Shown in pieces: positions 1-64,000 of a stretch of DNA of 64,000 nucleotides. Location of the stretch: assembly GCA_903872345.1 (NCBI GenBank), contig CAIQKM010000166.1, positions 1 to 64,000 on the forward strand. Direction: 5' to 3'. How positions within the stretch are numbered: position 1 is the first letter of the stretch; each line of letters starts with the position of its first letter. The notes below the pieces were generated by a model, which was given only the letters and a program-made list of their open reading frames with translations, did no database searches and was not told where the DNA came from. The translations under genes were made by a program, and so were the position numbers. The DNA is from an uncultured Verrucomicrobia subdivision 3 bacterium. GTDB taxonomy: Bacteria; Verrucomicrobiota; Verrucomicrobiia; Limisphaerales; UBA11358.

Positions 1-401
1 CGGAAAAAACCGATCTGCTGGCTCCAATGCGACCCGAACAGATGCCTTTAGACCTTTTTTGAATCTTGAGGCCGTTTTGAAAAATCTTCAAAAAACGCCC
101 GTTTTTCGCACTTTGACGTTTTGAATTTCGTAACACCCTCCATTGGGGTGCCACAAGAACTTTTTTGCCTGACCACCAGTTGCTCGTGTTCACGGTTCTA
201 CCCGGGCGGCAAGATGCCGCCCTCTACGGCAGGCAAGGATGCCCGCCGCTACGTTTCCGGGGCGGTGCCAGGATATGTCTTGGCAACCCGGTTGGGCTAA
301 ATACCTCTGGACGCGTCAGAAAATATGGATTAAACAAAATCGGTGAAAGCTGACAAACCACAATTCAGTGGCTTAGTCTTGCGTCAGCTGTTGGCACATA
401 T
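1..401. other. Intergenic stretch at left edge with short tandem repeat
   Basis: No convincing gene is visible. Bases 205-228 and 228-253 form an imperfect tandem pair built on GGCAAGATGCC / GGCAAGGATGCC, each ending CTACG, inside a GC-rich island. The flanks are clearly AT-richer. The open frame 165-353 runs straight through this pair and looks accidental. Confidence 0.5.
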
Positions 402-695
402 ATGACATTTCAAGACCCAGTACTTCGGCAGCATTACGATCACGCCTTAGTGCTGATGTCTGGTTTGCCGATTGAGTTGCGCCCCATTTGCGCTTTGATG
501 GATGCTTACCAGATTTATCGGCAGACCGATGGCGAGGAGACACCAAGAGTTCGGGAGATAATCTATCATCTGACGGATCCTGATTTGCGTCCAGCGGTGC
601 GACAGTGGTTTCGGATTATGTGCGTCAACGAGATGAATCCAACTGCGATGAAGTTTCGCAAACAGATGAGTGAGATTATTGGACAAAGTTTATAA
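402..695 (+). CDS. Hypothetical protein, 97 aa
   Basis: I do not recognise this protein. It is soluble and mostly helical in appearance, with no signal peptide, membrane segment or cysteine cluster. A stretch rich in D, R and E (TPRVREIIYHLTD, about residues 48-60) precedes a basic C-terminus. The ATG has no evident Shine-Dalgarno sequence. The base composition is more AT-rich than in the genes to the right, which suggests a recent arrival or weak selection. It ends two bases before the next small reading frame, so the two could be co-translated. Confidence 0.45.
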   Translation: MTFQDPVLRQHYDHALVLMSGLPIELRPICALMDAYQIYRQTDGEETPRVREIIYHLTDPDLRPAVRQWFRIMCVNEMNPTAMKFRKQMSEIIGQSL

Positions 696-697
696 TT

Positions 698-865
698 ATG
701 AACAATTCTCAGCTTCCCACCAAATTGCCGAAGACAATCGCCGGCTTTTCGAACCGTAGCCGTGAGGCGAAAACTGATGATGCAGCTCAAGCCACGAGAC
801 GGCATTGGGCTTACGTTGGGTACGCGCTCATTTTAGATGCCACCGATAATCCACTTGCAGTTTGA
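698..865 (+). CDS. Small hypothetical protein, 55 aa
   Basis: This short frame begins ATG AAC AAT two bases after the preceding stop and ends at TGA 863-865. It has a basic N-terminal half and a WAYVGYALIL segment near residues 37-46. The last codons lie inside the dispersed repeat that starts CACTTGCAGTTTGAAAC (852-868), so the natural 3' end may have been replaced by the repeat. It may be a truncated gene or not a gene at all. The close spacing to the 97-residue frame is its main support. Confidence 0.3.
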   Translation: MNNSQLPTKLPKTIAGFSNRSREAKTDDAAQATRRHWAYVGYALILDATDNPLAV

Positions 866-920
866 AACCGCACAAAAGCCGGCCTGCCTCAGCTCCGGAG
901 GAGCGTAATATTTGTAGAAA
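861..920. repeat. 60-bp dispersed repeat, copy 1 (GCTCCGGAGGAGC core)
   Basis: The 60 bases match 60281-60340 position for position, about 51 of 60 identical by eye. Both start TTTGAAACCG, carry the palindromic core AGCTCCGGAGGAGC and end AATATTTGTAGA. A related palindrome, GCTCCAGCGGAGC, follows at about 940-952. The bases CACTTGCAG just upstream (852-860) are shared with 60102-60110. Confidence 0.8.
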
Positions 921-1020
921 TATGTCCTCGAAATTCCCAGCTCCAGCGGAGCGGCATATGCAATTTCGAATTGAAAACAGGGCCGCCAGCTATTCACCTC
1001 ATCCGCCTCCTGCCGGTCAG

Positions 1021-1060
1021 AAAACAAAACAAGCCGGAGAATCGAAATTCTCCGGCTTGT
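1021..1060 (-). terminator. Rho-independent terminator of nrdJ
   Basis: A perfect 14-bp stem (1029-1042 with 1047-1060, 4-base loop) lies 17 bases past the nrdJ stop codon. Read on the minus strand it is followed by TTTGTTTT (1028-1021). This is a strong intrinsic terminator facing the right way. Confidence 0.85.
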
Positions 1061-1076
1061 TCGGTAATCAGACAGC

Positions 1077-4000
1077 TTACGAGCAACCGAGGCTTTCGCC
1101 GCAGTTCAGGCACTTGTAGCAGGCGCCGTTGCGGACGACCACGTTGCCGCAGTTCGGGCAGGTCGGGGCGTCCTGCTGGTTGGTAATCATCGAGGTTAGT
1201 GTCAGATGCTGACGGACGGTTTTCGCGTCCTTCACGTTCTTGGCTTCGATGATGTCGGTGTCGTCGGCCACCGGCAGGAGTTCAGGCACCGGGCGATTTA
1301 TTTTTTTTTTCATCTCCTCGAGGAGGCCGGGCATGGCCAGCTCGGGCTGGTTGCGGGCGGCGGTCATCGTTTCGCGATAGCCGGGCATGAACTGGAACGC
1401 CAGCCAGCGGAACACGTAGTCCGTGATGGACGAGGCGTTGCGGATTTCCGGGTTCTTGGTGAAACCGCTCGGTTCAAAGCGCTGGTGCGCGAATTTCCGG
1501 ACGAGGGCTTCCAGCGGCACGCCGTACTGCCAGGCCAGGCTGGTGAGGGTGCCGATGCTGTCCATGAGGCCGCCGATGGTGGATCCTTCCTTGGACATGG
1601 TGATGAACAGTTCGCCCGGCCGGCCGTCCTCGAAGAGGCCGACGGTGAGGTAACCTTCGTGCCCGGCGATGTCAAACTTGTGGGTGACGGCCGAGCGCGT
1701 TTCCGGCAGGCGGCGGCGCAACGGTTTGCCGGCTTCGTCGCGCAGGTTGGCGACTTCGGCTTCCAGCTCCTTGATGCGCGTTTCGAGCGCGGGCGCGGCG
1801 GCGGCGGCGGATTTGTCGCCACCTTCGTTGGTCTTCTTGGTGTTCAACGGCTGCGAACGCTTGGAGCCGTCGCGATAGATGGCCACGCACTTCAGCCCCA
1901 TCTTCCAGGCTTGCACGTAGGTGTCGCGGATTTCGGCGACAGTGCTTTCGTTCGGCATGTTGACGGTCTTGGAGATGGCGCCGCTGATGAACGGCTGGGC
2001 CGCGCCCATCATCTTCAAATGGGCCAGGTAACCGATGCTGCGCTTGCCCTGGGCGGGCTTGAAGGCGCAGTCGAACACCGGCAAGTGTTCGGGCTTGAGA
2101 CCGCTCTTCACGGCGGTGCCCTTGTCGTCCACATCTTCGATGGTGTCGTACTTCTCGATATGGGCGATGATGCGCGTCACTTCGGTCTCGGCATAGCCGA
2201 GGCGGCGCAAAGCGTCCGGCACGCCGCGGTTCACGATCTTCAACATGCCGCCGCCGGCGAGCAGTTTATACTTCACCAGGGCGATGTCGGGTTCGATGCC
2301 GGTGGTGTCGCAATCCATGAGGAAGGCGATAGTGCCGGTGGGGGCGAGCACAGTGACCTGTGCATTGCGGTAACCCACTTCGCGACCGCGCGCCAGGGCG
2401 CGATCCCAGCACTTGCGGGCCTCGTCCTTGAGAAAACCGAATTCGGCGCTCGGGTGGATTTCTTCCACCGCTTCGCGATGGGACTTGATGACGCCGAGCA
2501 TGGATTCGACGTTGTCCTTGGCGACGGTTTTGGTGACGCCGGAGCAACGGGCATCGTGATAGCCGGCGAAAGCGCCGACACAGGCGGCAATTTCGGCGCT
2601 CTGCTCGTAGGAGTGGCCGGTCATGACGGCGGTGATGGCGCCCGCGAGCGCGCGGCCTTCATCGGAGTCATAGGGCAGACCGTAGCTCATGCAGAGGGAG
2701 CCGAGATTGGCGAAACCGAGGCCCAAGGTGCGGAAGATATGGGAGTTTTCCGCGATTTCCTTGGTGGGATAGCTGGCGTTGTCCACCACGATTTCCTGCG
2801 CGGTGATGAACAGACGAACGGCGGCCTTGAAGCGTTCGACGTCGAACTTGCCGTCGTCGGACTTGAACTTCATCAGGTTCAGCGAGGCCAGGTTGCAGGC
2901 GGTGTTGTTGATGAACACGTATTCGCTGCACGGATTGGTGGAGTGAATCGGTTCGGTGCCTTTGCAGGTGTGCCATTTCTGGATGGCGCCGTCGTACTGG
3001 ATGCCGGGGTCGCCGCAAATATGGGTGCCTTGGGCGATTTTATCGAGCAATACGCCGGCATTCTTCTTTTCCAGCGGCTTATTACCACAAACGCTGCGCG
3101 TCCACCACTCCTGGCCGTTGAGGGCGGCGGACATGAATTCATCGCTGACGCGCACGGACAGGTTTTCGTTCTGGTACATCACGCTGCCGTAGGCATCGCC
3201 GTTATACGAACCGTCATAACCCTGCTCAATCAGCGCCCAAGCCTTCTTTTCTTCCTTCTGCTTGGCGTCAATGAATTCTTCGATGTCACCGTGCCAGTCG
3301 CGCAGGGTGTTCATCTTGGCGGCGCGACGGGTCTTGCCGCCGGATTTCACCACGTTGGCGACCTGGTCATAAACCTTGAGGAAGCTGAGGGGACCGCTGG
3401 GACGACCGCCGCCGCTGAGTTTTTCGCGGCTGGAACGGATCGGCGAAAGATCGGTGCCGGTGCCGGAACCGTACTTGAACAGCATGGCTTCGCTGTAGGC
3501 GAGGTGCATGATGTCTTCCATGTTGTCCTGCACGGACTGGATGAAGCAGGCGCTGCCCTGCGGATATTCATACTGGGTGGCGGCGCGCTCGGCCTGCTTG
3601 GTCTGGCGGTTGAAGAACCAGTTGCCCTTGCCGGAATTCTTGCCGACCTTGTATTCGTGGAACAGGCCCACATTAAACCACACCGGCGAATTGAAGGCGC
3701 CGTACTGGTTCACGCACAGCCAGGTGAGTTCCTCGTAAAAAATCTCGCCATCGGCCTTGGAGAAGTAGCCATCCGCCACGCCCCAGTTGGCGATCGTGCG
3801 GGTGATGCGGTGAATGAGCTGGCGCACCGAGGTTTCGCGCTCGGCGGTGTGCTGTTCGCCGTAAAAATACTTCGACACGACGACTTTCGTGGCGAGTTGC
3901 GACCAGGACTTCGGCACTTCGACGTTCTCCTGCTTGAAGATGACCTTGCCGCTGTCGTCCGTGATTTCGGCGGTGCGCTTCTCCCATTCGATCTGGTCGA

Positions 4001-4160
4001 ACGGCTTCACTTTGGCATCGCTGAACAAACGGGGAATGGCGAGCGATTTGCGCGCATTGGTTTTGGTCTTTTTCATCGGGCGGACGGCGGACACTTTGGC
4101 GGTGCGGCGAACGGCACTTTTCGGGGCCGGCGCCGAGACATCTTCACGTGCATCAATCAT
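1077..4160 (-). CDS. nrdJ: Adenosylcobalamin-dependent ribonucleotide reductase (class II)
   Basis: It reduces ribonucleotides to deoxyribonucleotides using vitamin B12 for radical formation, independent of oxygen. The NPCSE motif near residues 409-413 carries the expected Asn, Cys and Glu of the active site. Typical NrdJ blocks follow, including APTGTIAFLMD near residue 600. The C-terminus is a CPNCG...CYKCLNCG zinc-ribbon-like tail ending in cysteine, as in long class II enzymes. I chose the ATG at 4160 (1027 aa) because GGAG lies six bases upstream; an in-frame TTG at 4172 would add four residues and lacks a ribosome site. The first 45 residues are a basic, Ala/Lys-rich extension. No intein is seen. 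It stands alone, with its own terminator and control sites. Confidence 0.96.
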   Translation of the reverse strand: MIDAREDVSAPAPKSAVRRTAKVSAVRPMKKTKTNARKSLAIPRLFSDAKVKPFDQIEWEKRTAEITDDSGKVIFKQENVEVPKSWSQLATKVVVSKYFYGEQHTAERETSVRQLIHRITRTIANWGVADGYFSKADGEIFYEELTWLCVNQYGAFNSPVWFNVGLFHEYKVGKNSGKGNWFFNRQTKQAERAATQYEYPQGSACFIQSVQDNMEDIMHLAYSEAMLFKYGSGTGTDLSPIRSSREKLSGGGRPSGPLSFLKVYDQVANVVKSGGKTRRAAKMNTLRDWHGDIEEFIDAKQKEEKKAWALIEQGYDGSYNGDAYGSVMYQNENLSVRVSDEFMSAALNGQEWWTRSVCGNKPLEKKNAGVLLDKIAQGTHICGDPGIQYDGAIQKWHTCKGTEPIHSTNPCSEYVFINNTACNLASLNLMKFKSDDGKFDVERFKAAVRLFITAQEIVVDNASYPTKEIAENSHIFRTLGLGFANLGSLCMSYGLPYDSDEGRALAGAITAVMTGHSYEQSAEIAACVGAFAGYHDARCSGVTKTVAKDNVESMLGVIKSHREAVEEIHPSAEFGFLKDEARKCWDRALARGREVGYRNAQVTVLAPTGTIAFLMDCDTTGIEPDIALVKYKLLAGGGMLKIVNRGVPDALRRLGYAETEVTRIIAHIEKYDTIEDVDDKGTAVKSGLKPEHLPVFDCAFKPAQGKRSIGYLAHLKMMGAAQPFISGAISKTVNMPNESTVAEIRDTYVQAWKMGLKCVAIYRDGSKRSQPLNTKKTNEGGDKSAAAAAPALETRIKELEAEVANLRDEAGKPLRRRLPETRSAVTHKFDIAGHEGYLTVGLFEDGRPGELFITMSKEGSTIGGLMDSIGTLTSLAWQYGVPLEALVRKFAHQRFEPSGFTKNPEIRNASSITDYVFRWLAFQFMPGYRETMTAARNQPELAMPGLLEEMKKKINRPVPELLPVADDTDIIEAKNVKDAKTVRQHLTLTSMITNQQDAPTCPNCGNVVVRNGACYKCLNCGESLGCS

Positions 4161-4281
4161 ATGGGACTCCAATTTTTCGACGGTTTACCTAAAGCAGCGC
4201 AGGGAGAAAACACATCCGAGACGTTTTAGGCGGTAAATTGTTAATTTTTCCAGAAAGTCAGACTCTCTGGCCAACTTTACT

Positions 4282-4329
4282 ACCCCATTAGTGGGGGAAC
4301 GGGAGCCATACTGACACCATATGTTGTGG
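4282..4329 (-). promoter_or_regulatory. NrdR-like box pair upstream of nrdJ
   Basis: ACACCATATGTTGTGG at 4314-4329 matches the known NrdR consensus (ACACWATATATWGTGT) at 13 of 16 positions by eye. A much weaker dyad, CCCCATTAGTGGGG, sits at 4283-4296, about 32 bases away, the spacing usual for paired NrdR boxes. NrdR represses ribonucleotide reductase genes when dATP/ATP is high. The strong box is well supported; the second is tentative. Confidence 0.6.
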
Positions 4330-4440
4330 ATTTCAAGGAATTTTTGAAATTTTTTGAAGTGTTAATTTTCCCCAATAAAATCGCGGGGTTTAAGCGTTTT
4401 TCGGGACGAAAATCGGGAGAAAAAAAGAAAAAAATGCAAA

Positions 4441-4462
4441 GTTATTCACACCTGTGAATAAC
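4441..4462. promoter_or_regulatory. Palindromic pair of DnaA boxes
   Basis: GTTATTCACACCTGTGAATAAC is a perfect 10-bp inverted repeat with a 2-base centre. Each arm contains TTATTCACA, which fits the DnaA consensus TTATNCACA. It lies about 280 bases upstream of the nrdJ start. DnaA control of ribonucleotide reductase genes is known in other bacteria. On the minus strand the palindrome is followed by a T-rich run, so it could also be a weak terminator for der, although the stem is AT-rich. Confidence 0.5.
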
Positions 4463-4515
4463 TTTTAACAACAAAGTTGCAATTACGGTTTACCAACTGG
4501 AACCGCCCCGGGAAA

Positions 4516-6168
4516 TTACTTCTTTTTACCGGACTGGCGGCGCGAAAAACCACCCACGCGCGTACGGCGTTTGGCCTGCTCGCCACCGGGGCGGAATTTG
4601 GTGTGCAACGGCTTTACTTTCCGCACGGGGGCAATGGTTTTATTGCGGGTCTTGGGGACGAGCACAATCGGGCAGCCTTCGTAGCCGAAAGCCGTGCGCA
4701 TCTCGCCGCAGAGATATTTCTTGTATTGATCGGAGAGCAGATCGTCCCGATTCACAAACAGCAGGAACGTGGGCGGCGCGAGGCGCACCTGCGTGGCATA
4801 GAAAAATTTCAGGCGGTAGCCGGCGGAGCTCACGGGCTGGCGATGCTCCACGGCGTCATGCAGCGTGCGATTCAGGATGGCCGTGGGAATCTTCTGCTGC
4901 AACTGGGCGGCCACATAGCGGACGGCTTCAAGCAGGCGATCCAGGTGGAAGCCATTTTTGGCCGAGGTGAAAATAACGGGCGCGTAATCGAGGAAAAACA
5001 GCTTATCCTGCACCCAGGTGCCGAATTCGCCGAGCGTGGTCAGATCCCGCTGCTGGCCTTCGGTGCGCTTCTTGATTTCGCGCTTTTCAATTTCCTCTTC
5101 GCGCGCCTTCTTCACTTCATCGGCGAACAAATCCCATTTGTTAATGACCACAATGCAGGCGCGGCGCTCCTCGACGATGACGTCGGCAATCTTCTTGTCC
5201 TGCTCGGTAATGCCCATTTCGGCGTCAATCACGAGCACCGTGATGTCGCTGCGCGCAATGGAATCCTGCGCGCGCTGCACGCTGAAAAACTCCACGGTGT
5301 CGTCCACGCGCCGGGTTTTGCGCATGCCGGCGGTGTCAATGAGGATGTATTTCTGGCGGACGCCATCGGTTTCCACCTCAAACGGCACGTCAATGGAATC
5401 GCGGGTGGTGCCGGCAATGGGCGAGACAATCACGCGCTCCGAATTGGTGAGCACGTTAATAATGGAGGATTTGCCCACGTTCGGCCGGCCGACGATGGCG
5501 ATCTTCAGCGGACCGGTGGGTCCACGCAGGGGCTTGCGCGCGGGCGGCGCGTCACTGGTTTCATCCGTGGCGGCGGCTTCGGCTTCAGCCTCCGCTTCGG
5601 CGGCGGCCGCATCGGCGTTTTCGGCTTCACTGCCAGGCTCAGGTTCGGGCGCGGGCGCGGGGGCTGGCAGGTAGGACGTGGCCGCATCCATGAGGGCTTC
5701 GATGCCGATGCTGTGAATGGCGCTGACCGGAAAAATCTTGCTGAAACCGAAGGCGGCGAATTCATCGACATCCTTTTCGGCGTTGAGATTGTCCACTTTG
5801 TTGGCGGCGACGAGGATGGGCTTGCCGGATTCGCGCAGGCGGTTGGCCACTTCGCGGTCAAGGGGCTGAACGCCTTCCTGGGTGTTGACCACGAAGATGA
5901 TGGCGTCGGCGGCATCAATGGCCATCTGCACCTGGGCGACGGCGGCTTTGACGATGATGTCCGTGGATTTTTCGCGGCGCAGCAGGCCGATGCCGCCGGT
6001 ATCCACGAGGGTAAACGGCACGCCGCGCCATTCGACTTCGGCCATCACGCGGTCGCGGGTCACGCCGGGCATATCGTGAACAATGGCAATGCGCTTCCCC
6101 GCAATGCGGTTAAAGAGCGCGGATTTGCCGACATTCGGGCGGCCTACAATGGCGATGAGTCCTGACAT
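4516..6168 (-). CDS. der: Ribosome-assembly GTPase Der (EngA)
   Basis: Der is an essential GTPase of 50S subunit maturation with two tandem G domains. GRPNVGKS appears at residues 9-16 and again at 227-234; NKVD (123-126) and NKWD provide the guanine-specificity motifs, and DTGG / DTAG the G3 motifs. A KH-like basic C-terminal domain ends in a Lys/Arg-rich tail. The linker between the G domains is unusually long and low in complexity, about 45 residues of Ala, Glu and Pro (about 169-213), making the protein 550 aa against the usual 435-490. The start ATG is clear. It shares strand with nrdJ but is separated by 355 bases. Confidence 0.96.
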   Translation of the reverse strand: MSGLIAIVGRPNVGKSALFNRIAGKRIAIVHDMPGVTRDRVMAEVEWRGVPFTLVDTGGIGLLRREKSTDIIVKAAVAQVQMAIDAADAIIFVVNTQEGVQPLDREVANRLRESGKPILVAANKVDNLNAEKDVDEFAAFGFSKIFPVSAIHSIGIEALMDAATSYLPAPAPAPEPEPGSEAENADAAAAEAEAEAEAAATDETSDAPPARKPLRGPTGPLKIAIVGRPNVGKSSIINVLTNSERVIVSPIAGTTRDSIDVPFEVETDGVRQKYILIDTAGMRKTRRVDDTVEFFSVQRAQDSIARSDITVLVIDAEMGITEQDKKIADVIVEERRACIVVINKWDLFADEVKKAREEEIEKREIKKRTEGQQRDLTTLGEFGTWVQDKLFFLDYAPVIFTSAKNGFHLDRLLEAVRYVAAQLQQKIPTAILNRTLHDAVEHRQPVSSAGYRLKFFYATQVRLAPPTFLLFVNRDDLLSDQYKKYLCGEMRTAFGYEGCPIVLVPKTRNKTIAPVRKVKPLHTKFRPGGEQAKRRTRVGGFSRRQSGKKK

Positions 6169-6347
6169 GATGACATTTTGCCCTAAATTGGGCGCAGGTT
6201 AAAGCCAAAACGGGGGGCAGGAAGGGGGGAACATCCAACCCTCGGGAATAATGACCAATTATTCATTTGGGGTTCAGGCTGGATTCATATTCATTTGGTG
6301 AACTGGCACGGCTGGCACAACGCCGGCCTTGAAATTAAAAACCAATT

Positions 6348-6902
6348 ATGAAATCAAAACTGATGCTCGGGATGGCGGCGGCCATCGTTACCAACCTCAC
6401 CGTGGCGGCCATTGCGGGCGAGGACAAGGAAGTGAAAATCACGTTCGACCAAGTCCCTCCGGCGGTGCAGACGGCGGTGAAGGCGTATGCGACGGAAGCC
6501 GAAATCACCGGCATCGAAGACAGCGATGCGGACGGCACGAAGGTCATTGAATTTGACATCAAGAAGGCGGACAAATCCTTTGAGGTCGCCTTCCTGAAGG
6601 ACGGCAAGCTGTTCAGCACCGAGGAAGTGGTAGCCATGACCGACCTGCCCGACGCGGTGCAGCAGGCGATTGCGAAAAAGGGCAAGAAGGGTAAGATCGG
6701 CAAGCCGGAGAAGGTCACTCAGGGCGACAAAATCTCCTACGAAGTCGTGATTGAAAAGAAGGGCAAGAAGACGGAATACACCTTCTCACCCGACGGCAAG
6801 ATCACCGACAAGGAAGCCGTGGGCAATGAAGATGCCGCCAAGGAAAAGGACGAGGACGGCGACAAGAAGGAATCCGGCAAGAAGGGCGAAGACAAGGATT
6901 GA
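6348..6902 (+). CDS. Exported PepSY-like protein
   Basis: An N-terminal signal peptide (residues 1-22, ending AIAGED) directs export. The mature part has two repeats of the PepSY-like/DUF2874 type: VPPAVQTAVKAYA...EITGIE near residues 34-53 and LPDAVQQAIAKKG near 101-113, each followed by beta-strand-like segments. The last 35 residues are almost only K, D, E and G. PepSY-like periplasmic proteins are often encoded beside two-component systems, as here, with the response regulator 850 bases downstream. The function is not known; sensing or inhibition of a periplasmic partner is a guess from context. Confidence 0.7.
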   Translation: MKSKLMLGMAAAIVTNLTVAAIAGEDKEVKITFDQVPPAVQTAVKAYATEAEITGIEDSDADGTKVIEFDIKKADKSFEVAFLKDGKLFSTEEVVAMTDLPDAVQQAIAKKGKKGKIGKPEKVTQGDKISYEVVIEKKGKKTEYTFSPDGKITDKEAVGNEDAAKEKDEDGDKKESGKKGEDKD

Positions 6903-6983
6903 TCCGGAACAATTCAATTAAACCACGAATAAACACCAAATTAAACGAATCAGATCCACGAGAAGCAGGGTGTTTCAGCATTC

Positions 6984-7011
6984 GCTGGCGGCGGGTCGAA
7001 CCGCCGCCAGC
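6984..7011. repeat. GC-rich hairpin after PepSY-like gene
   Basis: GCTGGCGGCGG (6984-6994) pairs with CCGCCGCCAGC (7001-7011) around a 6-base loop. No T-run follows on the plus strand, so it is more likely a REP-like palindrome than an intrinsic terminator. Just upstream (6920-6936) is a copy of the dispersed CCACGAATAAACACC motif. Confidence 0.5.
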
Positions 7012-7071
7012 CAATCAAGGTCTTGTCCATTGCTGTTGACCATCCGGGGCAAACTAACATCATAATCTCAC

Positions 7072-7704
7072 ATGAAGCAGGCAAACCTCATTCTGATGGC
7101 CGCACTGGTTGCGCTGGGATGCGTCCTGGCGATGACGCTGGCGGGACGGCATGGGCACGGGCCGACAACGATTGCCACCATCGCGCCGGAGCGGCCAATT
7201 TCGGCTCCCCTGCCCCCTGCCCTGGCGGAACCGACCAGCAATCCGGAGACGGCGACGGTGACGCAGGAAACAATCGTTTCCAATGCGCCAGTGGCATCGG
7301 CGGCAAAACCGATGGCAACCAACCGGCACGGCCTTAAAAAGCTGACAGGCAAGAAACCAGCCAAGCCCAAGGACCCCATCCAGGATCCGGATGCGCGGGT
7401 GGCGCTAAGTCTGGTGGGAGTCGATCCGGACGCGGAGGATTATTGGATTTCGGCGATCAATGACCCCACCCTGCCCCCGCAGGAACGGAAAGACTTGATC
7501 GAAGATTTAAATGAAACCGGCTTGAATGATCCACATCAACCCGGGGCAGACGACCTGCCGATCATCGCGAGCCGGCTGCAATTGATTGAGGCGCTCGCGA
7601 GCAACCCCAACTTCGTCGCCGGTCTGGATCAGGTGAACAAAGATGCGTTTGCGGAGGCGCACAAGGATCTGGTCAACCTGCTGGCGGGCAAACCGGCGGA
7701 TTGA
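7072..7704 (+). CDS. Membrane-anchored hypothetical protein, 210 aa
   Basis: A single hydrophobic segment (about residues 4-24) without a clear cleavage site suggests an N-terminal anchor. A Pro/Ala/Thr-rich spacer follows (about 30-85) and then a basic patch (KKLTGKKPAKPKD). The C-terminal half is predicted helical and contains DYWISAINDPTLP and LIEDLNETG motifs. Verrucomicrobial genomes carry proteins with similar DYWISAINDPTLP-type segments, but no function is known to me. It sits 45 bases before the response regulator, so it may belong to that unit. Confidence 0.6.
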   Translation: MKQANLILMAALVALGCVLAMTLAGRHGHGPTTIATIAPERPISAPLPPALAEPTSNPETATVTQETIVSNAPVASAAKPMATNRHGLKKLTGKKPAKPKDPIQDPDARVALSLVGVDPDAEDYWISAINDPTLPPQERKDLIEDLNETGLNDPHQPGADDLPIIASRLQLIEALASNPNFVAGLDQVNKDAFAEAHKDLVNLLAGKPAD

Positions 7705-7749
7705 GGAATTAGCGTTATCGGTCCGGCGGATTCATGGTTTAATCAATTC

Positions 7750-8424
7750 ATGCGCGTACTCGTAGTGGAAGATCAGCAGAAGACGGCGTCCTTCATCAGG
7801 AAGGCGCTGGAAGGCGAGCGCTTTGCCGTGGATGTGTGCGAGAATGGCGAGGACGCCCTGGCGGCGGCGCTGCTGACGCCTTACGACGGCATTGTGCTGG
7901 ACATCATGCTGCCCGGGTGTGACGGCCTGAGCGTGCTGCGGCAATTGCGGGAAAAGGAAAATCGCACGCCGGTGCTGCTGCTTTCCGCGCGCGGGGCGGT
8001 GGATGAGCGGGTGGAGGGATTGAACGCAGGGGCGGATGATTATTTACCGAAACCGTTCGTGGTCGCGGAACTGGTGGCGCGCGTGCGGGCGCTGGGCCGG
8101 CGCGGCAGTGAGGCGAAATCCACGGTGCTGCGGGTGGCGGACCTGACGCTGGACACCATTCATCACCGGGCGCATCGCGGCGACAAGGTGTTTGATCTGA
8201 CGGCGCGCGAGTTCCGACTGCTGGAATTTCTGATGCGGTCAAATGGCCGGATTTGCGGGCGCATGAGCATCATTGAAAAAGTGTGGGACTACCATTTTGA
8301 TCCGGGCACGAATCTGGTGGATGTGTACATCATGCGCTTGCGCGAGAAAATTGATGAAGGCTTTGAAACCAAGCTGCTGCACACGGTGCGCGGCGTGGGT
8401 TATGTTTTGAAGGCGGAAGCATGA
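7750..8424 (+). CDS. OmpR-family response regulator
   Basis: The receiver domain (residues 1-115) has the acidic pocket ED at 8-9, the phospho-acceptor Asp51 in VLDIMLPG, and Lys in PKPF near 101. A winged-helix DNA-binding domain (about 125-222) of the OmpR/PhoB type follows, with the usual LTAREFRLLEFLM and TVRGVGYVL blocks. It resembles the CusR/QseB branch. Its stop overlaps the kinase start by four bases (ATGA), showing translational coupling. Confidence 0.95.
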   Translation: MRVLVVEDQQKTASFIRKALEGERFAVDVCENGEDALAAALLTPYDGIVLDIMLPGCDGLSVLRQLREKENRTPVLLLSARGAVDERVEGLNAGADDYLPKPFVVAELVARVRALGRRGSEAKSTVLRVADLTLDTIHHRAHRGDKVFDLTAREFRLLEFLMRSNGRICGRMSIIEKVWDYHFDPGTNLVDVYIMRLREKIDEGFETKLLHTVRGVGYVLKAEA

Positions 8425-9479
8425 AACTGCGCACACGCATCACGTTATGGTACTCGGCCATCCTGGTCGTGTCGCTGGGCATTATTGGTTTCGGCACCTA
8501 CGATGAGATTTCGGAGCAGATGAATCACAGCCACCGGCAGCATGTGTGGGAACACGCGCTGGATGAGACAGGCGAAATGATGCTGGATGTGGGCCTGCCG
8601 GCGGTGCTGCTGGGTATGGCCGGAGGCTGGTGGATCACGCGCAAGGCCTTCAAACCCTTGCGCCAGCTCACCGAGACCATCGAACAAATTCACGATCACA
8701 ATCTGCACACCCGGCTCCCCCGCTCCGGCAATGGCGATGAACTGGACCGGCTTACGGAGGTGTTCAATGCGATGACCGGGCGGCTGGACACCTCGTTCCA
8801 GCGCATCCGCGAATTTACCCTGCACGCCTCGCATGAGTTGAAAACCCCGCTGACCATCATGCGCGGGGAACTAGAGGGTGCGCTCAACGACAGCAACCTG
8901 ACGCCGGTGCAGCAGGAACAAATCCTAAGCCAGATGGATGAAATCGAGCGGCTGGCGAAAATCGTGGACGGTCTCACGCTGCTGACCAAGGCGGACGCGG
9001 GCCAAATTCAACTGATCCGGGAGCCGGTGCCGCTGGATGAGCTGGTGCGCGAAAGTTTTGCGGATGCAAAGATTCTCGCCCAACCGCAGAACATCCAGGT
9101 GACCTTGGAAACTTGCGATCCAGTGATAGTAACCGGCGACCGACATCGCTTGCGCCAGCTATTGCTGAACCTGACGGATAATGCGATCAAGCATAATGAG
9201 ACCGGCGGCAAGGTGACGATTGTCTTGCGCAAGGATGGGGCCTTTGCCGAGTTGGTGATTGGCAATACCGGACCGGGCATCGCACCGGAACTGCAAGCCC
9301 GGGTGTTTGAACGGTTCTTCCGGGCAACGACGGGCCCCAAAGCCGTGGATGGCTGCGGGCTGGGGCTGAGCATTGCGCAGTGGATTGTGTCCGCGCATGG
9401 GGCGACGATCCAGTTGAAGTCCGAGCCGGGAAAATTGACGACGGTGGTGGTGCGGATGGCGGCGGTTTCGGCTGGCTGA
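8421..9479 (+). CDS. Sensor histidine kinase of the OmpR-type pair
   Basis: The order is a membrane helix (8-25), a periplasmic loop of only about 30 residues, a second helix (57-73), HAMP (74-125), HisKA with His138 in HASHELKTP, and an ATPase domain with the N box NLTDNAIKH, the G1 box GNTGPGIAP and GCGLGLS. The loop is far too short for a folded sensor domain, so the signal is probably read within the membrane or through a partner. The exported PepSY-like protein encoded upstream is a candidate partner. It is the cognate kinase of the regulator at 7750. Confidence 0.94.
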   Translation: MKLRTRITLWYSAILVVSLGIIGFGTYDEISEQMNHSHRQHVWEHALDETGEMMLDVGLPAVLLGMAGGWWITRKAFKPLRQLTETIEQIHDHNLHTRLPRSGNGDELDRLTEVFNAMTGRLDTSFQRIREFTLHASHELKTPLTIMRGELEGALNDSNLTPVQQEQILSQMDEIERLAKIVDGLTLLTKADAGQIQLIREPVPLDELVRESFADAKILAQPQNIQVTLETCDPVIVTGDRHRLRQLLLNLTDNAIKHNETGGKVTIVLRKDGAFAELVIGNTGPGIAPELQARVFERFFRATTGPKAVDGCGLGLSIAQWIVSAHGATIQLKSEPGKLTTVVVRMAAVSAG

Positions 9480-9643
9480 GGGGATGAAACGCGGAGACGC
9501 CAAGGGCGCAGAGAGTCGCCGAGTTGGGGAAGATGTCTATCCGGCCTTCCAAATTTTGTTCGCGGGAGTTGGGATGCGCGGTATCACCTTGCAGGTATGT
9601 ATTTGCATTTGGGTCGCAGTTGAAGCAGTTTGCAGGCACCTGC

Positions 9644-10009
9644 ATGAAATGTGCCCACCATGAGAACGAAGCCGTCGCGATTTGCGTCCATTGCGGCCGC
9701 GCCCTTTGCGCCAGTTGCGCCCAGCCCACCGCCGGCCAGCGCATGGTCTGTTCGGATTCGTGCGCGACCGCCTTGTCCCGCAATGACCGGGCGATGCAAC
9801 TGATCCTCCAGAAGAGTTACCAGAATGCCCGGGCCAGCGCCTTTTACTGTTTTCTGTGCGGGGCTCTTTCGGCCGGCGGCGCGGTCGGAGCGAATTATTA
9901 TCTGCCCATGCCGTTCCTCATTTGGTTCACGGCGGGATGCAGCGTGGTATTCATTGCCTCCGGCATCTGGTACGGTCGGATCGCCCGCAAGCAAAGTCTG
10001 GATTCTTAA
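9644..10009 (+). CDS. B-box-type zinc finger membrane protein
   Basis: The first 40 residues hold a cysteine/histidine cluster (CAHHENEAVAICVHCGRALC, then CASC and CSDSC) like the B-box zinc fingers often fused to bacterial membrane domains. Two hydrophobic helices follow at about residues 65-85 and 87-108. I chose the ATG at 9644 because the zinc finger starts immediately after it; the frame could open at 9524, but that extension shows no domain. Role unknown. It is 15 bases from the next gene. Confidence 0.75.
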   Translation: MKCAHHENEAVAICVHCGRALCASCAQPTAGQRMVCSDSCATALSRNDRAMQLILQKSYQNARASAFYCFLCGALSAGGAVGANYYLPMPFLIWFTAGCSVVFIASGIWYGRIARKQSLDS

Positions 10010-10024
10010 TCTTTCAAATTCACC

Positions 10025-11035
10025 ATGAGTTTTTCTGCCATTATCGTCGAACAAAACCCGGCCGGAACGCCGACGGTGGCTTTAATAAAATTCACTTCAC
10101 CAGATGAATTGCCCGCCCCCGGCGGTGACGTAGTGGTGCGGGTGGACTATTCCAGCCTCAACTACAAAGATGGCTTGGCGCTGACCGGTCAGGGTAAAAT
10201 TCTGCGGGCGTCGCCGATGGTTCCCGGCGTGGATCTGGCGGGCACGGTGGAGAATCCGGGCAGCGATCCACGTTTTCACGCCGGTGACCGGGTAGTTCTC
10301 ACGGGCTGGGGTGTTGGTGAAAAATATTCCGGCGGCTACTCGGGGTACGCGCGGGTGCGGGGCGACTGGCTCATTCCCCTGCCCGCCGGGCTGACCACGC
10401 GGTCGGCCATGGCCATCGGCACGGCGGGTTTTACGGCTATGCAATGCGTGCTGGCGCTGGAAGATCATGGCGTCACCCCGGGAGTGGGCAACGAAATCAT
10501 CGTTTCCGGCGCGGCGGGCGGGGTCGGGTCGTTGGCGGTCGCCTTGCTGGCCAGGCGCGGGTATCGTGTGGTGGCCTCTACGGGCCGCAGTGAAACGGAG
10601 GGCGATTATTTGCGGAGCCTCGGCGCGGCGGAAGTAATCCCGCGCTCGGTGCTGGCGGCTGCTTCCGGACGGCCGTTGGATTCCGCACGCTGGGCGGGTG
10701 GCATTGATACCGTGGGCGGAGAAACTCTGGCCAGTATTTTGCGCCAGACCAAGGAATACGGCAGCGTGGCCGCGTGCGGGCTGGCGGGCGGATCGAATCT
10801 GCCTACCACGGTGATGCCCTTCATTCTGCGCGGAGTGAACTTGCTGGGCATTCACTCCGTCATGTGCCCGCGTCCGTTGCGCGAACGCGCCTGGCAACGG
10901 CTGGCCACCGATGTGGATTTGCACCAACTCGAAACCATGACCCGGGTGGTGACGTTGAAAGAGGTGCTTTCGCTGGGACCGGACATTCTGGCGGGAAATG
11001 TCCGGGGGCGGTTGGTGGTGAATGTAAACGGGTAG
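10025..11035 (+). CDS. acuI: AcuI/YhdH-type quinone oxidoreductase (acrylyl-CoA reductase family)
   Basis: This is a zinc-free medium-chain dehydrogenase/reductase. The N-terminal GroES-like fold has SSLNYKDGLALTGQG and PGVDLAGTV, blocks characteristic of the YhdH/AcuI group, which reduces acryloyl-CoA to propionyl-CoA with NADPH. The nucleotide-binding motif is GAAGGVGSLAVALLARRG near residues 161-178. At 336 residues it has the usual family length. The natural substrate here is inferred from the family only. The stop codon TAG lies inside the left arm of a large inverted repeat. Confidence 0.9.
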   Translation: MSFSAIIVEQNPAGTPTVALIKFTSPDELPAPGGDVVVRVDYSSLNYKDGLALTGQGKILRASPMVPGVDLAGTVENPGSDPRFHAGDRVVLTGWGVGEKYSGGYSGYARVRGDWLIPLPAGLTTRSAMAIGTAGFTAMQCVLALEDHGVTPGVGNEIIVSGAAGGVGSLAVALLARRGYRVVASTGRSETEGDYLRSLGAAEVIPRSVLAAASGRPLDSARWAGGIDTVGGETLASILRQTKEYGSVAACGLAGGSNLPTTVMPFILRGVNLLGIHSVMCPRPLRERAWQRLATDVDLHQLETMTRVVTLKEVLSLGPDILAGNVRGRLVVNVNG

Positions 11036-11108
11036 CAGCCGACGTGAGGAGGCTCCAAATAAATAAACGCATCCGAAAATATTTGAGCCTCCTCACGTCG
11101 GCTGCTAC
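11032..11108. repeat. 24-bp-arm inverted repeat between convergent acuI and clpB
   Basis: Bases 11032-11055 (starting GTAGCAGCCGACGTGAGG) and 11085-11108 are perfect 24-bp reverse complements, with a 29-base AT-rich loop. The repeat fills the gap between two convergent genes and includes the acuI stop codon. It could act as a two-way terminator. A third, single arm with one mismatch is at 44322-44345, after hrpB, so this is a dispersed element. Confidence 0.9.
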
Positions 11109-11111
11109 GGG

Positions 11112-13706
11112 TTATTGATGAAAAACCAACTCGCCGTCTTTCGCCGTCACGACAATGCGATCCCCCGGCTTGAATTCACCTTCGAGCAGTCGCATGGATA
11201 GCGGGTTCAATAGCAAATCCTGCACGGCGCGTTTGAGCGGGCGGGCGCCGAATTGAGGATCGTACCCCTCCTTCGCGATCAGGCGTTTCGCGGCGGCATC
11301 CACGTCCAGCGTGAGGTTTTGCTGGGCCAACCGCTTTGACAAGCCCGCCAGCTGAATGTCCACGATGCTGGCGAGTTCCGCCTCATCCAAGCTTTGGAAG
11401 ATGATGACGTCGTCCACGCGGTTCAGAAATTCCGGGCGAAAGTGGCGTTTTAATTCCGCCATGACCTTGTCTTCCATGGCCTGCCGCGCGGCGGCGGTGG
11501 TTTTGCCGTCCAGAAAATATTCCTGAATAATGGGCGACCCCAGATTGCTGGTCATGATCACGATGACGTTCTTGAAATCCACCGTGCGCCCCTGCCCGTC
11601 CGTGAGGCGGCCGTCATCGAGCACTTGCAACAGCACGTTAAAAACATCCGGGTGAGCCTTCTCGATCTCGTCAAACAACACTACACTGTAAGGTTTCCGC
11701 CGGACGGCTTCGCTGAGCTGGCCGCCTTCGTCGTAGCCCACATAGCCGGGGGGCGCGCCGATGAGCCGGGAGACCGCGTGTTTCTCCATGTACTCGCTCA
11801 TGTCAATGCGCACCATGGCACTCTCGTCATCAAAAAGAAATTCCGCGAGCGCCCGGGCCGTCTCGGTTTTCCCCACACCGGTGGGGCCGAGAAAGATGAA
11901 TGAGCCGACGGGGCGGTTGGGATCCTGCAAGCCGCTCCGCGCCCGGCGCACGGCATTGGCCACGGCCTTGATCGCGGATTTCTGACCGATCACCCGCTGC
12001 GCCAGCCGTTCCTCCATTTTGACGAGTTTCTGACGCTCGCCTTCGAGCATCCGCGAAACGGGAATATGCGTCCACGAAGCCACCACGCGCGCAATGTCCT
12101 CATCCGTGACTTCCTGGCGCAACAATGAATTTCTCGCCGCCGGGGCCGATTGTTTTTCAATACTCGCCAGCTTCTTTTCCAAGTCGGGGATTTTTCCATA
12201 CTGGATTTGCGCGGCGAGGTTCAGGTCGCCTTTGCGCTGGGCCTGTTCCAATTCGATTTTGGCCTGTTCGAGCTGTGTCTGCACTACGGAGACGGCATTG
12301 ACGGCGGCTTTTTCATTCTGCCATTGCACAGTGAGGGCCTTGGACTTGTCCTTTAAATTGGCAAGCTCGCCTTCGATTCGTTTCAGGCGTTCCTTGCTGG
12401 CGACGTCCTTTTCCTTGCCCAGCGATGTGCGTTCGATTTCCAGTTGCAAAATCTGCCGGTCGAGCTGGTCCAGTTCCGTGGGTTTGGAATCCAACTCCAT
12501 CTTGATGCGCGAGGCCGCCTCGTCCACGAGGTCAATCGCCTTGTCTGGCAGAAACCGGTCGGTGATGTAGCGGTGCGAGAGCGTGGCCGCCGCGACCAGG
12601 GCGGCATCCTGAATGCGGACACCATGGTGTACTTCGTAACGTTCCTTGAGTCCGCGCAAAATCGCTATGGTCGCCTCGACGGTCGGCTCCGCCACCAGTA
12701 CCGGCTGGAAGCGGCGTTCGAGCGCCGGGTCTTTCTCAATGTGCTTGCGGTATTCGTCGAGCGTGGTCGCGCCCACACAGCGGAGTTCGCCGCGCGCGAG
12801 TTGCGGCTTCATGATGTTGGCCGCATCACTGGACCCTTCGGCCGCACCGGCGCCAACGAGCGTGTGCAATTCATCTATGAACAAAATGATTTTGCCCTCG
12901 CTGGCGGTGATTTCCTTGAGAAATGCCTTGAGCCGTTCTTCAAATTCGCCGCGAAATTTGGCCCCGGCAATCATCGCACCCAAATCCATGGCCACTAGTC
13001 TCTTATTTTTCAAGGATTCGGGTACATCCCCGCTAACGATGCGACGGGCCAGACCTTCGGCAATGGCGGTCTTGCCTACGCCGGGTTCGCCTATGAGCAC
13101 GGGATTGTTCTTTGTACGACGCGTGAGCACCTGCATGACACGGCGGATCTCCTCGTCGCGACCAATCACTGGATCAATCTTCCCCTGCCGGGCCAGGGCG
13201 GTGAGGTCGCGCCCATATTTTTCGAGGGCCTGAAATTTCCCTTCCGGCTGCTGATCCGTGACCCGCTGGTTGCCACGCAAATCGGCGAGGGCTTTCAGTA
13301 CGGCATCCCGCTTAAGATTGTGCGCCGCGAAAATCTTTTTCAGCGACGGGCTGGCGGTGTCCAGCAAACCCAGCAGCAGATGCTCGGTGCTTACATAATC
13401 GTCCTTGAGCTTGGTGGCCTCGGTCTGGGCGGCTTCGAGGGCTTTCGACAAATCCTTGCCCGCATAGGGTTCGGCTCCGCCCTGAACCTTGTACCGGCGG
13501 GCGAGTTCCTTTTCCAGATCGGCCTGCAAACGGCCCGGCGGCACGCCGATTTTCTGGAGCAGTTCGGGCACCAGGCTCTCGGCCTGGCCGATGAGCGCCA
13601 GCAGCAAATGCTCGCCATCCAGTTCCTGGTGCGAATGCTCCCGGGCCAGCCGTTGCGCGTCCTGCAACGCTTCCGATGATTTTTGCGTCAATTTGTCCAG
13701 TTGCAT
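11112..13706 (-). CDS. clpB: Protein disaggregase ClpB
   Basis: ClpB is the hexameric AAA+ chaperone that extracts polypeptides from aggregates together with DnaK. It has a double Clp N domain (1-145), NBD1 with GEPGVGKT near 200, the ClpB-specific coiled-coil middle domain (about 395-530) and NBD2 with GPTGVGKT near 603. The middle domain and the absence of a ClpP-binding loop separate it from ClpA/ClpC. I use ATG 13706, giving [10 protein letters not shown] as in ClpB homologues; a TTG nine bases upstream is in frame. No strong ribosome site is visible. The downstream end abuts the inverted repeat at 11032. Confidence 0.96.
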
Positions 13707-13788
13707 AATGAACAATTTATCCAGATGAGCCGGACGTCAAGTCCAAGGTGCAGCTCATGATCCAGGGGACGTGGCCGAAACTGCCCCC

Positions 13789-13899
13789 GGAGCGCCGGTC
13801 TGAGACCGGCTTAAATCTTCCGGGCATCGCACATGCTTGCTTCTTTCCAACCGTTTTGCCGAAAACGAATGTCCAAAGCCGGCTGCAAGCCGGCGCTCC
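13789..13899. repeat. 111-bp element with GGAGCGCCGG terminal repeats, copy 1
   Basis: Both ends carry GGAGCGCCGG in inverted orientation; each end forms its own small hairpin, GCCGGTCTGAGACCGGC on the left and GCCGGCTGCAAGCCGGC on the right. The reverse complement of 41562-41671 aligns along the whole length, including a central CTTTCCAACCGTTTTGCC / CTTTCCACCCGTTTGGC block. Two further palindromes, GGCGACAGCTTGTCGCC and GGGGACGAGCCGTCCCC, follow at 13907-13941. Confidence 0.8.
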
Positions 13900-13992
13900 A
13901 CCGGGGAGGCGACAGCTTGTCGCCTGGGGACGAGCCGTCCCCACCCCAATGCGAAAGCCGGCGCCCGACCGTTAGCCGGTTCGTTAACCGTG

Positions 13993-14769
13993 TCAGGATG
14001 CGCCTGCCGCCGGCAGGGAACGCAACAGCGACCGCGCCCGGCTGGTCCAGACCCGGTCGCGGCGACGCTGATAAGCCGGAGCGAAATTGTCGTCGTTGAT
14101 GACATCCTTGAGCTGGGTGCGGGCCGCGTCGGGCTGCTGTTTCTTAATGCACAATTCGGCAAACTGGACCTTCGCGCGCGCGTAGGAATTGTTTTCCACC
14201 ACATGCTTCCAGATGTCAAAGGCGGCGTCCGTTTCATTCAGCGCGGTCAGCGCCTCGGCATAAGCCATGAGGGAAAATCCGAAGTCATGCTTGAAATTTT
14301 CGCGGCAGACGCCTTCCAGCAGCGGGCGGGCTTCGGCGGGACGCTTCAAACGCATCAGGCACTGGCCCAGATGGGCGCGGGCATCAATGTCATTGGGTTC
14401 ACGTTCCAGCGCGGCGCGATACCATTTTTCGGCCTCGGCATATTTGCCGCGCTGAAAATGCACATCACCCAGGCGATAATGATGGTAGGCGTTGTCGAGG
14501 TGATGGATTTGGGATTTGAGTTCCCGGATGCGCGCCCGGCTTTGGGTGCCCGGCAGTTCAAAGCCCGTGGATTTGGCGGTATAAACGTTCAGGAAATAAA
14601 TGAAGGCCGAGAGGCCCCAGCCAATCATGATAAAGACCGCCCAGAGCCAGTCCCGCTGGCGCACGGCGTGAATGAACATCCAGAGCTGAAACCCGGTCAT
14701 CAACAGTACCAGCGGGTTAAGCAGCAGCCGGTGCAGGCTTTCCCAGTCCGTCGGCAGCGAATAAAACAT
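13993..14769 (-). CDS. Membrane-anchored TPR protein
   Basis: Two hydrophobic helices (about residues 14-34 and 42-62) are followed by a soluble part of about 190 residues with three or more tetratricopeptide repeats. The clearest repeat is YRLGDVHFQRGKYAEAEKWY near residues 98-117, then ARAHLGQCLMRLKRPAEARP near 130-149. The TPR part is probably cytoplasmic and mediates protein contacts. Partner and role are unknown. It is transcribed away from the glycosyltransferase gene that starts 100 bases to the right. Confidence 0.8.
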   Translation of the reverse strand: MFYSLPTDWESLHRLLLNPLVLLMTGFQLWMFIHAVRQRDWLWAVFIMIGWGLSAFIYFLNVYTAKSTGFELPGTQSRARIRELKSQIHHLDNAYHHYRLGDVHFQRGKYAEAEKWYRAALEREPNDIDARAHLGQCLMRLKRPAEARPLLEGVCRENFKHDFGFSLMAYAEALTALNETDAAFDIWKHVVENNSYARAKVQFAELCIKKQQPDAARTQLKDVINDDNFAPAYQRRRDRVWTSRARSLLRSLPAAGAS

Positions 14770-14871
14770 GGCGCAGACTACCCAGTGCCGCGCCCGCAGG
14801 CAACCGGGTTTTACATCCCTGAACTGTCAGCTTGTTTTTGGGCCGGATATTTTTAACAATCTGTGCGCCGC

Positions 14872-15624
14872 ATGAACCAGACACTCATCATCGTGCCGAC
14901 TTACAATGAGCGGGAGAACTTCCCGCGCATGGCGGAAAAACTTTTATCGCTGCCGGTGGCCTTGGATGTGCTGGTGGTGGATGACAATTCACCGGACGGC
15001 ACCGGCAAGCTGGCGGATGAGATGGCCGCGAAGCATCCGCAAATCAAGGTATTGCACCGCACCGAAAAGAACGGCTTGGGCCGCGCCTACATCGCCGGTT
15101 TCAAATGGGCGCTGGCACACGGCTATGAGTTCATCTTTGAGATCGACTGCGATTTCTCCCACGATCCCAACGAAATCCCCGCTTTTCTCAAGGCGGCGGA
15201 AAATGCCGATCTGGTGCTGGGGTCGCGCTACAAGGGCGGCATTCGCATCATGAACTGGCCGTTGAGCCGGCTGATCCTGAGCCGTTTCGCCGGCATTTAC
15301 GTCAATTATGTGACCGGCATGCCCATTTCCGACCCCACCGGCGGCTACAAATGTTTCCGTCGCGCCGCCCTCCAGTCCATCAACTTGGATGAGGTCCGCG
15401 CCAACGGTTACAGCTTCCAGATCGAAATGACCCACCGGCTCTGGCGGCAGGGGTTCACCGTGGCCGAGGTGCCGATCATCTTCACCGAACGCACCGAAGG
15501 CCAGTCCAAGATGGCCGGCGGCATCATCAATGAAGCCTTCTGGATGGTGTGGTGGCTCTGGCTGCAAAATGGCATGCGCCGCTCCCCACGAGCCCGTGTG
15601 GCGAGCCCGCGTAAAAACCCGTGA
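14872..15624 (+). CDS. Polyprenol-phosphate mannosyltransferase (DPM1-like, GT2)
   Basis: A GT-A fold glycosyltransferase of family 2 that moves a sugar (usually mannose) from a nucleotide to a lipid phosphate. The nucleotide-binding start VPTYNERENFP, then VVDDNSPDGTG and the DxD-like DCDFSHDP motif are all present, and the order matches bacterial Dpm1/Ppm1. No C-terminal membrane helices are present, so it is the single-domain form. The ATG at 14872 is preferred; GTG at 14863 is in frame. Sugar specificity cannot be read from the sequence. Confidence 0.9.
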   Translation: MNQTLIIVPTYNERENFPRMAEKLLSLPVALDVLVVDDNSPDGTGKLADEMAAKHPQIKVLHRTEKNGLGRAYIAGFKWALAHGYEFIFEIDCDFSHDPNEIPAFLKAAENADLVLGSRYKGGIRIMNWPLSRLILSRFAGIYVNYVTGMPISDPTGGYKCFRRAALQSINLDEVRANGYSFQIEMTHRLWRQGFTVAEVPIIFTERTEGQSKMAGGIINEAFWMVWWLWLQNGMRRSPRARVASPRKNP

Positions 15625-15679
15625 CTTAGCCTGAACGTTTTCCCGGGGAAAGCGTCCAAGTCACGATGGTTTTAATTCT

Positions 15680-16213
15680 ATGAAAATCAAAGCTTTGCTG
15701 GCCGCGTTGCTCGTTGGCGCCCTTACCACCTTCACCAGTCATGCCGCCATGCCCAAGGCGGGTGAGGTCGCCCCGGCTTTCGAGGGCCAGGATCAGGATG
15801 GCCATACGGTAAAACTTGCCGATTTTGCGGGCAAAAAACTGGTACTACTCTACTTTTACCCCAAAGACAACACCCCGGGCTGCACGGCGGAAGCCTGCGG
15901 TTTCCGCGACCGCATGAGCCACTTCCAGACCAATAATCTCGTCGTGATTGGCGTGAGCTTTGACTCCCTCGAAAACCACAAAAAATTCATCGCCGAGCAT
16001 CAGTTGAATTTCCCGCTCCTCGCCGATCCGGATGGCAAAATTGTAACCGCCTACGACGCCAAAATGTCGTTTCTGAGAATGGCCAAACGCGTCAGCTTCC
16101 TGATCGGCACGGATGGCAAAATCCTGCACGTGACCGACTCGCTGGATCCTCAGAAGCATTTCCGGGAAATCCAGGCCGCCCTTGAGGCGCTGCCTGCGGC
16201 ACCTAAAAGTTAA
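15680..16213 (+). CDS. Exported PrxQ/Bcp-type peroxiredoxin
   Basis: A thiol peroxidase that reduces hydrogen peroxide and organic peroxides. The PrxQ signature YPKDNTPGCTAEAC is complete: peroxidatic Cys68 and resolving Cys73 are five residues apart, the intramolecular arrangement of the Bcp group. The N-terminal signal peptide (about 1-22, cleavage after SHA) places it outside the cytoplasm, which is less common than the cytoplasmic form. It would need a periplasmic reductant. It stands alone, 55 bases downstream of the glycosyltransferase. Confidence 0.92.
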   Translation: MKIKALLAALLVGALTTFTSHAAMPKAGEVAPAFEGQDQDGHTVKLADFAGKKLVLLYFYPKDNTPGCTAEACGFRDRMSHFQTNNLVVIGVSFDSLENHKKFIAEHQLNFPLLADPDGKIVTAYDAKMSFLRMAKRVSFLIGTDGKILHVTDSLDPQKHFREIQAALEALPAAPKS

Positions 16214-16276
16214 TCTTGGCTGTGCCGCCCCGCAGATTTGATTGTCTGTCAGCCAGTAATGTTCCAGACTGCGGCC

Positions 16277-16465
16277 ATGTCAAATTCCATGAACTGGCCC
16301 ACGGCAGATTTTACGATCCAGGAACTGATCAACCTGAACCCGCAATTCGCGGAGGCAGCGGTCAGAAAATCACTCTCTGACGGCATCACCGCCAAAAAGA
16401 TCGTGCAAACCCAGAAGGGCGACAAGAAGGTCAAAGGCAAGTTCAAGGTCATCAAGCCCATGTGA
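16277..16465 (+). CDS. Small hypothetical protein with helix-turn-helix look
   Basis: This is a 62-residue protein with TIQELINLNPQFAEAAVRKSL, which reads like the first helices of a winged-helix domain, then a very basic C-terminus (KGDKKVKGKFKVIKP). I chose the ATG at 16277; ATG 16259 and TTG 16238 are in frame upstream. Nucleic-acid binding is a guess from charge and pattern. It lies 37 bases before the methyltransferase gene. Confidence 0.55.
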   Translation: MSNSMNWPTADFTIQELINLNPQFAEAAVRKSLSDGITAKKIVQTQKGDKKVKGKFKVIKPM

Positions 16466-16502
16466 CGACTCTGGTTCCGCGCCAACCGTTCCGGCCACCG
16501 CC

Positions 16503-17057
16503 ATGAAACTGTTCACGTCAGACCTTGTGATTTATGTCTGGTTTCTGTCGGAACTGGCCTTGGCCCTGTGGAAACGGTCCCGGACCAACGCCACCTCACA
16601 TGACAGTGGTTCGCTGGGCCGGATCTGGCTGGTAAATACCGTGGCTATCACCCTGGCGGTAACCGCCGCCTATCGCGTGCATGATTGGTACCTGCCAATC
16701 AACCGGCACACCGCCTTTGCCATGATGTGGGCGGGTCTGATCTTTCGTTGGTATGCCATCATTCATCTGGGACGGTTTTTCACCACCAACGTGGCCATCG
16801 CCAGCGATCAGCACGTGGTGGACACCGGCCCGTACCGATTCATCCGGCATCCGAGTTACACCGGCGTTATGATCGTCCTGCTGGGCCTTGGTCTGAGCCT
16901 GGGAAACTGGGTCTCGCTGCTGCTGGTCGTTATCCCATGCTACGCGGTGCTGCTGTGGCGCATCCGGATCGAAGAACAGACGCTGCTGGCCGGGTTGGGT
17001 GAGCCATACCGGAATTATATGCAGCGGACCAGACGGCTGGTTCCGTTCCTTTACTGA
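16503..17057 (+). CDS. Isoprenylcysteine carboxyl methyltransferase-family membrane protein
   Basis: About four membrane helices precede the family signature RHPSYTGVMIVLLGLGLSLG (residues about 117-136) and the C-terminal IRIEEQTLLAGLGEPYRNY. This is the conserved S-adenosylmethionine-binding core of ICMT and related PEMT/NnrU-like enzymes. In bacteria such proteins methylate unknown, probably lipid-like or membrane-bound, acceptors. The 184-residue length is normal for the bacterial group. Substrate unknown. Confidence 0.85.
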   Translation: MKLFTSDLVIYVWFLSELALALWKRSRTNATSHDSGSLGRIWLVNTVAITLAVTAAYRVHDWYLPINRHTAFAMMWAGLIFRWYAIIHLGRFFTTNVAIASDQHVVDTGPYRFIRHPSYTGVMIVLLGLGLSLGNWVSLLLVVIPCYAVLLWRIRIEEQTLLAGLGEPYRNYMQRTRRLVPFLY

Positions 17058-17071
17058 ACCTTGACCGAATT

Positions 17072-17446
17072 ATGACGCCTGCCTCTAACATTGAAGCCCT
17101 GGTCCAACGTCAATTTGAAGCCTACAACGCCCGCGATCTGGACGCGATGATGGCGACGTATGCCGATACGGCCCGGCAATTTGAATTTCCCAACACCTTG
17201 CTGGCCAGCGGCGCCGCCCAAATCCGGGAACGGTTTGCCGCCCGTTTCACCGAACCCAATCTCCATGCCCGGCTCCTGAACCGCATCGTGTCCGGGAACA
17301 CGGTCATAGACCATGAGGAAGTGACCCGCACTTTTCCGGAAGGAACGGGCCGGCTGGAATTGGTGGCCATTTATCGCGTGGAAGCCGGAAAAATCAGCCA
17401 GGCCTGGTTTATACAGGGGACCAAAACCCTTGATATCAGTGCTTGA
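17072..17446 (+). CDS. NTF2-like (SnoaL-type) protein
   Basis: This 124-residue protein has the NTF2/SnoaL cone fold pattern: a helix with FEAYNARDLDAMMATYADTA near residues 15-34, then alternating strands ending in the typical VAIYRVEAGKISQAWF. Members include polyketide cyclases, isomerases and many uncharacterised binding proteins. No fused domain is present. It begins 14 bases after the methyltransferase gene, so they are probably one transcript. Confidence 0.8.
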   Translation: MTPASNIEALVQRQFEAYNARDLDAMMATYADTARQFEFPNTLLASGAAQIRERFAARFTEPNLHARLLNRIVSGNTVIDHEEVTRTFPEGTGRLELVAIYRVEAGKISQAWFIQGTKTLDISA

Positions 17447-17610
17447 TATCACATCGGCGAGCTTGGCCAGACTGGCGGTAACTGTTTATTGGGAAGCGGG
17501 TGCCAACTGGTGTACAGGGGGATAATCATATATTACTTGCCAAGGGTGGCCGGTTATGAAAATTTTCCATTGGTTTTGGGTCATTCTTAAATTACTGATA
17601 GGCTGGTTTT

Positions 17611-18000
17611 ATGAAAACATTCCACTTTTTTCCGGTTGGTGCGCTTTTGGTCCTGGCAACCCTCACGGGCACCGGGTGCCGCACTGATTATGGCGTGGGC
17701 AGCCCCTATCATCCCGGCCCCGCTGCGGGCAAGGCCATTGGCACCGGCGTAGGCGTGGTGGCGGGCAATGCCGCCGGATTAGGCGTGGGCGTGGTTCAGG
17801 GCACCGCCGCAGGCGTGGCCGACACCTTCGACCCCAGCTACCATATGGTTCGCTACTGGCGCACGGAAACCACCGCCGATGGCCGCACCATCCAGGTGCC
17901 TTACGACGTGCTGGTGGACCAATATGGCCGCCCGGTGAAGGCACCCGCTCCCACGGGCAACCCGCCGCCACCGCCGGCTTCTCCCAATACCAACAAATAA
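17611..18000 (+). CDS. Glycine-zipper lipoprotein
   Basis: A signal peptide ends in the lipobox TGTGC with the lipid-bearing Cys at residue 23. The mature protein starts with a glycine-zipper region, where GTGVGVVAGNAAGLGVGVVQ lies near residues 45-64, typical of small outer-membrane or envelope proteins that insert into or pack against membranes. The C-terminus is proline-rich (PPPPPASP) and likely unstructured. It is the first gene of the envelope cluster that continues through 22718. Confidence 0.75.
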   Translation: MKTFHFFPVGALLVLATLTGTGCRTDYGVGSPYHPGPAAGKAIGTGVGVVAGNAAGLGVGVVQGTAAGVADTFDPSYHMVRYWRTETTADGRTIQVPYDVLVDQYGRPVKAPAPTGNPPPPPASPNTNK

Positions 18001-18039
18001 GAATGCCGTCCCTTGGACCGGTTTGATTATTGCTCATTT

Positions 18040-19251
18040 ATGAAGAAAAATCTCCTTCTTCCCCTGATACTGGTGGCTGGATTTTGTACCGCCGCCGGGC
18101 GCGCCCAGACGAATCCGATCGAATCGGATGCCAACCTGAAGAATACCACCACGCACGTGGTGATGGAGCGTCAGGTCATTGAAACCACCAAAACCTACCA
18201 GCAGGACACCCCGCGCGATACCCAGCGCAAGATTGCCATCATTGTGGAAAACCGCGCCGCCGCCGGCCTGAATGACAAGGTGGCCGTGCTCGAAGATCTC
18301 GTCACCAGCCGTGTCGCCGGCAAAGGGTTGTCGGTCATCTCGCGCGATGTGGTCACGCGGTCCCTGAAAAATTACGCCACGGGCAACAACACCAGCGGGG
18401 AATTAAATGCCGTGGACCAGGCGCTGGAAAGCGGCACCACGGCCCTGAACCTCGCCCAAACCCTGGGCGCGGATTACATCCTCGTTCCCGCCATCACCAG
18501 CCTCGGCACGGAAACCAAAACCTACAATGGCAATGGCATCGCCACCGTGAATGTCACCCACCGACTGCGCGTAACCTACAAAATTGTGGATGCCGGCACC
18601 GGCGGCGCCGTGCGTGGCGACACCGTGATTGCCGAAAAAACCACCCGCCAGACCGCCAACGTCCAGACGGAAGATACCGATGTGCTCAATGACCTGCTCG
18701 ATGACGCGGCCCAACAACTCGCCGATACCATTGTCCAAAGCGCCGGCACCCTCGCCGCCACCACCGCCAAGGCGGATCAGGTGACATTCCGGGTCAGTTG
18801 CACCCTTGCCGACCCGCAGAACCAGCCGGTGGAGATTCCCCCACTCTACCTCACCACGGATAACACGGTGGTGCTGACCAATCCCCCGGTGCCGGTTCAG
18901 GCGCTGGATGTGACCGTGGAACTGGATGGCGTGGTCCTCGGCTCCGCTCCAGGTGAATTCAAAGCCCGCCCCGGCCTCCATAAAATCCGCCTGAACCGCG
19001 AAGGGACCGGCACTTGGGAACGCACCATCAACGTGAGCGAAGGCCAGAATCTGCGCGTGGCCTTGCAACTCACCGCCGACAGCTTTGCGCGCTGGACCGC
19101 CACCACCTCATTCCTGGCGGATCTGGTAAACGGTAAAAAACTTACCGACGCCCAGGTAAAAGTTTATGAAGGTCTGGCCAAGTTTTTAAGCGAAAGCCAT
19201 TACCGCGTGGACACCAAGGAAAATCTTCAATTTCACAAGAGCCTGCTTTAA
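18040..19251 (+). CDS. Exported CsgG/LpoB-fold protein with PEGA-like domain
   Basis: After a signal peptide (about 1-22, ending GRAQ) comes a domain resembling CsgG and LpoB: KIAIIVENRAAAGL, then DKVAVLEDLVTSRVAGKGLS and VISRDVV near residues 60-105, followed by LGADYILVPAI near 150. From about 285 to 345 a PEGA-like beta domain is seen (VTVELDGVVLGSAPG, then PGLHKIRLNREG). The ATG at 18040 was chosen because the signal peptide starts there. No lipobox is seen. It probably acts in the periplasm or at the outer membrane. Confidence 0.72.
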   Translation: MKKNLLLPLILVAGFCTAAGRAQTNPIESDANLKNTTTHVVMERQVIETTKTYQQDTPRDTQRKIAIIVENRAAAGLNDKVAVLEDLVTSRVAGKGLSVISRDVVTRSLKNYATGNNTSGELNAVDQALESGTTALNLAQTLGADYILVPAITSLGTETKTYNGNGIATVNVTHRLRVTYKIVDAGTGGAVRGDTVIAEKTTRQTANVQTEDTDVLNDLLDDAAQQLADTIVQSAGTLAATTAKADQVTFRVSCTLADPQNQPVEIPPLYLTTDNTVVLTNPPVPVQALDVTVELDGVVLGSAPGEFKARPGLHKIRLNREGTGTWERTINVSEGQNLRVALQLTADSFARWTATTSFLADLVNGKKLTDAQVKVYEGLAKFLSESHYRVDTKENLQFHKSLL

Positions 19252-19280
19252 CCTCATCGCATCTGATATCTTTGACGACC

Positions 19281-20195
19281 ATGAATAAATCCATTTTCAA
19301 AACCGGCCTGGCCCTGCTGGCCGCCGTCGCTCTTCCCGCCTTGGCGTATGCCCAGGAAAAAGCCACCATTGCCATTGCCTCCATCAAACCCACGCCGTCG
19401 CTGGTCAGCGCCCTGCGCCCGGATAAAAAGACCTCGCTTGACCGCATCGTCGAATCGCTCGACAGCCAGCTGGTGGATCGCATCAGCGCCACGCGGAAAT
19501 TTGACGTGGTGGGCCGCACCGACCTGAACGAGGTGCTGAAGGAACAGGATCTCGGCGCCTCCGGCAACGTGGATGCCAAGACCGCCGCCAAGGCCGGCAA
19601 GCTCGCCGGGGCCAAATATCTGCTCGTGGCCACCGTGGACGACTTTCAGGATTATGTGGAAACCGCCACGTTTGAAGGCACCGGCCGCACCGCCACCAAG
19701 CGCGTCTTCCGTTTCTCCATTGTCGGCAAAATCTATGATTCCTCCACCGGCAAGCTGCTGGAATCCGCCAACTTCCAGACCGGCAACGATGAGTTCAAGC
19801 AGATCCAGCAGGAACGCAGTTACTCCGTGAAGGACGGCGAACTCAGCGATGAGATGATGGTGGCCGTGGCCCAGACCTCCGCCACGCGCATCGCCACCCA
19901 CGTGGCTGATGTCATCTTCCCACCCAAAGTGCTCATCCGGCGTGATAATGTTGTGACCATCAACCGCGGCGAAGGCGGCGGCGTGGCCGTTGGCGATATA
20001 TTCAATGTCTTTGCCCAAGGCGAAGAATTGAAGGACCCGGACACCGGCGAAGTCCTCGGCCGCGAAGAGGTCAAGGTCGGCAAAGTGAAAATCTCCCAGG
20101 TAAATCCCAAGACCTCCCTCGCGGATATCGTGGAGGACACCGGCATTGACAAGGGAGCCGTGTTGCACAAAGTCCAGCCCCCGGCTGTGCCCTGA
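19281..20195 (+). CDS. Exported CsgG-family protein
   Basis: A signal peptide (1-25, cleavage after AYA) precedes a CsgG-type domain: SLDSQLVDRISATRKFDVVG and RTDLNEVLKEQDL near residues 54-87, AKAGKLAGAKYLLVATVDDF near 103-122. This is the TolB-N-like/CsgG fold. The last 80 residues, NRGEGGGVAVGDIFNVFAQG onward, look like a beta-barrel-like FlgT-type C-terminal domain. True CsgG is a lipoprotein pore for curli; this one lacks the lipobox Cys and no curli genes are nearby, so curli export is unlikely. Confidence 0.78.
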   Translation: MNKSIFKTGLALLAAVALPALAYAQEKATIAIASIKPTPSLVSALRPDKKTSLDRIVESLDSQLVDRISATRKFDVVGRTDLNEVLKEQDLGASGNVDAKTAAKAGKLAGAKYLLVATVDDFQDYVETATFEGTGRTATKRVFRFSIVGKIYDSSTGKLLESANFQTGNDEFKQIQQERSYSVKDGELSDEMMVAVAQTSATRIATHVADVIFPPKVLIRRDNVVTINRGEGGGVAVGDIFNVFAQGEELKDPDTGEVLGREEVKVGKVKISQVNPKTSLADIVEDTGIDKGAVLHKVQPPAVP

Positions 20196-20257
20196 ATCCG
20201 CCATCATCGGGAGGCTGATATAACGCTGTTAATCAGAAACCAAACCATACCGCCAAA

Positions 20258-21670
20258 ATGAACCTCGCGCTGATCAAAATCGTCCGCTGTGCCCTGCCCC
20301 TCGTGGCGGCGGCCCTGTTTGCCACTGGCTGCCAGACGTATCAGCAGCAGAATAAAGTCATTGTTTACTGGAATCAGGGCGACCTGACCAATGCCGTTGT
20401 GGAGGCCAAGAAACAGGCTGATCACAATGCCAACGACAAGGACGCCATCATCTGGCGGCTGGAGGACGGTGCCGTGCTGCGCGCCGCCGGTCTCTATGGC
20501 GACAGCAACCAGGCGTTCGACGAGGCGCAAAACAAGATTGATGACTATGCGCTCAAGGCCAAGGTCAGCGTGAGCGATGAGGCGGGCGCCCTGCTCTCCA
20601 ACCAGGCCAACCTGCCCTATGAAGGCCGTTCCTATGACGGCATCATGCTCAACACTTACAAGGCCCTGAACTACCTCGCACTCGGCGATCCCGACAAGGC
20701 CCGCCCCGAAATCATCCGCGCCTACCAGCGCCAGCAGGACGCCGTGGAAGCCAACAAAAAGCGGATCGAAAAGACCCAGGAAGCGGCGGACAAGAGCAAG
20801 GACAAGGCCACGATGGACAAGGCGCAAAACGACTCCAAATTCCAATCGCAGATCGTCGGCGTCACTTCCAATCTGGACAAAGTGAACGTTTATGCCGATT
20901 ACGTGAATCCCTTCACCGTGTATCTGGACGGCCTCTACTTTCTGGCCAACGCCGCCGATGGCTCGGATTTGGAACGTGCCCGGAAATCCTTTGAACGCGC
21001 TTCCGCCTTTGCCCCGGATAACGATTACGTGAAGCAGGATCTCGCCACGGCCACGGATGTGGCCAATGGCAAGCCGCTGACGCCCGCCACCTATGTGATT
21101 TTCGAAACCGGCTGCGCCCCGGAACGCGGGCAGATCCGCATTGATATTCCCATCATCGTTTCGAAGGTTTCCTATGTCGGCGCGGCTTTCCCCACCCTGA
21201 AATTGAACGGTAATTACACCCCCACCCTTTTGGTCACCGCTAGCGGAACTACGGCCAACACCAAGCCGGTGGCCAGCATGGACGGCATCGTGGCCCTGGA
21301 CTTCAAGAATGATCTTCCCGTCGTCATAACCAAAACCATTGCCTCCACGGTCACCAAGGCCGTGGCCGCCTATGCCGCCAACCAGGCCGCTCAGCAATCG
21401 GGCGGTGATATTGCCGGCCTGTTCATGCAACTGGGCACGGCGGTATATGAAGCCGCCGTCAATATTGCCGACGAACGCACCTGGACCACCCTGCCCAAGG
21501 AATTTCAAGTGGCCCGCATTGCCACCCCGGCCGACCGCAAGCTGGATCTCGCCACTCCCAACGGCATGCGTGCTTCGGTGACGGTCGGAGATGGTATTTT
21601 GAACGTGGTTTACGTAAAATCGATCAATACAGGAACACCGTTACTGGTGACCCAGTTTAAACTGAAATGA
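20258..21670 (+). CDS. COG3014-type lipoprotein with helical repeats
   Basis: A lipobox FATGC places the lipid Cys at residue 25. The N-terminal 250 residues form TPR-like helices (NAVVEAKKQADHN, ALNYLALGDPDKARPEIIRA) with a Lys/Glu-rich coiled segment near 165-190. The C-terminal part is mixed alpha/beta. This organisation fits the COG3014 lipoproteins that occur next to LpoB and YcfL homologues in some proteobacteria, and the same neighbours are present here. Its stop overlaps the next start (ATGA). Confidence 0.75.
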   Translation: MNLALIKIVRCALPLVAAALFATGCQTYQQQNKVIVYWNQGDLTNAVVEAKKQADHNANDKDAIIWRLEDGAVLRAAGLYGDSNQAFDEAQNKIDDYALKAKVSVSDEAGALLSNQANLPYEGRSYDGIMLNTYKALNYLALGDPDKARPEIIRAYQRQQDAVEANKKRIEKTQEAADKSKDKATMDKAQNDSKFQSQIVGVTSNLDKVNVYADYVNPFTVYLDGLYFLANAADGSDLERARKSFERASAFAPDNDYVKQDLATATDVANGKPLTPATYVIFETGCAPERGQIRIDIPIIVSKVSYVGAAFPTLKLNGNYTPTLLVTASGTTANTKPVASMDGIVALDFKNDLPVVITKTIASTVTKAVAAYAANQAAQQSGGDIAGLFMQLGTAVYEAAVNIADERTWTTLPKEFQVARIATPADRKLDLATPNGMRASVTVGDGILNVVYVKSINTGTPLLVTQFKLK

Positions 21671-22092
21671 AAAACATGAAGCACTTGGTTGTTTGTGCCG
21701 CCGGCGCCTTGGCGCTGGCCGTGACCGGCTGCGGCACCCCCGTCAACTCCGTTGAAAACGCCCAGAAGGAAGGGCAGCGCAATATGGTCGCCGACCAGCG
21801 CGTCATCAGCGATCCCGGCCTGAACCGGCACGTCAACATTGTCGGCGTCAACACCGCCATGACCCCCGGCGGCCTGCTCAGTGTGCAGGTGGAACTCCAG
21901 AATAACTCGCGTTCGCAGCACCGGTTCAACTACCAGTTTGAATGGTTCGATGCCAACGGCATGCAGGTGTCCAGCATCATTTCCGCCGTCACCCCCGCCC
22001 AGATCGAGGGCAAGGAAAGCAAATTTGTTTCCAGCATCGCCCCCACGCCCGGATGCAAGGATTTCCGTCTGAAACTGATTGATGCCGATTGA
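21667..22092 (+). CDS. YcfL-like (DUF1425) lipoprotein
   Basis: Lipobox AVTGC with Cys22. The mature domain is an immunoglobulin-like beta sandwich of the YcfL/DUF1425 type: LLSVQVELQNNSRSQHRFNY and QFEWFDANGMQV are its key strands. In Escherichia coli ycfL lies directly upstream of lpoB (ycfM), the same order as here. Function of YcfL is unknown; linkage to LpoB suggests a part in cell-wall synthase regulation. Confidence 0.8.
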   Translation: MKNMKHLVVCAAGALALAVTGCGTPVNSVENAQKEGQRNMVADQRVISDPGLNRHVNIVGVNTAMTPGGLLSVQVELQNNSRSQHRFNYQFEWFDANGMQVSSIISAVTPAQIEGKESKFVSSIAPTPGCKDFRLKLIDAD

Positions 22093-22127
22093 TTACGCTG
22101 CATTTATTTCATCACCTTAAATTCAAC

Positions 22128-22718
22128 ATGAAGACCAAAATACTCGTTCCCCTGGCCGCCGTCGGAGTTGCCCTCCTGGCCGGCTGCGCCACCGATGCCC
22201 ACTATGTCCAGACCGGCGGACGCGAAAACGTCGTCACCGTCAGCGGCATCAACATTCAGGATTACATCCAGGCCGCCAGCGCCTCCGTGACGAAGCTGCT
22301 CGCCGCCGGCGCGCTGGACCGCGTGCAAAACCCGCCCGCCGTGCTCGCCATGAGCCGGATCATCAACAACACCGGCCAGCAGATTGACACCGACCTGCTC
22401 ACCAAAAAAATCCGCGTCGCCCTGCTGCAAAGCGGCAAAGCCGTCACCACCACCACCTTTGGTCTGGGCGGTCAGGCCGAGGACCCGCTCGCCAAGGGCA
22501 TCCAGCAGGAACAAGAATTCACGAGCGACCAGAAGACCACCCGCACGCCGGACTTCAGCCTCTCGGGCAAGATCATCGAAACCGTCGCTCGCGCCGGCGA
22601 CACCCGCCAGTCCACCTACAGCTTCCAACTCTCGCTCACGGACAAGCAGGGTCTCGCGGTCTGGGAAGACGAAGAAGAAATCACCAAGCAAGGCAGCCGC
22701 GCCTCGGTGGGCTTCTAA
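22128..22718 (+). CDS. lpoB: LpoB-like penicillin-binding protein activator lipoprotein
   Basis: LpoB is an outer-membrane lipoprotein that reaches through the wall to stimulate the synthase PBP1B. Evidence is the lipobox LLAGC (Cys20), VLAMSRIINNTGQQIDTDLL near residues 75-94, SLSGKIIET and the conserved C-terminal TYSFQLSLTDKQGLAVWEDE. No long Pro-rich linker is present between lipid and domain, unlike the enterobacterial protein. I use ATG 22128, where the signal peptide begins. It is the last gene of the cluster and is followed by a terminator. A PBP1B gene is not in the window. Confidence 0.86.
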   Translation: MKTKILVPLAAVGVALLAGCATDAHYVQTGGRENVVTVSGINIQDYIQAASASVTKLLAAGALDRVQNPPAVLAMSRIINNTGQQIDTDLLTKKIRVALLQSGKAVTTTTFGLGGQAEDPLAKGIQQEQEFTSDQKTTRTPDFSLSGKIIETVARAGDTRQSTYSFQLSLTDKQGLAVWEDEEEITKQGSRASVGF

Positions 22719-22743
22719 GCATCCAAGATCAAATTCGATCACC

Positions 22744-22785
22744 CTGGCTGTAATGATTTCAACCGTTACAGCCAGTTTGACTTTT
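22744..22785 (+). terminator. Terminator of the LpoB/CsgG cluster
   Basis: CTGGCTGTAA (22744-22753) and TTACAGCCAG (22766-22775) form a perfect 10-bp stem with a 12-base loop, followed by TTTGACTTTT. It lies 25 bases after the lpoB stop. Confidence 0.8.
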
Positions 22786-22848
22786 GTGCCGAATACCGGA
22801 AGAAAGTCATGAACCGAAGTTGTAGCCAGCTTTCGGGCAGCGCGTGCA

Positions 22849-23316
22849 TCATGCTAGTCGCCTCGTTATCTTAAACAGTCGGGTTTTCAAACCAACGGAA
22901 CGCGCCAGTCTGGCCTGAGCCGCGTCGCAAGTCCAAAAACCATCCACGCCGGCCAGCAGATTCAGGCGGCGGGCGGCCGAGACGTGCAGATAATCACTGC
23001 TGCCGCAGTCAAAGTTTCGGGCCTTTTCCGCGCTTAATTCATCGGCGGCATCCAGCATATGGTCCGCTTTAAGGTCCTCCTGCCAGCGCAACCGGGCGGA
23101 GGTTTTTTCCGCCGCCCGCAGAGCCTGCCAGGCCGCCTCGCCGGCGCTGTCAATTCTCGCCAGGCGAAGGTTGTGCCTTAACTCATAACGCAGAAATATC
23201 CAATAAACAAAATCTGGCGCGTGCTTTTGCACCGCGGCGTCAACCTCGCCGGAGAATTCATCATCCGGATGCAGATAGGCAAAGAGCGCCGAGGTGTCAG
23301 CGTATACGAGTGGCAT
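22849..23316 (-). CDS. PIN-domain toxin (VapC-type)
   Basis: A 155-residue PIN domain protein, probably a Mg-dependent RNase toxin. The first acidic residue is Asp7 in VYADTSALFAYL; further conserved acids are Glu in YELRHN (about 64) and the Asp in CGSSDYLHVSAAR (about 117). Its start lies inside the 3' end of the antitoxin gene (20-base overlap), the usual coupling for such pairs. The RNA target cannot be predicted. Confidence 0.88.
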   Translation of the reverse strand: MPLVYADTSALFAYLHPDDEFSGEVDAAVQKHAPDFVYWIFLRYELRHNLRLARIDSAGEAAWQALRAAEKTSARLRWQEDLKADHMLDAADELSAEKARNFDCGSSDYLHVSAARRLNLLAGVDGFWTCDAAQARLARSVGLKTRLFKITRRLA

Positions 23317-23554
23317 AATGGCGTTTCTTTCGTTCGGCCAGGATCGGGTTCGGGCGCGTTGGGCCGCCTTTGGCCCGCACTTTCCTCACTTCCGCCATGA
23401 TTTCATCCCAAGACGGATCAATCTCCTCTTCGGCGGGAATCAGCCAGGCGGCAGGGCTGCCATTACGGATGATTTTCATCCGCTGCCCGCCTTTGGCCCG
23501 GTCAAGCATCAGCGCGGTTTGCTCGTGAAGTTGCTTGGAAGTGATCTCGGTCAT
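23297..23554 (-). CDS. Phd/YefM-type antitoxin
   Basis: An 85-residue protein with the Phd/YefM DNA-binding start: MTEITSKQLHEQTALMLDRA, then GGQRMKIIRNGSPAAWLIPA, followed by an acidic helix and a basic C-terminal tail that would wrap the toxin. I placed the start at ATG 23554; the frame stays open to 23734 but the extra 60 residues are unlike any antitoxin. It should repress its own promoter. It overlaps the PIN gene by 20 bases. Confidence 0.85.
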   Translation of the reverse strand: MTEITSKQLHEQTALMLDRAKGGQRMKIIRNGSPAAWLIPAEEEIDPSWDEIMAEVRKVRAKGGPTRPNPILAERKKRHYATRIR

Positions 23555-23724
23555 AGGTTGCAATAGACACCAAAAACGTGTCCACGTCAATATCAGGGTG
23601 GGGGCACACGAGTCGCGCGTGCCGTGTTCGGCGTCTGCCAAACACCTTTGCTCGCCATGAGAACGTGGCGGGTTGCCACCGTCTCTCTGGTTTGCGGGAT
23701 CAATATTGGCCGTCACCACCTCTC

Positions 23725-23764
23725 CAAAAAACAAAACCCCGGAACAGCCTTCGCCATTCCGGGG
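23725..23764 (-). terminator. Terminator of clpC
   Basis: CCCCGGAA (23737-23744) pairs with TTCCGGGG (23757-23764) around a 12-base loop. On the minus strand the stem is followed by TTTTGTTTTTTGG. It lies 20 bases past the clpC stop and is well oriented. Confidence 0.85.
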
Positions 23765-23783
23765 TGATTGAAACTAATTTCGC

Positions 23784-26300
23784 CTACGTGGCGATGGTAC
23801 CGGCACCCTCGATGCTCGCCTTTTGGGTGAACACCAGTTTGCCGTTCTCGGCGGTCACGTGGATCAGGTCGCCTTCGTGCAGCACGCCTTTGAGGATTTC
23901 CTCGGCGAGCGGGTCTTCGAAGAAACGTTCCACGGCCCGGCGCATCGGGCGCGCGCCGTATTGCGGATCGTAACCCTTCTCCACCAGCAGGTCGCGGGCC
24001 TTGTCGTCCATCTCCAGCTTGAGATTGCGGCGGCGCAGGCGTTCCAACACCTTTTCCACTTCCAGACCGAGAATCTGGATGAGGTCGGGCTTGGTGAACG
24101 TGCGGAACACGATCAGATCGTCCAGGCGGTTCAGGAATTCGGGACGGAACATGCGCTTGGCTTCTTCCAGCACGCGTTCCCGCGCCTTTTCATAGGTGCT
24201 CTCGTCCGTGATGGGCGCGAAGCCGAGCGTGGACTGCTTCTTGATGGTGTCGGAACCAACGTTCGACGTCATCAGAATGATCGTGTTGCGGAAGCTCACG
24301 GCGCGGCCGAGGCTGTCCGTCAGTTTGCCCTCTTCGAGAATCTGCAAGAGCATGTTCCAGACATCGGGATGCGCCTTTTCGATTTCATCGAAGAGCACCA
24401 CGGAATACGGATTGCGGCGCACCTTTTCGGTGAGCTGGCCGCCTTCTTCGTAGCCAACGTAGCCGGGGGGTGAACCCACCAGGCGCGACACGTTGAATTT
24501 CTCCATGTACTCGCTCATGTCGAGTTGGATGAGCGATTTGCTGTCGCCAAACATCTGTTCGGCCAGGGTCTTGGCCAGGAGGGTTTTGCCGACGCCGGTG
24601 GGGCCGAGCAACAGGAAGGTGCCGATGGGCCGGCGCGGGTCTTTGAGATCCGCACGGGAACGTTTCAGCGCCTTGCACAGCGCGGAGACGGCCTCTTTCT
24701 GGCCGACGACGACCTTTTCCATTTCCAATTCGACGGTAAGCAGGCGCTGCATTTCGCCCTGGCCCATGCGCTGTAGCGGAATGCCGGTCCACTTGGAAAC
24801 CACCTGCATCATGTCTTCCTCGTCCACTTTGATGCGTTTTTCATCGCCGCGTGCGCGCCATTCCTTGAGCAGGTTTTCCAGTTTTTCCTTGGTCTGCTTT
24901 TCCTTGTCGCGCATTTGCGCGGCGCCCTCGAAATCCTGGTTCTTGATGGCCTTTTCCTTCTGCACCTTGATCTCCTCGATCTCGGCTTCCACGGCCTTGA
25001 CTTCGGGGGGGCGGGTGAGCGTGGAAATGCGCGCGCGGGAACCGGCCTCATCCAGCACGTCAATCGCCTTGTCCGGCAGGAACCGGTCGGTGATATAACG
25101 GTCGGAGAGCTTCACGGCGGCTTCCACGGAGGCATCCGTGAACTCGGCCTTGTGATGTTCCTCGTACTTGTGGCGCAGGCCCTTCAAAATCTCGATGGCA
25201 TCATCCACGGACGGCGCCTCGACCTTGACGGATTGGAAGCGGCGTTCGAGCGCGGCATCCTTTTCGATATACTTGCGGTATTCGTTCAGGGTGGTGGCTC
25301 CCACACACTGCATCTCGCCGCGCGAGAGGGCGGGCTTGATGATGTTGCTGGCATCCATGGTGCCTTCGGCGGAGCCGGCGCCCACGATGGTGTGCAATTC
25401 GTCAATGAACAGAATGACGTTCTTGGCGCGGCGGATTTCATCCATCACGGCCTTGATGCGCTCCTCAAACTGGCCGCGATACTTGGTGCCCGCCACCATG
25501 AGGGCAAGATCCAGCGTGACCACGCGCTTGCTCAGGAGAATTTCCGGCACGTTGCCTTTGACAATTTCCTGGGCCAAACCTTCCACAATGGCCGTCTTGC
25601 CCACGCCCGCTTCGCCGAGCAGAACGGGATTGTTCTTAGTGCGGCGGCAGAGAATCTGGATGACTCGTTCGATTTCGTTTTTGCGGCCAATCACGGGATC
25701 CATTTCACCCTTGCGGGCGATTTCCGTCAGATCGCGACCGAAAGCCTTGAGTGCGGGGGTTTTAACTTCGCCCTTTTTCTCGCCGCCGGCGGCGCCGGAC
25801 TGCCCGGGCTGCTTTTCCTCGGAGGGTTCCCCGGCGGGCTGTTCCTCCCCGGCTTGCGCGGCAAAATTCGGATCAAGTTCGGCCAGCGTCTTCTGGCGGG
25901 CTTCTTCGATGTCCACATCCAGACTGCGCAGCACGCGCGCGGCCACGCCATCCCCCTCGCGCAGGAGGCCGAGCAACAGATGCTCGGTGCCGACGTAGGT
26001 GTGGTTGAGGTTCTTCGCCTCTTTTTGCGCCAGCGCGATGACCTTTTTGACGCGAGGCGTGTAGGGGATGTTGCCGGCCATTTTCTGGTCGGGACCCGTG
26101 CCCACCTGCTTCTCCACTTCCAGGCGGACGGTCTCCAGATCGAGCCCCATCTTTTGGAGGACGTTCACGGCCACGCCCTGGCCGAGTTTAATCAACCCGA
26201 GCAGCAGATGTTCGGTGCCTAGAAAGTTATGGTTCAGCCGGTCGGCTTCTTTCCGTGCCAGCGCCAGCACTTGCTGGGCGCGGGGCGTAAAATTGCTCAT
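23784..26300 (-). CDS. clpC: ATP-dependent Clp protease ATPase subunit ClpC
   Basis: A two-AAA+ unfoldase that feeds substrates to ClpP. The N domain (1-150) has the double repeat [20 protein letters not shown] and [23 protein letters not shown]1 has GEAGVGKT near 217, NBD2 GPTGVGKT near 565. Between them is a UVR-like segment ([20 protein letters not shown]), diagnostic for ClpC rather than ClpB or ClpA. An extra Glu/Gly/Lys-rich linker separates the N domain and NBD1. I place the start at ATG 26300 (MSNFTPRAQ); ATG 26315 is an equal alternative. A clpP gene is not in the window. Confidence 0.95.
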
Positions 26301-26407
26301 CGCTTCATCACTCATACTAGAAGTATTGTGCAACCATTCCGCCAATTTGTCCAACGCCAACCGAGATAAATGCGGCCGGAGCGGCAAAAAACCGGGCGGG
26401 CCGGAAG

Positions 26408-27556
26408 TCAGCCGGCCGCCGGCCGGCCATTGAGCGACCGGCTGGAAAAGGTTTTCCCCACCCGATCCCGCTGGAGGGTAAACCAGAAGGTGCTCCCCTT
26501 GCCGGTCTCGCTCTCCACCCCGATGTGCCCGCCATGGGCCTCCACGGCGAGCTTGCAGAACGCCAGGCCCAGCCCCACGCCGGACCGCCCGGACTGGCGT
26601 TCCAGCTGTTTGAATTTCTCAAAAATCAGGTCCTGCTGATTGCGTGGAATGCCGATCCCCTGATCGGAAACCTCCACCCGCACCAGCTTGTCCTGATCGG
26701 CGACGGCCACTTTAATGACCCCGTCGTCCGGGGAAAATTTCATGGCGTTATCCATCAGATTCTGCAGGACCCGACCGATCAAGTTACGGTCCACGGAAAC
26801 GGTGAAATGCCCCGGGCGGAGTATGTATTGAATGCTTTTCCGGCCCCGGACAATTTCATAATTGCCCACCACTTCCCGCAGCATTTCCGCCAGATCACAA
26901 GCCACGAGCTGCAACTCGATGTTCCCCTCTTCCAGTTTGCTGACCGTCAGCATCTCATCCGCCATGTGGATGACCCGGTTGGCATTGGTACGCGCGTGAG
27001 CCACATATTCCTTGGCCTTGGCCGAAAGGCCTTCCTGGTCAAACATCTGGAGCATATCAAGATAGCCGTCCAGGGACATCAGCGGGGAACGCATGTCATG
27101 CACGATCATATGCGTCAGATTATCGCGCAATTCCTCCAGCTTTTGCAGTTTGAGCAGGTTTTCCTGGAGCTGGATTTTTTGGCGGCGGAGTTCCAAATGC
27201 GTATGCACCCGCGCCTGCACCTCCTCCGCCTGAAAGGGTTTGGTCACATAATCCACTCCGCCGGCGTGGAATGCCTTGAGTTTGTCCTCGGTTTCGTGGA
27301 GGGCGCTAATGAAAATGACCGGAATATCTTGGAGGGCCGGCACCGCCTTGAGTTGGGCGCAGACTTCCAAACCGTCCATCTCGGGCATTTTGATATCAAG
27401 CAGGATCAGGTCCGGCAGGGAATGGGCGGCCGCCTGCAGGGCGATTTTGCCGCTGGCCGCCGGGCGCACGTGGTGGCCGGATTCCTTGAGAATGGCCGTC
27501 AGCAGCCGCAAATTCTCCGGCACATCATCCACAATCAATATGTTGGCATGGTTCAT
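26408..27556 (-). CDS. REC-histidine kinase (soluble response regulator/kinase hybrid)
   Basis: The protein starts with a receiver domain (1-120, Asp54 in LLDIKMPEM, Lys in TKPF near 107), then a coiled linker, HisKA with His153 in IVHDMRSPL, and an ATPase domain (about 260-370) with NLMDNAMKF and GVGLGLAF. It has no membrane segment, so it is a cytoplasmic kinase whose activity is probably set by phosphorylation of its own receiver. It is 17 bases downstream of the large hybrid kinase and likely receives phosphate from it. Confidence 0.93.
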   Translation of the reverse strand: MNHANILIVDDVPENLRLLTAILKESGHHVRPAASGKIALQAAAHSLPDLILLDIKMPEMDGLEVCAQLKAVPALQDIPVIFISALHETEDKLKAFHAGGVDYVTKPFQAEEVQARVHTHLELRRQKIQLQENLLKLQKLEELRDNLTHMIVHDMRSPLMSLDGYLDMLQMFDQEGLSAKAKEYVAHARTNANRVIHMADEMLTVSKLEEGNIELQLVACDLAEMLREVVGNYEIVRGRKSIQYILRPGHFTVSVDRNLIGRVLQNLMDNAMKFSPDDGVIKVAVADQDKLVRVEVSDQGIGIPRNQQDLIFEKFKQLERQSGRSGVGLGLAFCKLAVEAHGGHIGVESETGKGSTFWFTLQRDRVGKTFSSRSLNGRPAAG

Positions 27557-27573
27557 GATATTTCTCTCCCGGT

Positions 27574-30500
27574 TTATGGGGTCAGCCAGCGCAGCAGGTT
27601 TTCCGCATCAAACTGCCCGGCCAGATCCGCCAGCCCCTGGGCCACTTGCGGGTCGTGTTCTTTTACCCGTTCAATCAATAGCATTACCTGATCAAAATCA
27701 GCGACCACCACCGCCGTGTGCAATTGCCGGCGCAGATCATCCGGCAGGCGCCGAACCGCTTCCGTGCTCAACGGAGCGATGGGCGGGTAACGGCCGGCCG
27801 TCCCCCCGTCCGCCGGCCGGAAAACCGGCTGGCCTCCGAGCAGGATACGAATCTTGTCCAGCAGCTCCAAGTCGCGAAACGGCTTGGCTACGAAATCATC
27901 CGCGCCCGCCGCCAGGGCCGCCAGCCGGTCTTCTTCGAAGGCGGCGGCGCTGACGCTGATGATTTTGATGCGCGCACCCGCCAGCCCGCTGCGAAGCTGG
28001 CGGATCGCGTCGTACCCGTTCATCTCCGGCATGCGCGTGTCCATCAGGACCAACCGCGGCTCCCAGGCCGGACAAAGATCAAGGGCCTCCCGGGCGCCGG
28101 CCACCGCCCGGACTTCAAAGCCGGCGGACTGCAACAGTTGAACCAGCACTTCCCGGTTGTCGGCAATATCATCCACCACCAGCGCCCGGCAGGCCGCAAT
28201 TTCCGGGGGCATGGGCAACACCGGCACATCGGTCCGGCCCGCCGGCGAAGCCACCCCGGCCAGCGGATTCACGGGGATCTCCAGGCGGAACGTACAGCCT
28301 TTGCCCGGCGCGCTTTGCACCGTCAGGTCTCCGCCCAGCAGCCGGGCGCACTGACGGCTGATGGCCAGCCCCAACCCGGTGCCCACATGGGAAGCCTTGC
28401 CGGTGCTGGTCTGTTCGAACTTTTTAAACAGCTTGGGCAGCTCCTCTGCGGAAACACCCGGGCCGGTATCGCGAACCTCCAGCACCAGCCGGAACTGCCC
28501 GTCGGCGGCCGGCCCGATCATGGCGGTCCGGAGCTGCACCCAACCCACGTCGGTAAACTTGATCGCATTATCCAGCAGGTTCGCCAGCATCTGATGCAGT
28601 TTTTCCTGATCCGCCCAGACATGGCGCACCAGACCGGGGTTGCGCACGAAAAACAGAGTGATTTGTTTGCTTTCCGCCCGCGGCCGGTAGAGCTGTTCGA
28701 GATCATCCAGGAGATTGAACAGGTCGAAGGCAATGGCCCGGACGGTGAGGCGTCCGGATTCAATCTTGGAAAGCTCCAGGATGTTGTTGATGAGCGCCAG
28801 CAAATGCTCGCCGCTGCGGTTGATGGTCTCCAGTTTCCGCCGGACCTCGGCGGGCAGGCTGGCATCCCGGCGCAACAGATTCGCGTAACCCAGAATCGCA
28901 TTCATGGGCGTGCGGATTTCGTGGGACATGTTGGCCAGAAAATCCGTCTTGGCCCGGTTGGCCGTTTCCGCCTCCTCTTTCGCAAACTCCAACTGCTCCG
29001 CCGCCTTGCGATCCGTGATGTCTTGCAACGCCCCGTGAACTTCCACCACCTTGCCATCCTGCACCGTGGCCCGCCCCATGGTGCGCACCCATTTGCGATT
29101 GCCTTTGGCCGTCACGATTTCCAGCTCCAGATCGTAGCCTTTCCCGGTGGCCATGATCTCCTTCACCGCCTGCTCGATGAGCGGGCGGGAATCCGCATGA
29201 TAAAAATCCAGCGCCCGTGCAACGTCCATCGGCGCGTGCGGATCCGTTTCGTGAATCAGCGCCGTTTCCTCCGTCCAGCTTACCCGCAGGGTCTTTGGAT
29301 TGAATTCCCAGGCGCCAATATGCGCCATGGCGCTCATTTCCCGCATGATCTCCTCGTTGCGCAGTAATTCCTTTTCCGTGCGCTTGCGCTCCGTGATCAC
29401 ATCAAACACCGCCACAAAATAACCCGGCTGCGGGCAGTAAACCGAAATGGAATACCAGTCCGCCAACGCCTCGACAAAGACTTCAAATCGCTCCGGTTTG
29501 CCGTGTTTGGCCACCCGGCCATAGACTTCCAGCAGATCAGTATCCGACTCCCGGATGCCAGGGACCAACTCCGACACCCGCCGGCCTTCCACCGCCTTAA
29601 GTCCGGTCAAGGTGTAAAACGCCTCATTCACCTTAAGATATAAAAAATCCCACGGCTGCCCCTCTTGGTAAATCATCTGGCAATAGGCAAACCCATTCAA
29701 CATGTTATGGAACAGCGACCGGTAAACCTGCTCGCTTTCCGCCAACGCATCCGAGATTTTTCTTAATCCGGTGACATCCTCTTTGAAGGCGATGAAATGC
29801 GTGATTTTTTCACCGCCGTCGCCGCGCACGGGCGTGATGATCATCCGCTCGTAATAAAGAGATCCGTCCTTCCGGCAATTAACCAATTCCCCCCGCCAGA
29901 CATTGCCCGTCAGGATCGTTCTCCACAAGTTGCGGTAAAACTCATCCGTCTGCTTGCCGGACTTCAAGATGCGTGGATTCTTGCCGATCACTTCTTCCAA
30001 AGCATAACCGGTCAGCTGTGAAAAACCGGAATTCGCCCAGACCAGATTGCCCTTCTCGCTGGTGATGGCCACGCCATGGGAGGTAGCTTCCACCGCCGTC
30101 ATCAGCAAGCGCACCTGCTCCTCGCTTTTTTTGCGCCGGCTGACGTCATGCACCACCGAAATCATGCAAGGTTCGTTTTGAACTACGATCGGTTCCGCCG
30201 AAACTGACACCCGAATCAAGTCTCCATGCTTGCGGCGGAGGGTCATTTCAAAGTCCCGCAGAAACCCCTGCTCCTCAAGCAACGCCTTGAAACGGTGCTG
30301 ATCCTGCGGATCCACAAAGAAGTTCAACTGAATGGAAGTGCGGCCGACCACCTCCTCCCGGGTGTAGCCAAACATCGCCAGCCATTTATCACTCGGCTCA
30401 ATGAACAAGCCGTCCGCCAAGCGACTGATCAGCACGCCGTCCGGACTGGCGCGAAAGGCTTTGGCCAGCTTCTCCTCACTGTTGCGCATCTCTTCCAGCG

Positions 30501-30921
30501 CCTTGAGACGGGTTTCACTTTCCCGGGATAGCTCCTCATTTGCCCGTGCCAGCGCCGCCGTCCGCTCCCGCACCTGTTTTTCCATCCGATCCCGGCTGCG
30601 CCGGTACATTTCCGCCACCACACTGATAAACAAATTGTTCGCGACAAACAGGGCCATCGCCACCAGATCGGCACCGGTGGCCGGTCCCGCCGGCAGGATG
30701 CAAAAATAAACCAAGGCCACGGACGCCACCGTGGCCAGCACGCCCATCTCCAAACCCGACATCAGCGACACCACCATGACCGTCGGGAAAAACAAAATGT
30801 AGGGCGGCAGATGATCACCCACCAGCCGGACCATTCCGGCGCGCAAATAGTAAGCCGCCACCACCGCTGCCAAGGCGATGGGATAACGGTAAATGCGCCG
30901 CGTCATCTTGGTCAGCACCAT
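27574..30921 (-). CDS. Hybrid sensor histidine kinase with four PAS-like domains
   Basis: The 1115-residue protein begins with a four-helix membrane block (about 10-105) resembling DUF4118. Then come a coiled coil (112-160), PAS1 (150-262), PAS2 (270-385), PAS3 (395-512), PAS4 (525-636), HisKA with His667 in MSHEIRTPM, an ATPase domain (770-885, GTGLGLA) and a receiver (913-1030, Asp961 in LMDTRMPEM). The last 65 residues form a helical segment without the HxxKG motif of an Hpt domain. The PAS blocks suggest redox, light or small-molecule sensing, but no ligand is evident. It heads a three-gene signalling unit with the neighbours on each side. Confidence 0.92.
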   Translation of the reverse strand: MVLTKMTRRIYRYPIALAAVVAAYYLRAGMVRLVGDHLPPYILFFPTVMVVSLMSGLEMGVLATVASVALVYFCILPAGPATGADLVAMALFVANNLFISVVAEMYRRSRDRMEKQVRERTAALARANEELSRESETRLKALEEMRNSEEKLAKAFRASPDGVLISRLADGLFIEPSDKWLAMFGYTREEVVGRTSIQLNFFVDPQDQHRFKALLEEQGFLRDFEMTLRRKHGDLIRVSVSAEPIVVQNEPCMISVVHDVSRRKKSEEQVRLLMTAVEATSHGVAITSEKGNLVWANSGFSQLTGYALEEVIGKNPRILKSGKQTDEFYRNLWRTILTGNVWRGELVNCRKDGSLYYERMIITPVRGDGGEKITHFIAFKEDVTGLRKISDALAESEQVYRSLFHNMLNGFAYCQMIYQEGQPWDFLYLKVNEAFYTLTGLKAVEGRRVSELVPGIRESDTDLLEVYGRVAKHGKPERFEVFVEALADWYSISVYCPQPGYFVAVFDVITERKRTEKELLRNEEIMREMSAMAHIGAWEFNPKTLRVSWTEETALIHETDPHAPMDVARALDFYHADSRPLIEQAVKEIMATGKGYDLELEIVTAKGNRKWVRTMGRATVQDGKVVEVHGALQDITDRKAAEQLEFAKEEAETANRAKTDFLANMSHEIRTPMNAILGYANLLRRDASLPAEVRRKLETINRSGEHLLALINNILELSKIESGRLTVRAIAFDLFNLLDDLEQLYRPRAESKQITLFFVRNPGLVRHVWADQEKLHQMLANLLDNAIKFTDVGWVQLRTAMIGPAADGQFRLVLEVRDTGPGVSAEELPKLFKKFEQTSTGKASHVGTGLGLAISRQCARLLGGDLTVQSAPGKGCTFRLEIPVNPLAGVASPAGRTDVPVLPMPPEIAACRALVVDDIADNREVLVQLLQSAGFEVRAVAGAREALDLCPAWEPRLVLMDTRMPEMNGYDAIRQLRSGLAGARIKIISVSAAAFEEDRLAALAAGADDFVAKPFRDLELLDKIRILLGGQPVFRPADGGTAGRYPPIAPLSTEAVRRLPDDLRRQLHTAVVVADFDQVMLLIERVKEHDPQVAQGLADLAGQFDAENLLRWLTP

Positions 30922-30976
30922 TGCCTCCCGCGGATATCTTCACCCCAGGCCAGCCCCGGTTGTTGATGGCAAAAAA

Positions 30977-31891
30977 TCATAGTGTTTGGCGGTACTGTTT
31001 AAGCCGCCGGTTGAATACCGGTGCGCACCGCTGGCTCACCGGCACCGGTTCCGTCAGATCCTTTAGCCGGAGCAGGATTTTTCCCTCGGCCTTGTCCACC
31101 TGTTCGAGAAACGCCAGATTGATAACCGCCTGCCGATGTACCCGCACAAATTGATGTTCCGGCAGCTCCCGTTGCCAGCTCACCAGCGATTTGCGAATCA
31201 GCATGTGCTGGTCCCGGCCCCAGTAAGCCTTCGAGTATTCACCGTAAGCCAGGAACAACCGGACCTCGGATAATTTTATGAGCTGCTGCCGGTCGGCGTC
31301 TTTGGCCAGAAACGCGGCTGGCCCGTGCAAGTTGGGAGAACCTTTGGCGGGATAAAGCCGCTGCCGGACCTGCTCCAGAATATGACCGGCCCGGGCGGCC
31401 ACGTTGGAAGCGGGCAGACTGATTTCAGAATTCCGGGCGGAAGGATTTTGCAGGTCGTAAATGATGCCGGAAAAATAGCTCACGGCCGCCTCGATCCGGG
31501 AGGTTTCCCGCTCCTTTTTTTTGTGCTGCAACGCCAGCCGGGCATTGACCGCTGCCAGAATTTCCGAAAGCCGCGCCGGTTTGTTGAGAAAATCATCGGC
31601 CCCGAGATTCATCGTCCGGCGGATTTGTTCGCGATCCGTACAACCGCTCAGGAAGATCACCGGAATCTCGCCGAGCTTTTCATCATGTCGCAAGGCGGAA
31701 ACCACGCCCTGGCCATCCATCCCGGGCATGTCGAGATCGCACAGAATCAAATCCGGCGCATCCGCCGCAGCCATGGCGAGACCCGTGCCGCCATTGGAGG
31801 CGCTGGTTACTTCGTTGCCCTGCCGCCGTAAAAATTCGCCGACCATCTGGCAGGTATGGGCATCATCGTCAATGATGAGTATTCTGGCCAT
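30977..31891 (-). CDS. REC-LytTR response regulator
   Basis: Residues 1-120 are a receiver domain (Asp52 in LILCDLDMPG, Lys in LNKPARL near 101). A linker of about 80 residues precedes a LytTR DNA-binding domain (about 205-300) with VRLFLAYGEYSKAYW and FVRVHRQAVINLAFLEQV. LytTR regulators bind pairs of short direct repeats upstream of targets. I place the start at ATG 31891; the frame is open to 31945. It is 55 bases upstream of the hybrid kinase gene and is probably one of its outputs. Confidence 0.92.
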   Translation of the reverse strand: MARILIIDDDAHTCQMVGEFLRRQGNEVTSASNGGTGLAMAAADAPDLILCDLDMPGMDGQGVVSALRHDEKLGEIPVIFLSGCTDREQIRRTMNLGADDFLNKPARLSEILAAVNARLALQHKKKERETSRIEAAVSYFSGIIYDLQNPSARNSEISLPASNVAARAGHILEQVRQRLYPAKGSPNLHGPAAFLAKDADRQQLIKLSEVRLFLAYGEYSKAYWGRDQHMLIRKSLVSWQRELPEHQFVRVHRQAVINLAFLEQVDKAEGKILLRLKDLTEPVPVSQRCAPVFNRRLKQYRQTL

Positions 31892-32198
31892 AGTTCCGAT
31901 TGACGACAGGCCGGCAGAACAGCCTGTCGGTTTGTCTCCCGGCACACGTTACTCTGATTAAACCAATGCTGACTGGGTATGGTGTGCGTTAATAGAGACT
32001 GCGGCAAGAATGTCAATCTGTACTCCCATTGGGAAGCAAAAACCGGAAAAAAGAAAAACTGCAAGGCAAAATGGCCGTGCAGTTTACACCGCTTCCTTCG
32101 GAGGCTGACGATTGACGAGGAAAAGCAGATTTATTCAACCCGAAAACCAGAGGATTTGTGGCTTTCAAATCCGCTGCCCTGATATTTCCGGTTCCGAA

Positions 32199-32819
32199 TC
32201 ATTGTTCGATATTCAAGTCCCCATTGGCCGTCAATGGCAGGCCATCGGGATCCGGAAAGGCCTGATACATCATCCGGCCAAAGTCGGAAATTTGCAGGAA
32301 CCAAGTATATTTCAGACTGCTGTTGCCGAGGGCCGGCAGCACCATGGATGCCCGGTCATCGGCGGCCAATGCCTGTTTAAGATTCATGCCGACGGCGGCT
32401 TGCAGCAAGGGATGTTGCCCGGCGGCATCATCCGACCGGGCGGCGGTATCATTCTGAGCCGCCCCGGCATTAATCAGGGCCGGGGCATCCGCCAGCACCT
32501 TGGACTCCACCTGCCACCAGGAAACCGTGGCCACCATCATATCCACCAGCATGAAAACCAGCAGGCCAATCAGAAGCGTCCAGACGGCGCGCGAGAACCA
32601 CGCCGTCGCCCGGGAGGCATCACGTGCGCTGAGATTCGGGTCAAAGGGCAGCACCGGCGCCCGACCGGTCACAAAGCAGCCAAAGTTATGGTATAGGGCG
32701 GCGTTGCTCTGAATAATCCCATGGGTATGCACATTCGTGCCACCCGTCACCGAATAATGAGACTCCCGAACCGATGTGAACCGACCCCCGTCTGTTTTTC
32801 TGGTAATGAGATTTAACAT
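32199..32819 (-). CDS. One-helix membrane protein of unknown function
   Basis: I do not recognise it. Residues about 78-98 (WTLLIGLLVFMLVDMMVATV) form one strong membrane helix. The 70 residues before it are polar and probably cytoplasmic; about 108 residues follow and are probably outside. No signal peptide or catalytic motif is seen. The start codon lies in the 3' arm of a perfect hairpin (32817-32871). It precedes the LytTR regulator gene on the same strand, 307 bases away. Confidence 0.6.
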   Translation of the reverse strand: MLNLITRKTDGGRFTSVRESHYSVTGGTNVHTHGIIQSNAALYHNFGCFVTGRAPVLPFDPNLSARDASRATAWFSRAVWTLLIGLLVFMLVDMMVATVSWWQVESKVLADAPALINAGAAQNDTAARSDDAAGQHPLLQAAVGMNLKQALAADDRASMVLPALGNSSLKYTWFLQISDFGRMMYQAFPDPDGLPLTANGDLNIEQ

Positions 32820-32871
32820 ATCGTTCCTGCGAGCACCATACGCCGGCTGGCGCGAAGGCTGGAACGATATG
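32817..32871 (-). promoter_or_regulatory. Hairpin sequestering the start of the 206-aa gene
   Basis: On the minus strand, CATATCGTTCC (32871-32861) pairs perfectly with GGAACGATATG (32827-32817), an 11-bp stem. The second arm contains the AGGA-like ribosome site and the ATG itself. In the mRNA this would block initiation unless opened, so translational control is plausible. The 33-base loop holds a smaller GC-rich hairpin. Confidence 0.5.
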
Positions 32872-33062
32872 CATTGACCGATGGGGACTTTGCAGCGAAC
32901 GACGGGATTACACTAATTCATAACGGTTTACACCTGTTTTTTAAGGTTTACATATTGCTTTTTTCAGGTTGAAAATACCACTATTCAGGATTTTCATCCA
33001 AATTGACAGGGGCGGTTGCCAGCCGAAGATAAGGTGATGAATTTGGCTTCGTTCAACGGCGG
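32872..33062. other. Intergenic gap after the Bat operon
   Basis: An AT-rich stretch with no gene and no clear intrinsic terminator for the minus-strand Bat operon. It includes two TTTACA motifs (32927, 32946) that could be promoter or regulator elements for the 206-aa gene. Nothing firmer can be said. Confidence 0.3.
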
Positions 33063-33854
33063 TTAATTGATCTTGGAACTTCCCGGCGGAACGACGACTG
33101 CCGGCCACGGCGGCAGCTCATCCTCCGCGATAAACCAAAGCTGATCCTGCGCCACCCAGCCGGTTTCATCATTGGCCGTGCGGACAAAATAATATTTCCC
33201 GCGCACCGACCGGCACCGCACCAGCTCCCCGGCCGCAAACCGTGAACGCACCTGCGCCGTCTGGGTCGGCGTCTGGCGCAGCGGCACATTGGCCTCCCGG
33301 ATCACCGCCAGTTTGGTGCGGCCATGAATTCCCGCCAGCGCCGGCAGGGTCAGGACGAACGTCCCCAACGCCACCGCCGCCAGCAATTGCGGCCAGACCG
33401 ATTTACGCCACCGGAAAACCACCGGCAACAAAACCAGCGCCACCGCCAGCCACAAACTGGCCGCCGCCAGCCCTGCCCACAGATTCACCGGCAGCCACGT
33501 GGAATATTTTTCCGTCCACGTCAGTGAAAGCTCCGAAAATTGCCCCAAACCGTCCACAAACCGCAGACTCGCCGCCGCATTCGTCTGGTACGGATTGAGC
33601 CACAGCGCCCGCTGCCACGCCAGCACCGCCTCGCCGGGGTGCCCCGCCTGCCAGGCTGCGTCGCCAAAATTATGCCACGCCTCCGCCGACGGCGCGCGCC
33701 TGAGTTCGCCTTGGAAAAACCGCGCGGCATTCGTGAACTGGCCGGCCAAATACGCCGTCCGCCCCGGCACGAACACGTCTTCCGCCCCTCGCGCCGGCAC
33801 CACGCCCAGCAGTGCGGATACGACCGCAAACCAAATGCAAATGCGTTTTACCAT
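33063..33854 (-). CDS. BatE-like TPR/SH3 membrane protein
   Basis: A signal peptide (about 1-23, VVPARGAED) is followed by a TPR segment (YLAGQFTNAARFFQGEL, then AWHNFGDAAWQAGHPGEAVL), two membrane helices (about 125-145 and 155-175) and a C-terminal SH3-like domain (about 185-245, VRSRFAAGELVRCRSVRGKY). The order matches BatE proteins of Bacteroidota aerotolerance operons. The start ATG 33854 overlaps the batD stop by seven bases (ATGGTAA), showing coupled translation. The open frame extends far upstream but only as antisense to batD. Last gene of the operon. Confidence 0.82.
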   Translation of the reverse strand: MVKRICIWFAVVSALLGVVPARGAEDVFVPGRTAYLAGQFTNAARFFQGELRRAPSAEAWHNFGDAAWQAGHPGEAVLAWQRALWLNPYQTNAAASLRFVDGLGQFSELSLTWTEKYSTWLPVNLWAGLAAASLWLAVALVLLPVVFRWRKSVWPQLLAAVALGTFVLTLPALAGIHGRTKLAVIREANVPLRQTPTQTAQVRSRFAAGELVRCRSVRGKYYFVRTANDETGWVAQDQLWFIAEDELPPWPAVVVPPGSSKIN

Positions 33855-35671
33855 AGCCGCCTCCCCAGAATTTCCAGCAGTGCTTCCAGTTCCGGCTGCG
33901 CGGCCAGCAACGCTTCCGCCGACGGCGGCTCGTTCCGCAAATTCGCCCGTTCCACCGCCGCAAATAGCGTTCCCACCAGCACGTCTGCCGCCGGCCGCAC
34001 AACCTCCGCCGGCAACACCGCCAGAATATCGCCGCCCACGAGCGCCGCCGGATTCGCCGCCGTTTCCGGCGCGCACGCCTCGCGCAAGGCATTCACCCCT
34101 GCGCGGGCAAACGCCACCGCGTCCCGATTGCCCGCCGCCGAGCGCATGAGTTGACGCTGACGCCGCAGCCCGCGCCGCGCCTGCGCCTTGCGCACCACCT
34201 CCGGATGCGCCGCCAGATACCGCCGCCGTTTGTCCCAGTACCACAGCCCCGCCAGCACCAGCGCCGGCACCAGTTGTGCGCCCCAGAAACCCGCCCGCTG
34301 CTGCCATGGCCGCAGGCTTCCCGCAAAATGCACCGGTCGCGCCGACAACCCTGCGAGTGGCGTTTGCAATTCCTGGCCCGCCGCCGCCGGCAGATTGGTA
34401 TCCGCCGATTGAACCATCCCCGCCACCGGCGGCATCACCTGCACATTGATCGCGGGAATCGTCAGGTCCACATAAACACCCCGGTCCGGATCAAAATAGC
34501 AAAACGGTATGGACGGCGTGGACAGTAGTCCGGCCCGCTGCGGAATCAGTGTGTACCGGAAAATATTGCTGCGCTGCTGTTCGATGAGAATCGCCGGCGT
34601 CTTGTCCGGTACCGGCGGAAACGCCTGCCAGTCCGGGCCCTCCGGACACTTCGGCGGCACCAAACGGCCGAGGTTGCCTTCTCCCGCCACCGTCACCGTC
34701 AAATCCATTGGATCCCCCGCCCGCACCGGCTGCGGCGCCGCCACCGGTTGCATCACAGTGAACCGGCCGATCAACCCCGTAAATCCCGGCAGCGCCCCCT
34801 TGGGCAAATGCTGCACATGCACCACCGCCGGCAGTGATTCATACAGCGGCTGGTAACCTGTAAAAGTGTTTTGCAACGACCCCGGCCCGGGCCGCCGCAC
34901 CACCATCGCCTGCGCCACCAATTTCAAATCCCCTTCCCGCACCGGCACCACCGCAATGTTGTCAATCAAAGCGGACACCTGCTGACCGTCATAATCCCGC
35001 ATCGCCCGCCGCTGTCCCCCGGGAGACGAGTCGCAAATGAAATCATCGCCCTCGCCCTTCAGGCTGCCCAGACCGTAGATGCTGTTATCGCCCGGGTCCA
35101 GCGCCGCCACCGGCACGGATATTTTCTGTCCGATATAAAATTTGCCCGCCGGCACCTCCACCTGCACCCGGGGCGCCCGCACCGCGCCCGCCGCGCCCGC
35201 CGGCAATACCGTGAGCGTCTTCGCCGGCACCGGCACGGCCCGGCTGTTTGCGCTGAGGGTGAACGCGGGAATCGTAAACGTTCCCGCCGTCCGGGCCGTC
35301 ACCCAGTAAATAAACGTGGTGCGAAACTGCATGCCCAGGTTGTTAAAACCGATCGTGTGACCGCTGCCGCCCGCCCGGATTTCCAACTCCGGCGGCGCCA
35401 CCAGCTTTTCCGGCGGCGCCGTGGACTCCGGACTGGCCGTAACCACCAGCCGAAAGATCACCGGCTGGCCCACCGTCACCACCGGCGAATCAAACTCCGC
35501 ATCCGCCGTCACCCCCCCTTCCGCCGCCCCCATCCGGACCAACTGCGAAATGATCGGATCCAGCGGCGTGTTCGCCGCATTCCCCGGCGGCCCCTGCGCA
35601 CGCAACGGCAAGTCGCCCGCCAGCCACAGCAGGGTCGCCACCGCAAATACGTTGTAAACGCGTGTTTTCAT
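33848..35671 (-). CDS. batD: BatD-like exported protein
   Basis: A signal peptide (about 1-26, cleavage after LRAQ) precedes a long beta-rich extracytoplasmic part typical of BatD (PF13584): VTVGQPVIFRLVVTASPEST, then VTARTAGTFTIPAFTLSANS. A membrane helix lies near 455-472 (FWGAQLVPALVLAGLWYW), followed by a helical cytoplasmic tail of about 130 residues that is Ala-rich. Its start ATG shares one base with the stop of the preceding gene (TGATG). It probably interacts with BatA/BatB in the envelope. Confidence 0.88.
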   Translation of the reverse strand: MKTRVYNVFAVATLLWLAGDLPLRAQGPPGNAANTPLDPIISQLVRMGAAEGGVTADAEFDSPVVTVGQPVIFRLVVTASPESTAPPEKLVAPPELEIRAGGSGHTIGFNNLGMQFRTTFIYWVTARTAGTFTIPAFTLSANSRAVPVPAKTLTVLPAGAAGAVRAPRVQVEVPAGKFYIGQKISVPVAALDPGDNSIYGLGSLKGEGDDFICDSSPGGQRRAMRDYDGQQVSALIDNIAVVPVREGDLKLVAQAMVVRRPGPGSLQNTFTGYQPLYESLPAVVHVQHLPKGALPGFTGLIGRFTVMQPVAAPQPVRAGDPMDLTVTVAGEGNLGRLVPPKCPEGPDWQAFPPVPDKTPAILIEQQRSNIFRYTLIPQRAGLLSTPSIPFCYFDPDRGVYVDLTIPAINVQVMPPVAGMVQSADTNLPAAAGQELQTPLAGLSARPVHFAGSLRPWQQRAGFWGAQLVPALVLAGLWYWDKRRRYLAAHPEVVRKAQARRGLRRQRQLMRSAAGNRDAVAFARAGVNALREACAPETAANPAALVGGDILAVLPAEVVRPAADVLVGTLFAAVERANLRNEPPSAEALLAAQPELEALLEILGRRLW

Positions 35672-37746
35672 CACCAATTGCGCCCGTTCTTTTTCTTGGG
35701 CTCCGCCTGCGTATCGCTCACGGACAGCTTCCGGCTCAAATCCGAATGCAACGACGACAGCAACTGCATCGCCTCATCCGGCGTCAGCGCCTGCTGCTGG
35801 CCTTCGTTGCCCTGGTTTTCCTGCCCATTGGGATCCGTTTTTTTCGGCTCATCACCGTCATCCTCATCGCCCCCCTTGCCGCCTTTGCCGGGATCATCGC
35901 CGGGCATTTTCTTTTTAAGCGCATCCATCTTCCCCTTCAAATCCTGCTTCAATTTTCCCAGCATTTGCATCATGGCCGCCATTTGCTGCTGCTGTTTTTT
36001 CAACGCCTGCAGATTCCGGTCCACAATGTCGGCATTAAACTTCGCGTTCTCGTAATTGGGTTTCAGTTCGACCGCGCTTTTGAAATCCCCCCAGGAACGC
36101 AGCCAGCGCGCCATCACCTTGTCATTGGTGTCCATGGCATTTTTCACCGCCGTCTGCATCTGTTTCAGACTGTGCGAGGTCAGGCGGCCAAACTGATACG
36201 CCTCCATGATTTCCGAAAGATCATCCGCCGCCAGCGCGGCATCGGCGCGCTTGATGGCCGCACTTCCGAGCCGCTGGTTCGGTCCCGCCTCGTTGGCCAG
36301 GTCGCCCGCTTTCGGCGCATTTTTCAGCATCTCCTGCCCCGCGCGAAAACGCACATAGCCCAAATTGTACAACCCCGCCGGCTGGAGCGCCCCGTCATCC
36401 TCGGTCACCGCCGCATCCAGCGCCGTCTCCGCATCATGCAGATTCTTGTCTTTCAGCTTTTGCGTCCCCTGATTGAACAGCTCGCGGGAAGTCAGCGGCT
36501 TGTCAGTGTCATTCTCCGCCGCCCGCACACCGGCTGACAAAAATAGCAGGGTGACTAGCAATGGCAGCTTATGACTTGCTTCCTCTAATAACGATTTGCC
36601 CGCCGGTGCGACCGATCCGGCGACAGGTCTTTCCCCAGGCGCTGGAACCGTTTCCCCCTCTCCCCGGGGGAGAGGGCCGGGGTGAGGGCGAGCGTCAAAC
36701 CTTTCAAACCATAATCCTCCCCCGTGTAACCTCCGCCTTGTCCCCAGCAACGACTCCACCACCACCAAAATCAATACCACCGCCACCGGCACCTGAAAAT
36801 GATCCACGCCTTCCTTGCGGGTGGAAACAAACGCCCGGATGCCTTCCTCGTTTTCCAGCACCGACCGGATGCGATTCAGCCCCTGCCCCAGCGGCCCCAG
36901 CGGCTGGTATGTTCCGTGCGTGGCCTCCGCAATCGCCCGCATCGTCGGCTCATCCAGCCGGCTCACCACGATCTGCCCCTGCGAATCGCGCAGCGGCGTC
37001 CGGTTGCCCTGCGCATCCGTCACCACCAGTTCGCTGCCGGACGCCGTACCCACGCCCACTGTGAAAATCAGCACGTTTTTCGTCGCCAGCTCTTTGGCGC
37101 TCTGAATGCTCGCCTTCTCCAAATCTTCGCCGTCGGAAATCAGCACCAGAATCTTGCGCCGGTCGTTTTTCTCCACCGCCGCGTAGCCCTCGGCCAGCGC
37201 GCGGCCAATGTCCGTGCCTGGCACGGGAATCGTTGAATCATCCACTGCATTCAACGCGTCGCGGAACGAGTCATAGTCGAACGTCAGCGGACATTGCAAA
37301 AACGCCTGTCCCGCGAACGCCACCAGGCCCACGCGCCCGTGGCTGTAATGCTGCACAAAATCATTGATTGCCAGCTTGGCCCGGCCAATCCGGCTCGGCT
37401 TCACATCCGGCGCCTGCATGCTCGCCGAACAGTCCAGCAGAAACACCACATCCTCGCCCAGCGACTCGGACTTTTCCTCGCGTTCACCCCACTGCGGCCG
37501 CGCCATGGCCAGTCCGATCACAAACACCGCCACCACCAGCAACGCCTGTTTAATATGACGCCGGCGCGCACTGTGTCCCCGCAGCATGGCTTCCAGAAAT
37601 TCCGGGGCCGCCAGCCGCGCCAGTTGCCAGCGCCGCGCCCGGCGGGCATAAAACATCAACGCTACCAGCAGCACCGGCCCCAGCAACGCCAGCGCCAGCC
37701 AGGCCGGCTCGGCAAAATGCGGATGGGAAATATCCGGCAGCGTCAT
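35671..37746 (-). CDS. BatB-BatC fusion: von Willebrand A domain plus TPR
   Basis: Residues 1-345 are a BatB-like protein: two membrane helices (17-34, 66-82), a VWA domain with an intact MIDAS (DCSAS, Asp105/Ser107/Ser109; TDIGRA; SDGED) and a helix near 319-335. Residues 346-390 are a linker containing [13 protein letters not shown], the translation of a common intergenic repeat. Residues 394-409 ([16 protein letters not shown]) look like an internal signal peptide, and the rest is BatC-like: TPR helices and a Gln/Lys/Gly/Asp-rich low-complexity tail. In most genomes batB and batC are separate. I use ATG 37746, which overlaps the batA stop by four bases. Confidence 0.88.
36654..36689. repeat. 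Palindromic repeat inside the batB-batC joint
   Basis: CCCTCTCCCC / GGGGGAGAGGG (36656-36676) is a near-perfect palindrome followed by CCGGGGTGAGGGCG. This is the well-known intergenic repeat translated as [11 protein letters not shown]. Here it is in frame within a coding sequence, exactly between two domains that are otherwise separate genes. Confidence 0.8.
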
Positions 37747-38783
37747 GGAATCCTCCTGAGCCAGGTCGCGGCCAGTATCAGTTCCAGCGCCAGCGCGCCC
37801 AGCGCCGCGCCCAAGGGCCACTGATACAGCGGCGTGTGCTGCGTAAACCGCCGCAGCTTCACGTCCGTCTTTTCCAGCCGGTTGATGTCATCGTAAATCC
37901 CCGCCAGCTCCGACTGGTTCGTCGCGCGATAATTCTTCCCGTGCGTCACGTGAGCCATCTGCGTCAGCACCGTGTAATTTGCCGGCTGCAACGTAATGGT
38001 GGGAATAATGTCCCCGCGCGCATCCAGTCGCAGCACGCCGGTGGCCGGATCAAACGCCGGCAGCCGGCACGGCGTTTCCTGACCAATACCAATGGTGTAA
38101 ATCTTGATGCCCAGCGCCGCCGCCAAATCCGCCGCCGGCAACGGATCAATCTCGCCCGCGTTGTTGTCGCCGTCCGTCAGCAAAATGATGATCTTGCTCT
38201 TGCTGTTTTTGATCGTGCTCAGCCGTTTCACCGCCGAGGCCGTGGCGTCGCCAATTGCCGTGCCAAGGTCATGCACCGTGCCAATATGTACCCGGTTCAG
38301 ATTCGCCACCACCCAGTCATGATTGAGCGTCAGCGGGCTGGCCGTGTAAGGTTCCCCGGAAAAAACGATCAACCCCAGCCGGTCGCTCACCCGCCGCTGA
38401 ATAAAATCCCGCAGCACCGACTGCGCAATGCTGAACCTCGTGATGCGCTCGCTGGGTTTGCCCATGTCAATGGACATCATGGACCACGACACGTCCACCA
38501 GCAAAACGATGTCCACGCCGCTCGCCTGCACCTCCGTCTGTTCGCGGGAAATGCGCGGACCCGCGAGTGTCACGATTAGCAATGCCGCCATGAGCAGCCG
38601 CAGGAAAAACAGCAGCCGCCCCGCACCCGACCGCGCCGGCCGCCCCGCCGACCGGGCCAGCTCCGCGCTCGAAAACCGCAGCGCCGACAGTTTCCCCACC
38701 CGGCCGCGCAACACCGCATACACCGGCAGCAGGCCCAGCAGGCCCAGCACCCACGGCGTTTGAAATTCAAAATGAGGCATCAT
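37743..38783 (-). CDS. batA: BatA-like von Willebrand A domain protein
   Basis: A membrane helix (8-25) and a second (56-75) are followed by a VWA domain with the MIDAS residues DVSWSM (Asp97/Ser99/Ser101), LGTAIGDA and TDGDNN, and by a final helix near 322-340. This fits BatA, which binds divalent metal through MIDAS and is anchored with BatB. The residues 240-285 are an insertion relative to BatB. Start ATG overlaps the upstream stop (ATGA). Role in oxidative stress is known for Bacteroides Bat operons; in this lineage it is inferred. Confidence 0.9.
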   Translation of the reverse strand: MMPHFEFQTPWVLGLLGLLPVYAVLRGRVGKLSALRFSSAELARSAGRPARSGAGRLLFFLRLLMAALLIVTLAGPRISREQTEVQASGVDIVLLVDVSWSMMSIDMGKPSERITRFSIAQSVLRDFIQRRVSDRLGLIVFSGEPYTASPLTLNHDWVVANLNRVHIGTVHDLGTAIGDATASAVKRLSTIKNSKSKIIILLTDGDNNAGEIDPLPAADLAAALGIKIYTIGIGQETPCRLPAFDPATGVLRLDARGDIIPTITLQPANYTVLTQMAHVTHGKNYRATNQSELAGIYDDINRLEKTDVKLRRFTQHTPLYQWPLGAALGALALELILAATWLRRIP

Positions 38784-39355
38784 GGCCGACCCTCCCCGGA
38801 GACATTCGCACCCTGCTTGCGCAACTCCGCTTCCCGCGCCGACTCGACCTGCTCCACCAATGTTTGCGCCCGCGCCACCAGCTTCAGCGGCTCCACCACC
38901 GGCACATCGGAAAATTTAAGCCGGTTGCACTCGCGCAACAGCGCAATCACCTCCGCCTTCACCGCCGCCTCCAGCCACAGCGCCAGGCCCGGCAGTTGCG
39001 CCGCAATCTCCTCCGGTGTCAGTTCCGCTCGCGCCAGCGCCGGCACCGCCGCCGCCAGATAATTCCGCAGCACTCGCGACACCTGCCCCGCCAGCGCCCC
39101 GTCTTCCGGCAGCTTGGCCAGCATGAAAAGATTTTGCCGCGCCACCTCCACCGGCGGCACCAGGCTCACCAGCCGGGGACGCCGCCACCACCAGATCAGA
39201 AAAATCGCCGCCACCAGCAACACCGCCCCGCCAAAACCAACCGCCCCCTGATGCGCTTCCAGAAACGTCGGCGGAATGGGATTCTCCGGCGGACGCAGGT
39301 CCGGAATCGCCTCGCCCAGCAGGGCGGAAAAAATGGAAGTTGCCGGGGAAAGCAT
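38780..39355 (-). CDS. Single-helix membrane protein of the Bat operon (DUF4381-like)
   Basis: One membrane helix (about residues 42-58, GAVLLVAAIFLIWWW) follows an exported N-terminal stretch; the remaining 130 residues are helical and cytoplasmic with ARAELTPEEIAAQLP and ALLRECNRLKFS. Length and position between DUF58 and BatA fit the DUF4381 family. The start at ATG 39355 lies two bases after the DUF58 stop; a GTG 18 bases upstream is in frame. It overlaps batA by four bases. Confidence 0.75.
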   Translation of the reverse strand: MLSPATSIFSALLGEAIPDLRPPENPIPPTFLEAHQGAVGFGGAVLLVAAIFLIWWWRRPRLVSLVPPVEVARQNLFMLAKLPEDGALAGQVSRVLRNYLAAAVPALARAELTPEEIAAQLPGLALWLEAAVKAEVIALLRECNRLKFSDVPVVEPLKLVARAQTLVEQVESAREAELRKQGANVSGEGRP

Positions 39356-39357
39356 GA

Positions 39358-40257
39358 TCAACTGCGCCGCCACCGGCGGTGTTCAAAAAAATGCTGCAAC
39401 AACGGCGCAAACGGCCGCCCCGTCTCCAGCCGCAACGTATCCACGCCCTCGCGCTGCCAGCCAAGTTCCAACGCCGCCAATCGTTCCGCATTGACCGTCG
39501 CGTACTGTTCGCGAACCGCCGCGCGCCCCAGATTCAGCTCCACCAGTTCGCCCGTCTCCGCATCCTCCAGCGTGATCAGCCCCGCATCCGGCAGCTCCGC
39601 TTCGCGCGGATCATGCAGATGCAGGCAGATCAAATCATGCCGCGCATTGGTCTGGCCGATGGCCCGCGCCATTTCATGATCCGCCGGCTGCAAAAAGTCG
39701 CTCAATAAAAACACCATGGACCGGTGGCCCAGCCGGTGATTGGCATGCTTCAGCGCCACCCCCACATTGGTGCCGCGCTGTTTCGGCTCGAAAAATAAAA
39801 TTTCCCGCAGCACCCGCAGCAGATGCCGCCGCCCCTTGGCCGGCGGCACAAACAGTTCCACCTCCTGCGTGAACAGCAGCAAACCCACCTTGTCCCCGCT
39901 CCGCGCCGCCGCGAAGGCCAGCGTGCCCGCCACTTCCGCCGCGAGTTGACGTTTGCTGCGCTGCGTGGACCCAAATTCGCCCGAGGCCGAGACATCCACC
40001 ACCAGAATCATCGTCAGCTCGCGTTCCTCGCGATAGCGCTTCACAAACGGACGCCCCATGCGGTTTGTCACGTTCCAGTCGATGTGCCGCACATCGTCGC
40101 CCGGCACATACTCGCGCAACTCCTCGAAATCCATGCCCCGCCCCTTGTACGAGGTCAGGTACGCGCCCACCATGGCGTCGTTGGCCAGCCGGCTGGCGGC
40201 CACCTCCACCTTGCGCACGGTCTCGATCAGATCAGCTAGTGCCTGTTCGCGATTCAT
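39358..40257 (-). CDS. DUF58 domain protein
   Basis: The family signature is clear: GRGMDFEELREYVPGDDVRHIDWN near residues 39-62 (shown in part), followed by a VWA-like fold with VVDVSASGEFG and SDFLQPAD. DUF58 proteins are the usual partner of MoxR ATPases and are thought to act in metal insertion or protein maturation. It has no membrane segment. It is 132 bases downstream of moxR and two bases ahead of the next gene. Confidence 0.92.
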   Translation of the reverse strand: MNREQALADLIETVRKVEVAASRLANDAMVGAYLTSYKGRGMDFEELREYVPGDDVRHIDWNVTNRMGRPFVKRYREERELTMILVVDVSASGEFGSTQRSKRQLAAEVAGTLAFAAARSGDKVGLLLFTQEVELFVPPAKGRRHLLRVLREILFFEPKQRGTNVGVALKHANHRLGHRSMVFLLSDFLQPADHEMARAIGQTNARHDLICLHLHDPREAELPDAGLITLEDAETGELVELNLGRAAVREQYATVNAERLAALELGWQREGVDTLRLETGRPFAPLLQHFFEHRRWRRS

Positions 40258-40389
40258 GTCGAATGTGCCGGAAAAAGAAATCCGTCCTGAACTTCGTCTT
40301 CCAAATTACAGGAAGTGAACGATAAAGGCAGCCTCCACACCTTTGTGATCTCTGTGTTCTCTGCGGTCATTAGATCCGGGAAGTGAAAT

Positions 40390-41445
40390 TCATGGCACCG
40401 GGATGGTGTCGAATATCTTCTTGATGATGGTCTCCGTCGTCACGCCCTGCGACTCCGCCTCGTACGACAAAATAATCCGGTGCCGCAGCACGTCCGGCCC
40501 GATGGTCTTGATGTCTTGCGGCGTCACGTAACCGCGCCCTTGCAGCAAGGCCCACGCCCGCGCCGCCAGTGTCAGCGCAATCGTCGCGCGCGGCGAGGCG
40601 CCGAACTGGATGAAATGTTTCAAATCCAGCTTGTAATCCGCCGGTTGCCGGGTGGCGAAGACAATCTTCACGATATAATTGCGCACATCCTCATGCACCT
40701 GAATCTGGTCCACCAGCTCGCGCGTGCTCAGAATTTCCGCAATCGTCACCAGCGGCCGCACCTTGGGATTCGCCCGCGTAAACGCCATCGTGTCCAGAAT
40801 CTTCCGCTCCTCCGCAAAATCCGGATACCCGATCACCACCTTGAGCATGAAGCGATCCACCTGCGCCTCCGGCAGCGGATACGTGCCCTCCTGATCAATC
40901 GGATTCTCCGTGGCCAGCACCAGAAACGGCGAGGGCAGCGGCAGCGTCCGACCACCCAGCGTCACCTGCCGCTCCTGCATTGCCTCCAGCAGCGCGCTCT
41001 GCACCTTCGCCGGCGCGCGGTTGATTTCATCCGCCAGCACCAGGTTCGCAAACACCGGCCCCTTGGTGGCGCTGTACTTGCGCTCCTGCGGATCGTAAAT
41101 CAGCGTGCCGATGATGTCGGCCGGCAGCAGGTCGGGGGTAAATTGAATGCGGCTGAACTCCGCGTGAATCGCCGAGGCCAGCGTCCGCGCCGCCAGCGTC
41201 TTGGCCAGACCGGGCACGCCTTCCAGCAGCACATGGCCGTTGGCGAGCAACCCCACCAGCAGCCGGTCCACCAGATATTGCTGGCCCACGATGGTATTGG
41301 CAATTTCGGCGCGCAACCGGCCAATCCAGGCCGAGGTCGCCGCAATCCGCGCATCCAGTTCCGCTGGCGACAGCGCCACCGGTGCCACCGGTGCAGCGGA
41401 GACCGTGTTTCCTTCATTTTCTTGACTCATACGGGTATCAGACAT
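40390..41445 (-). CDS. moxR: MoxR-family AAA+ ATPase
   Basis: A chaperone-like AAA+ ATPase. Walker A is GVPGLAKT (near 79-86), Walker B VLADEINRAPAKVQSALLEA (near 134-153), and the sensor-like ATENPIDQEGTYPLPEAQVD and C-terminal GASPRATIAL are typical of MoxR. The first 30 residues are an Ala/Pro-rich extension. It heads the seven-gene Bat operon and would remodel the VWA proteins encoded downstream. The 132-base gap after it is the only sizeable gap in the operon and might contain a second promoter. Confidence 0.94.
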   Translation of the reverse strand: MSDTRMSQENEGNTVSAAPVAPVALSPAELDARIAATSAWIGRLRAEIANTIVGQQYLVDRLLVGLLANGHVLLEGVPGLAKTLAARTLASAIHAEFSRIQFTPDLLPADIIGTLIYDPQERKYSATKGPVFANLVLADEINRAPAKVQSALLEAMQERQVTLGGRTLPLPSPFLVLATENPIDQEGTYPLPEAQVDRFMLKVVIGYPDFAEERKILDTMAFTRANPKVRPLVTIAEILSTRELVDQIQVHEDVRNYIVKIVFATRQPADYKLDLKHFIQFGASPRATIALTLAARAWALLQGRGYVTPQDIKTIGPDVLRHRIILSYEAESQGVTTETIIKKIFDTIPVP

Positions 41446-41770
41446 TTATGGTGCGCCATATTATGTGAACCATTCGGGCGCATAAAGCAAATGGTGAGGG
41501 TTTTTCGTCTCCCCGAAAGGCAACCCAGTCCCTGCCACTGCCCCTGATCCGTCCAACGCTCGGAGCGCCGGCTTGTAGCCGGCTTTGCGCGTCCATTCCA
41601 GCCAAACGGGTGGAAAGAAACAACCGCATGCGAGATGCGTGAGGTGTAAGCCGGTCACAGACCGGCGCTCCGGACGGGGCCTGCCACGCCCCCACCCGTC
41701 TGGCAATCGTCATTTTGTCTTTGCGCTTTGACTTTTCCTCGCAAGACAAATCGCTAACATAGCCAAACTC
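41446..41770. other. Divergent intergenic region moxR-hrpB
   Basis: This 325-base gap between divergent genes holds the 110-bp element at 41562-41671. The rest, especially 41700-41765 with the AT-rich TTTTGTCTTTGCGCTTTGAC, is the likely promoter region for hrpB. No gene is present. Confidence 0.5.
41562..41671. repeat. 110-bp element with GGAGCGCCGG terminal repeats, copy 2
   Basis: The ends GGAGCGCCGG and CCGGCGCTCC are in inverted orientation, each part of a short hairpin (GCCGGCTTGTAGCCGGC; GCCGGTCACAGACCGGC). Its reverse complement aligns end to end with 13789-13899. Confidence 0.8.
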
Positions 41771-44308
41771 ATGTCCGGACGTTTGCCCATTTACGAAATT
41801 GAACACGACATCATTGACCGCCTGCAATCTGACAAGCGGCTGATCCTGTCCGCGCCCACCGGCTCCGGCAAATCCACCCAGGTGCCGCAGATGATCCTGA
41901 AGCACGGTCTTGCCGGCAACGGCCAGATCGTCGTCCTCCAACCCCGCCGCCTCGCCACTCGTCTGCTCGCCGCCCGCGTGGCCCACGAGCTTGGCGTAAA
42001 ACTCGGCGAAGAAGTCGGCTACCAGATCCGCTTCGAGAACTGCACCTCCGCCCGCACCAAAATCCGCTTCGTCACCGAAGGCGTGCTGCTGCGCCAGATG
42101 ATTGACGACCCGGAATTGCGCGGCGTCTCCGCCATCCTTTTCGACGAATTTCACGAACGCCACCTCTACGGCGACATCACGCTGGCACGCGCCCTGGATC
42201 AGCAGGAAAAGTTGCGGCCCGATCTAATGCTCGTCGTCATGTCCGCCACGCTGAACGCCGGCGAGCTAACCAAATATCTCTCGCCCTGCGCCACCTTGTC
42301 CTCGGCAGGCCGCACCTACCCGGTGGAAGTGGAATACCTGCCGAACCGCCAGGGACCGAACGCTCCGCCGGTCTGGGAGCAGGCCGCCGAAGAATTCTCC
42401 CGCTACGTCCATCACGGCGGCGAAGGCGATGTGCTCGTTTTCATGCCCGGCGGCTTTGAAATTTCGCAGACCATCGAAGCCATCCGCCACACGTCCGAAG
42501 CCAAGGGCTTTGTCGTCCTGCCCCTGCACGGCGAATTGCAGCCCAAGGATCAGGACGCCGCCGTGGCCCGCTACGAACAGCGCAAGGTCGTCGTGGCCAC
42601 CAATGTGGCCGAAACGAGCATCACCATTGATGGCGTGCGCCTCGTGATTGACTCCGGCCTCGCCCGCGTGGCGCGCTACGATGCCAATCGCGGCATCAAC
42701 ACGCTGCTTATCGACAAAATTTCGCAGGCAAACGCCGACCAACGGACCGGTCGCGCCGGCCGTACCGCCCCCGGCAAATGCGTGCGCCTGTGGTCGCGGC
42801 CGGAACACGATGAACGTCCCCCGCACGAGATGCCGGAAATCCGCCGGCTCGACCTCGCCGAAGTGGTGCTCACCCTAAAAGCGGCGGGTGTGGACAACTT
42901 GCGCACGTTCCGCTGGCTGGAAAAGCCGGATGAAATTTCTCTGACCCACGCCGAGGAATTGCTGGCCGACCTCGGGGCCATTGACCACGCCGGCATCATC
43001 ACCGCCATCGGCCGCAAGATGCTCGCCTTTCCATTGCACCCGCGCTACGCCCGCATGTTGCTGGCCGCCCAGGAATACAAGTGCGTCCATCAGGCCTGCC
43101 TCATCGCCGCGCTCACGCAAGGCCGCGACCTCCTGCTCCGCAATCCCGGCCGCGAGGTGGAGTCCGCCCGCGAAGACCTCTTCGGCGACCAGGCCGGCTC
43201 CGATTTCTGGGTCGTCATGCGCGCGTGGAGTTACGCCTTCAACAACCAGTTCCGCATGGATGTCTGCCGCAAGCTGGGCATTCACGCCATTACCGCCAAA
43301 CAGGTTGGCCCACTATTCGAACAATTTCTCCGCATCGCCAAGGATGAAGGTCTCGACACCCGCCCCAACGAGGTGAAGGACGAGGTCATGCAGAAGTGCA
43401 TTCTGATCGGGTTCAGCGACCGCGTAGGCCGCCGGCTGGATCAGGGCACCCTGCGCTGCGAACTCGTCCACGGCCGGCGCGGCGTGCTCGCCCGCGAAAG
43501 CCGCGTGCAGCACAGCCCCCTCTTTGTCGTCGCCGAAATCCGCGAGGTGGAAGGCCGTGACCGCGAGGTGAACACCATTCTCTCCCTCGCCACCGCCATC
43601 GAGGCCGACTGGCTGCGCGAATTATTCCCCGAAGACATCAAGAGCGAGGTGAAAGTGGAATTTGACGCCCAGCAAAAGCGCGTCCTCGCCGCCGAATTGC
43701 TGCGTTTCCGCGATCTGGCTCTGGCGGCCAAGCGCATTGATCCCCCGCCCGCCGATGCCGCCGCCAGCCTGTTGGCCCAGGAAGTCCGCGCCGGACGCCT
43801 CCTGCTGCCGAACTGGGACCACAGCGTTGAGCAATGGCTCGCGCGCCTGGATCTGCTCTGCAAACACTGCGCCGATTTGCAACTGCCCGCCATTACCGAA
43901 GAGGACAAGCAGGCCGTCATCGAACAACTCTGCCACGGAGCCGTCAGCTACAAGGACATCAAGGAACGCGAAGTAAAACCCGTCGTCATGTCCTGGCTCT
44001 CACACGCCCAGCGCGAACTGCTGGACAAGCACGCTCCGGAACGTCTTACCCTGCCCAACGGCCGCACCCCCAAGGTCAGCTACGAACCCGGCCGCGCGCC
44101 GTTTATTTCGCTCCGCATCCAGGAACTCTACGACGTCAACCAGACGCCCAAGATCGCCCTCGGCCGCGTGCCCGTCACCGTTCACATTCTGACCCCCGGC
44201 ATGAAACCGATCCAAGTCACCCAGGACCTGGCAAACTTCTGGCGCGAGCATTACCCCAAAATCAAATCCGAGCTGGCGCGAAAATATCCGAAACACCTGT
44301 GGCGGTGA
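41771..44308 (+). CDS. hrpB: ATP-dependent RNA helicase HrpB
   Basis: An 845-residue superfamily 2 helicase of the DEAH group. Motif I is APTGSGKST (29-37), motif II is DEFH within ILFDEFHERHLYGD (about 117-130), motif III is MSATL, motif VI QRTGRAGRTAPG (about 321-332). The DEFH box, length and the C-terminal PVTVHILTPGMKPIQVTQDL block fit HrpB. HrpB unwinds RNA but its cellular role is not settled. It stands alone. Confidence 0.93.
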   Translation: MSGRLPIYEIEHDIIDRLQSDKRLILSAPTGSGKSTQVPQMILKHGLAGNGQIVVLQPRRLATRLLAARVAHELGVKLGEEVGYQIRFENCTSARTKIRFVTEGVLLRQMIDDPELRGVSAILFDEFHERHLYGDITLARALDQQEKLRPDLMLVVMSATLNAGELTKYLSPCATLSSAGRTYPVEVEYLPNRQGPNAPPVWEQAAEEFSRYVHHGGEGDVLVFMPGGFEISQTIEAIRHTSEAKGFVVLPLHGELQPKDQDAAVARYEQRKVVVATNVAETSITIDGVRLVIDSGLARVARYDANRGINTLLIDKISQANADQRTGRAGRTAPGKCVRLWSRPEHDERPPHEMPEIRRLDLAEVVLTLKAAGVDNLRTFRWLEKPDEISLTHAEELLADLGAIDHAGIITAIGRKMLAFPLHPRYARMLLAAQEYKCVHQACLIAALTQGRDLLLRNPGREVESAREDLFGDQAGSDFWVVMRAWSYAFNNQFRMDVCRKLGIHAITAKQVGPLFEQFLRIAKDEGLDTRPNEVKDEVMQKCILIGFSDRVGRRLDQGTLRCELVHGRRGVLARESRVQHSPLFVVAEIREVEGRDREVNTILSLATAIEADWLRELFPEDIKSEVKVEFDAQQKRVLAAELLRFRDLALAAKRIDPPPADAAASLLAQEVRAGRLLLPNWDHSVEQWLARLDLLCKHCADLQLPAITEEDKQAVIEQLCHGAVSYKDIKEREVKPVVMSWLSHAQRELLDKHAPERLTLPNGRTPKVSYEPGRAPFISLRIQELYDVNQTPKIALGRVPVTVHILTPGMKPIQVTQDLANFWREHYPKIKSELARKYPKHLWR

Positions 44309-44321
44309 GCGTCCTTACCCA

Positions 44322-44345
44322 GTAGCAGCCGACGTCAGGAGGCTC
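44322..44345. repeat. Single arm of the GTAGCAGCCGACGT repeat
   Basis: Matches 11032-11055 with one substitution (GACGTCAGG instead of GACGTGAGG), beginning 14 bases after the hrpB stop codon. No second arm is nearby, so it cannot form the long hairpin. Confidence 0.85.
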
Positions 44346-44790
44346 ACTCGGGGAATTTGGCGTTTGCCTTGATTAGGCACGATGAGCCTTGATTGCTGGG
44401 ATTTTAACGCAAAGTCGCAAAGGGGGAATGTCAGGTAGGGAGGACAGTCCTCTGCCCGCCGCCGCTCGTCAACCAGAAATCCCGGATTGACCGGGGCGAT
44501 GCCTGCCAATGTAGGCGTTTGGGTTCGCCACAACGGAGCTTCCGTGACGCGCCCCACCTCGTTGGATAAAAATTTCATCGTTTGCCTTGATGAGCCTTGA
44601 TTAAGCACGATTGTTGGGGTTTTTGCCTTGATTGGCCAAATCCAACAGCCACGACCGTGGGGACGGGGCAGAGGAAGGGCGCTGGCATGGCTGCGCAATC
44701 AACCGGAAGACATGTCTCCGGGTGCCAAAGCGGCGTCATGCCGCCGACTCCACAGGGGCGGGCGGGGCAACCGGGCGCGAGACTGGCCGC

Positions 44791-44832
44791 GACGGAAGGT
44801 TTACCATGTAAACTCCAACGGGGTTAATATGG
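44791..44832. repeat. GTTTACATGGTAAAC element, copy 1 (minus orientation)
   Basis: Contains GTTTACCATGTAAAC (44799-44813). Its reverse complement aligns over about 42 bases with 57979-58023: GCCATATTAACCCCGTTGGA against GCTATATTACCACCGTTAGA, then the shared near-palindrome. Confidence 0.75.
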
Positions 44833-44969
44833 CACCAGGGTTTGAAATGTCAAATGGCTTTTTCCGCCGCCGAGGCACATCCTGACACTGCCCCCGAGTT
44901 TAAATAGATGAGCCCCACCTCACTCCGTCCTTCTCCCCATTTGCCAATGGCGGAGAGGGAGGAAACCCG

Positions 44970-45698
44970 TCACCTCCCATTCGTACTGCCCGGAAAACAC
45001 CACAGTTCATTCGCGTTAGCCTCCGCCATTTTCACCGCCCATTCCGTGAGCTTCATCAACCGGGCCGAACCGTCGAACACGCCGAAGATGGTCACGTTGC
45101 CGTGGCGCGCGGCGGTGTTTTCATCCGGACTGCTCGCGCCGTCATTGAACAAGGTCTGGTTGTCTTGCGGCGTGGCGTTGTTGCATTCCCAAAAGGACAC
45201 GCCCACAGGAGTGAGTTGGGACAGTTTGGCGGGCGGATTCAATCCGCGATCGTAACCGCAGACCGCCCCGTTCATCACATAGCTGGAAATCTGCTGCGGA
45301 CGCATTTTAAACAGCGCGCTGTTGGTATTGTCGCTGGGGCAGAAATAAAGTCGGCCACTGCCCAGCACATTCCAGAAACTGCCGGTTGACAACTGATACT
45401 GACCGGGCTTGGCGGTATCATACGTATAAAGCCACCCCAGCGGACCCGGGCTGGCCTGTTCCCCGGAGGCCCAGTTCGGCCAGGGCATGAGGTCATTGTT
45501 GTCCCCCGTCACGATATTCAAGGCAATGCCGAACTGCTTGAGATTGTTCAAATCCACCACCCGATAGCCGCTCTGCCGGGCCTTGGACAGCACCGGCAGC
45601 AGCAGCGCGGCCAGAATGGCAATGATGGCGATCACCACCAGCAATTCTATCAGCGTAAAGCCCGCGACCGGACCTTTGACCGGGTATGAATTTTTCAT
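44970..45698 (-). CDS. Prepilin-type protein (type II secretion/pilin-like)
   Basis: The class III signal is intact: a basic leader ([13 protein letters not shown]), then [20 protein letters not shown] with Glu at +5, forming the N-terminal assembly helix. The rest is the variable globular domain with [14 protein letters not shown] and CGYDRG, as in the large verrucomicrobial/planctomycete pseudopilin families. ATG 45698 is used because the leader starts there; ATG 45725 is in frame. No secretion genes are nearby, so it is an orphan of a multigene family. Function unknown. Confidence 0.88.
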
Positions 45699-45755
45699 GC
45701 TCTTGTTAAACTGAACTGTCCGCATTCCCCCTTGTTGCCCCGCGCCAAAGGAAAT

Positions 45756-46295
45756 ATGCTCACCATTGGCAACGTTATGAAACCTGACCTTACCGCCGGC
45801 ATCGCCCGGCTCTGTCCGAACTGCGGTCTCTGCTGCGACAGCACCCTCTTTGCCGACGTGGAACTCCGCGCCGGTGACGATCCCAAACGCCTCAAAAAAC
45901 TCGGCCTGACGCTGGCGCCGAAAACCAAAACCCGTCTCGCCTTTGCCCAGCCCTGCGCCTGCTTCAACGGCAAACTGTGCACCATTTACCACAACCGCCC
46001 AAAACGGTGTCGGCTCTTTGAGTGCGGATTGCTCAAACGCGTTCAATCTGGCGAACTAAAACCTGCCCTGGCCCTCCGCAAAATCGCCGCCGCCAAACGG
46101 CAGGTAAAAACCGTCCGCAAACTGCTGCACTCCCTCGGCCAGCGCGATGAACAGCTTGCCCTCACCCACCGCTATGCCGACGCCATCAGCCAGCCCATCG
46201 ACCTGGCCAACCACGCCCAAGCCGGCCGCCACGGTCAGCTCATGATGGCCGTCAATGAACTCATGGACCGCCTCGAACGCGATTTCCTGCAATAG
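45756..46295 (+). CDS. YkgJ-family cysteine cluster protein
   Basis: A soluble protein with the YkgJ Fe/Zn-binding pattern: [13 protein letters not shown] near residues 20-32, CACF near 63, then [17 protein letters not shown] near 71-87. The C-terminal 90 residues are helical. The spacing of eight or more cysteines suggests a metal cluster; function is unknown. I use ATG 45756, preceded by AAAGGA; ATG 45777 (MKPDLTAG) is also plausible. It is divergent from the prepilin gene with a 57-base gap, which must hold both promoters. Confidence 0.82.
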
Positions 46296-46320
46296 GAGCG
46301 CGGTTTGTCTCAAACCGCAG
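46290..46320. repeat. Palindromic GCGGTTTGTCTCAAACCGC repeat after YkgJ gene
   Basis: GCGGTTTGTCTCAAACCGC is preceded by GGAGC and followed by AGCGC, the format of the dispersed GGAGCGCGG...CCGCAGCGC palindromes seen also near 50985 and 52670. No T-run follows. Confidence 0.6.
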
Positions 46321-46379
46321 CGCGCCGCCAGTCCGGGCACGGATGGCATCACCCAAACCGTTTCAAAACAGTCGCGGCG

Positions 46380-47237
46380 TTACTTCGCCGGCTCCGCCGC
46401 CAGTTCCGCGCACGTGTCATTCCAGAATTTGACGCATTGCGCAATCTCCGGACTCGAATTCTCCCAGTGATACTCATACTCCACGCAAAACGCGCCATGG
46501 AAATGCTGCCGCTTTAATTCCGCCATCAGCTCCTTCGATTTGCCAATGCCCGTGCCCCACGGCACGTCATGGGCTTGCGGTCCCATCTGGTTGAGGTCCT
46601 TGAAATGCAGACAAATGACGTGTCCTTCCAGCTGCTTCAGACATTCCACCGGGTCCAGGCCGGAACGCATCCAGTGCCCGACATCCGCGCACGCCCCCAT
46701 CAACGGCGTGCGCCCCTTGATGGCCGCCAGCACCGATTCCGGATTCCAATAGATCGAATGTCCCTTGGGATGGTCATGAATGGCCACCTTGATATTGTAT
46801 TCCTTGCACAGCTTTTCCACCGTGTCCAGGGCATTGGTCGCCGGCTCCGCCACCAACACGTTGATCCCCCACTTTTTTGCAAATTCAAACACCTTGCGAC
46901 TCTTGGCCTCATCCGCCGGCAATTGCACCACGCCCATGTTGACGAAATTGCCAAACCCGCGCGCCCGCAACCGCTCATCAATGGCCGCCCGCTGCTCATC
47001 CGAAAGCGTGACCGTGCTGACCCGGTTCGTGCCGTCCACAATGGCGCTGCCCGACACACTCATGTACTTCACGCCCAGCGTGGCCGACTTGTCAATGGCG
47101 TCAAAAATGGAGAATTTTTGAAACGTGTAAGAATGAATCGCCAGTTGCCAGCCCAGCTTTTCCGCCGGGGTCGGTTCCTGCGCCCGCGCCACCGGGAATA
47201 ATAAAATGGCCGCCGCCAGGGCGATTATCAGTTTCAT
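46380..47237 (-). CDS. Exported sugar phosphate isomerase/epimerase-like TIM barrel
   Basis: A signal peptide (about 1-19, cleavage after ARA) leads into a PF01261-type TIM barrel. Metal-binding candidates are Glu in FNVLVAEPA (about 131), His/Asp in VAIHDHPKG (about 153-156), the Asp in GACADVGHWMRSG (about 183) and Glu in FCVEYEYHW near the end. Many such exported isomerases occur in Verrucomicrobiota and Planctomycetota with oxidoreductases of the type encoded next to it. The gene is 55 bases downstream of the Gfo/Idh gene. Substrate unknown, probably a sugar or polyol. Confidence 0.85.
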   Translation of the reverse strand: MKLIIALAAAILLFPVARAQEPTPAEKLGWQLAIHSYTFQKFSIFDAIDKSATLGVKYMSVSGSAIVDGTNRVSTVTLSDEQRAAIDERLRARGFGNFVNMGVVQLPADEAKSRKVFEFAKKWGINVLVAEPATNALDTVEKLCKEYNIKVAIHDHPKGHSIYWNPESVLAAIKGRTPLMGACADVGHWMRSGLDPVECLKQLEGHVICLHFKDLNQMGPQAHDVPWGTGIGKSKELMAELKRQHFHGAFCVEYEYHWENSSPEIAQCVKFWNDTCAELAAEPAK

Positions 47238-47292
47238 ATAAAAGTCTGTTTTCTATGTGATCCTTGCGTACTTTGCGGTTAAAAATCCCCAC

Positions 47293-48660
47293 TCAAACCT
47301 TCGGCTCCCACCCATGTTCATATTCCCGCCGCCACAGCTTCATCGCCGGGCGATCATCCTGAATATGGCCGGTGGCCGGATCACAATGCAACTCGCGCCC
47401 CACCCGCCACGCAATGTTGCCCAGATGCAGCAGGGTGACACTCTTGTACCCCTCCTCAATCGGACAATTCAGTTGCTGCCGGCCCCGGATGGTTTCCAAA
47501 AAGTTGGCCACGTGCGCCGCATCCATTTTCATGCCGCTGGCGCTTACGATATTCGTCGGATCCACCGCTTCGTTCTCCTTGGCCGACTTGATGATCTTCC
47601 GCTTCTTATCATAGATGACATAGTCATTGCCATCCAGCCAGGCCGAACCTTCCGTGCCGTAGATCATCGTGCCGCGCGACGCCTTATCAATCGGGAAATC
47701 ATTGCAGCTCCGCCCCTCCCAACTCATCGTCTTGCCCTCGGCAAAATCCCAACTGATCGTCTGCGTATCCGGCGTCTGCCAGTCGTCGTCAAATTGGTAG
47801 CGGCCGCCGTTGGACGTCACCCGCACCGGCCACTTCACATCCAATGCCCAGCGGGCGATGTCCATTTCGTGCGTGCCGTTGTTCAACGCTTCGCCCGTCC
47901 CCCAATGCCAGAACCAGTGCCAGTTGTAGTGAATGACATTGTCCATGTACGGACGACGCGGCGCCGGTCCCTGCCACAGGTCGTAATCCAGTTCGGCCGG
48001 CACCGCAGCCGGTTTGCCGTGGCCGATCGAACCGCGCTGGTTCAAATACCAGCCCCGCCCAAAATAGGTTTTGCCGATGAGCCCGGCGTGAATTTGCGGA
48101 ATGATCTCCCGCATCTGCGGCGAAGACCGCCGTTGCGCCCCCATCTGCACCACGCGGCCATATTTCTTAACCGCCGCCAGCAATAACTCCCCTTCGTAGG
48201 GATTCTGGCTGCACGGTTTCTCCACATAAACATGTTTTCCCGCCGCCATCGCCAAGATGGCCATTGGCGCGTGCCAGTGATCCGGCGTGGCAATCGTCAC
48301 CACATCCACCGATTTATCCGCCAAAACCTTGCGAAAATCTTTAATGCCCTTCGGCGACTGCGTGTGATATTTGGCCGCGTGTTTCAGCCCTTTGGCAATG
48401 GAACGGTCATCCACATCGCAGACGTAGGCAATATCCACCCCCGGCAACGTCGCCAGACAGTCAATATGCGCCAACCCCCGCCCGTTCGTGCCAATAACGG
48501 CGGCCGTGATGCGATCATTCGCCCCGATGCTGCGGGAGTCCATGCCGGCGTCTCGGGCGCGGGCGGGCGTGAAAAATCCGGCCGAACCGGCCAGTCCCAG
48601 CCCGACACCTGTCACCCCTGCCTGTTTCAAGAAATGCCGACGATTGATGGAGTCATTCAT
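47293..48660 (-). CDS. Tat-exported Gfo/Idh/MocA oxidoreductase
   Basis: A twin-arginine signal (NRRHFLKQAG, residues 6-15) is followed by a hydrophobic stretch and cleavage near ARA. The NAD-binding Rossmann fold starts ITAAVIGTNGRG (about 47-58). The catalytic-type motif VEKPCSQNPYEGELL is present near 145-159. Tat export with a folded NAD(P) cofactor is common for this family in Planctomycetota and Verrucomicrobiota. I use ATG 48660 rather than TTG 48672. With the isomerase next to it, it likely acts on an unusual sugar. Confidence 0.92.
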   Translation of the reverse strand: MNDSINRRHFLKQAGVTGVGLGLAGSAGFFTPARARDAGMDSRSIGANDRITAAVIGTNGRGLAHIDCLATLPGVDIAYVCDVDDRSIAKGLKHAAKYHTQSPKGIKDFRKVLADKSVDVVTIATPDHWHAPMAILAMAAGKHVYVEKPCSQNPYEGELLLAAVKKYGRVVQMGAQRRSSPQMREIIPQIHAGLIGKTYFGRGWYLNQRGSIGHGKPAAVPAELDYDLWQGPAPRRPYMDNVIHYNWHWFWHWGTGEALNNGTHEMDIARWALDVKWPVRVTSNGGRYQFDDDWQTPDTQTISWDFAEGKTMSWEGRSCNDFPIDKASRGTMIYGTEGSAWLDGNDYVIYDKKRKIIKSAKENEAVDPTNIVSASGMKMDAAHVANFLETIRGRQQLNCPIEEGYKSVTLLHLGNIAWRVGRELHCDPATGHIQDDRPAMKLWRREYEHGWEPKV

Positions 48661-49095
48661 AGTGGTCTTCAATTAGGGACACCCGCGCAGCCCGTTTGGT
48701 TACAGAAAACCGAGGCGGCAGCCCAATTGTCAGCCAGTCAAAATCCGACCAGCAGCTATCGCGGCGGTTTGGTTCCGCTATCACAACTATATCTCTTGCC
48801 GGTTAGCAAAGCTGTCGCAGGCATCCGAAATTACAGTGAGCCAAACGTAAGCTCCAACGGAGCGATACCATACCAGCCCGGGGCAAGGGCGCGACAGCGA
48901 CCGCCGCCCCGGGTTAGCAACCCAATGGTTCTTCCTTCTACCATCGGATGGGAGAAGGTGGCCGGAGGCCGGATGAGGGTGCCATCAGAAAAATGACATC
49001 ATCCAAGCTTGCCCACATTTACAATCACGCGGCCAGTCCGCCGATTGATTCGTGTTCCTTGGTGTCTATTCGTGGTTTAACTGCATTGTCAGAGC
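48661..49095. other. Repeat-bearing intergenic region
   Basis: No gene is seen in these 435 bases. They contain GCTCCAACGGAGC (48852-48864) with the following ATACCATACCAGCCCGGGGC, a degraded GGGAGAAGGTGGCCGGAGGC repeat (48949-48968), and at 49048-49078 the GGTGTCTATTCGTGGTTTAA motif that matches 6918-6940 in reverse. Confidence 0.6.
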
Positions 49096-50832
49096 CTAGG
49101 CCCCCGCCATCCCCACATCCTTCGCCAGCTTGTCCGCCGAGGCCGGGTCCACCCACTTCACCAGCGCAATGAAATTCACCAGCGCCGGGCTGTCCGCCTT
49201 CACCTTGAACAGGTTGCGCAAGGCGTGCACCACCTTGCCATAAATGGCCTCGTACTTCTCATGCGTCAGCCGCGTGGCGTAGGATTCCAGCACCGGCCGG
49301 GCAATCGGATCGGTCGAGCCATCCGGCAGGTACGGCAGCAGACAGAACACGCGGATCAGCAGCATCGGATCCGATTCCGCCAGCGTCAGCCAGCTTTCGC
49401 GCACTTCCTCCGAATCATATTTTTCATGCAACCGCTTGCGGAAGGCCTGCGCGATTTCATTCGGGCTGGACCGCGCATAAATGAGTTCCTTGACCTGTTC
49501 CCAGGCTTTTTTCGTATCCATCACCGTGGCCGCCTGCTGCTCCACCACCGCAATGAAGTCCGGCAGGTTCAGCTCCCCGGCTATGGCCTTGCCCAGTTCC
49601 AGCGCATCCTCCCGGCGCATGCGGTCGGACTGGATGACGCCCCGAATGACCGACTTTTGCATGTTCGGCCCGATCAGCCGCAGCACGGCGGCAATGGCCG
49701 ACGGACTCGGCACCTTGGACAACGAGAACAAATGCTTCACAAACTCCGTCGTCTCCGGATCGTGTTCCGTGAACTTGCCCGGCCGGAACGTCAGCACAAA
49801 CCGCAGGCTCTTGGCCAGGCCGCCCACCTTGCCAAAGTTGTTGATGACCGCCTGCCGGTGATCCGGATGCAGCACAAACGACAGCAGCCATTCCGCCTGC
49901 TTGATGAGATTCTCATCCAGCTTTTCCGATTCCGGCGTGATGACGAGCTGTTCGATCAAGGGTGGAAGCCGCTGCGCAAAGATGATGTCCGGCGATTCAA
50001 TCTGCTGGTTGTCGTAGTAATGCAGCAGTTCCAGCACAAAGGAAAGTTTCAGGAAGGCGATCTTCTGCGCCCGGGCCTCTTCCGTGGCCGCCCGGCTGCC
50101 GCGCGATTTGCGATGCAGCGCCAGCAAATCCGCATGGCGGGCCGGCAGCACGCCGGGATTATGCTGGAGCACCGCCTCGAAATCCGGCGCAAACGCCAGC
50201 ATCACCTCTTCCGGCTTCGGCTTGGGATTGAACTTCACATCCGTCGTCACATCCTTGAAGAACACCAGCGCCTCTTCGCCGTATTCCTTCACAATGCGCT
50301 CGCGCGGCACCTGCCCTTTGACATAGCCGCGGCAGGCGCGAACCGTCGCCGGGAGGAAAAAGCTCTCCGGGTTCGCAATGACCGCCTGCAACATCGGCGG
50401 ATCAAACGGCGCCTCCAGCCGGATCAGTTCCTCGATCAGCGGTTTGACCGCCGCCCGCATATCGACCTTGGACTTCGCCATGGCCTTGAGCACGGCCGGT
50501 TGCAGAATATCCCCCTCGCTCGTGCCCTTGATCAGCGCATTGGAAACCTCCGCCACCTGGGAACTGTGCTCCACCAGCCGCGCCACCACCACCGCCACAT
50601 CGTTGAGCGGCAGCTTGCTCACCAGGTTGGTGATCTGGTTCACCAGCTCGCCATGCGACTTCTTGCGGTGCTCAATGACCATTTCCAACAGGGTGCGCAA
50701 AGCCTTGTTCTCATGCTCCAGCGCGTCCTGCTCGGTCTCGAGCTGCGCGACTTTCAGGGTCAAGCCGGCCCACTGCTGCTGGATCGCCTCCAGCGAAGCC
50801 ACCGGTTGACCGCCATTCTCAGGTTGTGACAT
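49096..50832 (-). CDS. Large helical protein of unknown function, 578 aa
   Basis: I do not recognise this protein. It has no signal peptide or membrane segment. Residues 15-65 form a coiled coil (AGLTLKVAQLETEQDALEHE) and the rest appears all-helical with HEAT- or armadillo-like character: LPLNDVAVVVARLVEHSS near 74-91, SVIRGVIQSDRMRREDALEL near 388-407. There are few cysteines and no enzymatic motif. ATG 50832 is preceded by AGCTT only, without a clear ribosome site. It lies alone between repeats. A scaffold or structural role is a guess. Confidence 0.7.
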   Translation of the reverse strand: MSQPENGGQPVASLEAIQQQWAGLTLKVAQLETEQDALEHENKALRTLLEMVIEHRKKSHGELVNQITNLVSKLPLNDVAVVVARLVEHSSQVAEVSNALIKGTSEGDILQPAVLKAMAKSKVDMRAAVKPLIEELIRLEAPFDPPMLQAVIANPESFFLPATVRACRGYVKGQVPRERIVKEYGEEALVFFKDVTTDVKFNPKPKPEEVMLAFAPDFEAVLQHNPGVLPARHADLLALHRKSRGSRAATEEARAQKIAFLKLSFVLELLHYYDNQQIESPDIIFAQRLPPLIEQLVITPESEKLDENLIKQAEWLLSFVLHPDHRQAVINNFGKVGGLAKSLRFVLTFRPGKFTEHDPETTEFVKHLFSLSKVPSPSAIAAVLRLIGPNMQKSVIRGVIQSDRMRREDALELGKAIAGELNLPDFIAVVEQQAATVMDTKKAWEQVKELIYARSSPNEIAQAFRKRLHEKYDSEEVRESWLTLAESDPMLLIRVFCLLPYLPDGSTDPIARPVLESYATRLTHEKYEAIYGKVVHALRNLFKVKADSPALVNFIALVKWVDPASADKLAKDVGMAGA

Positions 50833-51095
50833 AAGCTTATAATCGCTCCGCCGACGAATTTATTTCAACCATTTTTTGAAAAGACTTTGCAGCCGATGGC
50901 GATTTGTCCAATCGGTCGCATCCTGAAACCCTCCGGCCGGCGGCGTCAGAATGCTTGGCGATGCCAACCTTCGGCGGACCGCGGCTGTCCCAGCCGCAGC
51001 GCGTGGATAGGCCAAGTGACGGCGAAGCATGCTCGTCTGTATTGGCAGAACAGCCGTAGGGGGGTGAGAAGTTCAACCCGCCTCGGTCTGGCGGC
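50833..51095. repeat. REP-like palindrome cluster at left flank of IS110 element
   Basis: Contains CCGCGGCTGTCCCAGCCGCAG (50984-51004, shown in part as GCGGCTGTCCCAGCCGC), the same palindrome as GCGGCTGGGACAGCCGC at 52673-52689 in opposite orientation, and other GC-rich inverted repeats. The element lies between these two inverted copies. No gene seen. Confidence 0.6.
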
Positions 51096-51113
51096 ACGCT
51101 GCCAAGGAACCAT

Positions 51114-52412
51114 CTATGCAACAGTTTGATTTTGCAGGGTATAGCCAAAATGGGCGGCGGCCTTTTTTAAGCGTGTGATGGACTGTTCGCGGTAGTGTTG
51201 CTCGTAAGCTTCCAAGCCCTGTTCGACATACTGCATGCCATGCTTAAGGGCATGGTAGAACAAGAGCGCGATCTTGCGCGCGCAGGCAATGTTGGCCACT
51301 TGCGCCCCGCGCGTGGCTTTGATGCGCCGGTAAAATCCGGACAAGGCCAAATACTTGGAACGCCCCAGGGTGCGAGCCACGACGCAAAAGATTTTCCCGG
51401 CGGTGCCGCGGAACCGTTTCTGGCGGCGCCGGCGTTTGCCGCTTTGCCGGCTGCCGGGCGACAGGCCGAGCCACGACACAAAATGTTTGCCGGTGGGCCA
51501 GCGGCTCATATCCGTGCCCACTTCCGAAACCACCAGCATCTGGCTGTAAGCGGTAATGCACGGCAAGGCCGTCAAGTCCACCCCCGTGAGCCGGTGCAAC
51601 AACTGCTCCAGCTGGGGCACTTCGGGTGAGTTGGCCCGCCGCTTTTTGACCGTGGGACCGGCTCCCGCCGGCGGCTCCGGCCGTTGGGCGGCCAGGGCGG
51701 CCAACACTTTTTGAATCGCCACATCACAGGCGGCAATCTGACCCTGGTAAAAGTCCCAGGCCTGCAAGGCCTGTTGCAGGCTGAACAGATGTTCTTCATC
51801 CCAGGTGCCCTGCAAAGCCCGCAGCAACGGCTGGGTCTTGCGCCGGAGCACATCGGCATCGCACAATGCCAGCAAGACCGCCGGATCCCGCTCCCCGGCC
51901 ACCATCGCGCGAATCATGCGCAGACAGTTCACCCCGATGGTCTGGCTGAAGACGTCGTGGAGTTTGAGGTTCATCAAGTCCATGGCTTTCTGCATGTGCA
52001 GAATGTGTTGCGCCGCGCTGCCGACATGATCCTGGCGCAAACGCACGTACTGCCGGAGCCGGCGAATGTCCGCCGGCGGCACGAAACCCGACTGCAGCAG
52101 CCCCTGCGCGTGCAATTGCGCCAGCCACTGGCAGTCTTGGGTGTCCGTCTTGCGCCCCGGCACATTCTTGACGTGCGCCCCATTGACCACGCACACCGCC
52201 AGCCCGGCGGCTTCCAGAATGTCATAAACCGGCAGCCAATACACGCCGGTCGCTTCCATCGCCACCGTCGTCACCTGTTGCGCCAACAGATAATCGCGCA
52301 ATTGATACAGGGCGTCGGTGAAACACTCAAATACCTTCACCCCGTCCTGCCCCGCTATCCCAACGTGCATTTTTTCGCTGCCCACGTCGATGGCCGCTGC
52401 TTTTCTGGTCAT
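51114..52412 (-). CDS. IS110-family transposase (DEDD)
   Basis: The N-terminal RuvC-like DEDD domain starts AAIDVGSEKMHVGI with the first Asp (residue 9), then MEATGVYWLP (Glu58) and GRKTDTQDCQWLAQL (Asp-rich third motif, about 92-106). The C-terminal Transposase_20 domain has LTALPCITAYSQMLVVSEVG near 292-311 and the conserved serine in HFVSWLGLSPGS. Length 432 is normal, so it appears intact. I start it at ATG 52412; the frame extends to 52565 through the noncoding end. It catalyses insertion guided by a bridge RNA. Confidence 0.95.
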   Translation of the reverse strand: MTRKAAAIDVGSEKMHVGIAGQDGVKVFECFTDALYQLRDYLLAQQVTTVAMEATGVYWLPVYDILEAAGLAVCVVNGAHVKNVPGRKTDTQDCQWLAQLHAQGLLQSGFVPPADIRRLRQYVRLRQDHVGSAAQHILHMQKAMDLMNLKLHDVFSQTIGVNCLRMIRAMVAGERDPAVLLALCDADVLRRKTQPLLRALQGTWDEEHLFSLQQALQAWDFYQGQIAACDVAIQKVLAALAAQRPEPPAGAGPTVKKRRANSPEVPQLEQLLHRLTGVDLTALPCITAYSQMLVVSEVGTDMSRWPTGKHFVSWLGLSPGSRQSGKRRRRQKRFRGTAGKIFCVVARTLGRSKYLALSGFYRRIKATRGAQVANIACARKIALLFYHALKHGMQYVEQGLEAYEQHYREQSITRLKKAAAHFGYTLQNQTVA

Positions 52413-52595
52413 AGGTTGTTTTGGAGGGTTAATGATCCGCACGCCTGGCCTGGCTGGCAGTCGGAGCGAATGCTGCCAAACGGGAACACGGCTGAGGGTT
52501 TTTAACCACCCCCAGCCCGTCGCCAAACACATAATCTGCAGGCAGCCAGAGCAAGTCTGCGGCACGAGTAAGAAACATCAAGCAAGCTGCCTGCT
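52413..52595 (-). ncRNA. Candidate bridge RNA region of the IS110 element
   Basis: The noncoding 5' end of about 183 bases has the length and place of IS110-group bridge RNAs. It contains GCTGCCAAACGGGAAC (52472-52487), similar to the flank sequence GCTGCCAAGGAACC (51098-51111), as expected if a guide loop matches target or donor. It also has inverted segments such as GAGGGTTTTTAACCACCC. Boundaries and fold were not computed. Confidence 0.35.
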
Positions 52596-52606
52596 ACGCT
52601 GCCAAG

Positions 52607-52806
52607 CGCACGAATCACCCAAAGCTAGGTTCCTTGGCAATCAAAACGAAAGCTTTTGTTTCGTTGGCGTCTGCGGCTGGGACAGCCGCGCTCCGCAGCA
52701 AAAGGTGTCCCGTCCGCTCATTCGGGGACGTGTCAAAATGCCCCCGCCCGTCATTCGCCCACAAAAAACCTTGCCAGCGCGAGCCAACGGAGGAAAATCC
52801 GCTTAT
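52607..52806. other. Right flank of the IS110 element, upstream of the serpin
   Basis: Holds GGTTCCTTGGCA (52628-52639), the reverse complement of 51100-51111, an imperfect ACGAAAGCTTTTGTTTCGT inverted repeat, and the palindrome GCGGCTGGGACAGCCGC (52673-52689). The serpin promoter should lie in 52690-52800. No gene. Confidence 0.5.
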
Positions 52807-54033
52807 ATGAGCTTCCAACGCGCCTTCAGGGTTGCCCGGCAACTGCTTACCGTCGTCCTCGCCGGTTCGGCCGGCCTGACCGTTTTTGCCGCCAACCCGG
52901 CGGACCAGGCCAGTCTCGTCGCCGCCAACAACCAATTCTCCTTCGACCTCATGCAACAGGTCGTGTCCGCCCAAACCAACGCCAATGTCTTTCTCTCGCC
53001 TTTCAGCGCCGCCACCGCCCTCCGAATGGTGGCGAACGGTGCCGCCGGTCTCACCCGCCAGGAACTGGAGCACACCCTCCATACCAGCGGCCTCAATGGG
53101 AGCGCCATCAATGAGGCCTTCACCGGGTTGAACCGCTCCTTGGCGAGAAAAAAAGACGTCATCCTTACCCTGGCCAACGGAATGTGGGTCCGCCAAGGTT
53201 TTGCACTCAAACCGGCATTCATCACTGAAAACCAACATTATTTCGGAGCTGAACTGGCAGCGGTAGATTTCAATCAACCGGCCGCCGCCCAAACCATCAA
53301 CAACTGGGCCAGCCGCCAGACTCACGGAAAAATCCCCAAGCTGGTGGAGTATCCCTTCGATCCCTATCTGAGATTGTTCCTCGCCAACGCCATCTATTTC
53401 AAAGGCACCTGGGTGACTCCCTTCGACAAATCCGCCACCAAACCGCATGACTTCCATCTGCCGGACCAATCCGTAAAACAAACACCCCTGATGTCACGGC
53501 ACGAGGACTTGCCCTACGAGGAAACCGTCAGCTATCAGGCCGTGCGACTGCCCTACAACGGCGGCTTGCGCATGACCATCTTTCTGCCCGCCCAAAAAAT
53601 CACCCCACAACAACTGCTCCAGACCTTTGGTCGACCCGGCATCTGGGACAACAACATCCAGCCCGCCTTCGGCTCACGCGATGGCACCCTAATGCTGCCC
53701 AAATTCAAAATGGAATTCGCCGCCAGCCTGAATGCTCCACTTCAAGCCTTGGGCTTGAAAAACGCTTTCACCGACAACGCCAATTTTTCCGGCATTTCGA
53801 GCACACAATTATGCATCAGCGAAGTCTTGCAAAAGAGTTTTGTGGAAGTGAACGAGCAAGGGACGGAAGCGGCCGCCGTAACAGGCATTGGGGTCACAGC
53901 CTGTGGCATTGAAATGAACCCGCCCAAACCCTTCGTAATGATTGTGGACCGCCCGTTCCTGTTCACCATCGAGGACGCTGACACCGACGCCATCCTCTTC
54001 GTCGGGGTCATTAACAACCCGGAAACCAAATAG
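52807..54033 (+). CDS. Secreted serpin (serine protease inhibitor family)
   Basis: A signal peptide (about 1-29, cleavage after VFA) precedes a full serpin fold of 380 residues. NVFLSPFSAATALRMVANGA (helix B), FLANAIYFKGTWVTPFD, VDRPFLFTI are hallmark blocks. The hinge of the reactive loop, EQGTEAAAVTG (residues 350-360), has the small residues needed for loop insertion, so it should be inhibitory. Counting 17 residues from the hinge Glu places P1 at Cys366, giving a C-G scissile bond. That would suit papain-like or other proteases rather than trypsin-like. ATG 52807 is used; the frame extends upstream into the IS element. Confidence 0.92.
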   Translation: MSFQRAFRVARQLLTVVLAGSAGLTVFAANPADQASLVAANNQFSFDLMQQVVSAQTNANVFLSPFSAATALRMVANGAAGLTRQELEHTLHTSGLNGSAINEAFTGLNRSLARKKDVILTLANGMWVRQGFALKPAFITENQHYFGAELAAVDFNQPAAAQTINNWASRQTHGKIPKLVEYPFDPYLRLFLANAIYFKGTWVTPFDKSATKPHDFHLPDQSVKQTPLMSRHEDLPYEETVSYQAVRLPYNGGLRMTIFLPAQKITPQQLLQTFGRPGIWDNNIQPAFGSRDGTLMLPKFKMEFAASLNAPLQALGLKNAFTDNANFSGISSTQLCISEVLQKSFVEVNEQGTEAAAVTGIGVTACGIEMNPPKPFVMIVDRPFLFTIEDADTDAILFVGVINNPETK

Positions 54034-54115
54034 TCCGACCGAAAACCTTGGCGATGCCGACCGTTTTCTGTTATTAGTTCAATTTCCATAATAGCTGCCG
54101 TCATCCCGAAGCCCC

Positions 54116-55687
54116 ATGATGAACTACAAACACACCCTGCCGGTTCTGGGAATCCTGGCCGCCATATTTTTTCAGACCGTGGCCAGCCTCGCGGCGGAAA
54201 CGGCGGCGCGAACCGACCGGCCCAACCTCATTTTCATCCTGGCTGACGATCTTTCCTATGGGGATTTGAGTTGCTTCGGCCAGCAACATTTTGCGACCCC
54301 GAATATTGACCGACTCGCGTCGGAAGGTCGCATTTTTGCGAACGCCTATGCCGGCGCGCCCTGGTGCGCCCCTTCGCGAACCGCGCTGTTGACCGGCCGG
54401 ACCGCGCGGCATTTCGCCCCGCTGCAAAAGAACGCCCAAGGTCGGGGCACCCGGTTCAATCCCACCGTGGCCGAGATGCTCCGCACCGCCGGCTACGCCA
54501 CCGCCATCCTCGGCAAATGGCACATGCAGGAAGGGGGCGAAACGTGGTTCTTCAACAAACCGACCCGCGCCGAACAACGGGCGATGGAAAACCCGGCCGA
54601 AATGCCCTGGCATCGCGGGTTCGAGGTCTGCCGCATCGGCTATTCGTTCGGGCTGAATCCGTATTTTCCGCATCAGATTGAAACCGGCGATGCCACCGAA
54701 ATTCCATTGCCGGAAAACCGGGACGTGGACGACGATTTCCTGTCCAAAAACAACCACTACCGTTCTCCTGACATATACGCCCCCCAAGGCCGTTTTGTGG
54801 ACAAGACCGGCAAAGATTCGTCCCACTTGCGTTATGCGGAGGACATTTATCGCGCCGAAGCCATCAAGTTCATCGCGGAAAACCAAAACCGTCCCTTCTT
54901 CCTCTACTACGCCACTCCCCTCGTTCACGGACCGCTGGCGGTCAAGGAACTTGGCCAATTCAAGGACATGCCCGCCGCCTGGAGCACGGCGCACAAGGTG
55001 TGGGCCGCCGAGGTCGTCGAATTGGACCGGTCCGTCGGCCTCATTCTGGACGAATTGAAAAAATCCGGCCTCGCAACCAATACGGTCGTGCTGTTCGCCG
55101 CCGACAACGGCTATTCCGAGTGGGGTTACTTTGGCCGGAAAACCTGGGTGGACGATCCGCTCTTTCACAACAAAGGCCCGTGGAATCGCGGCAAATTCGT
55201 CAACAGCAACGGCGGCGTCATTGTCCCGTTCATCGCCTGGGGACCGGGCCGCGTGGCGCCGGGCAAGACCGGCCGGGCCATCGGTTTTTATGATTTCATG
55301 GCGACAGCCGGTGAACTCTCCGGCGCGAAGCTGCCCGGCCCCACCGACGGCGTGAGCTTCGTGCCGCTCCTCGCCGGACGCGACCAAGACCAGCCCTTGC
55401 GAACCGCGCTGGCCTGGTCCGCGGCAGGCAATTATGGAATCAAAATTCCCGATGATTTTGATCCGAACGACAAGACCGCGAAATATCTGCCGCCCTCGGT
55501 GCTGCTCGATGAACGCTGGTACGCACTGGGCATCCGGAAGCAACCGGCCCCGGCCCCGCTGACGATCCGCGTCTTCGACATCGTCACCGATGCCGGCTGC
55601 ACCAATGATCTTTCGTTCACCCGCAAAGATCTCTGCGACCGCGCCGCCGTTGAATTCCAAAAACTCGCAGCCGGCGGCAACGAATAA
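54116..55687 (+). CDS. Secreted sulfatase
   Basis: A signal peptide (about 1-27) precedes an alkaline-phosphatase-fold sulfatase. Asp44-Asp45 in ILADDLSYGD bind the metal, and CAPSR (84-88) is the formylglycine signature: Cys84 would be converted to formylglycine by an FGE-type enzyme. GKWHMQEGG (about 140) and ADNGYSEWGYFGRK are further active-site blocks. It most resembles arylsulfatase A-like enzymes of polysaccharide desulfation. Substrate unknown. It lies 82 bases downstream of the serpin. No FGE gene is in the window. Confidence 0.93.
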   Translation: MMNYKHTLPVLGILAAIFFQTVASLAAETAARTDRPNLIFILADDLSYGDLSCFGQQHFATPNIDRLASEGRIFANAYAGAPWCAPSRTALLTGRTARHFAPLQKNAQGRGTRFNPTVAEMLRTAGYATAILGKWHMQEGGETWFFNKPTRAEQRAMENPAEMPWHRGFEVCRIGYSFGLNPYFPHQIETGDATEIPLPENRDVDDDFLSKNNHYRSPDIYAPQGRFVDKTGKDSSHLRYAEDIYRAEAIKFIAENQNRPFFLYYATPLVHGPLAVKELGQFKDMPAAWSTAHKVWAAEVVELDRSVGLILDELKKSGLATNTVVLFAADNGYSEWGYFGRKTWVDDPLFHNKGPWNRGKFVNSNGGVIVPFIAWGPGRVAPGKTGRAIGFYDFMATAGELSGAKLPGPTDGVSFVPLLAGRDQDQPLRTALAWSAAGNYGIKIPDDFDPNDKTAKYLPPSVLLDERWYALGIRKQPAPAPLTIRVFDIVTDAGCTNDLSFTRKDLCDRAAVEFQKLAAGGNE

Positions 55688-55806
55688 CCGCCAATATGCC
55701 AAGGGTCGCCTGACCAATCCGACGACTGGGTGGTTCCTCGCCTCGAACTCGCTTCATTCAACGTCAATTCACTTGCAGAAAACGGCGGGCCAGTCAAACT
55801 GCCGCC

Positions 55807-56118
55807 ATGGAACCGGAACGATTTAAAGCCAGCCGCTGGACTGGCGGCAACCATCTTTTCCCCACCGTCATCGAAGTGTCGGACAAGGCGGTCATCCGGC
55901 ACAAACGTTCATGGTTCAGCAAGGACGAGATCAGCATCAGCATTTCCAAGGTGGCCTCCGTCCATATCAAGACCGGCCTCATCTGGGCGGACATCCTCAT
56001 CGAATCCAGCGGTGGCTCCGACCCGCTCGCCAGCCACGGCCACTCCAAAGCCGATGCCCGCCGCATCCGCGAACTCGTCGAAGCCGCGCAACAAACAGTT
56101 CCAAACTTGGAAAAATAA
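55807..56118 (+). CDS. Small PH-like protein
   Basis: The 103-residue protein has alternating strands (HLFPTVIEVSDKAVIRHKRS, ISISKVASVHIKTGLIWADI) and a C-terminal helix (ADARRIRELVEAAQQT), the order of a bacterial PH-like (YdbT/bPH) domain. No membrane segment is present. It is convergent with the ATP-grasp gene, with an 11-base gap. Function unknown. Confidence 0.7.
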   Translation: MEPERFKASRWTGGNHLFPTVIEVSDKAVIRHKRSWFSKDEISISISKVASVHIKTGLIWADILIESSGGSDPLASHGHSKADARRIRELVEAAQQTVPNLEK

Positions 56119-56128
56119 CCGCATCCCC

Positions 56129-57418
56129 TCACACCGTCCCCGGTGGCCACAAGCTCTGCCCCACATCCGTCCGGAAATAACTCCCCACCACGCGAATCTT
56201 GCGGATGTTCTCATACGCCTTCGCGATGGCCCCGTCCAACTGTGCCCCCAGCGCAATGACATCCGCAATCCGATGCCCCGTCGCCAGCAGATGCCCGTCC
56301 GCATCCCGCGCCACCTCGTTCCACCACACATCCGTATCAAAAGGCGACGTCACCTCCAGCGGCAGATGCGGCCCCCGCACCTGCGTGTAAGGATAACCAT
56401 ACCCCGCCAGCGTCAGCGAACAGCCAAAATTCAATCCCTCGCGGAACGACAGGCTCAACGGCTGATTCCGCGCCGTGCGCAACACCGTCTCCACCGGATT
56501 CGTCAGCATCCGCAAAATCATCGGCCCCGACGTCACCCCAATGCGGATGTTGTACTCGATCACATGCCACCGGCCGTCCTTCTTGATCGCCGTCACCTGC
56601 AACGGCCCGTTGAAACCGCACGCGCGCAGCCACGGTTTCAGCGGATGAATCAATTCCCGCGCCAGACCGTACTTGTCGTTTTCATCGCGCTCCACCAACC
56701 CGCCCAGCGGCGCGCCGGCCACGATGCCCTGATTGCCGTTGAAGGCGTACTTGTATTCCTGATTCGTCACCAGCGAATGAATCTCCCCATCGCTCACCAG
56801 CACAATATGCCCCGCCTCCGCCCGGCCCAGATATTCCTGCAAAAACACGCCCTCCGCATAATTCACGTGCCGCAGCCAGGCGCGCGTATCCGCCACCGTC
56901 TCGCACAGCACGGTATGCACCGGGCTGGTGGGCGAGCACAGGGGATTTTTGATCACAAACGGCCGCTGCTGCGCGGCCAGAATCTTCTCCGCCTCAAGTC
57001 GGTTCGAGGCCACAAACGATTGCGGAAAGGGAATATTGAAACGGGCGCACAGCTCGCGCGCAAAATCCCGTTCGCGCTCAATCCGCATGCCTTCGCCCAC
57101 CGGACAGAATATGCCTACGCCCGACTGCATCAACTGTTGCGACCACGGCTGCTGCGCCCAGTCAATGGATTGGGGAATCACCACCTGCGCCTGATGCTGG
57201 CGCAAGAGCGGCACCGGATTGCCGGTGGAATCGTAGGAAAACGTCGGGCCCACCAGCGACGGCGGATAGTGACCGTAACTGCGGGTAAGGTAAGTGGAAA
57301 CGTTGGCGCCATCATCCGCCAACGCGGTGCCAATACTGTGGGCAAAGGAACCCACGCCGAGAACAAAAATGGCCGGCCGCACCGACGGCTGGCTGGATAC
57401 AGATTGCTGTTGCGTCAT
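56129..57418 (-). CDS. PurD-like ATP-grasp protein
   Basis: Four regions match glycinamide ribonucleotide synthetase (PurD): an N-terminal FVLGVGSFAHS, the ATP-grasp segment RPFVIKNPLCSPTSP, EYLGRAEAGHIVLVSDGEIH, and HVIEYNIRIGVTSGPMILR. True PurD has GGREHA at the N-terminus and a G-rich VVKADGLAAGKGV loop; both are changed here. It is therefore a divergent paralogue, perhaps using a different acceptor. 430 residues is the normal PurD length. I start it at ATG 57418. No purine genes lie nearby. Confidence 0.78.
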   Translation of the reverse strand: MTQQQSVSSQPSVRPAIFVLGVGSFAHSIGTALADDGANVSTYLTRSYGHYPPSLVGPTFSYDSTGNPVPLLRQHQAQVVIPQSIDWAQQPWSQQLMQSGVGIFCPVGEGMRIERERDFARELCARFNIPFPQSFVASNRLEAEKILAAQQRPFVIKNPLCSPTSPVHTVLCETVADTRAWLRHVNYAEGVFLQEYLGRAEAGHIVLVSDGEIHSLVTNQEYKYAFNGNQGIVAGAPLGGLVERDENDKYGLARELIHPLKPWLRACGFNGPLQVTAIKKDGRWHVIEYNIRIGVTSGPMILRMLTNPVETVLRTARNQPLSLSFREGLNFGCSLTLAGYGYPYTQVRGPHLPLEVTSPFDTDVWWNEVARDADGHLLATGHRIADVIALGAQLDGAIAKAYENIRKIRVVGSYFRTDVGQSLWPPGTV

Positions 57419-57487
57419 GAACTGGAGGAACAATTTACACACTCAAACCGGAAAACCGAAGTGGGAAATGTCGCCTGCCACCGTAAC

Positions 57488-57610
57488 GGGCCCATCTTGC
57501 CACTGCCTCTCAAATCCAGACCCGTGACATCGTCAAAACCCTTCGTCCGCCGTGTTCTCTCCCTCTCCGTCATTGGTAAAGCCCTGCTTCCGGGTGAGGA
57601 AAGCCGGAAC
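57488..57610. repeat. Degraded copy of the 162-bp element
   Basis: Aligns with 60119-60230: GGGCCCATCTTGCCACTGCC against GGGCGCAGCCTGACACAGCC, then ATCCAGACCCGTGACATCGT against ATCCAGAGCCGTGACATCGT, then CATTGGTAAA / TATTGGTAAA and GGGTGAGG / GGGATGAGG. Its right end abuts the gene relic at 57612. Confidence 0.7.
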
Positions 57611-57611
57611 C

Positions 57612-57917
57612 AACATACTGCCCGCACCCAAAATGCCGTAGATATGGCCAAGGTCGCCGGGTCTGGAGCAATACCGCATTGCTCACGGAAATTATCCCGC
57701 ATCCCTTACCGATCTGGCACCAGACTTCCTGCCCGCCCTTCCTCCCGACGTCATCAACGAGGAACCCTTGCATTATCAACCCGCGCCCGCCGGCAGCTTT
57801 TTGCTCTATTCCGTCGGCTGGAACGGCACCAACGACGGCGGCATAGTGGTAACCAATCAATATGGCGGTTTCAACAACTTGGCCGGCGACTGGGTCTGGC
57901 AGTACCCGAAACCATAA
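57612..57917 (+). pseudogene. 3' relic of a verrucomicrobial gene, frameshifted
   Basis: The segment 57624-57656 translates as RTQNAVDMAKVA; after a one-base shift near 57657-57662 the frame continues as LEQYRIAHGNYPASLTDLAP, LPPDVINEEPLHYQP, SFLLYSVGWNGTNDGG and GDWVWQYPKP, ending TAA 57915-57917. This is the C-terminal block of a common large membrane-protein family of Verrucomicrobiota (ALERYRLAHGxYPxxLxxLxP...LYSVGWN). The 5' part is missing and appears cut off by the repeat at 57488-57610. Not translated as a whole today. Confidence 0.75.
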
Positions 57918-58682
57918 CTTTGATTCTGTCCCTTCTGTCAAAAATTCTCCCCCCCGCACTTGCCTTTCCCAACCGTATGCTATATTACCACCGTTAGAGG
58001 TTTACATGGTAAACTCACTGTCACGCCCAGATTCGCGCCCGGCCACCCCGCCCCCTTCATCGGCGCGCGGCTCTGCGAGCCGCAGCCATGTGACGAGACC
58101 AGCGGGCCAGATCATTGATCCGCACCCCCATTCAGCCCGGTGGACACGTCAGCGGTTCCCCGAACCGCGCTCCGCCACTTGCAATGCATTGCCGATGCAA
58201 AGCGGCACCACCCCGCAGCCAGCCGATCAAAGTAAATCAAACCAAATCAAACCAATTGCCGGTCCCACTCCCCAGTCCCCATCTGCGTCCATCTGTGTCC
58301 ATCAGTGGTCAAAATCCCCGGTTATATATCCGCACCGTCCGAATCCCAAAACTTTAGCCTTTAGCATTCAGCCTTTAGCATTCGTTAAAAAGTCCTTTAA
58401 AAACGCAAAAATCAAGCTATTTCCAGAATCATCAACCTGCCGGCATAAGCACCAGCCCCGTCCCGGCGTTCTCCCTTTGCGCCCTTGCGCCTCGGCGTCA
58501 TTGCGTTACCTCCGGCAATCACGCCATATCAAAGCAAATCAAGGTTTATCAAGGTACTTTGGTTGTTACATTCCCAGTCCATCCATGTCAGCCCACCGCC
58601 CCGCGAACCAGTCATTGGATGTTGGCCGTTCGCTGTTGGATGTTGGATGTTTCCCCAATTTTTAGCCACCTAAGTGATTTAT
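57918..58682. other. Repeat graveyard, no gene
   Basis: No gene is supported in these 765 bases. Items seen: the GTTTACATGGTAAAC element (57979-58023), GCGGCTCTGCGAGCCGC (58068-58084), AATCAAACCAAATCAAACC (58229-58247), CATCTGTGTCCATCAGTGG (58290-58308), CTTTAGCCTTTAGCATTCAG with a second half-copy (58352-58384), CTTTGCGCCCTTGCGCC (58475-58491), AAATCAAGGTTTATCAAGG (58536-58554) and GTTGGATGTTGGATG (58637-58651). Long cytosine-rich open frames are spurious. Confidence 0.6.
57979..58023. repeat. GTTTACATGGTAAAC element, copy 2
   Basis: GTTTACATGGTAAAC (58000-58014) and the upstream GCTATATTACCACCGTTAGA align with the reverse complement of 44791-44832. The 15-base near-palindrome is identical in both copies. 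Confidence 0.75.
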
Positions 58683-60098
58683 ATGCCCCCCACGCTCCCC
58701 CCACCCGCCACCGGCCCCCGCCGCTTCCCCAGCCTCGCCCAGCTTTGGCACTGGCTCCTTCTGTCTCTCGCCCTGCCAGCAACCGCCCAACCCGCCCCCC
58801 TCGCCGCCACCAATCCTCCCACCCTGTCACTCACCATCCGCTGCGCAACCAACGAGTTTCTCCTCGGCGATCCCATCCCCGTCGAGTTCGTCATCCGCAA
58901 CAATGGCCGCACGGATGCCAAGTACGAAGACCGCAATTATGATCGCGGCGGCCGTCTGCCCGAGTATGAACTAACCGCGCAAACCGCAGCGGGCGCCCCC
59001 GTGCCGGATGCCATCATGCGCTTTCGCCCCGGCATGATGGGCGGTCTGTTCGGCGAAGCGATCCTGCATCCCGGCGAATCCTACACCAAAACCATCCCCC
59101 TGAATCTCTGGGCCGCCATCCGGGAGCCCGGACAATACGAAGTGACCGGCGCATATCGTCCTGAATACGTTTATGGCACCAATCCCGTCACGTCCGCGCC
59201 CATCCGCATCATCGTGCGACCCCGCAGCGCGGCGGAGATGCACGCGTATGTGCAAGGCCTGACCAACCGCCTGACCCTGCGTCTGGATTATCTGGCCACC
59301 CATCCCGGCGGGCGTCCACCCGGACTGGCGGATGCCGATGTGTCGGAGTTGCAGCAGCAACTGATGTACACCGGCAGCGCCGAAGCCGTATCGACCCTGC
59401 TCCGCGTGGTGTTTGAAAGCGGCGACCACTTCTGGGCCGTGGTGGGCCTCGATGACTATGTCCCCCACACCGCCGAAACCCGGGCGACGCTCCTGGCGGC
59501 GGCGCAGGCACACGGGCTGGAGAAACTGCAAGGCATTCTGCAAGCCCACGAGTTCACGGCCCGGGAAATGAAACCGCTGCTCACCCGGGCGTTGTCAGAA
59601 AACCACCGTGACGAATGGTCATCCGCCGTGTGGCTGGCGTTGAAGTACTACGATGACGACTTCACCCCGCGCCTGATTGCCATTGCCAATGACCCGCACG
59701 CCCGCTGGGACACCCGGTCCATCGCCCTGCGCGTGCTGACCTATCATCGCACCGATGCCGGCGTGCAGGCGATCAAGACCCTGCTGCGTGATCCGGCGCC
59801 GGACATGCTGCGTACGTTGTACGAGACCATCGCCAACGGTTATCTTGCCAGCCCGGACAAGTCGCCCAATGTCCGTCCCCTGCGCCCCGATGACTTCACC
59901 CCCGCCGACCTGCGCCCGCTGATCGAACGATTGCTGGCCTCGGATAACGGCGCGTATCAACTGCAAGTCTGCGGCGTGGTCCTGGCCAAGCAATTCGGGA
60001 GTCCCGAACTGATCCCGCAATTGGAAACCCTCAGCACCAATGCCGACCCGACCATCCGCGGCTGCGCCCGGGACGCTCTCGTGAAGCTCAAGCACTAA
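58683..60098 (+). CDS. Exported protein with beta domain and HEAT-like repeats
   Basis: A signal peptide (about 1-35, cleavage near ATAQP) precedes an immunoglobulin-like beta domain (LSLTIRCATNEFLLGDPIPV, near 48-67, to VTGAYRPEYVYG near 160) and then a helical domain with HEAT-like repeats (RSIALRVLTYHRTDAGVQAI near 345-364; SPELIPQLETLSTNADPTIR near 438-457). Such beta plus HEAT proteins are common and uncharacterised in Verrucomicrobiota and Planctomycetota. I use ATG 58683; GTG 58674 is possible. No operon partner. Confidence 0.7.
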   Translation: MPPTLPPPATGPRRFPSLAQLWHWLLLSLALPATAQPAPLAATNPPTLSLTIRCATNEFLLGDPIPVEFVIRNNGRTDAKYEDRNYDRGGRLPEYELTAQTAAGAPVPDAIMRFRPGMMGGLFGEAILHPGESYTKTIPLNLWAAIREPGQYEVTGAYRPEYVYGTNPVTSAPIRIIVRPRSAAEMHAYVQGLTNRLTLRLDYLATHPGGRPPGLADADVSELQQQLMYTGSAEAVSTLLRVVFESGDHFWAVVGLDDYVPHTAETRATLLAAAQAHGLEKLQGILQAHEFTAREMKPLLTRALSENHRDEWSSAVWLALKYYDDDFTPRLIAIANDPHARWDTRSIALRVLTYHRTDAGVQAIKTLLRDPAPDMLRTLYETIANGYLASPDKSPNVRPLRPDDFTPADLRPLIERLLASDNGAYQLQVCGVVLAKQFGSPELIPQLETLSTNADPTIRGCARDALVKLKH

Positions 60099-60110
60099 TA
60101 TCACTTGCAG

Positions 60111-60288
60111 TTTGAAACGGGCGCAGCCTGACACAGCCCCCAATCCAGAGCCGTGACATCGTCAACAACGCTCGCCGACCGGGTTTTCTCCCCCACTGCT
60201 ATTGGTAAATGGGGGTATCAGAGGTTCGGGATGAGGTGGCGCTCAGCTATTTAACCCGGGCCAGGGTCAAGATGCGCCCGTTTGAAAC
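60111..60288. mobile_element. 162-bp MITE-like insertion with 8-bp target duplication
   Basis: TTTGAAAC is duplicated at 60111-60118 and 60281-60288. Between them 162 bases begin GGGCGCA and end TGCGCCC, forming inverted ends. The paralogous repeat at 852-920 has CACTTGCAG-TTTGAAAC-CG uninterrupted, so it serves as an empty site. The insert has no coding capacity and has degraded relatives at 57488 and 44878. Confidence 0.65.
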
Positions 60289-60340
60289 CGTACTAATGGA
60301 GGCCCGCCTCAGCTCCGGAGGAGCGGAATATTTGTAGATT
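60281..60340. repeat. 60-bp dispersed repeat, copy 2
   Basis: Co-linear with 861-920 (about 51 of 60 bases identical), including TTTGAAACCG, the palindrome AGCTCCGGAGGAGC and AATATTTGTAGA. Confidence 0.8.
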
Positions 60341-60446
60341 CAGCTCCTATAATAAACAATTTTTTTGTTGTATTGATTTGATGGGTTGACCAATTTAATT
60401 CGATCGGTTTGAACCATTTCAAAAACTGACCAAAAAAAACAGGATC

Positions 60447-61160
60447 ATGAAAATTAACTCTAAATTGTTACTCGGCGCGATCATCACCACTCTGGGAGTC
60501 GTTACCCGTCCCGCCTTGGCCTCGGAATACACCTGGAACGGCTTTTCGTTTCAAGCCAGCCTGACCGACATCACCAGCGCCACGGCTCTCAACAGCAGTA
60601 ATAACGCCACGGCTCTGTCCTACCTAACCGACGCCAGTGTGGATACCGGCATAGGCGATTTGGGGCTGGCGACCAATTCCTTTAGTGCCAACGGCGGCAT
60701 TCTGGCTGGCACCTTTGGCGGCGGCACTTATTATCATCAAAGCGCCAACGACATCCTGCTGGTAGGACCGGGATTTTCGGGCACGAATTATTGGGGAACA
60801 TTTACGGTAAGCCTGTTGTTAAGCAACGGTTCCCAAACTCCCGGACTCGGATTTACCGGGGACAACGCCATCTTTGCGGGGAGCAACCCGAACACAGGGA
60901 TGTTTTTTGAAAACTCCAACGACCAAATATTCTCACTCCCGCCAGACAACAGCGAGTATTACTACCTGCCATTGGATATTTCCTCGTTTGATACGGGTGG
61001 CTTGGGAGTGACCGGCATTGAACTGAGCAATTTTGGGTTTCGCTTTCTGGATCTCTCTTATGTTGGCGTGACGGACATCACGCCAACACCTGAACCCGGC
61101 ACGCTAGCCTTGGCCGCGCTGGGTGGCATTGGCTTCCTGATCGCGCGTCGCCGGAAGTAA
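60447..61160 (+). CDS. PEP-CTERM-sorted exported protein
   Basis: The signal peptide (about 1-25, cleavage after ALA) and the C-terminal PEP-CTERM signal (PTPEPGTLALAALG, a hydrophobic helix, then RRRK) show export and sorting by an exosortase, which removes the tail. The mature 185 residues are Ser/Asn/Gly-rich and beta-like, with few charged residues and no enzymatic motif. Such proteins are often part of the extracellular matrix. No exosortase or EPS gene is present in the window. A strong terminator follows. Confidence 0.92.
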   Translation: MKINSKLLLGAIITTLGVVTRPALASEYTWNGFSFQASLTDITSATALNSSNNATALSYLTDASVDTGIGDLGLATNSFSANGGILAGTFGGGTYYHQSANDILLVGPGFSGTNYWGTFTVSLLLSNGSQTPGLGFTGDNAIFAGSNPNTGMFFENSNDQIFSLPPDNSEYYYLPLDISSFDTGGLGVTGIELSNFGFRFLDLSYVGVTDITPTPEPGTLALAALGGIGFLIARRRK

Positions 61161-61182
61161 ACGCCACCAGGATTTTTGTTCA

Positions 61183-61213
61183 CCCCGCACGGAGAAATCC
61201 GTGCGGGGGTTTT
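61183..61213 (+). terminator. Terminator of the PEP-CTERM gene
   Basis: CCCCGCACGGA (61183-61193) and TCCGTGCGGGG (61198-61208) form a perfect 11-bp stem with a GAAA tetraloop, followed by GTTTT. Confidence 0.9.
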
Positions 61214-61310
61214 ATGCAACGGCAAGGCGAATTATTTGAATCTTCGTCGGGCACGGATGCCAGCCATCTTGGCAAACCCGGCGATGGCACTGTTTCAAAA
61301 ACGGTAGTTT

Positions 61311-61344
61311 AAAAAAGAACGGCGTGGAGCCTTCGCTCCACGCC
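61311..61344 (-). terminator. Terminator of the AsmA-like gene
   Basis: GGCGTGGAGC (61321-61330) pairs with GCTCCACGCC (61335-61344) around a 4-base loop. On the minus strand the stem is followed by GTTCTTTTTT. It lies 37 bases after the stop at 61382. Confidence 0.88.
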
Positions 61345-61381
61345 GGCATGAAAACCTTTCGGGAATTTAATTCCCGATTGC

Positions 61382-62188
61382 CTATTTCCCAAACAAACCG
61401 CCAATGCCCTTGCCAATTTTGTTCAGGCCTTCCGCGGCAGCCTTGCCGGCGTCCTTCGCGGCGTCGGTGGCTCCCTTGCCCAGATCGGTGGCGGCGTTGC
61501 CGACCGCCTTGAGCGTGGAACTGGTAACCGCACTCATCACCTGCTGAACGAGCTCGCCGGGCGTAATGCCGTTGGTGCCGGTGCCGAGATCCTTCAGTTC
61601 AATGTCCGGCAGCGGCAGGCTGGGCAGCGGCAGTTCCTTGCCGGCAAACAGCTTGATGGAACCGTGCACCTTGGCGTTCGTGATCAGGAAATGATCCACT
61701 TCCAGCTTCTTGCCGGGACCGGCGGGCTTGGCCGGGGTCGCGGCCGGAGCGTTCGTGGAAGGACCACCCGTAAGCCCGGTGACAAAATCATTCACGTTCT
61801 GCTGGATCTTGGTGAGGTTGTTGCCGGAGAGACCGCCTTCAAAGGTGATTTCCGGGGCGTCCACCTGGATGTTTTTCACAATGATCTTGTCCGAAAGCAG
61901 CGAGGAGGGAACCACCTGGACTTCCGCCAGGCCAACGCTGATGGCGGTCGGTTCTTTGTAACCATCCGGATTGCCAATGACAAAACCCTTGATCTTGGCC
62001 GAACCGCTGAGCATGGAGATATTGACCGCGTCCACTTTCATCGTCACCTGGGTGACTTTGGGACCGACCGTTTCGATGCCGGTTTTCACGATTTTATCGA
62101 GAAAAAGGCCGACGACCAGCACGGCCGCAACGATGAGGACAACCACGAGTATGCCGGTGATAAGCAACAGTTTTTTGAGCTTCTTCAT
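61382..62188 (-). CDS. AsmA-like membrane-anchored protein
   Basis: An N-terminal helix (about 7-28) anchors a periplasmic part with the AsmA/DUF748-type start: VTMKVDAVNISMLSGSAKIK near residues 48-67, GFVIGNPDGYKEPTAISVGL near 68-87, then LSDKIIVKNIQVDAPEITFE near 97-116. The C-terminus (about 220-268) is a helical Ala/Gly/Lys-rich segment (GKGATDAAKDAGKAAAEGLN). AsmA-like proteins take part in lipid transport or outer-membrane assembly in other bacteria; this short form is not characterised. Confidence 0.8.
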   Translation of the reverse strand: MKKLKKLLLITGILVVVLIVAAVLVVGLFLDKIVKTGIETVGPKVTQVTMKVDAVNISMLSGSAKIKGFVIGNPDGYKEPTAISVGLAEVQVVPSSLLSDKIIVKNIQVDAPEITFEGGLSGNNLTKIQQNVNDFVTGLTGGPSTNAPAATPAKPAGPGKKLEVDHFLITNAKVHGSIKLFAGKELPLPSLPLPDIELKDLGTGTNGITPGELVQQVMSAVTSSTLKAVGNAATDLGKGATDAAKDAGKAAAEGLNKIGKGIGGLFGK

Positions 62189-62317
62189 AATATTTACTTT
62201 TTAACATTCTACCGGTCATTTTACCAGAAGTTTTCTGAAAATTGGCGTTGATTCCCACCCCAAACCCGCCTATTCTCGTATGGCTGTGGGCCAAAACCGC
62301 ACCAAGGATTCGCGCTC

Positions 62318-63934
62318 ATGAAAAAAACCGCTGCGACCCAATCACTAGGAAAAACCATCGGCACCAAAGTCTCATCGGCACCCTTAACCGGGGTCAAGCC
62401 CAGTGAAAAAACGACGGCCAAGCCCAAGCGCGCCGCGCAAGATTCCCCCACCCCTGCCGTCAGCCCCGTTGCCCCCATAAAACCCGCCCGAATGTCTGCC
62501 AAACCCCTGCTGGAGACCACCTCTGAGGTGGCCAAATCGCTGCCCAAAACCAAGTCCGAGGCCGCCAAACCCGCCAAAACCACCCCCCTCCCGCCGGAAG
62601 AGCCCAAGGCCAAGACCAAAGTAGATGCCAGTACCGTCGTCCGCCGCACTTACACCCGCCGCAAAGCCACCGAAACCGCCGAACCGCTCCCCATCCCAGC
62701 CATTCTCCTCGAAGGAGATGAACCCGCTCCCAGCATCATTGGCGGTCCGGGCGAGAAATTTTCCCTCGGAGCCACCCCGCCCACCCAAAGCTTCACCGGC
62801 GGCGACCTCCCCGAAAGTTACGGCACCAAAAAGCTTTTCCTCACCGCGCGCGATCCGCATTGGCTGTACGCCCATTGGGACCTGACCCGCGAACAGCAGA
62901 ACGATTACAACGGGCTCTCCACGGACGGCCATCTGGTGCTCCGCATTTTCGCCGGAAAAATTGAAGGTCATCCGGCTTACGAAATCCACGTCCATCCCGA
63001 ATCCCGTCACTGGTTTGCCCACGTGGAACGCGCCGGCAACACCTATGCCGCCGAACTTGGTTATTATTCCGCCTTGGGCAAGTGGATGCGCATCGCCGTT
63101 TCCAGCGGCACCCTCACCCCGCCCGATGCCGCCGCCGCCGAAAGCGAAGCCGAATACGCCACCATTCCCTTTGAATTCCCCTTCGCCAAACTGATGCAAA
63201 TCATTGAGGAAGCGGTGCGCGACAATGTGCCGCTCACGCATGCCATCGAGGAATTGCGCCGCCATGGCCATCCCGATCTCCCCCGCTTCTCCTCCTCCGG
63301 TCTTTCATCCGTCGCCCCGTCGCCCTCCAGCGGTACCGCCGCCGCCAGCCCCTTTGCCGCTGCCGGCACGGTCGGCGCTCCGGTCAGCCCAACCACCGGA
63401 CCGGCGCAAACCCGCGTCTGGACCCCGGAACAGGAACGTGCGCTCGCCAAAATCATCAGCATTGATGAAACCCGCCGCGTCTGGATGGGTTCGCTGGAAA
63501 TCACCGAACTGATCCGCCGCCGCCTCGCCCATGATGTCACCTCGCCGGTGGCCGGCTTTAACACCCCGCAAAGCTTCGCCCCGGCCGGCCTTGCGAGCGC
63601 CTCCAGCCCCAGCGGTCAACCGCCGGGCTCGGACAAACCAAAATCGTTCTGGTTCAATGTCAACGCCGAACTCATCATCTACGGCGCCACGGAACCCAAT
63701 GCCCGCGTCACCCTCGGCGGCCACGAAATCAAACTGCGCTCCGACGGCACCTTCAGCTTCCGCTTCGCGCTGCCGGACGGCAAATATGATCTCCCCGCCG
63801 TGGCCATTTCCGCCGACGGCACCGATGGCCGTGCCGCCGAATTGAAATTTGTCCGCGAAACGGAATACCGTGGCGATGTCGGCCAGACCCCGCAGGATCC
63901 GGCCCTCAAACCGCCGCTCGCCGACAACGTCTAA
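62318..63934 (+). CDS. DUF4912 domain protein
   Basis: The first 150 residues are a Lys/Pro/Ala-rich, probably disordered region. Residues about 165-275 form the DUF4912 domain, with LFLTARDPHWLYAHWDLTRE and FAHVERAGNTYAAELGYYSA. A Ser/Pro/Ala-rich linker (about 325-380) and a second conserved block (ELIIYGATEPNARVTLGGHE) follow. DUF4912 proteins are often encoded beside GH57 glycoside hydrolases and glycogen enzymes. No signal peptide is seen. The next gene starts 18 bases downstream. Confidence 0.88.
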   Translation: MKKTAATQSLGKTIGTKVSSAPLTGVKPSEKTTAKPKRAAQDSPTPAVSPVAPIKPARMSAKPLLETTSEVAKSLPKTKSEAAKPAKTTPLPPEEPKAKTKVDASTVVRRTYTRRKATETAEPLPIPAILLEGDEPAPSIIGGPGEKFSLGATPPTQSFTGGDLPESYGTKKLFLTARDPHWLYAHWDLTREQQNDYNGLSTDGHLVLRIFAGKIEGHPAYEIHVHPESRHWFAHVERAGNTYAAELGYYSALGKWMRIAVSSGTLTPPDAAAAESEAEYATIPFEFPFAKLMQIIEEAVRDNVPLTHAIEELRRHGHPDLPRFSSSGLSSVAPSPSSGTAAASPFAAAGTVGAPVSPTTGPAQTRVWTPEQERALAKIISIDETRRVWMGSLEITELIRRRLAHDVTSPVAGFNTPQSFAPAGLASASSPSGQPPGSDKPKSFWFNVNAELIIYGATEPNARVTLGGHEIKLRSDGTFSFRFALPDGKYDLPAVAISADGTDGRAAELKFVRETEYRGDVGQTPQDPALKPPLADNV

Positions 63935-63952
63935 TTTCCACCCGGAGACCGC

Positions 63953-64000
63953 ATGGATGCCTCCCAACGCGGAGCCTTGATGCTCGTCCGGGTAATCGCC
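63953..64000 (+). CDS. Start of the next gene, cut by the window edge
   Basis: ATG 63953 is preceded at eight bases by a good ribosome site (GGAG at 63943-63946). Only 16 codons are inside the window (MDASQRGALMLVRVIA). It is 18 bases after the DUF4912 gene, so probably co-transcribed. By family neighbourhood a GH57-type protein is possible, but the sequence seen is too short to tell. Confidence 0.55.
   Translation, partial: MDASQRGALMLVRVIA

Follow-up and report, generated by a model that had tools for sequence, protein, structure and literature searches.

Introduction

A fusion of BatB (a VWA protein) and BatC (a TPR protein) in a single frame of the bat operon has been reported for Leptospira biflexa, whose close relatives have the two as separate proteins, and bat fusions have also been described in Borrelia, Spirochaeta and Francisella (PMC3557215). 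The locus analysed in this work, which comes from an uncultured Verrucomicrobia subdivision 3 bacterium, has a VWA BatB part and a TPR-like BatC part in one bat-operon frame, but it differs from the L. biflexa locus in having a palindromic repeat at the joint, a feature not mentioned in the parts of that report on which we draw. Given that Leptospira belongs to a different phylum, the two fusions would be independent events.

Palindromic repeats which are translated are known from Rickettsia (the RPE, reviewed in PMC2229807 and PMC10969869). By their description, these resemble the repeat studied here, since they are palindromic elements (~105-150 bp) translated in frame within a conserved protein gene. 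The present copy differs from them in lying where two fused genes meet, and it is the only one, among the 46 copies of the element that we examined, with a known coding domain clearly present on either side. REP sequences (GTAG/CGTC) can also be found inside genes, for example in uvrA of Opitutus terrae (PMC3733652); they are described as short palindromes present in coding regions (including those of a verrucomicrobial genome), with paired inverted units occurring as well, whereas in the genome studied here no Y1 transposase gene carries the repeat. Finally, a MITE-type fusion is known to form a signal peptide in YPO1552 of Yersinia (PMC2229807). There, the palindromic repeat contributes to the signal peptide, a case to which some relatives of our locus (L035, L085 and L096) may be compared, while at our locus the repeat precedes a signal-like helix and does not lie within it. 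Hence, BatB-BatC fusions and translated palindromic repeats are each known already, and the present case combines both.

The DNA analysed (hereafter, the window) is a stretch of 64,000 nucleotides (contig CAIQKM010000166.1, positions 1 to 64,000) from the genome that we designate G000. It was compared with a second genome carrying the same fusion (G008), and with 68 batB loci of the order.

Results and Discussion

The fusion gene and its operon

The original prediction placed BatB and BatC in one open frame on the reverse strand of the window, and both the coordinates and the strand proved correct (Table 1). In the BatB part, hydropathy indicates hydrophobic helices at aa ~10-37, 63-87 and 312-338, and the VWA domain spans aa 99-240, with the MIDAS-type residues D105/S107/S109. 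This part matches VWA_2 in Pfam (6.8e-22) and the PDB entry 3ibs, which is named BatB (1.3e-27), with 4jdu and 3ibs among its best fold matches. The BatC part is homologous to the gene that follows batB in 64 loci and, like the VWA domain, it is well modelled (pLDDT ~92 across aa 421-610); a Pfam search with this part alone returned no TPR match, and its homologue in the relative G108 has a weak match to TPR_2 (0.0015). The cleavage-like motif at the end of the signal-like helix reads AQA-AEN in G008. The separate BatC proteins of relatives have a signal peptide at their N-terminus, in the corresponding position, which supports the proposal that the helix past the linker is the counterpart of the stand-alone BatC signal peptide and would mark the original BatC start region.

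Table 1. Features of the bat locus in the window (- indicates the reverse strand).
Feature	Position	Strand	Remarks
batD-like gene	33848..35677	-	overlaps the batBC stop; assigned from position and sequence reading; frame as listed, true start may differ
batB-batC fusion gene	35671..37746	-	691 aa, single frame; matching frame in G008
BatC part, aa 411-691	35671..36516	-	all-helical, TPR-like in the model; dN/dS 0.06
Signal-peptide-like helix, aa 392-410 (394-411 in the model)	36517..36573	-	cleavage-like motif VRA-AEN
Candidate fossil BatC start	36571..36585	-	SD-like GAGGAA (36580-36585), 6 nt, CAT (36571-36573); putative, from sequence
Linker, aa 341-391	36574..36726	-	predicted disordered, pLDDT ~30; dN/dS ~0.8
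Genomic repeat copy, ~105-116 bp, codons ~350-388	36584..36699	-	nhmmer, 86.2 bits, E 6e-26
Palindromic core CCCTCTCCCC/GGGGGAGAGGG	36656..36676	.	pattern search
BatB part, aa 1-340	36727..37746	-	Pfam, PDB and fold matches, hydropathy, invariant columns
batA (VWA)	37743..38783	-	overlaps the batB start
DUF58-type gene, bat operon	39358..40257	-	sequence reading
moxR-type AAA ATPase gene, operon start	40390..41445	-	sequence reading

The gene order at the locus is moxR-DUF58-batA-batB-batC-batD, with the names of the neighbours taken from sequence reading. A second, paralogous bat operon is present in the same genome (G000:C118:21240-22175) and in many relatives; in two loci of relatives that we read (L055 and L057), the BatB of this paralogous operon forms a fusion with a TPR (BatC-type) part as well.

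The repeat element in the joint

The palindromic repeat that had been noticed in the joint is indeed there: CCCTCTCCCCGGGGGAGAGGG is matched without any mismatch at 36656-36676, against 0 occurrences in shuffles of the window, and the 13-residue peptide that it was said to encode is located at residues 353-365. The palindrome was recovered by pattern search, and was missed by a repeat search of the 800-bp region. Its 21-nt core, CCCTCACCCCGGCCCTCTCCC, has 115 sites with up to 2 mismatches (29 of them exact) in the 6.5-Mb genome G000, with 0 for the reversed control, and 64 sites in G008, and the exact core is present in 31 out of 49 genomes of the genus. This wide dispersal agrees with a MITE/REPIN-like non-autonomous element. 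The view of the joint as a genomic repeat read through is therefore correct, but its extent had been underestimated, given that it covers ~39 codons and not the palindrome with its 13 residues. An nhmmer profile made from short-form copies of one subfamily, with the joint copy left out, matches 36699-36584, and so the element is ~105-116 bp long and accounts for ~39 of the 51 linker codons (350-388). The copies have ACGCTCGCCCTCACCCCGGCCCTCTCCCC..GGAGAGGGGGAAACGGTTGCCGCG and about 60 more bases in common, far beyond the palindrome. A long form of ~180 bp has a second, inverted end, and the short form (to which the joint copy belongs) has no inverted ends.

Read-through of such an element comes easily, since 45 of the 46 distinct copies have one or more frames without a stop. 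The joint copy shows the RPE-type feature of an element in frame within a conserved protein gene; the copies found within other long open frames (L001, L005, L017 and L138) lie, according to Pfam, outside known domains and mostly in upstream extensions. An Rfam search of the window gave no match. The genome has five PF01797 (Y1_Tnp, RAYT) loci, four of them above the cut-off, with no pieces of the core within ~1.5 kb; as its Y1 transposase genes carry none of the repeat, the idea of a RAYT-mobilised REP was abandoned for want of support. A sufficiently close empty site, in which a target-site duplication could be recognised, was looked for and not found; for a second copy of the element in G008 (L111 1036-1145), synteny stops short of the copy.

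In two other loci of G000 (L007 on C60 and L121 on C35) the element forms tandem arrays, some of which are broken by an insert, GCGCGGACTCACTCGCGCCCGC...GAACCGTTT. Additionally, a related repeat subfamily (ACCTCACCCCGGCCCTCTCCCCCATTTACC) recurs in the first ~100 bases of several G000 contigs (C5, C25, C53, C104 and others), and for this reason the repeats probably break the assembly.

Fusion in relatives and the order of events

Comparison with relatives found batB and batC to be separate in 50 of the 68 loci (batC often being in another frame) and fused in the remaining 18, with at least 11 changes between the two states on the BatB tree and with shortest fused junctions such as GTRRRAITTVLLALG. 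The description of the two proteins as normally separate is therefore only partly right, since fusions are frequent in the order and were already reported in spirochaetes. The element is absent from 16 of the 18 fused loci, including that of G108, which forms a clade with G000 and G008 (starred, 99) whose three members are all fused. G108 is the closest relative (67% identity in BatB), and a search across the class found none closer. The distance from BatB to BatC is 105 nt in G108 and 216 nt in the repeat-bearing copies, a difference of 111 nt that equals the length of the element. Under a two-state model, the ancestor common to G108 and the repeat-bearing pair was fused with P = 0.81, which is a moderate value. 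Based on this ancestral state, on the repeat-free fusion of the sister G108 and on the 16 repeat-free fused loci, the element most likely landed after the fusion. It would most probably be a passenger that the gene tolerates, and not the cause of the fusion that it had originally been proposed to be.

This proposal deserves nevertheless to be weighed as an alternative history, in which the element inserted at the end of batB, displaced its stop and bridged it to batC (insertion and fusion being a single event), with G108 having fused independently. In number of steps this history equals the favoured one, and since fusion is frequent, G108 could plausibly have fused on its own. Additionally, the element starts ~12 codons past the GTRR motif, and most separate BatB proteins stop ~3-12 residues past this motif. 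Just past the element lies the candidate fossil Shine-Dalgarno-like site and start of BatC, where a signal peptide of classical type would begin if the CAT were an ATG (the bases of G008 in this zone are AGGGAA..CAC). Against these points stand the sister lineage, fused without the element from an ancestor that was probably itself fused, and the other fused loci, all sixteen of which arose without any such element. We consequently regard insertion as an unlikely origin of the fusion, and we retain a fusion that preceded the element.

The BatB proteins of G000 and G008 are nearer to that of G108, which has another family code (67% identity), than to those of their own genus (~51-56%); the operon may have been transferred, or the genus may be very wide.

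The second genome, selection and the start of BatC

The fusion protein of G008 (MAG CAIJGS01, contig CAIJGS010000075, isolate Umea2p1_bin-1422) also has 691 aa, with 88% aa identity, and contains the repeat at the matching place, in frame and with no indels. Between the two genomes, 40 of the 153 linker bases have changed, without any indel or stop codon having arisen. The dN/dS between both genomes is lowest in BatC (0.06), somewhat higher in BatB (0.12) and far higher in the linker (0.79). BatC is thus under purifying selection, and the peptide encoded by the repeat is almost free to change. The open linker by itself is weak evidence for selection (the chance of its staying open under neutral drift is ~0.29), and the lack of indels in it was dropped as an argument, as the moxR-DUF58 spacer (132 nt, 72% identity) is also indel-free. 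Within the element, the palindromic 50 nt (36650-36699 in the window, ~9324-9373 in L111) are 90% identical between G000 and G008, silent sites included, and the remaining 66 nt are 65% identical; this slower change in the palindromic half, which concerns small numbers, may reflect structure or conversion between copies.

In the window copy, there is no in-frame ATG, GTG or TTG between BatB and the hydrophobic core, and the sole start candidates (TTG 396, TTG 403 and GTG 407) are all within the signal helix. As it is constrained and yet has no start codon that could plausibly serve it alone, BatC is probably made only through the fusion. It is also conceivable that two proteins are still made, with batB reading into the repeat and BatC starting internally as well (at TTG 396, or by re-initiation). 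Both genomes have the TTG of codon 396, with SD-like sequences upstream (GAGGAA/AGGGAA), but these are ~20 nt away from it, which is too far, and the product would have no charged n-region; besides, the long form must also be made, because there is no stop. An additional internal start is, in our opinion, very improbable. Both genomes are drafts, in which repeats are liable to errors, so that an assembly or sequencing artefact could have taken a stop or a frameshift away from the repeat; this can be dismissed, since G008 keeps the fusion and the repeat in an intact frame despite all the changes in its linker.

Proposed mechanism

The history and topology that we consider rather likely are the following. 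The BatB-BatC fusion would have been present in an ancestor first, and a non-autonomous palindromic element of ~105-116 bp would then have inserted, in frame, into the inter-domain linker. The positive-inside rule states that positively charged flanks face the cytoplasm. The last membrane helix of BatB is followed by GTRRR, which would thus face the cytoplasm, and the Pro/Gly-rich, disordered segment encoded by the repeat would stay on this side. The former BatC signal peptide would serve either as the fourth membrane helix of the chain or as an internal signal, perhaps still cleaved, and the TPR-like domain of BatC would be carried to the periplasm, beside BatB. Whether the helix is cleaved or not, a cytoplasmic GTRRR and a BatC with a signal peptide would leave the linker on the cytoplasmic side and bring BatC to the outside. 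The fusion would in this way keep the topology of the separate proteins, which may account for the frequency of fusion and fission and for the tolerance of a 39-codon insert.

Hairpin repeats at the junctions of relatives

Unrelated palindromic intergenic repeats were observed between batB and batC in nine other loci (L035, L037, L045, L052, L081, L085, L088, L089 and L096), of which L088 is itself fused. Stem scores of 11 or higher are found in 10 of 64 junctions and in 0 of the matched segments from batB or batC, and paired tests of the stem score across the whole set of loci give weak results (p 0.03 and 0.09). The 3' arm codes for part of the BatC signal-peptide region in L035, L037, L052, L085, L088, L089 and L096, and probably in L081, giving peptides such as FGFRIS, GCWVLDVGC, FAFLILNF and LNFTLLT; in several loci a native-looking hydrophobic core follows the repeat. 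A palindrome whose first arm is A-rich has the layout of a signal peptide, with charged residues (as in an n-region) encoded by this arm and hydrophobic residues (as in the core) by its T-rich complement. Regarding copy number, the CATCCAA unit is abundant (62 to 482 sites in G021, G010 and G263), and the CAAAATTCAAAATTAAAAATG unit is moderately so in G133 (10) and absent from G097 at two mismatches. Both selection and simple landing in spacers may account for these hairpins. We can only tentatively suggest, as a somewhat doubtful generalization, that the batB-batC junction may be a recurrent landing place for unrelated palindromes, whose arms become BatC signal peptides or linkers.

Implications

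The locus offers a clear-cut example of a mobile repeat turned into a protein linker: two diverged genomes both keep it in frame, and it evolves near-neutrally. More generally, BatB and BatC fuse and split freely, plausibly because the membrane helices on either side of their junction leave it in the cytoplasm. The junction hairpins that encode parts of BatC signal peptides are a side finding of this work, maybe of greater interest than the fusion itself, given that they suggest a general route by which non-coding repeats may become secretion signals.
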